From: Leptolyngbya sp. 'hensonii'
GTDB taxonomy: Bacteria > Cyanobacteriota > Cyanobacteriia > GCF-001939115
Length of the DNA stretch: 43,462 nucleotides
NCBI RefSeq assembly: GCF_001939115.1
Contig: NZ_MQTZ01000007.1
Span: 1 to 43,462, forward strand
Reading direction: 5' to 3'
Under the pieces are notes generated by a model. The model made no database searches. It saw only the letters and a list, made by a program, of their open reading frames with translations, and was not told the origin of the DNA. This document shows, one piece after another, positions 1 through 43,462 of the stretch. A program made the translations under genes and the position numbers. The first letter of the stretch is position 1; each line of letters opens with the position of its first letter.

Positions 1-1
1 A

Positions 2-3000
2 GAGAGCGATACGACCGATCTCGCCCCCGAACCCTCCCCCAACCCCAGTACAGACGCGATAAATCGCGTCTCTATCACGGTTGATCGCCCCGACAAAAAT
101 CCTGTCCCAGCGTCACCTACCGTCCCCACCCAAATCGCCCAGGTCATCCCCGACAGCACCCTCGGCAGCGAAACCTCGATCGTTGTCCCCGACGTGATCA
201 AAGGCATTCCCAGCGATCGCATCGAAGGGGGAGCCGTGCGCGGCATCAACGTCTTCCACAGCTTCAGCCAGTTCAGCGTTGGCCAAGGCCAGGGAGCCTA
301 CTTCGCCACCCCTGCCGGGGTGCAGAACATCCTCAGCCGGGTGACTGGGGATACACCCTCCATCATCCAGGGACGGTTGGGGGTGGTAGGCAACGCCAAC
401 CTGTTTCTGGTCAATCCCAAAGGCATTGTTTTCGGCCCCAACTCCAGCCTGGACGTGACCGGCTCCTTCGTTGGAACCACCGCCTCCGGCATTCCCCTGG
501 GGGATAAAGGCTCTTTCAGCGCCTCCGATCCGGGGTCCAGTAACCTGCTGGCCGTGGAACCCTCCGCCATGTTCTTGAACGCCCTCCAGGGAACATCCGG
601 CAACATCACCAACCAGGGAACCCTGGCTACCGGCAAAGACCTGACCCTGATTGGGAACAATGTCACCAGCACGGGAGCGCTCAATACTCCCAATGGTCAG
701 GTCACCGTTGCTGCTCTGGGCGATGCCTCCGTTCGAGAACTGACGGCCCAATCCGCCCTTTTGCAAGCCGGGAATAATCTGCTGCTGCAGGAGAGCAAAC
801 TGGTAACCGCCGGGAATATGACCCTGCTGGCCGATAACACCGTGCAGATCCGGGATAGTGTCCAGACCCCTTTCCTGGCATTCTCCGGCGGGAATATGCT
901 GATCCAGGGCAACCAGGCCGTTGACATCCTGGCCCTGAACCACCCTGGCACCCCGTTTCAAAGCCTGGGCAATATGACCCTGGCCAGCAACGGTCCCGTC
1001 TCTGGTGATGCTCGCTATGCGGCTGCAGGCAATTTCTCGATCGTGAATCTGGCTGGTCAACCGGGAACCTTCCTCAGCCTGTATGACCCGATTATCAGTT
1101 CCACCGGCAATGTTGAGTTTGGCAGCTACACCGGCCCCTCTCTGAAAGTGGAAGCAGCAGGCAGCATTACCGTCACGGGCGCAATTACAATTACTGGACC
1201 CGATACCACCTTTGGTGGAGATGGAGTTTTGCAATCCACAGGCAATGTCACCATTGCAAAGACAGGCAACTTCGTTAGCTCCGGGACGATAAATAATAGT
1301 AGTTCTTCTAATAGTGCCAGCAGTCTGGAAGGGTATCTGTCCAACCAATCTGGAGATTTAACCGGAAAACTGAATGCGAGCACGGTGGGAGGCAGCAATA
1401 ATGGAACCCCAACTACAGGTTCGGCGATCAAGTTGCAGTTTGGTGTCCCCTTGGCCGTGGATGATGGAACGACTGTTACCCCCGGCAAAAAAGTCGTTTC
1501 CTTTGACTGGACCTTCTCTACCAGTGAAAACACAAGCCCGACCAATACTTTCAAAGACTTCGCCTTTTACACAGTTTCAGGCCCAGATAAATTCTACCTT
1601 GGCGATGGTCCAGTCCCTGCCCTGGCTGATCAGCAACAGAATCAGGCATTTACTCTGGCCAATACTGCAAGCGCAATCAAGTCTGGGACTCAGGCTGTCA
1701 CCCTTCTGAATAACGACACCGTCAACACGGCTACCTTTTCCCTGGGGATTGGCGTTATGAACGTCCAGGATACGTTAGTCAACTCTACAATCACCGTCAG
1801 TGGGTTTAAGGTAGACGGTGCCGCTGCTGATATCAGTGTCTCTGGTGATCCCGATGTGCCCACTTTGGGCAGCAGCGCTGCCCTGATTTTGAAAGCTGGC
1901 GTTCCCCTGGCTCAACTGAATCTCCCCAATACGAGCAACATCCTGGGAATTGTGCCTCCACCGGCTGTAGCTCCAGCCGTCTCATCTGTCTCTAGTGGCG
2001 GAGCTTCCTTTACTTCAACAGCCAACCCGCCAACACCACCCACCCTGGCCAGCATTGACATCACCGGGGCCATTAAAACGGTTCAGAATGGTTCTGCCAA
2101 CGGTGGCCCTGTGATTCTGCAGGCTCCTGGAAATATCACCCTGACAAATGCCCCGATCACAACAGGCAACACGACCTCGACCCAAACCGGCTTTGTAACC
2201 ATTGAATCCACTGCAGGCAACATTACCCTGACGAACAGTTCCATCTTCACTCAACCTAAAACAGGGGTCAATTCTGGTGGGGTCAGAATTGAAACCCAGG
2301 CGGCTAACGGGCAAATCCTGATTACCAACAGTACAATCACAACCTCTGCCAGTGAAGCGATCGGGGGTAAGGTCGAAATTCTGGCCAATAGTAATGCCAG
2401 TACCGCCGATCCTGCAATTAAAATTGTTGGCTCCACGATAGACACGGCTGGCTTTGATTCTGCTACCAACACAGGGACAGACCAGAAAAGTCGCAGCAGT
2501 GGTGTGCTGATTTCTGCACCGCAGAGTGCTGTTGAAATCTGCAGTACGGCAGCCTGTGATGGGTCAGGCTTCTCATCCACTATCTACTCAGATACCTTTT
2601 CCCTGGAGCGAGATTCAACCTCTGGCAACATTGAGATTGTGGGGGACACGATTAAGATTGTTAATTATAGACTCAATGCCGAATTGACCTTTAACAGCAA
2701 AGCAAATGGGGGCTCAATCCTGATTGGGAATGCAACAACTGTTGCAGTTGAAATCAACAAATCCACTATTCTGACCAGCGTGGGCAGCAGTGCAGAAGGA
2801 AAGGGTGGAGATATCCTTGTCAAAGGAAACGCTATTCAAATTTCCAATAACTCTCAACTCAATGCCAGTACAGCCAGTACAGTCGGAGCTACTCCCAATC
2901 CTGACGGTGGCAAGGGTGGCAAGGTTAATCTACAAGGTGAGGTTATTACTCTGGATTCAGCTCAGATCAATGCTTCTACCTCTGGCACCAAAGAGGGGGG

Positions 3001-6000
3001 GGCTATCACCCTGACCACTCCGAATAGTGGAACGATCGGCCTGACCAACAGTAAGCTCCTGACCACCGTTAACGTAGGGGGCAGTGGCAAGGGTGGAGAT
3101 GTCACTCTGAATAGTGGAACTATTACCCTTGAGTCTGGTTCTCAGGTTAATGCTGACACCTTAGGCAGCGGAGATGGAGGGGTGATCTCTATTGGAGATG
3201 CAACAACGACCTCCTTAATTGATATCAAGGGGGCAACGACCCAGGTCACAACTACGGTTGGTAACAGTGCTAGTGGTAAAGGTGGAGATATCTTCATCAA
3301 AGGAAATACTATTCAGATTTCCAGTAACGCTAAACTTGATGCCAGTACAGCCAGTACGGTCGGGGTGATTCCTAACCCTGACGGAGGCAAAGGCGGAACA
3401 ATTGATTTGCAGGGTGATTCCATCGCTCTGGATTTGGCTCAAATCAATGCTTCTACTTCTGGCACCAAAGCGGGGGGAGCCATCACTCTGACCACTCCCG
3501 ATACGGGCACGATCGATCTAACTAACAGCAAACTCCTGACCACTGTCAATCCAGGAGCCAGTGGTCAAGGGGGGGACGTGACCCTAGCTAGTGGCACAAT
3601 CTCTCTCAAGTCCACCTCTGAAGTCAATGCTGCCACTCTAGGAAATGGGGATCCAGGTCTGATTACAATTACGGCCCCTGCCAGCGTCACCGTTACAGAC
3701 AGCACAATCACAGCCAAGACGGAAACCAGTAAGAACGCTGGCAACATTTTTATTGCCACTGGGGACCTCAAAGTAAATGGAGGGGGAAAAATTAACTCCG
3801 AAAGTACTAACACTGGGCGTGCGGGAACCATTCAAGTGCTGGCAAATTCCGTCCAGTTAGGAAACCCAACTGGAGCGGGGACTCTTTCTGTCAAAGCAAC
3901 TGGCCCTACAGGTCAGGGTGGGGTAATTTTCATTCTGGCTCCTCAAGTCACGCTGCAAAATGGATCACAAATCTCTGCTTCTAACATTGCTGATAGTAGT
4001 CTTGCCCCTAACTCTGGCATTGCCTTATTCGGTCTAAACACCCTGGAATTAACGGACAGCGAAATCTCTGCTTCGACAGAAACGGGACAGGCTGGTGTTG
4101 TATACATTAATTCCTTCTTCAGCCCTCTACCTGCCCAGAGCGTGACCCTGATCAATTCCACTTTATCTGTGAAAGCAAATGGAGCCACAGGTACAGCAGG
4201 AGATATTCTCCTCAACACTCAAAATTTATTCCTGGATAATTCCACTATTCTGGCCTCGATCGTGGATGGCGATCCGACAAAACCCAGCAGTAACTTAACC
4301 GTAGAAGCCGCTGGGAACCTTGCCAATACGATCGAACTGAAAGGAGCCAGCAGTATTTCTCTGGAAGCAACGGGCAATGGCAAGGCTGGCAATATCACCC
4401 TCAAGACCCAAAATCTAATTTTGACTGGCAATTCAATAGTTGAGCAATCTACGATTAAGGCTTCTACAGGGACAGGACAAGCTGGGAATCTGTCTATCAA
4501 CGAGGGCGTCACACCTGCCGATAGCATCACGCTCAACAATGGCACCCTCAGTGTGGCTGCAACGGGTGCGGTAGGGAACAGTACAGCGGGCAACATTGTG
4601 TTGAATACGCAGACCCTGGACTTGCAAAATAATTCCGAAATTTCCACTGCATCGAAATCCAATGCTCCCGGCAGCAGCGCTGGCTTCATTACCAGTACAG
4701 CCAACACCCTCACCCTGCAGGGCAACTCCAGCATCACCGCCTCCACCAAGGCCGGTCAGGGCGGCAACATTACCTTTACCAAACTTAATATCCTGACTGC
4801 TGAGAATAGCCAGATCGCCACCGCCACCGAAACGGGTAAAGCCGGAAACCTGTCGGTGAATGAGGGTGGCCCCGCAGCCACCACGATCGCCCTGGATAAC
4901 GCCACCTTCAGTTTGGCTGCAACGGGTGCGGTAGGGAACAGCACAGCAGGAAACATTGTGCTGAATACGCAGACCCTGGGCTTGCAAAATAATTCCGAAA
5001 TTTCCACTGCATCGAAATCCAATGCTCCCAGCAGCAGCGCTGGCTTCATTACCAGTACAGCCAACACCCTCATATTGCAGGGTAACTCCAGCATCACCGC
5101 CTCCACCAAGGCCGGTCAGGGCGGCAACATTACCTTTACCAAACTCAATATTCTGACTGCTGAGAATAGCCAGATCGCCACCGCCACCGAAACGGGTAAA
5201 GCCGGAAACCTGTCGGTGAATGAGGGTGGCCCCGCAGCCACCACGATCGCCCTGAATAATGCCACCTTCAGTCTGGCTGCAACGGGTGCAACAGGGAACA
5301 GTACAGCGGGCAACATTGTGCTGAATACGCAGACCCTGGGCTTGCAAAATAATTCCGAAATTTCCACTGCATCGAAATCCAATGATTTTGGCAGCACAGC
5401 GGGTTATATCACCAGCACTGCAAATTTGATGATCCTGCAAGGTAATTCCAGCATTACTGCGTCTACGATCGGCGGCAAAGGTGGCAACATCACCTTCACC
5501 AATCTCAACACATTGACCGCTCAGAACAGCGACATCTCAACTTCGACGGAAAATGGACTCAGTGGCATTATTACGATCGTGGCTACCCAAATGGTCGATC
5601 TGAATGGGCCGGGGGGCCTGTTTGCTGGAGCAACTGGCACCAATGGCACTCCGGCCAACATTCAGGTCACAACCCCCACCTTATTGGTTCGGAATGGCGC
5701 CGAAATTGCCACCTCTACACTAGGGACGAAAAGTGCCGGAAGTATCAGTATTCAGGTCGGGGATACCCTGGAGCTGAATGGGGGCAGCATCAACAGCAAA
5801 AGTAAGAGCACAGGTGATGCCGGGATGATTACGATTCAGTCTCCGATCGTCCGGGCCAGTGGCGGCGAAATTTCCGCTGAATCCCAGCAAGGTGGGGGCG
5901 GCCAGATCTTCATCACCGCCAAAGACATTCGCTTACGCAATAGCAGCCCCATCATCAGTAGCGTGTTTGACGGCACGGGCAATGGCGGCAGTATCCTGAT

Positions 6001-6595
6001 TCAGTCCTATGTGTTCCTGGCTCTCGAAGACAGTGATATTCTGGCCAACGCCGAGTTTGGGGATGGGGGCCAGATTACCATCAATGCTCCGGCCTTTGTC
6101 GCCGATATCTTTGCCTTCGTGAAGCCCAATCCAGGAAGCCTGAATCCTTTCCGGCACAACGGGCGCGTGGATATCTCCGCTTCCTCCCGGTTTGGTGTCA
6201 GTGGTGCAGTTTTGGTCCCTGACTTCACCTTCCTGCAAAATTCCCTGACTTCCTTATCAGAAAATCTGGTCAATCCGGATGAGGCCATTTCCCGCAGTTG
6301 TCAGGCTCGCCAGAACGCCACCCAGGGCAGCTTTGTGATCACGGGTACGGGTGGTCTGGTCCGCACCCCCTACGACCTCCCAGGCGGGAGCTACCCCCTG
6401 AGTGACCTGCAACCCCTGCAGAATCCGACGGGAAACCCCACCACGGGGTCTAACATTGCCCCTCCAGAAGTTTCGATCGAGCAGCCCCGCCGGGAAGCCA
6501 GAGGCGTTTCCCGCACTGCGGATGGTAGGGTACTCCTGGCAAGCAATGCTCAAACGATGCAGATTCCAGGGGTGGGGGAAGTCGTTTGTCATTAG
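2..6595 (+). CDS. Two-partner-secretion filamentous haemagglutinin-like exoprotein (5' partial)
   Basis: Large secreted beta-helical protein of the TpsA type, expected to cross the outer membrane through a TpsB partner not present here. The reading frame is open to the left edge of the window, so the GTG at 194 is internal: the codons before it encode a Pro/Ser/Thr/Asp-rich stretch leading into AQVIPDSTLGSE, the usual beginning of the TPS domain. The TPS domain (haemagglutination activity site) covers roughly the next 130 codons, with the hallmark NLFLVNPKGIVFG (canonical NPNG here NPKG). The remainder is thousands of bases of Gly/Asn/Thr/Ser-rich repeats typical of a right-handed beta-helix, interrupted around codons for LQFGVPLAVDDG to SGFKVDG by a less repetitive insert. 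The C-terminus (SCQARQ, SFVITGTGGL) matches the cyanobacterial members of the family. Next to CHASE2 cyclase and DUF928 genes, a familiar cyanobacterial grouping. Role in adhesion or surface interaction is inferred. Confidence 0.9.
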   Translation, partial: ESDTTDLAPEPSPNPSTDAINRVSITVDRPDKNPVPASPTVPTQIAQVIPDSTLGSETSIVVPDVIKGIPSDRIEGGAVRGINVFHSFSQFSVGQGQGAYFATPAGVQNILSRVTGDTPSIIQGRLGVVGNANLFLVNPKGIVFGPNSSLDVTGSFVGTTASGIPLGDKGSFSASDPGSSNLLAVEPSAMFLNALQGTSGNITNQGTLATGKDLTLIGNNVTSTGALNTPNGQVTVAALGDASVRELTAQSALLQAGNNLLLQESKLVTAGNMTLLADNTVQIRDSVQTPFLAFSGGNMLIQGNQAVDILALNHPGTPFQSLGNMTLASNGPVSGDARYAAAGNFSIVNLAGQPGTFLSLYDPIISSTGNVEFGSYTGPSLKVEAAGSITVTGAITITGPDTTFGGDGVLQSTGNVTIAKTGNFVSSGTINNSSSSNSASSLEGYLSNQSGDLTGKLNASTVGGSNNGTPTTGSAIKLQFGVPLAVDDGTTVTPGKKVVSFDWTFSTSENTSPTNTFKDFAFYTVSGPDKFYLGDGPVPALADQQQNQAFTLANTASAIKSGTQAVTLLNNDTVNTATFSLGIGVMNVQDTLVNSTITVSGFKVDGAAADISVSGDPDVPTLGSSAALILKAGVPLAQLNLPNTSNILGIVPPPAVAPAVSSVSSGGASFTSTANPPTPPTLASIDITGAIKTVQNGSANGGPVILQAPGNITLTNAPITTGNTTSTQTGFVTIESTAGNITLTNSSIFTQPKTGVNSGGVRIETQAANGQILITNSTITTSASEAIGGKVEILANSNASTADPAIKIVGSTIDTAGFDSATNTGTDQKSRSSGVLISAPQSAVEICSTAACDGSGFSSTIYSDTFSLERDSTSGNIEIVGDTIKIVNYRLNAELTFNSKANGGSILIGNATTVAVEINKSTILTSVGSSAEGKGGDILVKGNAIQISNNSQLNASTASTVGATPNPDGGKGGKVNLQGEVITLDSAQINASTSGTKEGGAITLTTPNSGTIGLTNSKLLTTVNVGGSGKGGDVTLNSGTITLESGSQVNADTLGSGDGGVISIGDATTTSLIDIKGATTQVTTTVGNSASGKGGDIFIKGNTIQISSNAKLDASTASTVGVIPNPDGGKGGTIDLQGDSIALDLAQINASTSGTKAGGAITLTTPDTGTIDLTNSKLLTTVNPGASGQGGDVTLASGTISLKSTSEVNAATLGNGDPGLITITAPASVTVTDSTITAKTETSKNAGNIFIATGDLKVNGGGKINSESTNTGRAGTIQVLANSVQLGNPTGAGTLSVKATGPTGQGGVIFILAPQVTLQNGSQISASNIADSSLAPNSGIALFGLNTLELTDSEISASTETGQAGVVYINSFFSPLPAQSVTLINSTLSVKANGATGTAGDILLNTQNLFLDNSTILASIVDGDPTKPSSNLTVEAAGNLANTIELKGASSISLEATGNGKAGNITLKTQNLILTGNSIVEQSTIKASTGTGQAGNLSINEGVTPADSITLNNGTLSVAATGAVGNSTAGNIVLNTQTLDLQNNSEISTASKSNAPGSSAGFITSTANTLTLQGNSSITASTKAGQGGNITFTKLNILTAENSQIATATETGKAGNLSVNEGGPAATTIALDNATFSLAATGAVGNSTAGNIVLNTQTLGLQNNSEISTASKSNAPSSSAGFITSTANTLILQGNSSITASTKAGQGGNITFTKLNILTAENSQIATATETGKAGNLSVNEGGPAATTIALNNATFSLAATGATGNSTAGNIVLNTQTLGLQNNSEISTASKSNDFGSTAGYITSTANLMILQGNSSITASTIGGKGGNITFTNLNTLTAQNSDISTSTENGLSGIITIVATQMVDLNGPGGLFAGATGTNGTPANIQVTTPTLLVRNGAEIATSTLGTKSAGSISIQVGDTLELNGGSINSKSKSTGDAGMITIQSPIVRASGGEISAESQQGGGGQIFITAKDIRLRNSSPIISSVFDGTGNGGSILIQSYVFLALEDSDILANAEFGDGGQITINAPAFVADIFAFVKPNPGSLNPFRHNGRVDISASSRFGVSGAVLVPDFTFLQNSLTSLSENLVNPDEAISRSCQARQNATQGSFVITGTGGLVRTPYDLPGGSYPLSDLQPLQNPTGNPTTGSNIAPPEVSIEQPRREARGVSRTADGRVLLASNAQTMQIPGVGEVVCH
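2798..3655 (+). repeat. Two tandem ~477-bp coding repeats in the haemagglutinin gene
   Basis: The segment starting at 2798 (GKGGDI...) recurs at 3275, offset 477 bp (159 codons); the CTGACGG anchor at 2901 recurs at 3378 with the same offset. Both copies encode the ASTASTVG, NPDGGKGG and LTNSKLLTTVN blocks. The copies have diverged at many positions, so this is an older duplication than the 360-bp one downstream. Confidence 0.85.
4480..5570 (+). repeat. Three tandem 360-bp (120-codon) coding repeats
   Basis: The block beginning AACGGGTGCG occurs at 4561, 4921 and 5281, an exact 360-bp spacing. Copies 1 and 2 are nearly identical over the whole unit; copy 3 diverges after about 5385. The repeated peptide includes TLGLQNNSEISTASKSN and NSSITASTKAGQGG. 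Length is a multiple of three, so copy-number change would preserve frame. Confidence 0.9.
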
Positions 6596-6789
6596 GGGCG
6601 TTGTATTAATGCTGGGTCGGAAATCAGCGGTTGCAATTCCAATCCATTGGGTATCAATCTGACCACTTTTAGCAGTTTCATCCGGGTGTCTGGAGCAATG
6701 CTTTGAAGGGGTGCAATAGTAAGGTCAATTACATGATTTTTGCGTCTGATACAGAACAAATTCTCTAAAACGCATTGGGATGAATATCG

Positions 6790-8736
6790 ATGCCGGTGAA
6801 GCTCAAAAAACACTTAAGAGAATGGGCCGGTGTCCTGTTGATGGTGCCGATGGTCACCAGTGTGATTGCACTGGCCCGGATAGTGGGTTGGCTACAACCT
6901 CTGGAACTGGCAGCCTATGACCAGTTCGTTAGCATAAAACCACCCCAATCCACAGATCCACGAATTCTGATCATCGAGGTTTCGGAAGAAGACATTCGCA
7001 CCCATGGACATCCAATTCCAGATGGGGTTCTGGCTCGCCTGATTCAAAAACTCAACCAGTCGCGACCGGCAGCGATCGGCCTCGATATTGTGCGGGATAT
7101 TCCCGTTCCTCCTGGTCATGCGGAACTGGAAAAAACCTTCAGGGCCACTCCCAATTTAATTGGGATCGCATTTCGCTCCGATACCCCTGCCGATAATATT
7201 GCCCCACCTCCAGCTCTCCCACCCCAGCAAGTGGGTCTGAGTAATATGTTTCATGACGCGGATGGGATCACTCGACGTGGGTTACTGTATTTGTCCAACC
7301 CTGACGGTACGGTAGAGACAGGATTTAGTATGAAGCTGGCTGCCCTCTATTTGCAAAAGCAGGGCATTGCTCTCCCCCAGCCTGAAAATCTCAGGACCAA
7401 TTCCATGCTGCAAATTGGCAATGGCAGGTTGGTCAAACTCTGGTCCAATGATGGCGGCTATGTGAATGTCATCACCAATGACAAGCACTATCTGCTCCTG
7501 ATTAACTACCGAGCCGCTCGGGGCGGCTTTTCCACAGCCACGCTGACCGATGTCCTGGAAAATCGGGTTCCCGAAAACTTTATTCGCAATCGGGTCATCC
7601 TGATTGGATATTCAGCCCCCAGCGTGGATGATACGTTTCTGACCCCCTATCGCACGGGGACAGCCGTCAATATGCTGGGGGTGGCAGTCCATGCCACCAT
7701 GGTTAGTCAGATCCTCAATACTGCCCAGCAGGGAGAAACCTCCATTCGAAGCTGGCCAGAACCTGTGAAATACCTGTGGATCATTGTGTGGGGCATCATT
7801 GGGACATTCTTAAGCTGGCAACTTCGATCGCCCCGCCACCTGATTCCAGCCCTGCTCGTACTCCAGTTGGGGCTATTTGGGAGCTGCTATTTGGCATTCC
7901 TGATGCACTGGTGGATTCCCCTCATCCCCCCCACTCTAGCCTTGCTGACCGCCAGCATCCTGACCACCCTCTACGTTGCGAGTTTGGAACATCAGGAGCG
8001 GCAGTTGGTGATGACGCTATTTGGTCGTCATGTTACTCCCGATGTGGCTGAAATGATTTGGCAGAACCGGGAACAGGTGATGGCGGAAGGGCGAATGCGC
8101 GGGAAGAAAATGACGGCCACCGTTTTGTTTACAGATTTGAAAGATTTTAGCAGTATTACAGAGCGGACAAGCCCGGAAAGTTTGATGGATTGGTTGAATG
8201 AATATATGGAGGCCATGGTGCAGCTTGTGCTGGAACATGGTGGAATTGTTGACAAACTGATTGGCGATGCAGTGATGGCTATTTTTGGTGTCCCGATCCC
8301 CCGAACAACCACAGCGGCAGTTGCTGCCGATGCCTGTCATGCCGTTCAATGCGCTATTGCCATGGCAAGAGCCCTGGAGCAGCTTAACCAGCGGTGGCAG
8401 GCTCGACAACAACCCCTCGCCTACATGCGAATTGGCATTGCCACTGGGGAGGTGATTACGGGAAGTCTGGGTAGCCAGAAACGACTGGATTACACCACCA
8501 TCGGCGACAGCGTGAATGTGGCAGCCCGTCTTGAAAGTTACAACAAATCGATGGACACCGGGTTATGCCGCATTTTGATTGATGAAGTCACATTTCACTA
8601 CATCCAGGGCAAGTTTTCTACCCAGTACGTTGGTACAGCACAACTGAAAGGACGACAGCAGAATTCAAAGATTTACCAGGTTTTGGTAGATCAGCCTGCG
8701 TCGCTCAGTTACCAGACCCGGACTGACGATCGATAA
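6790..8736 (+). CDS. CHASE2-domain class III adenylate cyclase
   Basis: Membrane sensor that makes cAMP from ATP. Layout of the 648 residues: N-terminal membrane helix (about 12-32), extracytoplasmic CHASE2 sensor (about 40-310), two or three membrane helices (about 328-395), cytoplasmic class III cyclase domain (about 438-640). Catalytic positions visible: metal-binding Asp449 (FTDLKDFSS) and Asp493 (GDAVMAIFG), adenine-selecting Lys489 with Thr569 (the Lys/Thr pair seen in other cyanobacterial adenylate cyclases), and the Asn576/Arg580 transition-state pair in SVNVAAR. All are intact, so activity is expected. ATG at 6790 puts the first helix near the N-terminus. It follows the haemagglutinin gene by about 190 bp and precedes DUF928 by about 46 bp, probably co-transcribed with the latter. 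The CHASE2 ligand is unknown. Confidence 0.93.
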   Translation: MPVKLKKHLREWAGVLLMVPMVTSVIALARIVGWLQPLELAAYDQFVSIKPPQSTDPRILIIEVSEEDIRTHGHPIPDGVLARLIQKLNQSRPAAIGLDIVRDIPVPPGHAELEKTFRATPNLIGIAFRSDTPADNIAPPPALPPQQVGLSNMFHDADGITRRGLLYLSNPDGTVETGFSMKLAALYLQKQGIALPQPENLRTNSMLQIGNGRLVKLWSNDGGYVNVITNDKHYLLLINYRAARGGFSTATLTDVLENRVPENFIRNRVILIGYSAPSVDDTFLTPYRTGTAVNMLGVAVHATMVSQILNTAQQGETSIRSWPEPVKYLWIIVWGIIGTFLSWQLRSPRHLIPALLVLQLGLFGSCYLAFLMHWWIPLIPPTLALLTASILTTLYVASLEHQERQLVMTLFGRHVTPDVAEMIWQNREQVMAEGRMRGKKMTATVLFTDLKDFSSITERTSPESLMDWLNEYMEAMVQLVLEHGGIVDKLIGDAVMAIFGVPIPRTTTAAVAADACHAVQCAIAMARALEQLNQRWQARQQPLAYMRIGIATGEVITGSLGSQKRLDYTTIGDSVNVAARLESYNKSMDTGLCRILIDEVTFHYIQGKFSTQYVGTAQLKGRQQNSKIYQVLVDQPASLSYQTRTDDR

Positions 8737-8782
8737 GCCTATCTGCAATTACGGCATTGTCACGCACACACAGGATACTCCT

Positions 8783-9568
8783 ATGGCATACTCTCCCAGA
8801 TTTTCAACCCTTCTCATGTCAGCTCTGCTGGTATCCACGTTCAGTGGTTTCTCAACGATCGCGCTGGCAGGCCCAAAATTCCCCCTGCAGGGACAAGCCT
8901 CAACCCCGCAACTGGCCAATACAGGGGCGGCTCCCAAGCAACTTGGCAACACCAACTCCAGAAACCAGCCAGGAACCCTCAGCAATGAGAGTCGATCGGG
9001 TGGCAAGCGGGGAAATTGTGTGAACGAACCTCAGGCCGCTGTGAAGCTCCTGCAACCCCAGGGGGTCAAGATGGAAACCACCCTGGATACACCCGTTATC
9101 CCCTGGTTTACGACCGTTTCCCGTGCTTTTGAAGTTGGCATTGATGACCAGCAAACCGAAAAAGAACTATTGTCCCAAGAGATTCCGCTGAAACAAATCA
9201 CAGCTCGAAAACTCAATAGCTTTTCCATCCCCAATAGCGCGGCCCTGGTTCCGGGCAAGGTCTATACCCTGACGGTCTCCCTGATCTGCAATACGAAGGA
9301 CCGGTCCCAAGACGCCTTTGAAAAGATGGAGCTGACCCGTGTCGCCCCTACGGCAGACCTGGTGAAAGCAATCCAGGATTTGAGCAAAAATACTCAAACG
9401 CCCGGTGTCATCATCGCGAAGGCTCGTCTCTACCAGAAATCCGGATACTGGTATGACGCCATTTCCACCCTGCTTGCGGTTCCCCGATCGCAGCCAATTC
9501 AAGCTGAACTGGTTCGTATGCTGGATCAGGCCGGGTTGAAGGACATTGCCGCCGCCGAGCGTCGATAA
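8783..9568 (+). CDS. DUF928 family secreted protein
   Basis: 261-residue exported protein. The first ~29 residues form a signal peptide (basic start, hydrophobic core LLMSALLVSTFSG, ALA cleavage site). A low-complexity Asn/Gln/Pro linker follows, then a domain starting at about 74 with the single-Cys GNCV motif, an immunoglobulin-like beta segment (TTLDTPVIPWF, AFEVGIDD, GKVYTLTVSLICN) and a C-terminal helical part. This organisation matches cyanobacterial DUF928 proteins, which commonly sit beside CHASE2 and haemagglutinin genes. Function is not established; the context suggests a periplasmic or surface role linked to the same locus. Confidence 0.8.
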   Translation: MAYSPRFSTLLMSALLVSTFSGFSTIALAGPKFPLQGQASTPQLANTGAAPKQLGNTNSRNQPGTLSNESRSGGKRGNCVNEPQAAVKLLQPQGVKMETTLDTPVIPWFTTVSRAFEVGIDDQQTEKELLSQEIPLKQITARKLNSFSIPNSAALVPGKVYTLTVSLICNTKDRSQDAFEKMELTRVAPTADLVKAIQDLSKNTQTPGVIIAKARLYQKSGYWYDAISTLLAVPRSQPIQAELVRMLDQAGLKDIAAAERR

Positions 9569-9612
9569 CGTTGAACCTTAGGATGCCCTTCAGAGTCGGA
9601 GGGGGACCAGAG

Positions 9613-10389
9613 TCAGAGTAACTCTTTGATCTGTTTCTGGAGATCGGACTTGATCTGGGCATAATGCTCCGCCTGGCACCAGGGCCGTAAGGTCAGCACT
9701 GTATTATCCACCGCCACAGCGGTCACCTCGCAGGTTGGCTGAGGCTCCGGTAAGACCAGGGTATGGTTGTGGGCGATCTTGATCAGGTCTCGAATCGTCG
9801 CATCGATCGGGCGATCGCCAATGCCGATCTCCAGGTCCACTCGTCTTGTACCTAACACCGTCTTGTTCTTCAGGGTGGTAGAAAACAGGTTACTATTGGG
9901 CACAGTAATCCGAATATTATCTGCCGTAATCAGGGTGGTGGAGAAGAGGCCAATTCCATCCACCATCCCTTCAACTCCAGCCCCTTCCACCACATCCCCC
10001 ACTTCAAAGGGTCGCAGGATAATCAGCATCACCCCAGCCGCAAAATGGGAAAGAGTTCCCTGCAAAGCCAGACCAGCAGCCAGACCGGCAGCCCCCACAA
10101 CAGCCACTACTGTCGTTGTCTCAATTTGCAAGGCATTGAGTGCCGCCAGAATCCCTACCATCAAGGTCAGAATCTCGGCCACCTGAACCAGAAACTTCCG
10201 CAGGGTAGCCTCCATGCGCCCCAGGGTTTGACGGGCCAGGCGATTCACAATACGAATGGTAAAGCGAGTAATGATCAGAATCCCGATCGCCCAGAGGCAG
10301 CGAGTTGCTACAGGAATCGCCAGTCTGGCAAGGTCCGTCGTGATTACCGTTGGAACATCAACCGCTAACAATGGAAAAAGGTCAGCCAT
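9613..10389 (-). CDS. MscS family small-conductance mechanosensitive channel
   Basis: 258-residue channel of the basic MscS size: three N-terminal membrane helices, then the cytoplasmic beta and alpha/beta domains. The pore helix TM3 is easily recognised (GAAGLAAGLALQGTLSHFAAG, with the Gly/Ala packing pattern of E. coli MscS), followed by the RPFEVGD turn and the IPNSN-like VPNSNLFSTTLKN segment. It is expected to release solutes under hypo-osmotic stress. It lies alone on the minus strand, convergent with the DUF928 gene and divergent from the S1-like gene. Confidence 0.9.
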   Translation of the reverse strand: MADLFPLLAVDVPTVITTDLARLAIPVATRCLWAIGILIITRFTIRIVNRLARQTLGRMEATLRKFLVQVAEILTLMVGILAALNALQIETTTVVAVVGAAGLAAGLALQGTLSHFAAGVMLIILRPFEVGDVVEGAGVEGMVDGIGLFSTTLITADNIRITVPNSNLFSTTLKNKTVLGTRRVDLEIGIGDRPIDATIRDLIKIAHNHTLVLPEPQPTCEVTAVAVDNTVLTLRPWCQAEHYAQIKSDLQKQIKELL

Positions 10390-10616
10390 GGTTTTAAGCC
10401 TGATAATGCGTTTTCATCCTAGCTTCCCTGCAGGTGTTGCATACACACATCCTCTCCAGGGAGAGAGATCACCCCGTCCCTGCGGGTAAACCCATGGATT
10501 CCAATCCCAATTTCAATGGAGATGAGATGCAAGATTGAAGGGGATTGACTATAGTGGAAAAACTTGGAACATGGGAAAACCTGTTCCATCTTAGTATCTA
10601 CAGCTCAATGGTTCTC

Positions 10617-11534
10617 ATGGATTCAAAGTCAACCCGTTCTCAAGTTGGTCAGCCCGCCTTCTCCATGGAAGATTTTGCCAAAGCCCTGGATGCACAGGAC
10701 TATCAGTTCCAAACTGGTGAGATTGTGCGGGGCAAGGTTCACAACTATGAGCGAGATGGGGCCTATGTGGACATTGGGGGAAAATCCCTGGCTTTTCTGC
10801 CGATTGCGGAAGCCTCTCTGGGACAGGTAACTGATTTATCCCAGATTTTGCCGTTGCAGCAAGAGCAAGAGTTCATGATCATCCGGGAGCAAAATGCTGA
10901 GGGTCAGATCACGATCTCTCGCCGTCGCCTGGAGTTGAAGAAAGTTTGGGCCCAACTGGCTGAAATGCAGACCAACGAAGAAACGATCGCGGTTCGAGTC
11001 AGCGGCCTGAACAAGGGGGGCGTGATGGTGGATGTGCAGGGTTTGCGAGGCTTCATCCCCCGATCCCATCTGGTTGAGCGAGACAATCTGGACACCCTGA
11101 AAGGTCAGACCCTGACCGTGAGCTTTTTAGAAGTGAACCCGGATCAGAATCGGTTGGTTCTCTCCCAGCGACAGGCCACCCGTGCCGCCAGCATTGGTCA
11201 GTTAGAGTCGGGGCAATTAATTGAAGGCCGGATCACGGGGATTAAACCCTTTGGGGTCTTCGTTGAATTCAAGGGAACGACCGGTCTGCTCCACATCAAT
11301 CAGATCAGTAAGAACTATATTGCCTCCCTGACAGACCTATTCCAGGTGGGTCAGCCGATTAAAGCGGTGATTACGGACCTGGATCAACAACGGGGAAGAA
11401 TTTCCCTTTCAACGAGAGTCCTGGAAAATTTCCCCGGAGAAATGGTGGAACAAACCGCTACGGTGATGGAAGAGGCAGAGTCACGGATGGAAAAAGTCCG
11501 TAAAAACCTGCTGCGCAGCGGAGAAGAGGGCTAG
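10617..11534 (+). CDS. S1 domain RNA-binding protein (ribosomal protein S1 paralogue)
   Basis: Three S1 OB-fold repeats: GEIVRGKVHNYERDGAYVDIGG; the segment around AVRVSGLNKGGVMVDVQGLRGFIP; and GQLIEGRITGIKPFGVFVEFKG followed by LLHINQIS. Three S1 domains in about 300 residues is the cyanobacterial and chloroplast S1 arrangement; the N-terminal FSMEDFAKALDAQDYQFQ suggests the second, shorter paralogue (rps1b-like) rather than the main S1. The likely start is ATG 10617 (MDSKSTRSQ); ATG 10608 and TTG 10545 are in frame but lack a better ribosome site and add non-conserved residues. Role: RNA binding in translation, possibly mRNA-specific. Confidence 0.85.
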   Translation: MDSKSTRSQVGQPAFSMEDFAKALDAQDYQFQTGEIVRGKVHNYERDGAYVDIGGKSLAFLPIAEASLGQVTDLSQILPLQQEQEFMIIREQNAEGQITISRRRLELKKVWAQLAEMQTNEETIAVRVSGLNKGGVMVDVQGLRGFIPRSHLVERDNLDTLKGQTLTVSFLEVNPDQNRLVLSQRQATRAASIGQLESGQLIEGRITGIKPFGVFVEFKGTTGLLHINQISKNYIASLTDLFQVGQPIKAVITDLDQQRGRISLSTRVLENFPGEMVEQTATVMEEAESRMEKVRKNLLRSGEEG

Positions 11535-11659
11535 TGTTGCAATAAAAACATCAGAAGCTGAAGAGGGCCAAAGACTGGGCTGATTTAACATGCCCGGTCT
11601 TGAACTTTTTCTGCATTGTCGAGGATAATTGTTACAGCTCGAACCTGGAGATTTTCAGT

Positions 11660-11881
11660 ATGAGTCAACATGAGTTTCACGATGGGCCTTCTCTGGCAGA
11701 GGCCGCCGAACAATTGGGCAAAAAAGCAGTCAGGCTGGGCCTCATCCATAGCCTCTATATTCACTATTTTGCCGACAGTAGCGAATTTTACATTCCCAAT
11801 GACAAAGAAGGGACAGCCCTCACCCCCGAAGAAGCCTATATGCAGCTCAAGAAGTTAATCACCAAAGCAGAAAATTCATAG
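11660..11881 (+). CDS. Small conserved-looking hypothetical protein
   Basis: 73 residues, starting MSQHEFHDG; mixed composition with an amphipathic middle (AEAAEQLGKKAVRLGLIHSLYIHYF) and a C-terminal helix (TPEEAYMQLKKLITKAE). No signal peptide, membrane segment or Cys motif. An upstream in-frame extension to 11600 exists but the ATG at 11660 gives a compact soluble protein. I do not recognise a named family. It lies downstream of the S1-like gene and is convergent with the TPR gene. Confidence 0.65.
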   Translation: MSQHEFHDGPSLAEAAEQLGKKAVRLGLIHSLYIHYFADSSEFYIPNDKEGTALTPEEAYMQLKKLITKAENS

Positions 11882-11958
11882 GTTTATAGATCACCTTTCC
11901 CAGGCGGGAAGCGAGTAGATCACCAGCTCAATCAGAGGCAGGGCACTTCACTGATTCC

Positions 11959-12756
11959 CTAGCGTTGCAGTTGATCAATGAACTGAACCGCATCCTTGTA
12001 GTTTTTACTATCGCCCTTCTTTTGATAAATTTCGGCAGCAGTCTGTAAGTCCTTAATCGCAGTTTTGCGATCGTTCAAATTGGCATAAACAATTGCTCGA
12101 TTGAAGTAGGCATCTGCATAATCAGGGCGTAGTTCGATCGCCCGAGCATATTCTGCAATGGCGTCTTTGTACTTTTTATCCATGTAGTAGAGAATGCCCC
12201 GATTGTAGTAACCTTCCGGCAAATTGGGGTTGATTCGAATCGCTGCATTGTAATCGTTCAGGGCTCCTTTGATGTCTCCCTGACGGCGTTTGGCCACGCC
12301 CCGATTCAGGTAGGCATCCACATACTTAGGATTCAGGCGAATGGCTGTCGAATAGTCCTCAATTGCAGCTTTGAAATTCCCCTGCCGCCGGTAAGAAATC
12401 CCCCGATTGTAGTAAGCAACTGGGAGATTGATATTGCCCCAGTTCTGATTGATCTGAATGGCTTTCGTAAAGTCCAGAATGGCCCGCTTTTCGTCTCCCA
12501 GAGCAGAATAGGCATTGCCCCGGTTATTGTAAGCCAGAGAATAGCTGGGATTCAGGCGGATCGCTTCTGTAAAATCTGCCACCGCCCCCTGCAAATCTCC
12601 TTTTTCTGCTTTATCCACCCCCCGATTTACCAGGTCTCCGGCACTGGCCTGGGCTAGCAATACTGTAGGAACCTGAGCAGAGCCTGGGACAGCAACAGCC
12701 CCAGTCAGAAGAACGATCGCACTCAGGAGAACTGTGGATTGTGAGATAACCTTCAT
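11959..12756 (-). CDS. Exported TPR repeat protein
   Basis: 265 residues. A signal peptide (KVISQSTVLLSAIVLLTGAVAVPGSAQ) is followed by about six tetratricopeptide repeats with the usual NPSYSLAYNNRGNAYSALGD type pattern; the repeats contain the Y-N-R-G core characteristic of cyanobacterial secreted TPR proteins. Expected in the periplasm or on the surface as a protein-protein scaffold; partner unknown. The ATG at 12756 is chosen because the only upstream in-frame start is a TTG at 12768. Divergent from gyrA with a 187-bp shared upstream region. Confidence 0.88.
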   Translation of the reverse strand: MKVISQSTVLLSAIVLLTGAVAVPGSAQVPTVLLAQASAGDLVNRGVDKAEKGDLQGAVADFTEAIRLNPSYSLAYNNRGNAYSALGDEKRAILDFTKAIQINQNWGNINLPVAYYNRGISYRRQGNFKAAIEDYSTAIRLNPKYVDAYLNRGVAKRRQGDIKGALNDYNAAIRINPNLPEGYYNRGILYYMDKKYKDAIAEYARAIELRPDYADAYFNRAIVYANLNDRKTAIKDLQTAAEIYQKKGDSKNYKDAVQFIDQLQR

Positions 12757-12839
12757 AGGGATGTCCAATGTAACGTCAGTAAAACAGGCGGCCCAGCAAA
12801 ACTATCCAACGGTGGTGCAACACCTCAAATAACCCGAAA

Positions 12840-12879
12840 CTGAAACCCTTGCCCTGACAGGGTTTCAGCCCTGCATGAC
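12840..12879. promoter_or_regulatory. Overlapping inverted repeats upstream of gyrA
   Basis: A perfect 9-bp dyad CTGAAACCC (12840-12848) / GGGTTTCAG (12860-12868) encloses and overlaps two smaller ones: CCCTGACAGGG, and CAGGG/CCCTG across 12858-12873. These hairpins are mutually exclusive. A TAAAAT hexamer near 12894 could be a gyrA -10. A role as operator or alternative RNA structure is inference. Confidence 0.45.
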
Positions 12880-12943
12880 ATCGTGATGATGTGTTAAAAT
12901 ATTAGCAGAATCGCATCGTTTAGCAATTGGAAGCAGCCAGTTT

Positions 12944-15616
12944 ATGACTATTGTCCCGACCGACCTGCGGAACGAAATGTCCCGCTCATACCTGGAATAT
13001 GCAATGAGTGTAATTGTGGGTCGGGCGCTCCCGGATGCGAGGGATGGGCTCAAACCAGTGCACCGCCGCATTCTCTACGCCATGCATGAGTTGGGTCTGG
13101 CCTCCGATCGCCCCTTCCGGAAATGTGCCCGTGTGGTCGGGGAAGTCCTGGGGAAGTACCATCCCCACGGAGATACTGCCGTCTATGATGCCCTGGTACG
13201 GATGGCCCAGGATTTCTCAATGCGGGCTCCCCTGATCGATGGCCATGGCAATTTCGGGTCGATCGACAATGACCCTCCTGCCGCCATGCGATACACCGAA
13301 TGTCGCTTGAGACCCCTGACCAGCGCCGCCATGCTGCAGGACATTGAATCAGAGACGGTCGATTTTGGGGATAACTTCGATGGCTCTACCCAGGAACCGT
13401 TGGTCATGCCCGCCCGCATTCCCCAGTTGTTGCTGAATGGGTCCTCTGGAATTGCCGTAGGCATGGCCACCAATATTCCCCCCCATAACCTGGGGGAACT
13501 GATTGACGGGCTGATTGCCCTGATCCAAAACCCGGATATCACCAATCTGGAGTTGATGCAATATATCCCTGGCCCGGACTTCCCCACGGGGGCGCAGGTT
13601 CTGGGCACCAGTGGCATTCGGGAATCCTATCAGACCGGGCGCGGCTCCATCACCATGCGCGGGGTAGCCACGATCGAAACCATTGAACAACGGGGACGGC
13701 CCGATCGGGAAGCCATCATCGTCACTGAGCTACCTTATCAGACCAATAAGGCCGCTCTGATTGAAAAGATCGCCGAAATGGTCAATGACAAGCGCCTGGA
13801 TGGGATCTCCGATATTCGGGACGAGAGCGATCGGGATGGCATGCGGATTGTGATCGAGCTGAAGCGGGATGCCTATCCCCGTGTTGTGCTCAATAACCTG
13901 TACAAACAGACCCCCCTGCAGGCCAATTTTGGAGTGAATATGCTGGCCCTGGTCAATGGGGAACCCCAGACCATGAGCCTGCGGCAGATGCTCAGTGTCT
14001 TCCTGGATTTCCGGATTGAGACCATTACCCGACGCACCCGATACGAACTGCGGAAGGCAGAGGAGCGGGATCACATCCTGCAGGGCTTGTTAATCGCCCT
14101 GTCTAATCTGGATGCCATCATTGCCACGATCCGACGCGCCGCTGATGCCCCCACTGCTCGGCAAGAATTGATCGACTCCTACGGCCTGTCGGAGGCCCAA
14201 TCCGATGCGATTCTGCAGATGCAACTCCGCCGTTTGACGGCCCTGGAAGCGGAGAAAATTCACCAGGAGCATGACGACTTGCAATCCCGGATTGTCAACC
14301 TGCAGGATATCCTGGCTCGACGAGAACGCATTCTGGAGATTATTGAAACAGAAGTTACCGAGTTACGCACTGTCCATGCCACCCCCCGACGGACCACGAT
14401 CGAACAATCGGAGGATGAACTGGGCGATGCGGACCTAATTGCCAATGAGCGGGCCATTATCCTGCTGACGGAACAGGGCTACATCAAACGAATGCCTTTG
14501 AATGCTTTTGAAGCCCAGAGTCGTGCCACGCGAGGCAAAGCAGGCACACGCATGAAGGAGGATGATGGGGTCGAACACTTCATCACCTGCCGGGATCACG
14601 ACAGCATTCTGCTCTTTACCGATCGGGGTATTGTGTACTGCCTCAGGGCCTATCAGATTCCTTCTGCCTCCCGCACGGCCAGAGGGGTGCCCGTAGTGCA
14701 GATGTTGCCCATTCCCAGGGATGAGAAAATCACCTCCCTGATTCCAGTTGCGGAATTTAGCGATGATGAATACCTGGTGATGTTGACTTCGGGAGGGTTC
14801 ATTAAAAAGACTGCCCTGACCGCTTTCAGTAACATTCGCACCAATGGCCTGATCGCAATTTCCCTAGAAGAAGGAGATCACCTGCGCTGGGTCCGACCGG
14901 CCCGCGTCGATGACAGTATCATCATCGGTTCCAGTGGAGGGATGGCGATTCATTTCCGGGCCGATCATGAGCAACTGCGCCCGATCGGGCGGGGAACGCG
15001 GGGGGTACGGGCTATGAAACTGAAGGAGGGAGATCGGCTGATCAGCATGGATATCCTGCCCGCAACGATCGTTGCCAGCCTGCCCCTGGCTGAAGAGACG
15101 GATCTGGAAGATTCAGAGGCGGAGGACCTGGAAGAGCAGGATCTGGAGGAAGGGGAAGCAGGAGAAGCAGAGGACCCCACCCTCGCCACGGCTCAAGGAC
15201 CCTGGATTCTGGTGATTACCGCCAACGGCTATGGCAAGCGGGTACCTGTTTCCCGTTTCCGCTTGCAAAGGCGGGCAGGTCGGGGCAAGATTGTGACCAA
15301 GTTCAAGTCCCGCTCTTTGCAGGATCAACTGGTTGCCCTCCGTATCGTTAACGAAGACAATGAACTGATGTTGGTGACTACTCGGGGCATCATTATCCGG
15401 CAGGCCGTGAATGCGATTTCGTCCCAATCCCCCTCTGCTACTGGGGTGCGGGTTCAGCGGTTGGATGAAGATGACACGATCGCGGCTGTAGCGCTCGTGC
15501 CCATCACCGATGGTGATGATGCGGCTTCGCTGGAAGCGAACCTTCCAACTGATGTTGATGCGGGCTCTCCGGTTACCCCTGACGCCGACGTTTCAACTGA
15601 ACCTGAAGCAGAATAA
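12944..15616 (+). CDS. gyrA: DNA gyrase subunit A
   Basis: 890-residue A subunit of the type II topoisomerase that introduces negative supercoils. The breakage-reunion domain is complete: [12 protein letters not shown], the quinolone region [12 protein letters not shown] (Thr78 and Asp82 at the E. coli 83/87 positions) and the DNA-linking Tyr117 in AAMRYTE. The C-terminal beta-pinwheel carries a GyrA box variant QRRAGRGK from residue 775, which points to gyrase rather than topo IV. An acidic insert (about residues 716-746, rich in Glu/Asp) interrupts the pinwheel, and an acidic tail closes the protein. Preceded by an intergenic region with nested hairpins; a CRR7 gene follows 52 bp downstream. 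Confidence 0.96.
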
Positions 15617-15668
15617 TATCCAGGGTTGGGGCAAACCATTGCCCCTTATCCATTACCTTCCCTTCCCC

Positions 15669-15926
15669 ATGCCTGATCCCATGATGTACCGCCAGGACCA
15701 TTTCGTGGTGCTGGAACCTAACCAGCCTGAGCAATTCCTGACAGCAGCAGAACTCCTGGAGAAGCTGAAGCAGGTTCTGGCTGGCTGTCAGGATGATTTG
15801 CCTAGAGACTTACAACCATTACCCTCGATCGCAGCCCAGGCCCAATACCTGTTGGATACGTCCTGCGAATTCGATGTCGCCCCCGGACAATTCCTCCAGT
15901 GGTATGCAGTCCGTCTGGAAAAGTAG
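15669..15926 (+). CDS. CRR7-like NDH-1 complex factor
   Basis: 85 residues (MPDPMMYRQDHFVVLEPNQ...). The pattern FVVLEP, then a helix LLEKLKQVL, DDLPRDLQ, AQAQYLLDTSCEF and the end LQWYAVRLEK, matches chlororespiratory reduction 7, a small protein needed in plants for assembly of the chloroplast NDH complex and conserved in cyanobacteria. The ATG at 15669 is chosen; ATGs at 15681 and 15684 are alternatives. A longer upstream extension overlaps gyrA in another frame and is not credible. Possibly co-transcribed with gyrA. Confidence 0.8.
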   Translation: MPDPMMYRQDHFVVLEPNQPEQFLTAAELLEKLKQVLAGCQDDLPRDLQPLPSIAAQAQYLLDTSCEFDVAPGQFLQWYAVRLEK

Positions 15927-15959
15927 CCCCACCTTTTGAGAATTTGGAGTATACTGCCT

Positions 15960-15976
15960 CTACACCTGGGGTGTAG
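15960..15976. promoter_or_regulatory. Perfect 7-bp dyad, candidate operator
   Basis: CTACACC-TGG-GGTGTAG, starting about 6 bp after a TATACT hexamer that could be a -10. Related half sites (GGGTGTATAG) follow near 15995. Its position suits repression of the OmpA-domain gene at 16135. No -35 box is convincing, so this is a hypothesis. Confidence 0.4.
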
Positions 15977-16134
15977 ATCACAGGAAAACACTACGGGTGT
16001 ATAGCTTAAGCTCTGTTGGATTGAATACCTGTGGAGTTGTGTTCTCTCGGATGGTACGGCTGCCACCGCTGCCCTGCCGATCACCTTTGTCTGTTCAATC
16101 CTGGTAGCATTTTTTCAGTGAAGGGGTATTCGTT

Positions 16135-16692
16135 ATGACGCCATCCTCTGCACCGGAACGTCCACGGACTACGTCTCGCCGATTAGACCGATCGTTGCTG
16201 ATCTGGGTCGGCAGACTGCTTCTGCTCACAGCCGGGTGTGGTAGTGCCTTTCTGGGAGGGACCCTGCTTGCTGCGGTTTATCCATCAGAGGTTGCCACAG
16301 AACCGCTGGTCGAAAAACTCTTTCGCTTACTCCCCCAACCCGACCCTTTCCGAGTTACGCTGCCCAGTGACATTCTCTTTAACGATAGTCAGAGTCTGTT
16401 GCGATCAGGAGCCCAACCGATTCTGGACAGCATTTTACCCGAGCTCCAACCCTATCAGAAGGCCACGATTCGGATTGCAGCCCATACCGATGATATTGGC
16501 AACAGTCGAGACAATTCTGAACTATCCCTGCGGCAGGCCCTGGCCATTCGACAGTATCTTGCCAGTCGGGTGAAGGAAGGATATCACTGGGTAATTCTGG
16601 GCTACGGGAGCAGCTATCCCCTCACCGAGAACACCAGTAACTCCAATCGGCAACGCAATCGGCGAATTGAGATTACGATTGAGCCTGATTAG
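16135..16692 (+). CDS. OmpA-family peptidoglycan-binding protein
   Basis: 185 residues: short cytoplasmic N-terminus, one membrane anchor (about 22-48, LLIWVGRLLLLTAGCGSAFLGG), a linker, then an OmpA-like domain (about 75-184). Domain signatures are PSDILFNDSQSLL, IRIAAHTDDIGNSRDNSELSLRQALAIRQYL and the closing NRQRNRRIEITIEP, with the conserved Asp/Arg positions that contact diaminopimelate. Expected to tether the envelope to peptidoglycan or to serve as a MotB/OmpA-like anchor. Monocistronic; convergent with the DUF1348 gene. Confidence 0.87.
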   Translation: MTPSSAPERPRTTSRRLDRSLLIWVGRLLLLTAGCGSAFLGGTLLAAVYPSEVATEPLVEKLFRLLPQPDPFRVTLPSDILFNDSQSLLRSGAQPILDSILPELQPYQKATIRIAAHTDDIGNSRDNSELSLRQALAIRQYLASRVKEGYHWVILGYGSSYPLTENTSNSNRQRNRRIEITIEPD

Positions 16693-16729
16693 ACATGGGT
16701 CATTGGATGCCTGATTTTGTCGCGGGGTT

Positions 16730-17161
16730 TTATTGGGGTCGGTCCCAACGAAACTGGCGATCGGACTCCTGAATTGGCACATCATTGATACTGGCTTCCC
16801 GGCGTTGCATCAGCCCATTGGGCGCGAACTCCCACTGTTCGTTGCCATAGGCGCGATACCGCTGGCCTGAATCCGTGTGATATTCATACTCAAATTTGAC
16901 CGAGATCCGGTGGTCTGTGAAACTCCACAGTTCTTTCTTGAGGCGATAGTCCAACTCGGTATTCCACTTTCGGGTCAGAAATTCGCGAATCTTGGCCCGC
17001 CCGGTAAAAAACTCAGCCCGATTCCGCCAGACTGAATCTTCGGTGTAAGCCAGGGACACTCGTTCCGGATCGCGGGTATTCCAGGCATCTTCTGCTGCCT
17101 GCACTTTCGCCTTGGCAGTTTCGAGGGTAAAGGGAGGGAAGGGCGGGCGGCTGTCGGTCAT
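16730..17161 (-). CDS. DUF1348 family NTF2-like protein
   Basis: 143 residues with a SnoaL/NTF2-type alpha+beta cone fold: [51 protein letters not shown], then strands [23 protein letters not shown]. This is the DUF1348 family, whose biochemical function is not established. It is the last gene of the minus-strand GST-PPOX-DUF1348 operon, 73 bp after the PPOX gene, so it is likely controlled from the operator region at 18507-18556. Confidence 0.87.
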
Positions 17162-17234
17162 GGTTCATAGTCTCCTGAATAGTAGGGAACAAGCGGCGTT
17201 GCCTGCAACGCCTGTACCGTAATCTCCATGGGGA

Positions 17235-17846
17235 TCAGAGGGCAGAAGCATCATGCCCCTGCAGTTGTTGTTCCAGTTCTGCAATTCGAGTCTGCAAAGG
17301 CAGCAGCATCGTGGCCACTTCTGCTTCCGAGTAGCGAATGGGAATGTGCTGGGGGCAGTTTTCGCTGGTAGCCTCGACGTGAAAGAGAATGGCCCGTTCA
17401 ATTTCAGCCGGGTAATCCGGCATACGGAGTTGCTCAATCAAAGCCGGATCTGTTTCTACAATGCGAGCCCGACCCCAGACCTTAATCCGTTGACGGTGAC
17501 GATAGTCCATCAAAAACAGGAACGCCTTCCCCTCGCCAGATAAATTCCCCACCGTAATGTATTGAACATTCCCGGAAAAGTCAGCAAAGCCGAGGGTTTT
17601 CTCATCTAACACCTTCAGAAATCCCGGTGGCCCCCCGCGAAACTGAATGTAGGGGTAACCATTAGAACCAACGGTACCCAAGTAAAACCCATCCAGTTGG
17701 GCGATAAAGTCCTCCAGTTTTGGGGTGATGGAATCATGGGCAGGCCCATTGGCAATATAGCGCTCGTAGGTCTGCCGGGACCCGCGCTCCGTTTGCGCCG
17801 CCATCACCTCAGGGGTAAAAGCAATCTCTCCAAACTTGCGGGGCAT
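17235..17846 (-). CDS. Pyridoxamine 5'-phosphate oxidase-like (PPOX class) FMN protein
   Basis: 203 residues with the split-barrel flavin-binding fold: DGFYLGTVGSNGYPYIQFRGGPPGFLKVLD, then FADFSGNVQYITVGNLSGEGKAFLFLMDYRHRQRIKVWGRARIV. These segments form the FMN-binding sheet; the C-terminus adds a helix and a short coiled coil. Such proteins are often flavin-dependent reductases or F420/FMN-binding detoxification enzymes. Lies 8 bp downstream of the GST gene, clearly co-transcribed. Confidence 0.87.
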   Translation of the reverse strand: MPRKFGEIAFTPEVMAAQTERGSRQTYERYIANGPAHDSITPKLEDFIAQLDGFYLGTVGSNGYPYIQFRGGPPGFLKVLDEKTLGFADFSGNVQYITVGNLSGEGKAFLFLMDYRHRQRIKVWGRARIVETDPALIEQLRMPDYPAEIERAILFHVEATSENCPQHIPIRYSEAEVATMLLPLQTRIAELEQQLQGHDASAL

Positions 17847-17854
17847 GGTTCCTC

Positions 17855-18472
17855 CTATGCCGGTACGGGTGCTTCAATTCCCGCCATGCCAATGAATTTG
17901 GGCAGGTGTTTGATCCGATCAATCCAAGCCAGCAGATGGGGATAGGGGGCAAGGTCAATCTTGCCATCGGGAGCCAGGGCCACATAGGGGAACACGGCCA
18001 CATCCGCGATCGTGGGATGGCCCAGTTCCAGCCAGTCCCGATCGGCCAGGTGGGTATTCAGTTGGGTGAGAATGAACGTTGACTTTTGCTGAGTTCGTTC
18101 CAGGTCGAGGTTAGTGACTTTGAACAGGTGATAGAGTCGGGCAGATTCAGGACCCTGACGCACCTCTCCCGCTGTTGTCGAGAGCCAGCGGATCACCTGC
18201 GCCAGAGGCAGAGCCTCCAGGGGCAGCCACTGGTCTCCACCATACTGCCGCGCCAGATACACCAGAATTGCCTGGGCATCCGCCAACACGATATCCCCAT
18301 CGACCAGGACAGGCACCTGCCCAAAGGGATTGAGGGCCAGGAAATCAGGCTGCTTGTGGGCTCCTTTCAGCAAATCGACTTTAATCCACTCGTAATCCAA
18401 GTCCAGTAAGGACAGCATCAGTTTTGCTTTATAGCTGTTGCCAGACAGGTCGTGGCCATAGAGTTGGATCAT
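17855..18472 (-). CDS. Glutathione S-transferase family protein
   Basis: 205 residues. N-terminal thioredoxin-like domain (IQLYGHDLSGNSYKAKLMLSLL, LNPFGQVPVLVDGD with the conserved cis-Pro, ADAQAILVYLARQYG) and C-terminal helical domain (HLADRDWLELGHPTIADVAVFPYV, containing the N-capping box). The catalytic position is likely the Ser in LSGNSYK. ATG at 18472 is chosen because GGAG lies nine bases upstream; an in-frame ATG at 18487 is the alternative. First gene of a three-gene operon with a PPOX flavoprotein and a DUF1348 protein, suggestive of a response to electrophilic or redox stress. The promoter just upstream contains two palindromic operators. Confidence 0.92.
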   Translation of the reverse strand: MIQLYGHDLSGNSYKAKLMLSLLDLDYEWIKVDLLKGAHKQPDFLALNPFGQVPVLVDGDIVLADAQAILVYLARQYGGDQWLPLEALPLAQVIRWLSTTAGEVRQGPESARLYHLFKVTNLDLERTQQKSTFILTQLNTHLADRDWLELGHPTIADVAVFPYVALAPDGKIDLAPYPHLLAWIDRIKHLPKFIGMAGIEAPVPA

Positions 18473-18506
18473 GGGGACAGTCTCCATATAGGGGGGGGGA
18501 TGAGCA

Positions 18507-18556
18507 CCGAACGATCGGGATATGCTGACTGTACCGAACGTTCGGAACAATGTCAA
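18507..18556 (-). promoter_or_regulatory. GST operon promoter with two palindromic operators
   Basis: Reading the minus strand: a perfect -35 TTGACA (18551-18556), a 17-bp spacer, and -10 TACAGT (18528-18533). The spacer contains the perfect palindrome CCGAACGTTCGG (18534-18545). A second copy, CCGAACGATCGG (18507-18518), lies just past the predicted start of transcription, 27 bp from the first. This arrangement is typical of repression by a dimeric regulator; the sequence resembles TetR-family operators. No regulator gene is present in the window. Confidence 0.75.
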
Positions 18557-18649
18557 CCCACCAATAGGACGTGGGTTAACCCATGCATCAACCCGCGAAC
18601 AGTCAACGGGATCTAGATCGAGGTTCCAGGTCCATGCGATCGAGTGCTG

Positions 18650-19432
18650 TCCCTGGTTCCCAGACTCTGGCTGGGAACCAGATGCTGCGACGCTGGATGA
18701 TGGCAGGGGCACCCAGGCAGAGCCTGGGCGCTAGGAGACGGGGCGCTAGGAGACGGGGAGAAAATTAAATCCCCTCTCGGGAGGGGTGGCCCCCAGGGCA
18801 GGGGTGGGTATGGCCCCCAGGCAGAGCCTGGACGCTAGGAGACTACGGCAGTTCCCTGGGGTCCCTGGTTCCCAGACTCTGGCTGGGAACCAGATGCTGC
18901 GACGCTGGATGACGGCAGGGGCACCTAGGCAGAGCCTGGGCGCTAGGAGACTCGGAGTTTCCCCTTCGGAACTCGAACGATCTCCCTGTGAACTCGAACG
19001 ATCGTACTTTGAACTCGGAGTTTTCCCTTCGGAACTTGAACGATCGCCCTTGAAACCCCAACATTGCACTTCTGAAGCCAAGCGATCGCCCTTTGCACTC
19101 GACGTTTTTCCTGCGGAACCTAAACGATCTCACTCTGAAGTCCAGCATTACAGCTCAGAACCTGAACCTGAACGATCGCCCTTTGCACTCGACGTTTCTG
19201 GTCCCTGGGGTCCCTGGTTCCCAGACTCTGGCTGGGAACCAGATGCTGCGACGCTGCGACGCTGGATGACGACATGGGCACCCAGGCAGAGCCTGGGCGC
19301 TAGGAGCCTGGGCGCTAGGAGACTACGGCAGTTCCCTGGTGTGTCCCTGGTTCCCAGACTCTGGCTGGGAACCAGATGCTGCGACGCTGGATGACGGCAG
19401 GGGCACCCCGGCAGAGCCTGGGCGCTAGGAGA
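18650..19432. repeat. Four ~90-bp palindromic intergenic repeats
   Basis: Copies at 18650-18739, 18862-18951, 19211-19323 and 19344-19432, plus a partial copy at 18812-18842. Each contains a perfect 11-bp stem CTGGTTCCCAG / CTGGGAACCAG with a 7-base loop, then GCTGCGACGCTGGATGA, a second stem CCCAGGC-AGA-GCCTGGG, and a GCGCTAGGAGA tail. The third copy carries two short internal duplications. The block fills the gap between the GST promoter and the 3' end of dapL and contains no credible gene. Likely REP- or MITE-like. Confidence 0.85.
18952..19203. repeat. Array with 21-bp periodicity
   Basis: About twelve degenerate 21-bp units of the general form CTCGAACGATCGCCCTTTGAA, alternating with a second form CTCGGAGTTTTCCCTTCGGAA; the second form recurs about 62 bp (three units) apart. 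Some units are strongly diverged. Both strands stay open, giving heptapeptide repeats (ERSPFAL/DVFPSEL on plus, FKVRSFE on minus), but there is no ribosome site or plausible start, so I treat it as non-coding. It sits between copies 2 and 3 of the palindromic repeat. Confidence 0.75.
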
Positions 19433-19457
19433 GAGGGCCGGGATGGGTTTGGTGGCG

Positions 19458-20696
19458 CTACGCCACCTTAAAACTAGTCGTGATCCGCTGCATCGCAGCC
19501 TCCACATTCTCCCGGCTATTAAAAGCAGAAATGCGGAAATAGCCTTCCCCGGCTGCCCCAAACCCGGCTCCAGGCGTTCCCACCACGTTTACAGTCTGAA
19601 GCAACTGATCAAAGAAATCCCAACTGGATAGCCCCTTGGGTGTCTTCACCCAAACATAGGGGGCATTGACACCCCCATACACTTGCAAACCGGCAGCCGT
19701 CAGTTGCTCCCGAATCATCCGGGCATTATCCATGTAGAAGTTGACCAGGGCTTTGACCTGAGCCTGCCCCTCGTCGCTGTACACAGCCTCAGCCCCCCGC
19801 TGCACAATGTAAGACACCCCATTGAACTTGGTGGACTGACGCCGATTCCAGAGCTTCCACAGTTCCACATCCGATCCGTCAGCCGCCTTCCCGGTCAGGG
19901 TTTTGGGCACAACGGTGAGGGCACAACGGGTGCCCGTGAATCCGGCATTCTTGGAAAAGGAGCGGAACTCGATCGCGCACTCCCTGGCCCCTTCAATCTC
20001 ATAGATGGAGTGGGGCAGGCTGGAATCGGTAATGAACGCCTCGTAAGCGGCATCAAAGAAGATGATCGATCCGTGGCTGCGGGCATAGTCTACCCAGGCT
20101 TGCAGATGATCGCGGGTGGCCACTGCCCCCGTGGGATTATTCGGGAAGCAAAGATAAATCAGATCGACCTTCTGGGTCGGAATTTCAGCCGTGAAGTGGT
20201 TCTCTGCTGTGATCGGCAGGTAGACCAGTCCTTCGTATTCCCCCCGATCGTTCACAGCCCCCGTATGGCCAGCCATGACATTGGTATCCACATAGACGGG
20301 ATAAACCGGATCGGTAACGGCGATCGTATTGCGGTCCCCAAAGATATCGAGAATATTGCCGGTATCGCATTTGGAGCCATCGGAGATGAAAATTTCGGAG
20401 GCATCGACCTCACAGCCCCAGGCTTGAAAGTCGTGGGCCGCGATCTTCTCTCGCAACCAGGCATACCCCTGTTCGGGACCATAGCCCTTAAAGCCCGAGC
20501 GATCGCCCATTTCTTCCACAGCTCTGATCATGGCTGTCCGGCAGGCTTCTGGCAGAGGTTCCGTCACATCACCAATGCCCAGACGAATAATCTTGGCATC
20601 AGGATTCGCCTCAGCAAAGGCATTCACCCGACGGGCAATCTCCGGAAACAGGTAGCCCGCTTTCAGTTTGAGGTAATTGTCGTTAATGGTTGCCAT
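19458..20696 (-). CDS. dapL: LL-diaminopimelate aminotransferase
   Basis: 412-residue PLP enzyme converting tetrahydrodipicolinate directly to LL-diaminopimelate, the lysine/peptidoglycan route used by cyanobacteria and plants. Fold-type I features: N-terminal [20 protein letters not shown], substrate region [18 protein letters not shown] (Asn187), FFDAAYEAF (Asp215, Tyr218), Schiff-base Lys249 in [12 protein letters not shown], and C-terminal [15 protein letters not shown] with the carboxylate-binding Arg. Length matches the family. Its 3' end abuts the repeat block at 18650-19432; lpxA lies 40 bp upstream on the same strand. Confidence 0.97.
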
Positions 20697-20736
20697 GATG
20701 AACGGTTACAAGTTAGGTCCAAATTAAAGGTCGGCA

Positions 20737-21555
20737 TTAATCATTATCATCATCGTTGCTGTCGTAACGGGAGCGACCCAGGGATTTGCAAATTCCCCGC
20801 TTGGAGGATTTGACAAACTGGCACAATTCCATCACCAGGGGGTCGGGGGCAAATTCTGCCTCCATGGCAGCTACTGCCTGAGATACAGTCAGCCCCGATC
20901 GATACAACAAGGAGAAAGCCCGCTTCAAGATTAATCGTTGCTCTGCCGTAAACCCGGCTCGTCGCAGGCCAATTACATTCAGGTTCAGCACCGTGTTCGT
21001 GCTGAGACTGCGGGTAATACAAAAAGGAGGCACATCCTTCTGGACGGCGGTGCCCCCGGCCATCATGGCCAGTCTGCCAATGCGGGTGAACTGATGCACC
21101 AGGCAATTGCCACTGATAAAGGCCCGATCGCCAACCTCGACATAGCCTGCCAGCAGGGCATTGTTCGCCACAATCACCTGGTTACCCAGTTTGACATTGT
21201 GGGCCAGGTGGCTGTAGGCCATCAACAGACAGTTGTGCCCCACCTCTGTGACGGAACCCGCCAGAGTTCCCCGATGGATCGTTGCGCCTTCCCGAATCAC
21301 ACAACCGTTCCCAATTCGGACATAGCTTTCTGCTTCTTGATAAGCCATATCCTGGGGCAAATCGCCGAGGACGGCCCCAGCATGGACTTGACACTCCATG
21401 CCCAGGGACGTATAGGGCAGAATCGTGACATGGGGACTGATGACACATCGATCGCCAAGCTGGACCTGGCGATCGATGTATGAAAACGCACCCACAACCA
21501 CCCCCTCTCCCAGCACGGCATCCGGATGGATTACTGCCGTTGGATGAATGGTCAT
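20737..21555 (-). CDS. lpxA: UDP-N-acetylglucosamine O-acyltransferase
   Basis: First enzyme of lipid A synthesis: transfers an acyl chain from ACP to UDP-GlcNAc. About 272 residues of left-handed beta-helix hexapeptide repeats from MTIHPTAVIHPDAVLGEGV on, including HVTILPYTSLG, REGATIHRGT, NCLLMAYSHLAHNVKLGN (the catalytic-His region) and FISGNCLVHQFTRIGRLAMMAGG, followed by the C-terminal helical domain (LRRAGFTAEQRLILKRAFSLLYRSGLTVSQAV). The tail ends in an unusual acidic NDDDND. Start ATG 21555 gives the conserved N-terminus; the in-frame codon at 21576 only adds seven residues. lpxC, fabZ and lpxB are not adjacent here. Confidence 0.93.
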   Translation of the reverse strand: MTIHPTAVIHPDAVLGEGVVVGAFSYIDRQVQLGDRCVISPHVTILPYTSLGMECQVHAGAVLGDLPQDMAYQEAESYVRIGNGCVIREGATIHRGTLAGSVTEVGHNCLLMAYSHLAHNVKLGNQVIVANNALLAGYVEVGDRAFISGNCLVHQFTRIGRLAMMAGGTAVQKDVPPFCITRSLSTNTVLNLNVIGLRRAGFTAEQRLILKRAFSLLYRSGLTVSQAVAAMEAEFAPDPLVMELCQFVKSSKRGICKSLGRSRYDSNDDDND

Positions 21556-21706
21556 GGCTCTTCTCCCTGCAAACACAAAACTCTCAACACTCTATTTTCT
21601 GGTAAAGCTGCCCCAAGTCATAAGTGAATCTGAATATCAGCCTGATCTGGGTAAGGGGTAGGGTAGAATCTCTCTACTGTGTGCCACATCACATCATGGG
21701 ATTTTC

Positions 21707-22069
21707 ATGGAGCAATCTTCTACGCCACCTGATCTGCCAACAGAAGTCATTCTGACCCATTCCAGGCAGTCTCTGGGGCATGTGATATTAGACTGGACTC
21801 CCCAACCGGGTGCCTATCTGGACCTTGAAGGCAAGACCTACACTGTTCTGGAACGCCACCATCGCTATCATCTCAAATCTGGCCGCTATCGCCTGCAGAA
21901 GGTTGCCCTATATGTTCAATCAGCCCAGCGACCCAATGAAACCAGCCTGATCAACGGCCTCTGGGTGATCGGAGACGCTACATGCCGCTTCAATGCCCGT
22001 TCTGAAATCCTCCGCTGTGCGGTCCATCCTGAAGGCCCCTGTTCCGGGTGCCGCCATTATGAGCAGTAG
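21707..22069 (+). CDS. DUF6464-like cyanobacterial protein
   Basis: 120 residues. Central part GHVILDWTPQPGAYLDLEGKTYTVLERHHRYHLKSGRYRLQKVALYVQ, then GLWVIGDATCRFNARSEILRCAVHPEGPCSGCRHYE. The four Cys near the C-terminus (C..C, then CxxC) suggest a small metal site. The layout fits my memory of the cyanobacteria-restricted DUF6464 family, whose function is unknown. Convergent with fmt, only 7 bp between the stop codons. Confidence 0.7.
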   Translation: MEQSSTPPDLPTEVILTHSRQSLGHVILDWTPQPGAYLDLEGKTYTVLERHHRYHLKSGRYRLQKVALYVQSAQRPNETSLINGLWVIGDATCRFNARSEILRCAVHPEGPCSGCRHYEQ

Positions 22070-22076
22070 CTTTCAA

Positions 22077-23075
22077 TTACTGTAGCCGCTCTCCCGCCTG
22101 TAATCTGGCCCCATTGGCAAAATCCCAGCCGGACTGGATGCGCTTGCCAGAGGGCTGGACCTCTCGCAGCAGCAGCAACCCCTCCCCCGTCTGGACGATC
22201 GGGCCCAGGTTTTTCACCACCGCCACAATTGCCCCGGGTCGAAAAATAGTGCTGGAGAGGGCCGACCAATCCGACTCCAGAGCTGCCAGGGCTGGGGGAA
22301 GTTGGGACCAGAACCCAGGCCCCAGAGGTGCGGTAGCAATGACTTTGAGGGGCACATCCCGACAGACGGTCACACAGTCTGGGAAGAACCCCCGCACCTG
22401 ATTGTGGAGGGCGATCGCCGATCGGGACCAGTCCAAGCCATAATCCTCCTTACGAATCAGGGGGGCATAGGTGGCCTGGGCGGCATCCTGTGGCTCGGGT
22501 TGAACCTGCCCAGCTTCCAGTTGCAGCAGGGTTTCCACCAGCAATGCAGCGCTGAGGTCAGCCAAAGTCTGGGCCAATTGATGGGCATTGTCCAGCAACG
22601 CGATCGGCACCGTTCGCTTCAACAGCATTGGCCCCGTATCCATCCCAGCATCCATCAGCATGGTCGTAATGCCTGTCTCCACCTCACCCTGATAGAGACA
22701 CCACTGGATGGGGGCAGCTCCTCGATACTGGGGCAGAATCGAACCATGGGCGTTAATACAGCCCAACCTGGGCATATCCAGGATCTGCTGGGACAGAATT
22801 TGACCGTAGGCAATGACCACAAAGGCATCTGCCTGGGCTGCAACGAGATTGTCCAGTGTCTCAGGGTCTTTCTTGACGCTTTTGGGCTGCCAGACCGGGA
22901 TGCCCTGCTCCACCGCCACAGCTTTCACAGGGGAAGGAATCAGGTCATTCCCCCGTCCCCGCCGCTTATCGGGTTGGGTGACTACCGCCACTACCTGAAA
23001 TCGGTCATCCGCCAGCAGTTTCTGCAGGCTGGGAACGGAGAAAGTTGGGGTGCCAAAGAAGACAATTTTGATCAT
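22077..23075 (-). CDS. fmt: Methionyl-tRNA formyltransferase
   Basis: 332 residues, the usual length. Formylates initiator Met-tRNA using 10-formyltetrahydrofolate. N-terminal Rossmann-like catalytic domain [17 protein letters not shown] with the active-site trio Asn108, His110 (INAHGSILP) and Asp146 (DAGMDTGP), the RGAAPIQW loop, then a C-terminal OB-like tRNA-binding domain ending LQAGERLQ. Starts at ATG 23075. Immediately upstream lies a repeat-rich intergenic region. Confidence 0.96.
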
Positions 23076-23117
23076 TTTGAAGATTCTATATCAATCGATA
23101 GTCTGCTGAACCTGATT

Positions 23118-23266
23118 GGGAGCATGTCACTTTTGCAGTGATGCTTTCTAGCCCTCATCCCCCAGCCCCTTCTCCCAAAAAGGGCGAAGGGGAGCCGAAT
23201 CATTTCAAAGTCCCTCTCCCAAATTGGGAGAGGGATTTAGGGTGAGGGCAAAGGTGACATGTACCC
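23118..23266. mobile_element. MITE-like element with 9-bp flanking duplication
   Basis: About 149 bp. Left end GGGAGCATGTCACTTTTGC (23118-23136), right end the imperfect inverted copy GCAAAGGTGACATGTACCC (23248-23266; 16 of 19 positions pair). Inside is a second palindromic pair GCCCTCATCCC / GGGTGAGGGC and two further hairpins. ACCTGATTG occurs at 23110-23118 and again at 23268-23276, consistent with a 9-bp target duplication. No coding capacity. Same family as the elements at 40111, 40553 and 41617. Confidence 0.75.
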
Positions 23267-23269
23267 GAC

Positions 23270-23507
23270 CTGATTGACTGACAAAACTCCTGAAACCCTT
23301 AAAATCCACTAAGAAATGAGAATTAAATAAAGTAGGGGTTTGGGGGCAAAGCCCCCAAGCAGGGGCGTTGCCCCTGCACCCCAATGGTTCATCTTATTTA
23401 ATTCGTGATCCTAAGTTGAAGTGAGATCCGAAACCCAAGGTAAACCCTTGACAAGGTTGGGTTTCGCTCTGCTCCACCCAACATGAACAGTTTTGTCAGT
23501 CAATCAG
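23270..23507. repeat. 238-bp element bounded by a 19-bp perfect inverted repeat
   Basis: CTGATTGACTGACAAAACT at 23270-23288 is exactly inverted at 23489-23507. Between the ends lie the cloverleaf-like element at 23320-23404 and a further inverted pair CGAAACCCAA / TTGGGTTTCG near 23430-23466. No open reading frame. The MITE at 23118 appears to have inserted into or next to its left end. Confidence 0.75.
23320..23404. repeat. 85-bp cloverleaf-like palindromic element
   Basis: Outer stem GAATTAAATAA (23320-23330) / TTATTTAATTC (23394-23404). Two inner hairpins: TTGGGGGC-AAA-GCCCCCAA and CAGGGGC-GTT-GCCCCTG, with GGGGT/ACCCC pairing also possible. The sequence is not a tRNA. A folded small mobile element or transcribed structure are both possible. 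Confidence 0.7.
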
Positions 23508-23997
23508 TTGCTCAACTTGAGTGAGGGTCTTAAAAGACTAGAGATCCCGATCGCTCTTCTTTGATCCGCCCAGCAGAATTTTTCAGTTATTGCGGGAACT
23601 GGGGTTTGACTAATTGTCTTTTGACAAGGGCTTTGGCCCCATGTTAAGCATCTATTGACAATGACATCTCGCATATTTGTTACTGAATCTTCATCGAAAA
23701 ATGATCGGTACCGAAAAGAGGATTGTTTTCAGGAGATCCCAAGACAGAAAGACCTATTTCCCAGATAAAAAAATGATACAAAAAGTTTTTACTCATTGAT
23801 TCGTAAATATTTAATCTTTATTTTAATGAACCCAGTCAGTCAGTTATTTAATTCAAAGACAAACAAGATTAATTGGTAAATCTAGCCAGGAAAATCCCGA
23901 ATAAAGGCAGGTTTAGAAGGGATGAAGTTCTGTCCCAATTTGAGATTATTCCCTTCTAATTCATTGGTCCTCCCTTCATTTCTATGAGCAAGGCAAT
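23508..23997. other. AT-rich intergenic leader of the oxidase region
   Basis: About 490 bp without a credible gene. The right half (23760-23880) is markedly AT-rich compared with the surroundings and probably carries the promoter for the small ORF at 23998 and the operon behind it, but I could not pick a single convincing -35/-10 pair. Confidence 0.4.
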
Positions 23998-24114
23998 ATG
24001 CGTAGCAAAACAGTGACTCAAAAGCAACTGTTCTGGATCTTGCTGCTGATGACATTGATCTTTTGTGTCTACATCAGCGGATTAACCCATGCCACGAACC
24101 ACTTGGGGTATTAG
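23998..24114 (+). CDS. Putative 38-residue single-pass membrane protein
   Basis: ATG at 23998 to TAG at 24112-24114. Short basic/polar N-terminus (MRSKTVTQKQ), one strongly hydrophobic helix (LFWILLLMTLIFCVYISGL) and a polar tail THATNHLGY. This is the architecture of the tiny accessory subunits seen in respiratory complexes. It lies 240 bp before the oxidase operon on the same strand. No strong ribosome site is visible, and I do not recognise a family, so the call rests on composition and position. Confidence 0.45.
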   Translation: MRSKTVTQKQLFWILLLMTLIFCVYISGLTHATNHLGY

Positions 24115-24146
24115 AGAAATATTTCTAATCATAACGACCTGTTCAA

Positions 24147-24250
24147 TCGAATACTCCAGGACATTATTAATAAAACTATAATTTTCCTAGAAAAAGCATC
24201 GAATACTCCAGGACATTATTAATAAAACTATAATTTTCCTAGAAAAAGCA
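24147..24250. repeat. Perfect 52-bp tandem duplication
   Basis: The 52 bases at 24147-24198 (starting TCGAATACTCCAGGACATTA) are repeated without change at 24199-24250. The unit contains the palindrome TTATTAATAA. It lies between the small ORF and the first DUF2231 gene, in the leader of the oxidase operon. Confidence 0.95.
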
Positions 24251-24353
24251 AAGATTGTTCGATATCCTGAGGGGGAACAAATTACTGAATATCCGCCATA
24301 AAAGGATGCCAATGTTTGGTTTGAATATGCTGTCATTGGTATAGGAGAGCACA

Positions 24354-24854
24354 ATGCTTGAAAATCTCCTGCCCCCCTTGAATGACCATAACTTGCCCTA
24401 TCCTGACACCATCCATCCGATCGTCGTTCACTTCGTGATCGCCATGGTGTTATTTGCAGTGTTTTGTGATGGAGTAGGGTACTTCAGTCGCAATTCCAAG
24501 CTGTATGAAGTCAGTTGGTGGAACCTTTTTTTTGCCACTATTTCGATCTTTGTCGCCGTCATGTTTGGTCAGATTGAGGCTGGTTTAGCCCTTGCCTATC
24601 CAGCCTCTGAGTCCACTCTCAATTTGCATACCATCCTGGGCTGGTCCCTGTCTGGCATCATTGCCGCCATAACGGCCTGGCGTTACGTGCTGCGGTTGCG
24701 GGATCCAAAAACCCTGCCGATCGGTTTTATCGTCGTTGGCGTGGTGCTAACGGTTCTGGTGTGCTTCCAGGTCTATCTGGGGGATGAGTTGGTTTGGGTC
24801 TATGGGCTGCATACCGTACCGGTGGTGGAAGCGTTGAAAGAAGGAGTGCTGTGA
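24354..24854 (+). CDS. DUF2231 membrane protein (oxidase operon, first)
   Basis: 166 residues, four predicted membrane helices: HPIVVHFVIAMVLFAVFCDGVGYF, WNLFFATISIFVAVMFGQIEAG, LHTILGWSLSGIIAAITAWRYVL and IGFIVVGVVLTVLVCFQVYLGDELVW. The HPIVVHF start and conserved His residues are typical of DUF2231, a four-helix family with possible haem or metal sites. Overlaps the next gene by one base (TGATG). In cyanobacterial Cox3/ARTO loci similar proteins precede ctaC, so an assembly or electron-transfer role is inferred. Confidence 0.85.
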   Translation: MLENLLPPLNDHNLPYPDTIHPIVVHFVIAMVLFAVFCDGVGYFSRNSKLYEVSWWNLFFATISIFVAVMFGQIEAGLALAYPASESTLNLHTILGWSLSGIIAAITAWRYVLRLRDPKTLPIGFIVVGVVLTVLVCFQVYLGDELVWVYGLHTVPVVEALKEGVL

Positions 24855-25474
24855 TGGGGGATGACTTGATTCGTCAGTTGGGGTCTCAATTGGGTGAAAA
24901 TGGTCTGCCCTACGCCATTCCGATCCATCCTAACCTGGTTCATTTGACCCTTGGGTTGTTTATTATCGCGATCGCCTTTGACGTTGTCGGCGTCTTGTTT
25001 CCCCTGGAGCGGCCCATCTTTAAGTTTCTCGCCATTCCAGCGGCCCGTTCCAACTTCTTTGATGTGGGCTGGTACAACATGCTGGCGGCGGCTGTGATTA
25101 CCTTTTTGACGGTAGCAGCCGGGTTTTACGAAATCATGCTGGCCCATCCCCCAGCGGATGTGACCAGTGCCTGGGGGTTGCAGGCTATGTCCACCCTGCT
25201 CTGGCATGGGGTGGGCGGGGTTTTCCTGCTGCTCTTTATTGTGGGGATGGCTGTGTGGCGCGGGTTTCAGCGCTACGTCTGGTTCAGTGATACCAGTCGT
25301 CAGGTGCAATGGAGCTATCTGCTCGTAGGCATTGGCATTATGGCGCTGATGTATGTTCATGGCACCCTGGGAGCGCAGTTGGCAGCAGAATTCGGAGTCC
25401 ACAATACGGCTATTCATCTGTTGCGATCGGGCCAAGACCCCAATCAGGTACTGCAAGCCCTGGGGGGATTGTGA
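24854..25474 (+). CDS. DUF2231 membrane protein (oxidase operon, second)
   Basis: 206 residues from ATG 24854, which overlaps the preceding stop; an in-frame extension to 24794 is rejected because of that coupling. Four membrane helices again, with HPNLVHLTLGLFIIAIAFDVVGVLF, NMLAAAVITFLTVAAGFYEIML, LLWHGVGGVFLLLFIVGMAVW and WSYLLVGIGIMALMYVHGTLGAQLA. A diverged paralogue of the preceding protein, so the two may form a heterodimer. One-base overlap with ctaC. Confidence 0.85.
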   Translation: MGDDLIRQLGSQLGENGLPYAIPIHPNLVHLTLGLFIIAIAFDVVGVLFPLERPIFKFLAIPAARSNFFDVGWYNMLAAAVITFLTVAAGFYEIMLAHPPADVTSAWGLQAMSTLLWHGVGGVFLLLFIVGMAVWRGFQRYVWFSDTSRQVQWSYLLVGIGIMALMYVHGTLGAQLAAEFGVHNTAIHLLRSGQDPNQVLQALGGL

Positions 25475-26397
25475 TGAACCGGAAAACCCTGTTGACCCTG
25501 GGTGGGGTCACGATCGTCCTGGCTCTGATCAGCTTGTGGATGGGCCAGCAAGCCTATACTTGGTTTCCCCCGCAGGCAGCAGCCGAGGCCCAACTGGTTG
25601 ATGACCTGTTCAGCTTTTTGGTGACCCTGGGCACATTTATCTTCCTGGGGGTGGTAGGGGCACTCACCTATGCCGTCTTGTTCCAGCGGGTCGGTCGGTA
25701 TGACTTCAGCGATGGTCCCCCGATCGAGGGGAACATCACCCTAGAAGTGGTATGGACGGCCATCCCGATCGTACTGGTGATCTGGATTGCAGGCTACAGC
25801 TACCAGATTTATGACCAAATGTCGATTCTCGGTCCCATGGAACATGTTCACATGGGGATGGCAACGGCTGAGGCCGCGCCGCTCTCATCCGCAGACCAGT
25901 CGGTGGAGCGGATTGAGGTGCGATCGCGTCAGTGGGCTTGGGAGTTTTACTATCCAGAGCAGCAGGTCACCAGCACCGAACTGCACTTGCCCAATAACCG
26001 CCGGGTAAAGCTGGTGCTGCAATCGGCAGATGTGTTGCATGGGTTCTTTGTACCGGCCTTTCGGGTGAAGCAGGACATCATTCCTGGACGAGTGATTGAT
26101 TTTGAGTTCACCCCAATTCGGGAGGGAACCTATCGGCTGCGTGACTCCCAATATAGTGGGACTTACTTTGCGGCCATGCAAGCTGATGTGGTGGTGGAGT
26201 CCCCAGCAGCCTATCATCAATGGTTGACCGCAGCAGCAGCCCAAACGCCAACTGCAGCAGCTAATCCAGCTTTTGAGGAATACAATCGGACCACCAAAGC
26301 AGCCATTAATCCAGGCTGGAAAACGGTCATCCCGGCTCCGCCCCCGATCGTTAACTATTCTGCCCAAGATTCCAGTGCAAAGGACAAACCCGTATGA
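25474..26397 (+). CDS. ctaC: Cytochrome c oxidase subunit II-like, lacking the CuA site (ARTO type)
   Basis: 307 residues: signal/anchor helix (7-25), two-helix hairpin (about 46-70 and 92-110) and a periplasmic cupredoxin domain. The domain keeps QWAWEFYYPE, LHGFFVPAFRVKQDIIPGR and Met235, but the CuA loop reads RDSQYSGTYFAAM: the two Cys ligands are Asp224 and Ser228, the Glu is Gln226 and the His is Phe232. CuA cannot form, so the subunit should not accept electrons from cytochrome c in the usual way. This loss is known from the cyanobacterial alternative respiratory terminal oxidase (CtaCII) and is why ARTO is thought to be a quinol oxidase. Start ATG 25474 overlaps the previous stop; stop overlaps ctaD by 4 bp. 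Confidence 0.92.
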   Translation: MNRKTLLTLGGVTIVLALISLWMGQQAYTWFPPQAAAEAQLVDDLFSFLVTLGTFIFLGVVGALTYAVLFQRVGRYDFSDGPPIEGNITLEVVWTAIPIVLVIWIAGYSYQIYDQMSILGPMEHVHMGMATAEAAPLSSADQSVERIEVRSRQWAWEFYYPEQQVTSTELHLPNNRRVKLVLQSADVLHGFFVPAFRVKQDIIPGRVIDFEFTPIREGTYRLRDSQYSGTYFAAMQADVVVESPAAYHQWLTAAAAQTPTAAANPAFEEYNRTTKAAINPGWKTVIPAPPPIVNYSAQDSSAKDKPV

Positions 26398-28073
26398 CTG
26401 ACTCTTCTCTGGAAGTGATCCCGGCTCAGACTGAGCAACCGCTTCCCGACGCGCCGGACAACTGGAAACGCTTCTTCAGCTTCAGCACGGATCACAAAGT
26501 CATTGGCATTCAATACATCGTCACCTCCTTTTTCTTCTTTTTGGTGGGGGGTATCTTTGCCATGATTATCCGGGGCGAACTAATTACGCCAGAAGCCGAT
26601 TTGCTCGATCGGCCCGTCTACAATGCCATGTTCACCATGCATGGAACCGTGATGTTGTTCCTCTGGACCTTTCCGGTGCTGGTTGGGTTGAGCAACTATC
26701 TGGTCCCCCTAATGATCGGGGCGCGGGATATGGCCTTTCCCCGATTGAATGCGGCGGCCTTCTGGATGGTGCCCGTGTTTGGGGTCATCCTGATGGCGAG
26801 TTTCCTAGTCCCTGGTGGGCCATCCCAGTCGGGTTGGTGGGCCTATCCTCCGGTCAGTTTGCAAAATCCCACCGGCAACCTGATTACGGGACAGGTGTTG
26901 TGGATTTTGGCGGTGGCCATTTCTGGTGTGTCGTCTATTATGGGGGCCATCAATTTTGTGACGACGATCGTCCGCATGCGCGCCCCCGGCATGACCTGGT
27001 TCCGGATGCCCGTCTTTGTCTGGACGGTGCTGAGTGCCCAGATAATTCAACTGTTCGGCCTGCCCGCCCTGACTGCCGGAGCGGTCATGCTGCTGTTGGA
27101 TATTACGGTCGGCACCAGTTTCTTTGATCCGGCCAAGGGGGGCGACCCGGTGCTGTTTCAGCACTTTTTCTGGTTTTACTCCCACCCGGCAGTTTATGTG
27201 ATCATTCTGCCGGTATTTGGCATTTTTTCGGAAATTTTCCCTGTTTATGCCCGTAAGCCCCTCTTTGGCTACAAAGTAGTGGCGATCTCATCGCTTGTGA
27301 TCACGGGCCTGAGTGGTCTGGTGTGGGTGCATCACATGTTTGCCAGCGGTACCCCTGGCTGGATGCGGATGCTGTTTATGTTTTCCACCATGTTGATTTC
27401 GGTGCCCACCGGAATTAAGGTCTTTGCCTGGGTGGCCACGATTTGGGGGGGGAAATTACGGCTGGATACCCCCATGCTCTTTGGGCTCGGGGGCATGGTC
27501 ATGTTTGTTTTTGCCGGAATTACGGGCATTATGTTGGCCTCAGTTCCCATTGATATTCATGTGAACAATACCTACTTTGTCGTTGGGCATTTTCACTATG
27601 TCATCTATGGGGCAGTGGTCATGGGGGTCTATGCTGCCTTCTACCACTGGTTCCCCAAAATGACTGGGCGCATGTACTCCGAGGGCCTGGGTAAGCTGCA
27701 CTTTGTCCTCACCTTGATTGGGACGAACCTCAATTTCTTCCCCATGCATCCCCTGGGGCTGCAGGGCATGCCTCGGCGGGTGGCTTCCTATGATCCAGAG
27801 TTTGCCTTCTGGAATGTGCTGGCCAGCCTGGGGGCATTCCTTCTGGGCATGTCTACCCTACCGTTTATTTTGAATATGATCGGCTCTTGGGTACAGGGTA
27901 AACCAGCTCCAGGGAATCCCTGGCGGGCGATCGGGCTGGAATGGCTCGTTTCCTCCCCCCCCCCGGTTGAGAACTTTGAAGAGATTCCTGTGGTTGTAGC
28001 GGAACCCTACGGCTACGGCAAGCAGGAGCCCTTAATTGCCACAGATGTTCATTCCCTGGAGGCCAGCTCATGA
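26394..28073 (+). CDS. ctaD: Haem-copper oxidase subunit I
   Basis: 559 residues, twelve membrane helices. Haem a ligand His83 (FTMHGTVM), D-channel entry Asp112 (NYLVPLMIGARDMAFPRLN), CuB ligand and cross-linked Tyr in YSHPAVY (His264, Tyr268), CuB His pair in VWVHHMFASG, and haem ligands in VVGHFHYVIYG. The YSHPxVY form in place of GHPEVY, with no Glu, marks an A2-type enzyme. All metal ligands are present, so the catalytic core should reduce O2. Overlaps ctaC and ctaE by 4 bp each (ATGA), showing tight translational coupling. Confidence 0.96.
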   Translation: MTDSSLEVIPAQTEQPLPDAPDNWKRFFSFSTDHKVIGIQYIVTSFFFFLVGGIFAMIIRGELITPEADLLDRPVYNAMFTMHGTVMLFLWTFPVLVGLSNYLVPLMIGARDMAFPRLNAAAFWMVPVFGVILMASFLVPGGPSQSGWWAYPPVSLQNPTGNLITGQVLWILAVAISGVSSIMGAINFVTTIVRMRAPGMTWFRMPVFVWTVLSAQIIQLFGLPALTAGAVMLLLDITVGTSFFDPAKGGDPVLFQHFFWFYSHPAVYVIILPVFGIFSEIFPVYARKPLFGYKVVAISSLVITGLSGLVWVHHMFASGTPGWMRMLFMFSTMLISVPTGIKVFAWVATIWGGKLRLDTPMLFGLGGMVMFVFAGITGIMLASVPIDIHVNNTYFVVGHFHYVIYGAVVMGVYAAFYHWFPKMTGRMYSEGLGKLHFVLTLIGTNLNFFPMHPLGLQGMPRRVASYDPEFAFWNVLASLGAFLLGMSTLPFILNMIGSWVQGKPAPGNPWRAIGLEWLVSSPPPVENFEEIPVVVAEPYGYGKQEPLIATDVHSLEASS

Positions 28074-28684
28074 GCAGCGCGAATTTTGATCCCTCCCTGG
28101 ATGCCCATGCGCCTGGTCATGGGGCAGATCATCACCTGGAGGAGGCCGGAAATAGCCTGTTTGGCTTTATCGTCTTTCTTCTATCCGAGAGCGTCATCTT
28201 TCTCAGCTTCTTTGCAGGCTATATCGTCTACAAAACCACGACACCCGATTGGTTGCCCGCAGGAATTTCTGGGTTGGACATCCGCGATCCTGCGATTAAT
28301 ACCGTCGTGCTGGTCTCCAGTAGTTTTGTCATTTACATTGCGGAGCGCTTTCTCCACCGAAATCAACTCTGGGGCTTCCGCCTGTTCTGGCTGACCACCA
28401 TGGCCATGGGGAGTTACTTCCTGTACGGGCAGGCGGTGGAATGGCAGAGTCTTAAGTTTGGGTTTACCTCTGGTGTTTTCGGTGGCACTTTCTACTTGCT
28501 GACGGGATTTCACGGCTTGCATGTGCTGACAGGCATTCTTCTGCAGGCCATTATGTTGATCCGATCGTTTCTCCCCGGTAACTATGACGCTGGTCAGGTG
28601 GGAGTGGAAGCAACATCCCTGTTCTGGCACTTTGTGGATGTCATCTGGATTATCCTGTTCATCTTGATTTATATCTGGCAGTGA
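28070..28684 (+). CDS. ctaE: Haem-copper oxidase subunit III
   Basis: 204 residues with five predicted membrane helices, including NSLFGFIVFLLSESVIFLSFFAGYIVYK, TVVLVSSSFVIYIAERFLHR, the conserved FYLLTGFHGLHVLTGILLQAIMLIRSF and the closing ATSLFWHFVDVIWIILFILIYIW. The His/Glu pattern FHGLHV and WHFVDVIWI is diagnostic for CtaE. Short five-helix form, usual for cyanobacteria. Starts in a 4-bp overlap with ctaD; the GMC gene follows after 34 bp. Confidence 0.94.
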   Translation: MSSANFDPSLDAHAPGHGADHHLEEAGNSLFGFIVFLLSESVIFLSFFAGYIVYKTTTPDWLPAGISGLDIRDPAINTVVLVSSSFVIYIAERFLHRNQLWGFRLFWLTTMAMGSYFLYGQAVEWQSLKFGFTSGVFGGTFYLLTGFHGLHVLTGILLQAIMLIRSFLPGNYDAGQVGVEATSLFWHFVDVIWIILFILIYIWQ

Positions 28685-28718
28685 CCCCCTTCATGTCTTC
28701 CAGAGAGGAGCTGACATC

Positions 28719-30236
28719 ATGATCATCGACGACGATCGCTACGACCTCATCATCATTGGCACGGGGGCAGGCGGGGGAACCCTGGCCTATAAACTGGCCC
28801 CCAGTGGGAAAAAGATTTTGATTCTGGAGCGGGGGGATTTCATGCCCCTGGAGGAGCAAAATCGTAGCAATGTCGATGTGTTTAAGAAAGAGCGGTATCA
28901 CGCCTCAGAGCAGTGGTATGACCACAATGGAGAGCCTTTTTATCCCCAGACCAATTATGCGATTGGGGGCAATACCAAAATTTATGGCGCAGTCTTAATG
29001 CGCATGCGCGAACGAGATTTTGCGTCTGTGCCCCATCAAGAGGGGGTTTCGCCGGAATGGTGTCTCACCTATAACGACTTTGAGCCTTACTACACCGAGG
29101 CTGAACACCTGTACAAGGTCCATGGGCAGGCAACTGCCGATCCCACAGAGCCCCCCCATAGTGCTGACTACCCCTACCCAGCCGTGGAGCATGAGGCCCA
29201 GGTGCAGGAGGTGGTATCTGCGATCGCCCAGCAGGGTCTACATCCAACCCCCTTACCTGTGGGACTGACCCGCCAGGAGGATGACCCCACCAATGATGCG
29301 GAAGTGAGTGGGATTGCTCCGGCTTTGAAATATTCCAACGTCACCCTGAAAACCCAGACGCAGGTGGTTTGTCTGCACACCAATCCGTCTGGACGGGAGG
29401 TGAAAGCGGTGGAGGCTGAAGTGGATGGCAAATCCCATCTGTTTTTCGGGGATATTGTCGTGCTGGCCTGTGGGGCGATTAACTCGGCGGCCCTGCTGCT
29501 GCGATCGGGGAACGATACCTGTCCCAATGGGCTGGCCAATCAGTCTGGGCTGGTTGGGCGCAATCTGATGAAGCATCGGATTTCCTCGGTGGTGCAGCTC
29601 AGTGCCCCCAATTCGGGTCAGTTTCAACGCAGTGTCAGCGTCAATGATTTCTATTGGGGTGAAAAAGATTTTCCTTACCCCATGGGCCATATCCAAAATA
29701 CCGGGGGATTGTTGCAAGATATTATCTTTGCCGAATCACCGCCGGTACTCTCTGTGTTGGCCAAGGTGATGCCCGGTTTTGGGCTGAAGCAATTGGCCAC
29801 CCATTCGATCGGCTGGTGGGTCCAAACGGAAGACTTGCCCGATCCCAATAACCGGGTGTGGGTGGAAAAAAATAAGTTGTACCTGAATTACACCCCTAAC
29901 AATACGGAAGCCCACGATCGGCTGGTTTATCGCTGGATCGAGGTGCTGAAAGGGGTCGAGAAAAACATGAAACAATCTGTTTTGCAGCGGAGCGGCCTTC
30001 ATCCCAATGGGGAAGTTCCGATCCAAGTGGTGGCTAACCAATGTGGCACCTGTCGCTTTGGTCCCGATCCGGCCACATCCGTTCTGGATCCTTTCTGCCG
30101 CACCCACGCGGTGGACAATCTGTATGTCGTGGATGGGAGTTTCTTTCCTTCTCATGCAGCGGTCAGTCCGGCGCTGACCATTATGGCCAATGCGCTGCGG
30201 GTGGGGGACCATCTCCTTGATCGCTTGGGGGCTTGA
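28719..30236 (+). CDS. GMC family FAD-dependent oxidoreductase
   Basis: 505 residues. ADP-binding fold near the N-terminus (YDLIIIGTGAGGGTLAYKL, then ILILERG), GMC signature region YAIGGNTKIYGAVLMRMRERDF, and C-terminal CGTCRFGPDPATSVLDPFCRTHAVDNLYVVDG followed by SFFPSHAAVSPALTIMANALR, where the His of the catalytic pair is expected. Closest in pattern to the gluconate/sugar/choline dehydrogenase branch of the family; substrate not predictable. No signal peptide or membrane segment. Thirty-four bases after ctaE on the same strand, so probably in the oxidase operon; it could supply electrons to quinone, but that is inference. Confidence 0.88.
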   Translation: MIIDDDRYDLIIIGTGAGGGTLAYKLAPSGKKILILERGDFMPLEEQNRSNVDVFKKERYHASEQWYDHNGEPFYPQTNYAIGGNTKIYGAVLMRMRERDFASVPHQEGVSPEWCLTYNDFEPYYTEAEHLYKVHGQATADPTEPPHSADYPYPAVEHEAQVQEVVSAIAQQGLHPTPLPVGLTRQEDDPTNDAEVSGIAPALKYSNVTLKTQTQVVCLHTNPSGREVKAVEAEVDGKSHLFFGDIVVLACGAINSAALLLRSGNDTCPNGLANQSGLVGRNLMKHRISSVVQLSAPNSGQFQRSVSVNDFYWGEKDFPYPMGHIQNTGGLLQDIIFAESPPVLSVLAKVMPGFGLKQLATHSIGWWVQTEDLPDPNNRVWVEKNKLYLNYTPNNTEAHDRLVYRWIEVLKGVEKNMKQSVLQRSGLHPNGEVPIQVVANQCGTCRFGPDPATSVLDPFCRTHAVDNLYVVDGSFFPSHAAVSPALTIMANALRVGDHLLDRLGA

Positions 30237-30272
30237 AGACCTGCGATTCAGGGGGGCTTGCAACCGGCCTCC

Positions 30273-31610
30273 CTATGCACTGGCCCGCTGTTGGCGCAAG
30301 AAACTGCCAATTAAATAGAGAGAGCCACAGAGAACCACAGGATGCTGTTGGAAAGAGCGCGCATTCGGGCGATCGCAGGCGGCTGTCAATCCGGCATTCA
30401 AATCCGGATAAGCCTGACAGTGGCTCAGGGTGGGGCAGACCTCATGGGCCAGGGTGACCAGCTCGCTCAGATCGGCAGAACTGTGATCGGGAACAGGGAC
30501 CAGGTACAGGGCATCTCCGGGACGGAGTAATTCCTCTAAAATTCCGGCATGGTCTTTCGTGGATAGCATCCCCATCACCCAGCGCACTGGCTGTCCCACC
30601 AACATCCGGCTATCAATAAACTCGCGCAGAACTGTAGCGGAGGGGCGGTTATGTGCCCCATCGATCAACAGGGGATGCTGATGCCAGGTGTTGTATTCCA
30701 GCCGACCGGGCCAGTGGGCTTTGGCCATGCCATCTGCAATGTCGTGGTTGGGAATATCCCATCCCTGATTCCGCAGGATCAGCAGGGCAGAAATTGCCAG
30801 GGCCGAGTTCATCAACTGCACCTTGCCATGCAGGGGCAAGGGATACTGGATACCGTGAAATTCTGCGATCGGCAGGGTTTTGTCCCAGGCGACATCCGTA
30901 CTTTCGAGCCGCTGGATTTCCTTCTCCCAGCGGCCCATTTCCACGGCTGCTTCCGGCCAGGTTGCGGGGCAAGCCAGCGCATCAATGCGCTGACGAATCA
31001 CCGTTTCTGCCTCCGGGGGCAAAGAGCCAACCACGGCTGGACAGCCGGGCTTTAGAATCCCGGCTTTCTCTGCGGCTATTTCACCCAGGGTGGAACCCAG
31101 GCGCTGCCAATGATCCCAGCCGATCGAGGTAATGATACTGACCAGAGGCCGATCGCACACATTGGTTGCATCCAACCGTCCCCCCAGACCGACTTCCATC
31201 ACCGCCACATCCACATGGCGCTGGGCAAAGTAAAGCCAGGCTGCTGCCGTGATTACCTCAAACTGGGTGGGAGATGGACTGTCTGGGTCAATGGCTGCTT
31301 CAACTTGCGCCAGCAGGGGAAACAGTTGTTTGGCCCCAATCGGTTTCTCATTCAGACAGATGCGCTCATACCAGTCCACCAGATGGGGAGAGGTGTAGCG
31401 ACCAACCCGATAACCAGCCTGAGTCAGGATAGCGGACAGGTAGGCGCAAACGGACCCCTTCCCATTGGTGCCCGCAACATGAATCACTGGCACCTCTCTA
31501 TGGGGATTTCCCAGGGCAGCCAGCAGGTGCTCAATCCGTTCCAGACCCAGTTCAACCCCAAACTGGGCAAAGCGACCTAACCAGGTGTCAACATCTGTCA
31601 GGGTATACAC
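30273..31610 (-). CDS. folC: Folylpolyglutamate synthase/dihydrofolate synthase
   Basis: 445 residues of the Mur-ligase fold: ATP loop VIHVAGTNGKGSVCAYLSAIL, VGRYTSPHLVDWYERI, TQFEVITAAAWLYFAQ, VGLGGRLDATNV and the C-terminal domain starting at LIDGAHNRPSATVLREF. It adds glutamate to dihydropteroate and folates. Length and motifs are normal. Convergent with the GMC gene across 36 bp. Confidence 0.94.
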   Translation of the reverse strand: MYTLTDVDTWLGRFAQFGVELGLERIEHLLAALGNPHREVPVIHVAGTNGKGSVCAYLSAILTQAGYRVGRYTSPHLVDWYERICLNEKPIGAKQLFPLLAQVEAAIDPDSPSPTQFEVITAAAWLYFAQRHVDVAVMEVGLGGRLDATNVCDRPLVSIITSIGWDHWQRLGSTLGEIAAEKAGILKPGCPAVVGSLPPEAETVIRQRIDALACPATWPEAAVEMGRWEKEIQRLESTDVAWDKTLPIAEFHGIQYPLPLHGKVQLMNSALAISALLILRNQGWDIPNHDIADGMAKAHWPGRLEYNTWHQHPLLIDGAHNRPSATVLREFIDSRMLVGQPVRWVMGMLSTKDHAGILEELLRPGDALYLVPVPDHSSADLSELVTLAHEVCPTLSHCQAYPDLNAGLTAACDRPNARSFQQHPVVLCGSLYLIGSFLRQQRASA

Positions 31611-31729
31611 TTGCTTCCTAAATCTTTAAGGGATGTATCAGCGGTTTTTAAAGTGTGTATGAGTTTGCAGACTCTGTCTCTATCCAAAACTAAAATAAAG
31701 GTAGAGCCTGAGTCTCAGGGAGGTCAACG

Positions 31730-31927
31730 ATGTTAGTTATTTTAACGAGTGATCAGCTCATTCCTCCTGAGCGAGTTTGTCAAACCTGCCTGTTGGCCGA
31801 TCGGACGGGCCATCCTCGCTGGCACCAGGGGCGGCTCTGGTGCGGTCATGCCCTCCATGGGCGTCAGGAGAACCTGCCCGAACAATATGAATGTCAGATG
31901 GGGTTCCGGATTGCTCGGATTGACTGA
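31730..31927 (+). CDS. Small Cys-containing protein
   Basis: 65 residues starting MLVILTSDQLIPPERVC. Four Cys at 17, 20, 38 and 55 (CxxC...C...C) with several His suggest a zinc-ribbon-like metal site. A good ribosome site (GGGAGG) precedes the ATG by about 7 bases, which supports a real gene. I cannot name the family. Divergent from folC; Tic20-like gene about 100 bp downstream. Confidence 0.75.
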   Translation: MLVILTSDQLIPPERVCQTCLLADRTGHPRWHQGRLWCGHALHGRQENLPEQYECQMGFRIARID

Positions 31928-32025
31928 GCCAGGGTAATCAATGGCCACTACGCAGGACGAATCTTCCAGGACAATTTAAACTAGGGTATATTATTCATCC
32001 TGTCATTTTATTTAGGAGAGAAGGC

Positions 32026-32505
32026 ATGACCTGGCGTGGATCCTCAACCCCTCAAGATCGGTTTTTTGCCTGTCTCCCCTACTTGCTTCCCCTGATTGAG
32101 GGATTGGTTTTTGGTACCTTTCTCGTGCAGCAATTTCCGGTTTTGGGCATTATTTTCCTGCCCCTCCTGCCTCTGATTCAACTTTATGGCAGTATTCCCT
32201 TTGCTGGGTTGGTCGTCTTTTTTGCCCTGTTTCTCCTGGTGGTCCGCAACGAGGGCATCAGCCATTTTATTCGCTTCAACACCATGCAAGCGATCCTGTT
32301 CGATATCATTCTGATTCTCTGCCTTTACATTGCCCAGTGGATTTTGCGGCCCGTGTTTGCAGGGGGATTTGTGACCCAGACCCTGTTTAGCGTGGTGTTT
32401 CTCGGCAACCTGGCGGCGATCGGCTACTCCATCTTCCAGACTGTACTGGGCCGGTATGCAGAGATCCCACCGATTTCGGATGCCGTTCACATGCAGGTCA
32501 GATAA
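32026..32505 (+). CDS. Tic20 family protein
   Basis: 159 residues with four membrane helices. The family signature is clear: DRFFACLPYLLPLIEGL at the start, FIRFNTMQAILFDIILILC in the middle and PPISDAVHMQVR at the end. Chloroplast Tic20 forms the inner-envelope protein-import channel; the cyanobacterial homologue has no established substrate. Ribosome site AGGAGAG precedes the ATG. Confidence 0.92.
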   Translation: MTWRGSSTPQDRFFACLPYLLPLIEGLVFGTFLVQQFPVLGIIFLPLLPLIQLYGSIPFAGLVVFFALFLLVVRNEGISHFIRFNTMQAILFDIILILCLYIAQWILRPVFAGGFVTQTLFSVVFLGNLAAIGYSIFQTVLGRYAEIPPISDAVHMQVR

Positions 32506-32748
32506 TCCCTCAAGCTTCGCCTGTGCCTGGATGAACCCTGATGGGATGCGTCCCTTACGGTGTATACGGATTTCGCAGATGCCGGGATCGGTCTGGTGGG
32601 CTGAGCCGATTCCAAGAATGCGCTGGTTGTGTAACCCATTCAAGCGGATTTGCTGGGGCCACGAGCGGTAAGATCCCCGACTCAACCCCAGCACTCCCAT
32701 CAGACCATCTGTGCCAGGGGCATCAGCATCTAGGTGAGCTGTTAGCCT

Positions 32749-32820
32749 CAGACCTTTTCGCGGAGGAGGTCTGGAGGACGTGCGGTGTCCTCCAGCGGGG
32801 ATTGCGGGGGGCTGGCCCCC
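32749..32820. terminator. Three consecutive stem-loops, possible bidirectional terminator
   Basis: Stems at 32749-32773, 32771-32795 and 32806-32820. The first two share CTG and are partly exclusive. No U-run follows, so intrinsic termination is uncertain, but position between two convergent genes fits. Confidence 0.35.
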
Positions 32821-32890
32821 TGAAACACAAAACCAACCGCTCAAACTTGTCATAGAAGTGGGTCATTTGCCTGGGTTGTGGCCATGGCTG

Positions 32891-32937
32891 CCCTCACCCC
32901 AAAGCCCTCTTCTAGAGGGAAAGGACTTAGGGTGAGG
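32891..32937. repeat. Short palindromic element, CCCTCACCC type
   Basis: CCCTCACCCC ... GGGTGAGG with an inner CCTCTTCTAGAGGG-like stem. Resembles the core of the elements at 23151-23249 and 40572-40667; probably a shortened relative. Confidence 0.55.
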
Positions 32938-32966
32938 CAAGGAACGAACTCCCTTCAGAATGGCGG

Positions 32967-33740
32967 CTATCGGCTAATCACGGTATTTTCCAAGCAGCCA
33001 ATTCCTTCAATCTCGATCCGGATCCGATCGCCCACCGCTAGGGGACCCACCCCTTCTGGGGTGCCCGTGAGAATCACATCTCCTGGCAGCAGGGTCATCA
33101 CCTGGCTGATGTAAGAGACCAGCATATCGGGAGGGAACACCATCTGGTCGATCGCAGCAGACTGGACTGGTTCTTCCCCATCATTCAGATAGGTCTGAAG
33201 CTGGGCGGCAGGAGCCAGTTCCCGCACAATCCATGGACCCAGGGGACAAAAGGTGTTGAAGCCCTTAGCCCGAGTCCACTGTCCATCCCGCCGTTGCAGA
33301 TCCCTGGCGGTCACATCATTGGCGATCGTATACCCCCAGATCTTGCTGTGGGTTTCCTCCGGGGGGCAATCCGTACAGGCTTCCCCAATCACCAGAGCCA
33401 GCTCTCCCTCATAATCCACCCGCTCAGACTGGGGAGGATAAATGATCTCTGACCCTGTCGCAATGACTGCTGTTGGGGGCTTGAGAAAGAGTAAGGGTTC
33501 CGAGGGGAGATCATGGCCCAATTCTGCGGCATGAGCCTTATAGTTCCGACCGATGGCGACAATTTTAGAGGGTGAACAGGGAGCCAACAAGCGATATTGT
33601 TCCGGTTCTATCTCTAACCCCGTCGGCTGGCCTTTCAACCAGGGTGGGGCATCCAGAACTTGAATGCTCCGACTGAGTTGCAGTAGACCATAGTAAACCT
33701 CACCCTGAAGCGTCTGCACTCGAACATAACGCTGAGCCAT
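32967..33740 (-). CDS. Fumarylacetoacetate hydrolase family protein
   Basis: 257 residues. FAH-fold signatures: IVAIGRNYKAHAAELG, LFLKPPTAVIATGSEIIYP, metal ligands in DYEGELALVIGEA and NDVTARDLQ, and the closing PGDVILTGTPEGVGPL. These proteins hydrolyse or decarboxylate diketo acids or oxaloacetate; the true substrate cannot be told from sequence. Typical length for the single-domain YcgM-like group. Starts at ATG 33740, divergent from rpsF. Confidence 0.92.
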   Translation of the reverse strand: MAQRYVRVQTLQGEVYYGLLQLSRSIQVLDAPPWLKGQPTGLEIEPEQYRLLAPCSPSKIVAIGRNYKAHAAELGHDLPSEPLLFLKPPTAVIATGSEIIYPPQSERVDYEGELALVIGEACTDCPPEETHSKIWGYTIANDVTARDLQRRDGQWTRAKGFNTFCPLGPWIVRELAPAAQLQTYLNDGEEPVQSAAIDQMVFPPDMLVSYISQVMTLLPGDVILTGTPEGVGPLAVGDRIRIEIEGIGCLENTVISR

Positions 33741-33909
33741 AGCAATAGCCTACTTACCTCTAAAAATGTGCGATTTGCTATGGCTAGGATAAAGCGGCTT
33801 GAGAGTCAGAGCAAGCCAGAGAGAATGGAACAAAGTGGTCTATAATGGAAATTCTGTGCTTCTTGCCCCATGAACACCATGAGGCCATTTAGTCCATAAG
33901 GAGACTTCG

Positions 33910-34239
33910 ATGACGACTACGTTTATGTACGAGACCATGTATATCCTGCGTCCAGACCTGAGCGAAGAGCAGGTGGATCAGGCGATCACCAAGTATCAAA
34001 CTTTGCTGCGAGAGCAGGGTTCTGAACTCCTGGAAACTCAACATCGGGGCAAACGGCGGCTGGCCTACGAGTTGAAGAAACATCGGGAAGGCATTTATGT
34101 GCAAATGAATTTTAAGGGTGAAGGTAAGGTGATTGCTGCGATGGAGCGAGCAATGCGCCTGAGCGAGGAAGTGATTCGGTATTTGACAGTCAAGCAAGAA
34201 ATTCCTGCAGAAGAGGAGCCGATCTCGGCTGAAGAATAG
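33910..34239 (+). CDS. rpsF: 30S ribosomal protein S6
   Basis: 109 residues. [18 protein letters not shown] start, [24 protein letters not shown] core and [17 protein letters not shown] end match S6; the acidic C-terminal tail ([11 protein letters not shown]) is common. Ribosome site AAGGAGA precedes the ATG. A strong stem-loop follows the stop codon, so it appears to be monocistronic. Confidence 0.97.
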
Positions 34240-34269
34240 ATCCAAGCCGCAAGCATGGATTCAGAACCT

Positions 34270-34297
34270 GGAGGGACGTTGTAGGTAACGTCCCTCC
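34270..34297 (+). terminator. rpsF terminator stem-loop
   Basis: Perfect 11-bp stem GGAGGGACGTT / AACGTCCCTCC with a 6-base loop (GTAGGT), about 30 bp after the rpsF stop. Only a short TTTT follows a few bases later, so the tail is weak. Confidence 0.65.
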
Positions 34298-34473
34298 CAC
34301 GGTTTTAAAGGGATTTATGAATTGTTGCAATTGAAGGTTCGAAAGAAGGGTTCAAGCAGGTGTCAATTGCAAATTCAGATGGTACATTAGCGGCTACAGC
34401 GATATAGCGGAAAATTCGACATCCTTCGACCTTCCTGTTGCTGGCCCGAAAACCTTATGGGAGTTCAAACAAC

Positions 34474-35019
34474 GTGACTCGAACCGACAACCCAACCCTC
34501 CAGGCGTTACAAGCCGAGGTCTTTCGTTTACGAGAAGAATTGCAAGTCCGCGATCAACTGGTGCAGCAACTCTCTCAGGAGTTGTTTCGCTTGGTTAAGG
34601 GCAATACGGCCTTTATGCCTGAGCCAGCCCTTTCTGAAAGCCACGCCGAGGAACTGCGGGTTTTGAGGGAGCAATTGCAGGGGGTGGAACAGCAGGTCGC
34701 TTTTTATCAGGAACAGATCACCAGTCGGGATACGGAAATCTACCAGCTTCGTCAGTCGGTCCAGGAACTGACCGATCGCTCTCGGATGCTGGAACAGGTT
34801 GTGCAGGAATTACCCAGGGTCTACAAACAGAAATTTGCCGAACGGATGGCCCCCGTTAAGCAAAAGGTGGCCCTGTTGCAACAGGAGAATCGTCGGCTCC
34901 ATTCCGAATTGCAGAGTGTCAGCTATCGTCTGGCCGTGCGGAGTCGTCATGTCAGCCGGGTAGACCTGCCCAACTTCCCTCGATCGGGGGAGCCAATTCT
35001 GCCTAATTTTGGCACCTGA
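34474..35019 (+). CDS. Coiled-coil protein
   Basis: About 181 residues. Two long heptad coiled-coil segments (NPTLQALQAEVFRLREELQV to LVKG, and EELRVLREQL to ELQSVSYRL), then a short basic and Pro-rich tail ending LPNFGT. No membrane or signal segment. GTG at 34474 is favoured because GGGAG lies ten bases upstream and the MTRTDNPTLQ start gives a compact coil; TTG 34438 in the same frame is the alternative. I do not recognise the family. Flanked by rpsF and dedA, in the same direction. Confidence 0.75.
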   Translation: MTRTDNPTLQALQAEVFRLREELQVRDQLVQQLSQELFRLVKGNTAFMPEPALSESHAEELRVLREQLQGVEQQVAFYQEQITSRDTEIYQLRQSVQELTDRSRMLEQVVQELPRVYKQKFAERMAPVKQKVALLQQENRRLHSELQSVSYRLAVRSRHVSRVDLPNFPRSGEPILPNFGT

Positions 35020-35227
35020 AGAGAAGGGCTAAACAGGCCAGCCCGTGGATGTTTGCAAGGTCTTGCAGTGTCTGAATCCCATATCACAACAGGGCGTGAT
35101 CTCCGGCGCTTCGATCGGTTCGGGTCAGGGGGTTCTACCTGTTGTCATTGGGCCGCAGATAAATTGACAGAGATTCCCTGTCGCGCCAAGATGGGAAGAG
35201 GGATGAACTTTTATTAAGTCAAACACC

Positions 35228-35869
35228 ATGGCGCTTGAGTTCCTGACAGCTGAAACCGTTGAGCAGATTGCTCAGGATTACGGGTACTGGGCTGTGTTTG
35301 CTGGTATTTTGCTGGAAAACTTGGGCTTACCGTTGCCAGGAGAAACCATTACCCTAGCGGGTGGATTTCTGGCCGGGAGTGGTCAACTCGATTACTGGTT
35401 TGTCTGGGGAAGTGCTGCTGCCGGAGCTGCCCTGGGCGGGAATTTTGGCTACTGGATTGGCCGCCTAGGTGGATGGCCTCTGCTGGTCCGGATCGGTCAG
35501 GTGTTCCGTTTCCGGGAAACACAATTGATAGACCTGCGGGAGAAATTCAGTCGCAATGCCGGTCGCACCGTATTTGTCGGTCGCTTCATCGCCCTGTTGC
35601 GGATCTTTGCCAGTCCCCTGGCTGGTATTGCGGGCATGCCCTATCTTCGCTTTACCCTTTACAACCTGACCGGAGCGTTGGCCTGGGCTTCTATCATGGT
35701 TACCCTAGCCTTCTTTGCTGGTCGGCTCATCTCCCTGGAACAGTTGATTACCTGGGTCAGCCAGTTTGCGGTTCTGGCGCTGGCGATCGCGATCGGGGTG
35801 ATTGTGGTGCCTTTCTGGCTGGAGACCCGTCAGACTCGGGAAGCCTCCTCTGGTGAAGGTGAGGGTTAA
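35228..35869 (+). CDS. DedA family membrane protein
   Basis: 213 residues, SNARE-associated/VTT domain: VFAGILLENLGLPLPGETITLAGGFLAG, GAALGGNFGYWIGRLGG, the conserved FSRNAGRTVFVGRFIALLRIFASPLAGIAGM and a C-terminal helix LALAIAIGVIVVPFWLE. DedA proteins act as lipid or undecaprenyl-phosphate flippases with a role in membrane homeostasis. The last 67 bases of the gene are duplicated 6 kb away at 41779-41845. Confidence 0.92.
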   Translation: MALEFLTAETVEQIAQDYGYWAVFAGILLENLGLPLPGETITLAGGFLAGSGQLDYWFVWGSAAAGAALGGNFGYWIGRLGGWPLLVRIGQVFRFRETQLIDLREKFSRNAGRTVFVGRFIALLRIFASPLAGIAGMPYLRFTLYNLTGALAWASIMVTLAFFAGRLISLEQLITWVSQFAVLALAIAIGVIVVPFWLETRQTREASSGEGEG

Positions 35870-35892
35870 ACGAAGTGAGCCTGCTTAAACAA

Positions 35893-37395
35893 TTACGGAT
35901 TTTGCGTGATTTTCCAACCCCAGCACCGACGAACTTCTTCAAACCAACGAATGATGGGTTCAGCCGTGATGGCTACCATCGTTTCAATGGCGATACGACT
36001 ATTATCCCAATGTGCGTATTGGACAAGGGTGGCGAAAATCCTTGGCAATAAGCTGATTACCTGTAGGTATTTACGCTCATACCAGTAGGCGCAGCCCAGG
36101 ACGCCCAGCCCAAAGGTCGTGATGATTGGATTGTCGAGACGATGAGCCTGAATAATGGCTCTCAGAGCCTGGACTTTGGCCAATTTGGCTTGACCTGCTC
36201 GACTGTAGCAGTAGGAGAGATTACATCGGCAAATTACTTCCGAATCCAGTTGTTTCAGTCGTTTTATTAAAGATAGGGCCTGAAGGAAATAATGAGTAGC
36301 TGACTGGAAATCATGGCTCCGGGCATAATTTGCCCCCATGGTGTGCAAGGCAAAAGCTTCGAACGCCATTAATCCCAGTCTGCGAGCTATTTTTAAGGCC
36401 GTCAGTAAGAATTCCTGGGCTAACTGAAAATCCTGTTGCACAGTGTGAAACAGCCCTAAAAAGACATAACCTTGAATCCGGGTGTACCCGTCTTCCAGAC
36501 GTTCATCCAGCATGAGGAATCGATCGACATACTGTTTTGCCTCTTGAATGCACCGCAGTTCAGCATAGATTCCGATCAATTCTGCCAGGATATCTCCCTC
36601 CAGATGAAGATCTGCCACCTGCTGGAGGATAGCAAGTGCTTCCTGGTAAGAGGATAGGGCCTGCTGGAAGCCTCTGCGTTTCTTACTTTGGGCGTTGTGA
36701 CACCGGCCCAGTAAGGCGAGAGCTTGGGCCAATTGATGAGGATGGTTGAAAAGACGCATTCGTTCTAGAAGCTGCTGCGCATAGCTTTCAGCCAGTGTTC
36801 GCTGCTCCTCCCCTAAATTCACGAGTACCAGTCCTTCCAAAGCCCAAATTTCCATTTGCCCATCCTGCTGGTGGAGGGAGAACTGGAGTAACTGCTCATA
36901 ACACTGTCTCGCTTTCTGGAATTGCCCCTGGTAATAGTAGGCTCGACCCAGACCATGAAAACTCAGTCCTGCGCAGTCCTGGCCTAATTGTCCCAAAAGG
37001 GTTTGATAGAGTTGCAGTTGTTCGCCGAAGTTGTTGAGTTGGTGTAACTGCTCATGCAGGGTAAATGGAGCAACAGCTTCAGGTTTCATCAAGAGAACAT
37101 CCTGGTATACCTGCCGCCATAAACCGGCCTGACCCAGGTAAGTGATTGCGTCCCAGTAGCCTTCCAACTGGTTCAGCCAGGATCTGTCTTCTGCATAGGT
37201 GGGAGTCTGCAAAAAGTCCAGGGCCAATTCCAATAGGTTTTTTTCTCGACGAGTCAGCGATCGCTGCGCTAAATCACCTCCTGTTGCATCATCCTTCCAA
37301 AACAGACGGCCTGTTCCTTGATGAAGAATGATGCCCTTTAAATCATCCGGTGTGAGTTGCTGTAAGCACGCTTCTCTATCCAGGGCTATTGTCAT
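35893..37395 (-). CDS. TPR protein, partner of an overlapping STAND ATPase
   Basis: 500 residues. N-terminal ~100 residues are mixed (LTPDDLKGIILHQGTGRLFW), then about eight tetratricopeptide repeats (for example FHGLGRAYYYQGQFQKARQCYEQLLQF; SYQEALAILQQVADLHLEGDILAELIGIYAEL; FALHTMGANYARSHDFQSATHYFLQAL) and a short basic tail. No signal or membrane segment. Its ATG lies within the stop of the upstream STAND ATPase (ATGA overlap), so the two are translationally coupled. In many bacteria these modules are fused in one protein; the likely job here is ligand sensing and oligomer assembly for the ATPase. Confidence 0.88.
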   Translation of the reverse strand: MTIALDREACLQQLTPDDLKGIILHQGTGRLFWKDDATGGDLAQRSLTRREKNLLELALDFLQTPTYAEDRSWLNQLEGYWDAITYLGQAGLWRQVYQDVLLMKPEAVAPFTLHEQLHQLNNFGEQLQLYQTLLGQLGQDCAGLSFHGLGRAYYYQGQFQKARQCYEQLLQFSLHQQDGQMEIWALEGLVLVNLGEEQRTLAESYAQQLLERMRLFNHPHQLAQALALLGRCHNAQSKKRRGFQQALSSYQEALAILQQVADLHLEGDILAELIGIYAELRCIQEAKQYVDRFLMLDERLEDGYTRIQGYVFLGLFHTVQQDFQLAQEFLLTALKIARRLGLMAFEAFALHTMGANYARSHDFQSATHYFLQALSLIKRLKQLDSEVICRCNLSYCYSRAGQAKLAKVQALRAIIQAHRLDNPIITTFGLGVLGCAYWYERKYLQVISLLPRIFATLVQYAHWDNSRIAIETMVAITAEPIIRWFEEVRRCWGWKITQNP

Positions 37396-38900
37396 AGTTC
37401 TTCCTCCAAGCGTTGTCGCTCTGTCTCGGCAACACTTTGAATCAGGCTATGCAAACGATACCGATAAGGACGATAGGACGTATCTTTTTCTAACAAAAAT
37501 CGCTGTTGCAAAACCTCAAAGGCTAGTTTTTGTTGCTCAGCAGGATAGTGGCGGATACGCTGGAGCCAGCGTTCTCGTTCTGCAGGCTTGTAGAAAATAG
37601 AACCCTGGCAAATTAACTCAAAAGCGATCGGATGGTCGCGCTGCAAACGCAGAAAAGTTTTCTCGACTCGCCGTCTGACCTCAACGACTAATCTGCGACT
37701 CGTTCCATATAATGGCAGCGAGGGAGCAGAACCCTCTCCCCGATCGGTTTCCCTCAAGCGCAGCATCTCCTCAATATCAGGGCCATGCTCCTGCCAGAAC
37801 AACTGCACATCACCCTGGTAGGCCGATCTCAGTTCACCAATAATCACCCGCAGAGCCAGGGGATGTCCTTCATAAATCTGGATGATTTTTTTCAAACAGG
37901 TTTCGTCACCCATTTGGATGGAGATGTCCCATTGCCGAAACAACTGCAGAGACTCCACTTCCGTAAAGCCCCTTACAGGTTGCTGCAGCCATCGATCGGG
38001 ATATCGACCTTCAGGACAAATGGGAGGTTGATCCTGGGAAGTCAAGATTATCCGACTGGGCATGGTTTTGGCACTGGCCATCTGCATGAAAAATGCTTCG
38101 TATAGCGGGTCGATAAATCGAAATTGCCCCTGGGCATCCGATTGCATAATTTCTTCCACCATGTCCAGGACCAGCAGGTGGGGGCGGGTTTGAAGCGCAT
38201 GGATCATAGCCCTTAGCCACTGTTCTGAATCCTTTTGAGGCATGAGTTGGGAATCCTGATCGGGCAGCAAGGTCTGCACCAGAGTTTCAAAGCTGGGGGA
38301 TTGTCGGGTCAGCAGAATTTTATGCCCGCAGGTTCCCTCTGGCCAAAGGGAAGTATCTTTCAGCAATCGCAGAGCCAGAGTAGTTTTGCCAATACCTGTT
38401 ATCCCCTCCAGGCTCAAAATCCGACAATCGGCCTGTAATCGCTGACTGACTGTTTCCAGCAAGGCTTGCCGCCCCACCCAGCGGATTTCCCCACACTCGC
38501 CGTCATCATCTTCAAAGCAAAATTCGGAGTCGGTTTTGTCAGCCTGTACAAGGGGAGGGGAAAAGTTTGTTGAGGGTTGGTGGTGAAGCGATTGTTTCTG
38601 CGCATCCAGGCGCTGTAATCCTTCCAAGATGGAATCTCGAAAGCCCAGTCTTGTCTTGCGAATCGGGATGTCCAGAATATCAGACAATAAAGCCCAAAGT
38701 TTTCGCCCTTCATCCCGCAAGGAAGTGGTGTTGTAGTCCACTCTAAAGTTGCCTTCCCGGCTCCAGATGCCAGGCATTTCCTCATAGGTATACCCCTGGT
38801 AGGCAGATTGAAAAATCCTGCGTTGCAAGGGAGTTAATGCTTCACCTGTTTTTGTTTTCACCAGTTGGTTGATCTGGTGGAGCACAGCAACCTCATCCAT
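37392..38900 (-). CDS. STAND-type NTPase (vMAP N-terminal HTH, NB-ARC)
   Basis: 502 residues. The N-terminal ~90 residues match the vWA-MoxR-associated HTH domain found at the head of many cyanobacterial NB-ARC proteins (TPLQRRIFQSAYQGYTYEEMPG). The ATPase core has Walker A GITGIGKTT (166-174, Lys172), Walker B LLVLDMVEE (Asp246), sensor-like RIILTSQ and GHPLAL. A winged-helix part follows (FELICQGSIFYKP). The acidic linker (FEDDDGECGE) separates the HTH from the core. No sensor repeats are present; they are supplied by the overlapping TPR gene. Likely a switch controlling transcription or a defence-type response; no effector gene is adjacent. Confidence 0.88.
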   Translation of the reverse strand: MDEVAVLHQINQLVKTKTGEALTPLQRRIFQSAYQGYTYEEMPGIWSREGNFRVDYNTTSLRDEGRKLWALLSDILDIPIRKTRLGFRDSILEGLQRLDAQKQSLHHQPSTNFSPPLVQADKTDSEFCFEDDDGECGEIRWVGRQALLETVSQRLQADCRILSLEGITGIGKTTLALRLLKDTSLWPEGTCGHKILLTRQSPSFETLVQTLLPDQDSQLMPQKDSEQWLRAMIHALQTRPHLLVLDMVEEIMQSDAQGQFRFIDPLYEAFFMQMASAKTMPSRIILTSQDQPPICPEGRYPDRWLQQPVRGFTEVESLQLFRQWDISIQMGDETCLKKIIQIYEGHPLALRVIIGELRSAYQGDVQLFWQEHGPDIEEMLRLRETDRGEGSAPSLPLYGTSRRLVVEVRRRVEKTFLRLQRDHPIAFELICQGSIFYKPAERERWLQRIRHYPAEQQKLAFEVLQQRFLLEKDTSYRPYRYRLHSLIQSVAETERQRLEEEL

Positions 38901-39211
38901 AGGGGAATATGCCAGAGAAGTGCTTCAACTTGACTCAACATTTTCCTACATTATTCCTGGTTTTCTGAGAAGCTTTGGATTCTTTTAGTTTTTCAGAGTA
39001 AAACCCAAAAATGTTTTGCTTGATCTTCACTCGAAAATTTTCAACAAAAACCTATATTTTTAAGTCGAAAAGATCAAATACTAAGCCATGCAAGAACTGC
39101 AGATTTACTGAAATACTCCGAGAATTGCATTGTTGTAGCAGCCAGAAAAATCTGGACATCGCCAATCTTCTTGACTTGACTATGGTATATGATGAAACTG
39201 GAGAAATATTA
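38901..39211. other. Intergenic region containing a TerB gene remnant
   Basis: 311 bp between the divergent STAND gene and the PEP-CTERM gene. A fragment at about 39143-39200 is similar to the TerB-like gene at 41163. Otherwise AT-rich with no credible gene. Confidence 0.5.
39143..39200 (+). pseudogene. Fragment of a TerB-like gene
   Basis: The block ATCGCCAATCTTCTTGACTT (39159-39178) and the surrounding CAGAAAA... and ...ATGGTA segments match 41406-41460 in the intact TerB-like gene, encoding the shared IANLLDLTMV. Upstream and downstream homology is lost. A decayed duplicate or the site of recombination. Confidence 0.65.
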
Positions 39212-40090
39212 ATGGAAATCAAATCCACTGAATTCACGTTTATAAAGTGTTTCCATCATGCAGAGAAATCTTTGCTTGCACCTTTGGTGATTGCCTGTTT
39301 ACTCAGTTTTGGCTCTGCAGTTCAAGCTGCAACTCTTAATACCTGGAGTGAAATATTGGATTCACCTAATGACAGTATTCAAGGTGATACTGTAGGTGGG
39401 ACTGTTTATGAAATCTATAAGGCATTTTACAGACAGAGAGAAGAAAGGATTGACCTTGCCTTCAATACAAACTTCCCTTTTCAGGGTGTGAGTAGTTCTT
39501 TTGCCAGTGATGGCTATATCGGCTTTGGTGATATCATTATCAATACCACAGGCCAGAATTTGAGTGCTGCTCAGGGAGAATTATTTGCAATTCGAGCTGT
39601 CTCAAATAACAATTCAGCAGCTCCTAATTTGGGTTTATTGGGAGATGTGTCTGCTAAATCTGTTGCTTCCCAAAATGGGTTAAAACCTGCAAACTTGCAG
39701 GCGTATAACAGTTATGTTCAAAGTAATGGAGGGCAACCCTCGATCGGGGACCTACCTGCCAATACGATTTACTTTGATCAGAATGTACATATTCCCAATG
39801 TGATTGCCTCTGGAACCTGGCTCGATAATGTTCAGTGGTTAAGTCCAGCAGATTTAAGTGGCTTGGGTGGACCTGGACAATACACCTATGGAGTCAGCTT
39901 TGCCAGTTCTATTTTGCCTGATGGCTCTTTTATCTTCCACTGGGGACCAGAGTGCAATAATGATGTGATTGCTGGTATTGTTGAAAAAATTCGTGTTCCT
40001 GAGCCGTCCAATGTACTAGGTTTTGCTCTAATGCTAATTGGACTTGCAACAAAGTTTATAACAGGTGTAGTTAAGCCTGCTCTTAAATAG
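39212..40090 (+). CDS. PEP-CTERM surface protein
   Basis: 292 residues from ATG 39212, chosen because GGAG lies eight bases upstream and it puts the signal peptide (SLLAPLVIACLLSFGSAVQA) near the N-terminus; a longer frame to 39011 runs through a gene remnant and is rejected. The mature part is a beta-rich domain with the HWGPECNNDVIAG motif common in cyanobacterial exosortase substrates. The C-terminus carries the full sorting signal: VPEPS, a hydrophobic helix (NVLGFALMLIGLATKFI) and basic residues. Expected to be processed by an exosortase elsewhere in the genome and displayed at the surface. More AT-rich than the housekeeping genes here. Confidence 0.85.
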   Translation: MEIKSTEFTFIKCFHHAEKSLLAPLVIACLLSFGSAVQAATLNTWSEILDSPNDSIQGDTVGGTVYEIYKAFYRQREERIDLAFNTNFPFQGVSSSFASDGYIGFGDIIINTTGQNLSAAQGELFAIRAVSNNNSAAPNLGLLGDVSAKSVASQNGLKPANLQAYNSYVQSNGGQPSIGDLPANTIYFDQNVHIPNVIASGTWLDNVQWLSPADLSGLGGPGQYTYGVSFASSILPDGSFIFHWGPECNNDVIAGIVEKIRVPEPSNVLGFALMLIGLATKFITGVVKPALK

Positions 40091-40110
40091 TTTAGATTAA
40101 TCAAACTGTC

Positions 40111-40234
40111 GGGAGCATATCACCTTTGCAAGAGAGTATTTATACTCATAGGCTATGATGCTCTATCTACAGACTTTCAGCTATCCTGTTGTGCTACCAC
40201 TCAAGTTCTGCATCTGCAAAAGCGACATGCGCCC
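40111..40234. mobile_element. MITE-like element, copy 2
   Basis: Left end GGGAGCATATCACCTTTGCA (40111-40130), right end the inverted TGCAAAAGCGACATGCGCCC (40215-40234). Interior about 84 bp without coding capacity. No flanking duplication is visible. Another isolated end, GGGAGCATGTCGCTTTT, lies at 40243-40259. Confidence 0.65.
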
Positions 40235-40349
40235 TGACATGCGGGAGCATGTCGCTTTTCTAATTAGCAGAAATGCTTAAGAGGCTGGGTACTGAAAAAT
40301 ATAGGCGGTATCGGTCAGAATCAGAGCAATCTACTCCAGCAACAAAGCC

Positions 40350-40540
40350 ATGCAGCTAGAGCAAGAGCAAGCCCTCAAAGCCCATCTCCAAGCCATTGCC
40401 AAAATTCTCTATGACGATACGACTCCGATGCCATGCAAACGCTAGAAGGGATTGAAATGATCGTCAGGCAGAAGATTCAAGCCCATATCATTCCAGCGTT
40501 GGGAAATTTTTTATTGGAGCGATTACCGGCACAGTCGTAG
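40350..40540 (+). pseudogene. ISKra4-type transposase N-terminal remnant
   Basis: Two adjacent frames together read MQLEQEQALKAHLQAIAKIL, then after a frameshift near 40430 AMQTLEGIEMIVRQKIQAHI and IPALGNFLL, the typical start of ISKra4-family transposases. The first frame stops at TAG near 40444 and the second at 40538. The rest of the transposase is gone. Confidence 0.7.
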
Positions 40541-40552
40541 GGCGATCTAGAA

Positions 40553-40692
40553 GAGTGCATCCCACTTTTGTAGCCCTCTCCCTAAATCCCTCTCCCCTTC
40601 TGGGAGAGGGACTTTGAATCTGGCTCCCCTTCTCCCAAAGAGGGAGAAGGGGCTGGGGGATGAGGGCAACCTTGCAAAACTGGGATGCTCTC
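40553..40692. mobile_element. MITE-like element, copy 3, with 9-bp target duplication
   Basis: 140 bp. Left end GAGTGCATCCCACTTTTG, right end CAAAACTGGGATGCTCTC (inverted with one or two mismatches). The core (about 40572-40667) is the same palindromic type as at 23151-23249. GATCTAGAA flanks both sides (40544-40552 and 40693-40701), a clear 9-bp target duplication. It sits immediately after the ISKra4 remnant. Confidence 0.8.
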
Positions 40693-40805
40693 GATCTAGA
40701 ACCTTGAAAAGCAGGTTAGGAGCGTTATAAATCACCACAAAACAAGCTGAGAAACTGAAGGTGTTGCTGCATCGTGAATTAAGCCCTCATTTGGAGAATT
40801 GCTAC

Positions 40806-40899
40806 TCCTACGTTCCGCAGGCTAACAGATATTTTTATTTGTGGATTGGCCTACCGATCTCTGAAAGCCTTATAGAGGGTCAACCTGCGGAACGTAGGA
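40806..40899. repeat. 94-bp element with a 16-bp perfect inverted repeat
   Basis: TCCTACGTTCCGCAGG (40806-40821) is exactly inverted at 40884-40899. The interior has no gene. Confidence 0.75.
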
Positions 40900-41162
40900 T
40901 AAAAGCTGATGTTATTTAACACTCATTCCTAAGTTGATATTCTCTTACACTTTCTTACATTTTTGAGGCAGGCGTGGCTTTATTTACTTCCACGTAAAAA
41001 TAAAATAGGCCACTTCTGTCAGATTAAACTTTATCAAATAAAAATTTCGCCTGAAGAAAATATACAAAATCCTGCATTTTTTCACGAATGGAGTGAAATA
41101 TTAAGTCATCTCAGTAAAACCTCTTGAATTGTGGGTTCTCATGAGTCAGATTAGGAAAATTT
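40900..41162. other. AT-rich intergenic stretch before the TerB-like gene
   Basis: About 260 bp, AT-rich, with no credible gene. It probably holds the promoter of the TerB-like gene, but I see no clear -35/-10 pair. Confidence 0.35.
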
Positions 41163-41582
41163 GTGGAAATATTTTCTGAACAACTATCAGAGAGTGGTCA
41201 GGAAGACCTCACGCCAATGAGTGCCATTGCGCTAGCTGCGATTACTATTATTGCAGTGAAGACTACTATTAAAGCTGATGCCATTGATAGGTTAAAACGG
41301 ATAGTAAAAGGTGATAGTCGATCGCTCCAAATCGCCTATAAAGTATATAAAAATAAGTCCACTGATGAATGTGTAATGATTGTCAATAATGCTTTGGATG
41401 GCGATCAGAAAATTGCGGCGATCGCCAATCTTCTTGACTTGACAATGGTAGATGGGACTTTGACTACAGCAGAAAAGCGAATTATAGAGAGTTACATTAT
41501 GGTGTTCCAGATTAATGAAGCTGTTATTCAAAATATTATCGAAGTCATTGCAATTAAAAATGACTTTTCTATCTTCTCCTAA
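41163..41582 (+). CDS. TerB-like protein
   Basis: 139 residues, starting at GTG 41163. After a hydrophobic segment (SAIALAAITIIAVKTT), the C-terminal half has the helical TerB pattern: IAAIANLLDLTMVDGTLTTAEKRIIESYI, with the acidic residues that follow the MVDG turn. TerB proteins bind metals and are associated with tellurite and stress systems; no ter operon is near, so function is open. AT-rich compared with the housekeeping genes, and part of its sequence is duplicated at 39143-39200. Confidence 0.7.
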   Translation: MEIFSEQLSESGQEDLTPMSAIALAAITIIAVKTTIKADAIDRLKRIVKGDSRSLQIAYKVYKNKSTDECVMIVNNALDGDQKIAAIANLLDLTMVDGTLTTAEKRIIESYIMVFQINEAVIQNIIEVIAIKNDFSIFS

Positions 41583-41616
41583 GTTGCAAATTCGCCCACC
41601 CAAGGGGAAGCCGCTT

Positions 41617-41715
41617 GGGAGCATGTCACTTTTGCAGATTCAAGATTTTCGGAGTGCGAGCGTCTCGCTCGCGAGCGGGACGCTCGCACTTCTATAACAA
41701 AACTGGGATGCACTC
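41617..41715. mobile_element. MITE-like element, copy 4, followed by a solitary end
   Basis: Left end GGGAGCATGTCACTTTTGCA (41617-41636), right end CAAAACTGGGATGCACTC. The middle is a 38-bp palindrome (41653-41690) built from AGTGCGAGCGTC and its complement, with one mismatch. AGCCGCTTG occurs at 41609-41617 and 41716-41724, an 8-9 bp target duplication, and a second left end starts at 41724. Confidence 0.75.
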
Positions 41716-41778
41716 AGCCGCTTGGGAGCATGTCACTTTTGCAGATGCACAAATTTGGATTTAGAGTGCCCGTGTAAG

Positions 41779-41845
41779 TTGTGGTGCCTTTCTGGCTGGA
41801 GACCCGTCAGACTCGGGAAGCCTCCTCTGGCGAAGGTGAGAGTTA
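41779..41845 (+). pseudogene. Duplicate of the dedA 3' end
   Basis: These 67 bases match 35802-35868 (the last codons of the DedA gene) with two substitutions and keep the same strand; both flanks differ. The neighbouring text at about 41893-41917 is also similar to part of the Rpn-family gene at 42171-42190, so the 41.75-41.93 kb stretch looks like a collection of fragments. Confidence 0.85.
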
Positions 41846-41935
41846 GTTAATTCCAATAGGTTTCTCTCGAAAGACCTTTGGCTTCGCTAGTAATGGAGGG
41901 CACCTTACGCTCCTGTTAGTGTGCCCAGTAATCCC

Positions 41936-42895
41936 CTACTGTTTCTGGCCCTCTAACCATGCCTCTAAGTTAGAGAGATGGGAGAAATCTAGCAATGCTT
42001 CTCCTAAGATCTCTAATTGAGCCACGGATAACGCCTCAAGCTGTCCACTGATGGGCTCGGGCAATTCTCCCAGGCGACGGGTCAGTTGGCGGAGGATAAG
42101 CGATCGGGCTTCTTCCTGCCGCCCTTGTTGCATACCTCGCTCAAATCCAATCTCTTCCACGCTGGTAATGTAGGGCACCTTGCGCTCCTCCTCGTATGCC
42201 TTCAAGTCCATCCAGAATGCCTGTTTCAACCCCTCTGGCAAGATCATAACCCAATCAATAAACTTGAATAGATTCACCACCTCCCGCCGATCGTACCCTG
42301 TTTCATGCAACCGTCGAATCAAGCTGAGCTTCTATTCCTTGCGGGAGTCAGCATGGCGCTTCGTCTCCTGGGCATTCAAATGAGCCATCACCACCGTAGC
42401 AAAGGTATTCTGATTGGTTTCTAATTCCATCCATTTCACCTGATAGTCCAGCAGCTTCACAATGCCAAACTGGAATGACAGGTGAGTGCTGGGATAGGTG
42501 AACTCATAACGATCGGGCCACCAATCCGTTCGGTTGTCACAGAGAATCGCTAAACTGACTGCTGGATGACGAAATCGATCGAAAATCCGCAGCGTATACA
42601 CAAACATGCGCTCGGCGAAGTTGGCTTCCAGTTTAGCTTGCACCTCGACATGCAGCAGCAGAAATAGCTCCTGACCCCGTTTACGCCAGACTCTCACTAA
42701 CAGGTCAGCAAAACGCTTGCCCGTTTCAGTATCAGGGACAATCTGTTGAAACTCCTTGTCCAGAAACTCAGGGGGCTTGTGCCAATCAATTAGGCAATGT
42801 AGTTCGGGAAAGAAAAAGGCGATCGCCTCTGGAAAGTACTGGCGCAGCATCTCTTTCCAGGGAGAATCCTGGTCCGTACGAACAGCCATCGGCAA
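41936..42895 (-). pseudogene. Rpn-family PD-(D/E)XK nuclease gene split by an amber codon
   Basis: Reads as one gene of about 319 codons interrupted by an in-frame TAG (42334-42332, minus strand): ...HADSRKE-stop-KLSLIRRLHETGYD.... The first part has the nuclease core (FADLLVRVW, LLLHVEVQAK; the D...E-x-Q pattern of Rpn/DUF4351-type proteins, formerly transposase_31) and the second the C-terminal helices (EERKVPYITSVEEIGFERGMQQGRQEEARSLILRQLTRRLGELP). Since the frame is otherwise perfect across the stop, the mutation is recent or an error. Rpn proteins are recombination-promoting nucleases that spread in multicopy families in cyanobacteria. Confidence 0.85.
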
Positions 42896-43051
42896 GCAAG
42901 GAAAATACAGTGGTGTGATTGTACCAAAAGAATTTCAGCATCATGAGAATATTGGAAAAGCCTGGGTCCAATTACCCTGGTGACTCAAGTCGCCGACACT
43001 GACTGGCAGGCAAATCTCAGTACTGGGTAGTTAAAACAACTACAGCGTTTT

Positions 43052-43462
43052 TTATGCTGGTGAGGCACAGTAACAGCAATGAGAGAACCAGTTCCTTAAG
43101 TCGCTCGATGACACCTGGGAGAAAGCTTCATCAATAGCTTTGGCAAGTTCTGGATAACTGCGTGCCTTAATCGAACGCAGAATGCTCTTAATCTTTGAAA
43201 AGCAATTCTCGATAGGCGAAAAGTCTGGTGAGTAAGGGGGTAGGAAAATTAGCTTGGCTCCTGCATCCTCAATCAAATTTCTAACGTCTTCACCCAGATG
43301 AATAGAGCAGTTATCCAGGATGACACAGGCACCTTTCCATAACTTAGGCACAAGTTTCTGGGAAATAAAGGCTTCAAAGGTCAGTCCATCAGTTGACCCC
43401 ATGAGATTGCAGTAAGTCACGACCTCCCGCAGACTAATCGCCCCTAGAATCGAGACTCGTTT
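43052..43462 (-). CDS. IS630 family transposase (partial, runs off the window)
   Basis: C-terminal 136 residues of a DDE transposase; the frame is open to the right edge (RVSILGAISLREVVTYCNLMG). Catalytic residues in view: Asp in VILDNCSIH and Glu in PIENCFSKIK, with the intervening LIFLPPYSPDFSPIENCF motif. The first Asp would lie outside the window. A palindrome TAGTT/AACTA at 43028-43042 may mark the element's end. In the minus-strand orientation the gene's 3' end faces the Rpn pseudogene. Confidence 0.9.
   Translation of the reverse strand, partial: KRVSILGAISLREVVTYCNLMGSTDGLTFEAFISQKLVPKLWKGACVILDNCSIHLGEDVRNLIEDAGAKLIFLPPYSPDFSPIENCFSKIKSILRSIKARSYPELAKAIDEAFSQVSSSDLRNWFSHCCYCASPA

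Follow-up and report, generated by a model that had tools for sequence, protein, structure and literature searches.

The short elements of the window, which is the entire contig C7 (43,462 nucleotides) of the cyanobacterial genome G000 (5.94 Mb, 77 contigs), are most probably MITEs of two related ISKra4 transposases whose interiors are independent palindromic units, a reading given a probability of about 0.87. The MITEs are of an ordinary and known kind and form a well-documented set with a partner IS for the ISKra4 family. The new part is the interior, a travelling double-hairpin core, and it is this core that deserves following. A preliminary description of the same DNA had proposed that a common transposase acts on the ends of elements with unlike cores. 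The observation stands once corrected, and the idea that mobilisation depends on the ends is of the right kind, but two related transposases, not one, are concerned.

Short elements in the window and across the genome

Table 1. Coordinates of MITEs, cores, target duplications and the solo end in the window
Feature	Position	Strand	Size	Remarks
Target duplication of A, left copy	23110..23117	+	8 bp	ACCTGATT
Element A, GG-type MITE	23118..23266	+	149 bp	ends GGGAGCATGTCACTTTTGC / GGGTACATGTCACCTTTGC
Double-hairpin core of A	23152..23249	+	98 bp	
Target duplication of A, right copy	23268..23275	+		ACCTGATT; after extra G at 23267
Fourth element, decayed, GG-ended	40111..40234	+	124 bp	interior unrelated; duplication not kept
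Target duplication of B, left copy	40544..40552	+	9 bp	GATCTAGAA; exact
Element B, GA-type MITE	40553..40692	+	140 bp	ends GAGTGCATCCCACTTTTGT / GAGAGCATCCCAGTTTTGC, those of the resident ISKra4 IS
Double-hairpin core of B	40573..40666	-		homologous to core of A
Target duplication of B, right copy	40693..40701	+	9 bp	GATCTAGAA; exact
Target duplication of C, left copy	41609..41616	+	8 bp	AGCCGCTT
Element C, MITE	41617..41715	+	99 bp	left end GG, right end GA; one of three copies
Palindrome of C	41654..41689	+	36 bp	
Target duplication of C, right copy	41716..41723	+	8 bp	AGCCGCTT
Solo GG-type end	41724..41746	+		abuts duplication of C

The three elements first described, A, B and C, are real and carry the ends named for them (Table 1); these ends give six and three matches in the window, where 0.01 and 0.07 would be expected by chance. 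Their direct flanks, put at 8 to 9 bp, measure 8 bp at A, 9 bp at B and 8 bp at C, the ninth base at A being the element's own first G. Element A is one of eight near-identical 149-bp copies in the genome. The account of the cores needs correction: those of A and B are homologous (84% alike), and C contains a near-perfect palindrome of 36 bp. This palindrome occurs only three times in the genome, always between ISKra4-type ends. The fourth element is absent from the preliminary description, and its homologue at G000:C55:21096-21218 has an intact duplication.

The direct repeat at C extends to 31 bp (41609-41639 = 41716-41746) because a further GGGAGCATGTCACTTTTGCAGAT end starts straight after C's duplication. 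Since the flank repeat of C merges into this longer repeat, C alone is no proof of target duplication, and the interpretation of the flanks as target duplications, ambiguous there, is upheld by the genome-wide set described below. The position of the solo end at 41724-41746 would fit insertion of C into an older element's duplication, and no partner for this end was found up to the contig end at 43462. Another GG-type end, GGGAGCATGTCGCTTTT, at window positions 40235-40262, starts exactly 8 bp past the right end of the fourth element, so that here too two ends adjoin at an 8-bp spacing. The remaining two copies of C differ from it at the left end (GGGAGCATCCCATTTTTGC, GGGAGCATCACATTTTTGC), and the left end of C may have arisen by conversion after insertion. 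A dispersed stretch, GCCCACCC(C/A)AGGGGAAGCCGCT, adjoins C at 41582-41616 and is also found inside two GG-ended elements (L012, L019); C seems to be nested in the remains of an element with this stretch. A plasmid search with element C as query returned no match. The surroundings include a gene for an XDD3-family exosortase-dependent surface protein (NF041930, E=2e-42) at 39011-40090, just upstream of the element cluster, and a truncated DDE_3 transposase (PF13358) at 43052-43420 on the minus strand, which belongs to an unrelated IS that breaks the assembly at the contig end.

Scans of the whole genome for the GG end (GGGAGCATGTCACTTTTGC) found 14 places at one mismatch or fewer and 20 at two, and a scan for the GA end (GAGTGCATCCCAGTTTTGC, up to three mismatches) found 87; reversed-pattern controls gave 0-2 matches. 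The fetched flanks yielded 45 distinct elements with inverted ends and a length below 250 bp. They range from 99 to 216 bp and comprise 29 GA-ended, 12 GG-ended, three type C (99 bp) and one mixed element. An exact flanking repeat is present in 35 of the 45 (8 bp in 15, 9 bp in 20), and a repeat of at least 8 bp was seen in one of 1,980 mismatched flank pairs used as a control. Among the ten elements without an exact duplication, four still match over 7-8 bases if a shift by one base or a single mismatch is allowed. The mixed MITE, at C1:7053-7219 (L021/L022), has a GA end on one side and a GG end on the other, lacks a duplication and is probably a recombinant between the families through the shared core. 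Neither of the two counter-indications that the preliminary description had raised is seen: most other copies have duplications, and the same ends occur on unrelated interiors rather than within a longer conserved repeat.

Two ISKra4 lineages with the ends of the MITEs

The full-length IS with the same ends that the preliminary description had suggested looking for is present in G000 as a 1,182-bp element of the ISKra4 family with 8-9 bp duplications. Its copy at G000:C39:4095-5276 has the ends GAGTGCATCCCAGTTTTGT / GAGTGCATCCCACTTTTGC, and the GA ends (GAGTGCATCCC..) of the MITEs are the ends of this IS. The transposase is assigned to the ISKra4 family (NF033572, E=2e-81, 274 bits, cut-off 205). 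ORFA (78 aa) is overlapped by ORFB in the -1 frame at GAT TTT TTA, a canonical -1 slippery heptamer. Membership of the ISKra4 family is indicated by the transposase family, the -1 frameshift layout, the 8-9 bp duplications and the G-rich ends, the last two being compared with the values known for the ISMich2 group. Two ORFs restored by a -1 frameshift are a hallmark of that group (PMC3942029).

Eight left-end and nine right-end flanks of the IS are present in the assembly, most of them at the ends of contigs, since the assembly breaks at identical copies. The left and right flanks of five copies split by contig breaks re-pair via 8-9 bp duplications, those of copies other than C39 being deduced by pairing contig ends. 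The C39 copy is the only complete one in the assembly; its own flanks are mismatched and each matches the flank of another contig, so that it is a join of two insertions (recombinant or assembly join). The elements are short, multi-copy and without a transposase gene, their terminal inverted repeats are common to autonomous IS (C39 for GA, genome G024 for GG), and duplications of the same length occur on them and on the five paired IS copies, which together identify them as MITEs. They share ends and not interiors with the autonomous element, as expected for a transposase that works on ends only and as the preliminary description had supposed. By the standard inference from common ends and duplication length, the resident IS would move the MITEs.

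The comparison beyond G000, which alone makes up the family- and order-level set, was made at class level with 390 sampled genomes, and GG ends (GGGAGCATGTCAC..) are present in 56 of them. G024 possesses an IS of 1,149 bp with the ends GGGAGCATGTCAG / GGGAGCATGTCAC, flanked on both sides by AAGGAAGC. Its transposase also matches NF033572 (E=2e-82, 277 bits) and is 56% identical to the GA transposase. Thus two ISKra4 lineages explain the two kinds of termini, and the notion of one common transposase gives way to this. The GG-type IS of G024 (L178, 323-1543) lies within a reverse transcriptase gene (PF00078), which it interrupts in the 3' part. No intact transposase of the GG lineage was found in G000, where only ISKra4 fragments accompany the GA copies. 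The GA transposase could use GG ends as well, as hinted by the mixed-ended C lying inside one 8-bp duplication.

The double-hairpin core between unrelated ends, in genes and beside DUF559

The core of A folds into two hairpins within an outer stem and is 80-88% alike to the cores of B and other GA elements. A match to it is found in 220 of the 390 cyanobacterial genomes. Recognisable inverted ends of 11 patterns enclose the core in 51 of 89 fetched loci (control, 13 of 3,000 random flank pairs), the patterns other than ISKra4 being read from the same loci that they classify and the control addressing chance, not choice. There are 24 loci with ISKra4-GA ends and three with ISKra4-GG ends (plus eight with one end recognised). 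Further patterns are TAGACCTCTTGCA, TTAACCTGGCA and TCAGTAGATC (four loci each), TTGAAAACTGTAG (three) and four patterns seen twice or once; independent support for the non-ISKra4 patterns is their recurrence in different genomes, which a single-locus pattern does not have. The unrelated ends around the core include TAGACCTCTTGCA, GTAACTACTCAG and TTAACCTGGCA, each recurring in several genomes. Within each end type the core keeps a constant distance from the ends, 8 and 2 bp at most GA loci. In an alignment of 90 cores the stems hardly vary and compensatory changes affect two of 23 pairs, so that covariation lends the structure no support; the cores had been chosen for similarity, which also hides covariation. 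An Rfam search yielded sub-threshold chance matches only, and nothing relevant was found in the open-access literature on the core or on DUF559 with palindromes. Separate palindromic elements that inserted between the ends account better for the unlike cores of the MITEs, and the core may be an independent palindromic element that hitch-hikes in MITEs.

Copies of the core also stand alone inside genes. At five of 25 loci without recognisable ends the core lies in a reading frame that stays open for 50 residues or more in both directions, compared with one of 64 loci with ends. Such copies lie in an HsdR-type protein (PF04313, PF04851) in three genomes, in a pyruvate phosphate dikinase-type protein (PF01326) in G249 and Phormidium sp. 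FACHB-1136, and in two genes of G000 with four copies between them. The in-frame insertions in different genes are precise and have the same end points (PHP..PSP..GEG..FRVRA). In a sister-species comparison with G178, neither G123 nor G116 has the core at the HsdR site: G123 reads GGGTATAGCCCAGAAGTTCC and G178 reads GGGTATAG-[CCCTCACC...GGGTGAGGGC]-GGAAGTTCC. The filled site is longer by 30 codons (90 bp net); a CCC is shared, and no clear duplication is seen. Distant HsdR homologues are also without the core, and the core at HsdR is therefore a gain.

One of the G000 genes with cores (L252, G000:C60:22000-29500, minus strand, P0002) encodes an Eco57I-type R-M enzyme (PF07669) with three in-frame cores, two of which, in the same orientation, bracket a DUF559 domain (PF04480, E=7e-30). 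This core-DUF559-core arrangement can be read as a composite mobile unit inside a restriction gene. On the Pseudanabaena galeata plasmid pPg_02 (L363, NZ_CP112876.1:152062-154379) the same arrangement recurs in frame within another large R-M-like protein, whose gene is similar to that of C60 but has the unit elsewhere in the methylase.

A sample of 20 places with DUF559 genes and 4-kb flanks (L373-L392) was drawn from Cyanobacteria, Deinococcota and Proteobacteria. A C-rich hairpin of the core type adjoins the DUF559 gene at 15 of the 20, among which are close relatives (Azospirillum, Deinococcus, Picosynechococcus) that bring the effective number below 20. The density of C-rich hairpins is 2.5 per kb near the DUF559 gene and 0.15 per kb elsewhere in the same loci; the motif is present at six of nine annotated DUF559 loci and in two of 24 other intergenic gaps of annotated loci. 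The upstream and downstream flanks of DUF559 are more alike than control windows, which are mostly coding (Mann-Whitney p=1e-7). DUF559 genes of several phyla have C-rich double-hairpin palindromes on one or both sides, and an Azospirillum locus shows the full layout of outer stem and two hairpins. No DUF559 relative was found in viral contigs. A palindrome-endonuclease partnership at DUF559 loci is possible and offers a lead, and perhaps DUF559 moves the core. It is tentatively proposed, at somewhat less than an even chance, that the core is no MITE sequence but a separate and widespread double-hairpin mobile family that inserts precisely and often in frame into genes and into other mobile elements, with DUF559 (Vsr-fold) as its mobility enzyme and with ISKra4 and other MITEs as vehicles that captured it repeatedly. 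Under this proposal the enzyme would be that of the palindrome-flanked DUF559 genes of cyanobacteria, deinococci and proteobacteria.

Proposed mechanism, alternatives and known systems

How the MITEs move is inferred from sequence, and this applies to the part played by these transposases, to the chemistry in detail and to the succession of steps. An ISKra4-family transposase would move MITEs of 99-216 bp in trans by binding their ends of about 18 bp and cutting the elements, and insertion through target cuts staggered by 8-9 bp would leave duplications of that length. The resident 1,182-bp IS, whose transposase is predicted to be made via the -1 frameshift at T_TTT_TTA, would act on the GA-ended MITEs, and a second ISKra4 lineage that is absent from or was lost in G000 would act on the GG-ended ones. 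The palindromic core, perhaps cut in by DUF559, would land at C-rich sites, which may lie in a gene or inside a short MITE between its ends. Entry of the core into a short MITE probably came first and amplification of the composite afterwards. Other IS families, mostly unnamed and represented by their ends, would move the same core between those ends. Conjecturally, long hairpins may favour short MITEs by drawing the ends together.

A single transposase, that of the resident GA-type IS, might instead mobilise GA-, GG- and mixed-ended elements alike. The eight GG-type 149-bp copies are 99-100% alike in their cores and so moved recently, yet only the GA lineage is intact in G000; moreover, C has one end of each type within one duplication and the GA and GG ends share G.G.GCAT..CA.TTTTG. 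This explanation is nonetheless unlikely, as a separate ISKra4 lineage with exactly the GG ends exists in G024 and the ends match in nearly all elements, the sole other mixed one (C1:7053-7219) lacking a duplication and looking recombinant. It is still less probable that GG and GA MITEs are one family that diverged at its ends, with a core inherited once and not repeatedly inserted. Such descent would fit the likeness of the two ISKra4 end types and the constant distance of the core from the ends within each, but the same core lies between unrelated ends in several genomes and alone in genes, and for end types other than GG and GA it is already hard to hold. Coincidence of ends and flank repeats in a repeat-rich genome, to which the longer 31-bp repeat at C might point, is refuted by the control of mismatched flank pairs (1/1,980), with the end-scan controls also against it, and has a negligible probability.

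The core itself may not be self-moving and may spread between MITE families by hairpin template switching or recombination, its in-gene copies being rare accidents. Hairpins provoke template switching, the HsdR insertion has only the shared CCC in place of a clear target duplication, and the MITE at C1:7053-7219 is a recombinant. This view is serious but rather doubtful: against it speak several insertions that are precise, keep the frame of different genes and have identical end points, as well as the core-DUF559-core composites of two cyanobacteria. Under the reading of the core as a mobile family in its own right, its presence in over half of the cyanobacterial genomes sampled, in about ten kinds of inverted-repeat element and in frame in genes suggests that small palindromes are a mobile class of their own that uses MITEs as vehicles. 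DUF559 is a common endonuclease family of unknown role, and its recurrent company with the core gives a class of bacterial repeats a candidate enzyme that can be put to the test. To our knowledge, no enzyme has been known until now for such a class.

The resident IS resembles the ISMich2 group of the ISKra4 family (p-MULT 4, Mutator superfamily; PMC3942029) in its NF033572 transposase, its -1 frameshift ORF pair, a length of about 1.15-1.2 kb and its occurrence in cyanobacteria. Named ISKra4-family neighbours are transposases of Microcystis, Nostoc and Oscillatoria plasmids, e.g. ISOni1. G000 differs in having far more short non-autonomous relatives (45) than full copies (about eight) and in the foreign palindromic interiors that these relatives contain. 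The small dispersed repeats of cyanobacteria (Elhai and co-workers) are reportedly tiny mobile repeats of 21-27 bp within other repeats; the core, at about 98 bp and with two hairpins, would differ from them. Nezha and the MITEs of Microcystis and Anabaena, cited in the available part of a review (PMC10969869), are likewise short, with terminal inverted repeats, target duplications and many copies per autonomous partner; one homologous core common to unrelated MITE families is not described in that part. The same part treats the Rickettsia palindromic elements (RPE), which are likewise short palindromes in frame in unrelated protein genes. The likeness is one of in-frame insertion behaviour only and the core is not claimed as an RPE member, since RPE have another sequence and belong to another phylum, and the cyanobacterial core is also found in MITEs and beside a DUF559 endonuclease. 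The REP/REPIN and RAYT system (PMC3116915) is similar in its paired dispersed hairpins, possibly moved in trans by one enzyme that has these palindromes on both sides of its gene. The difference is that the candidate enzyme here is DUF559 (PF04480) and not a Y1 transposase.
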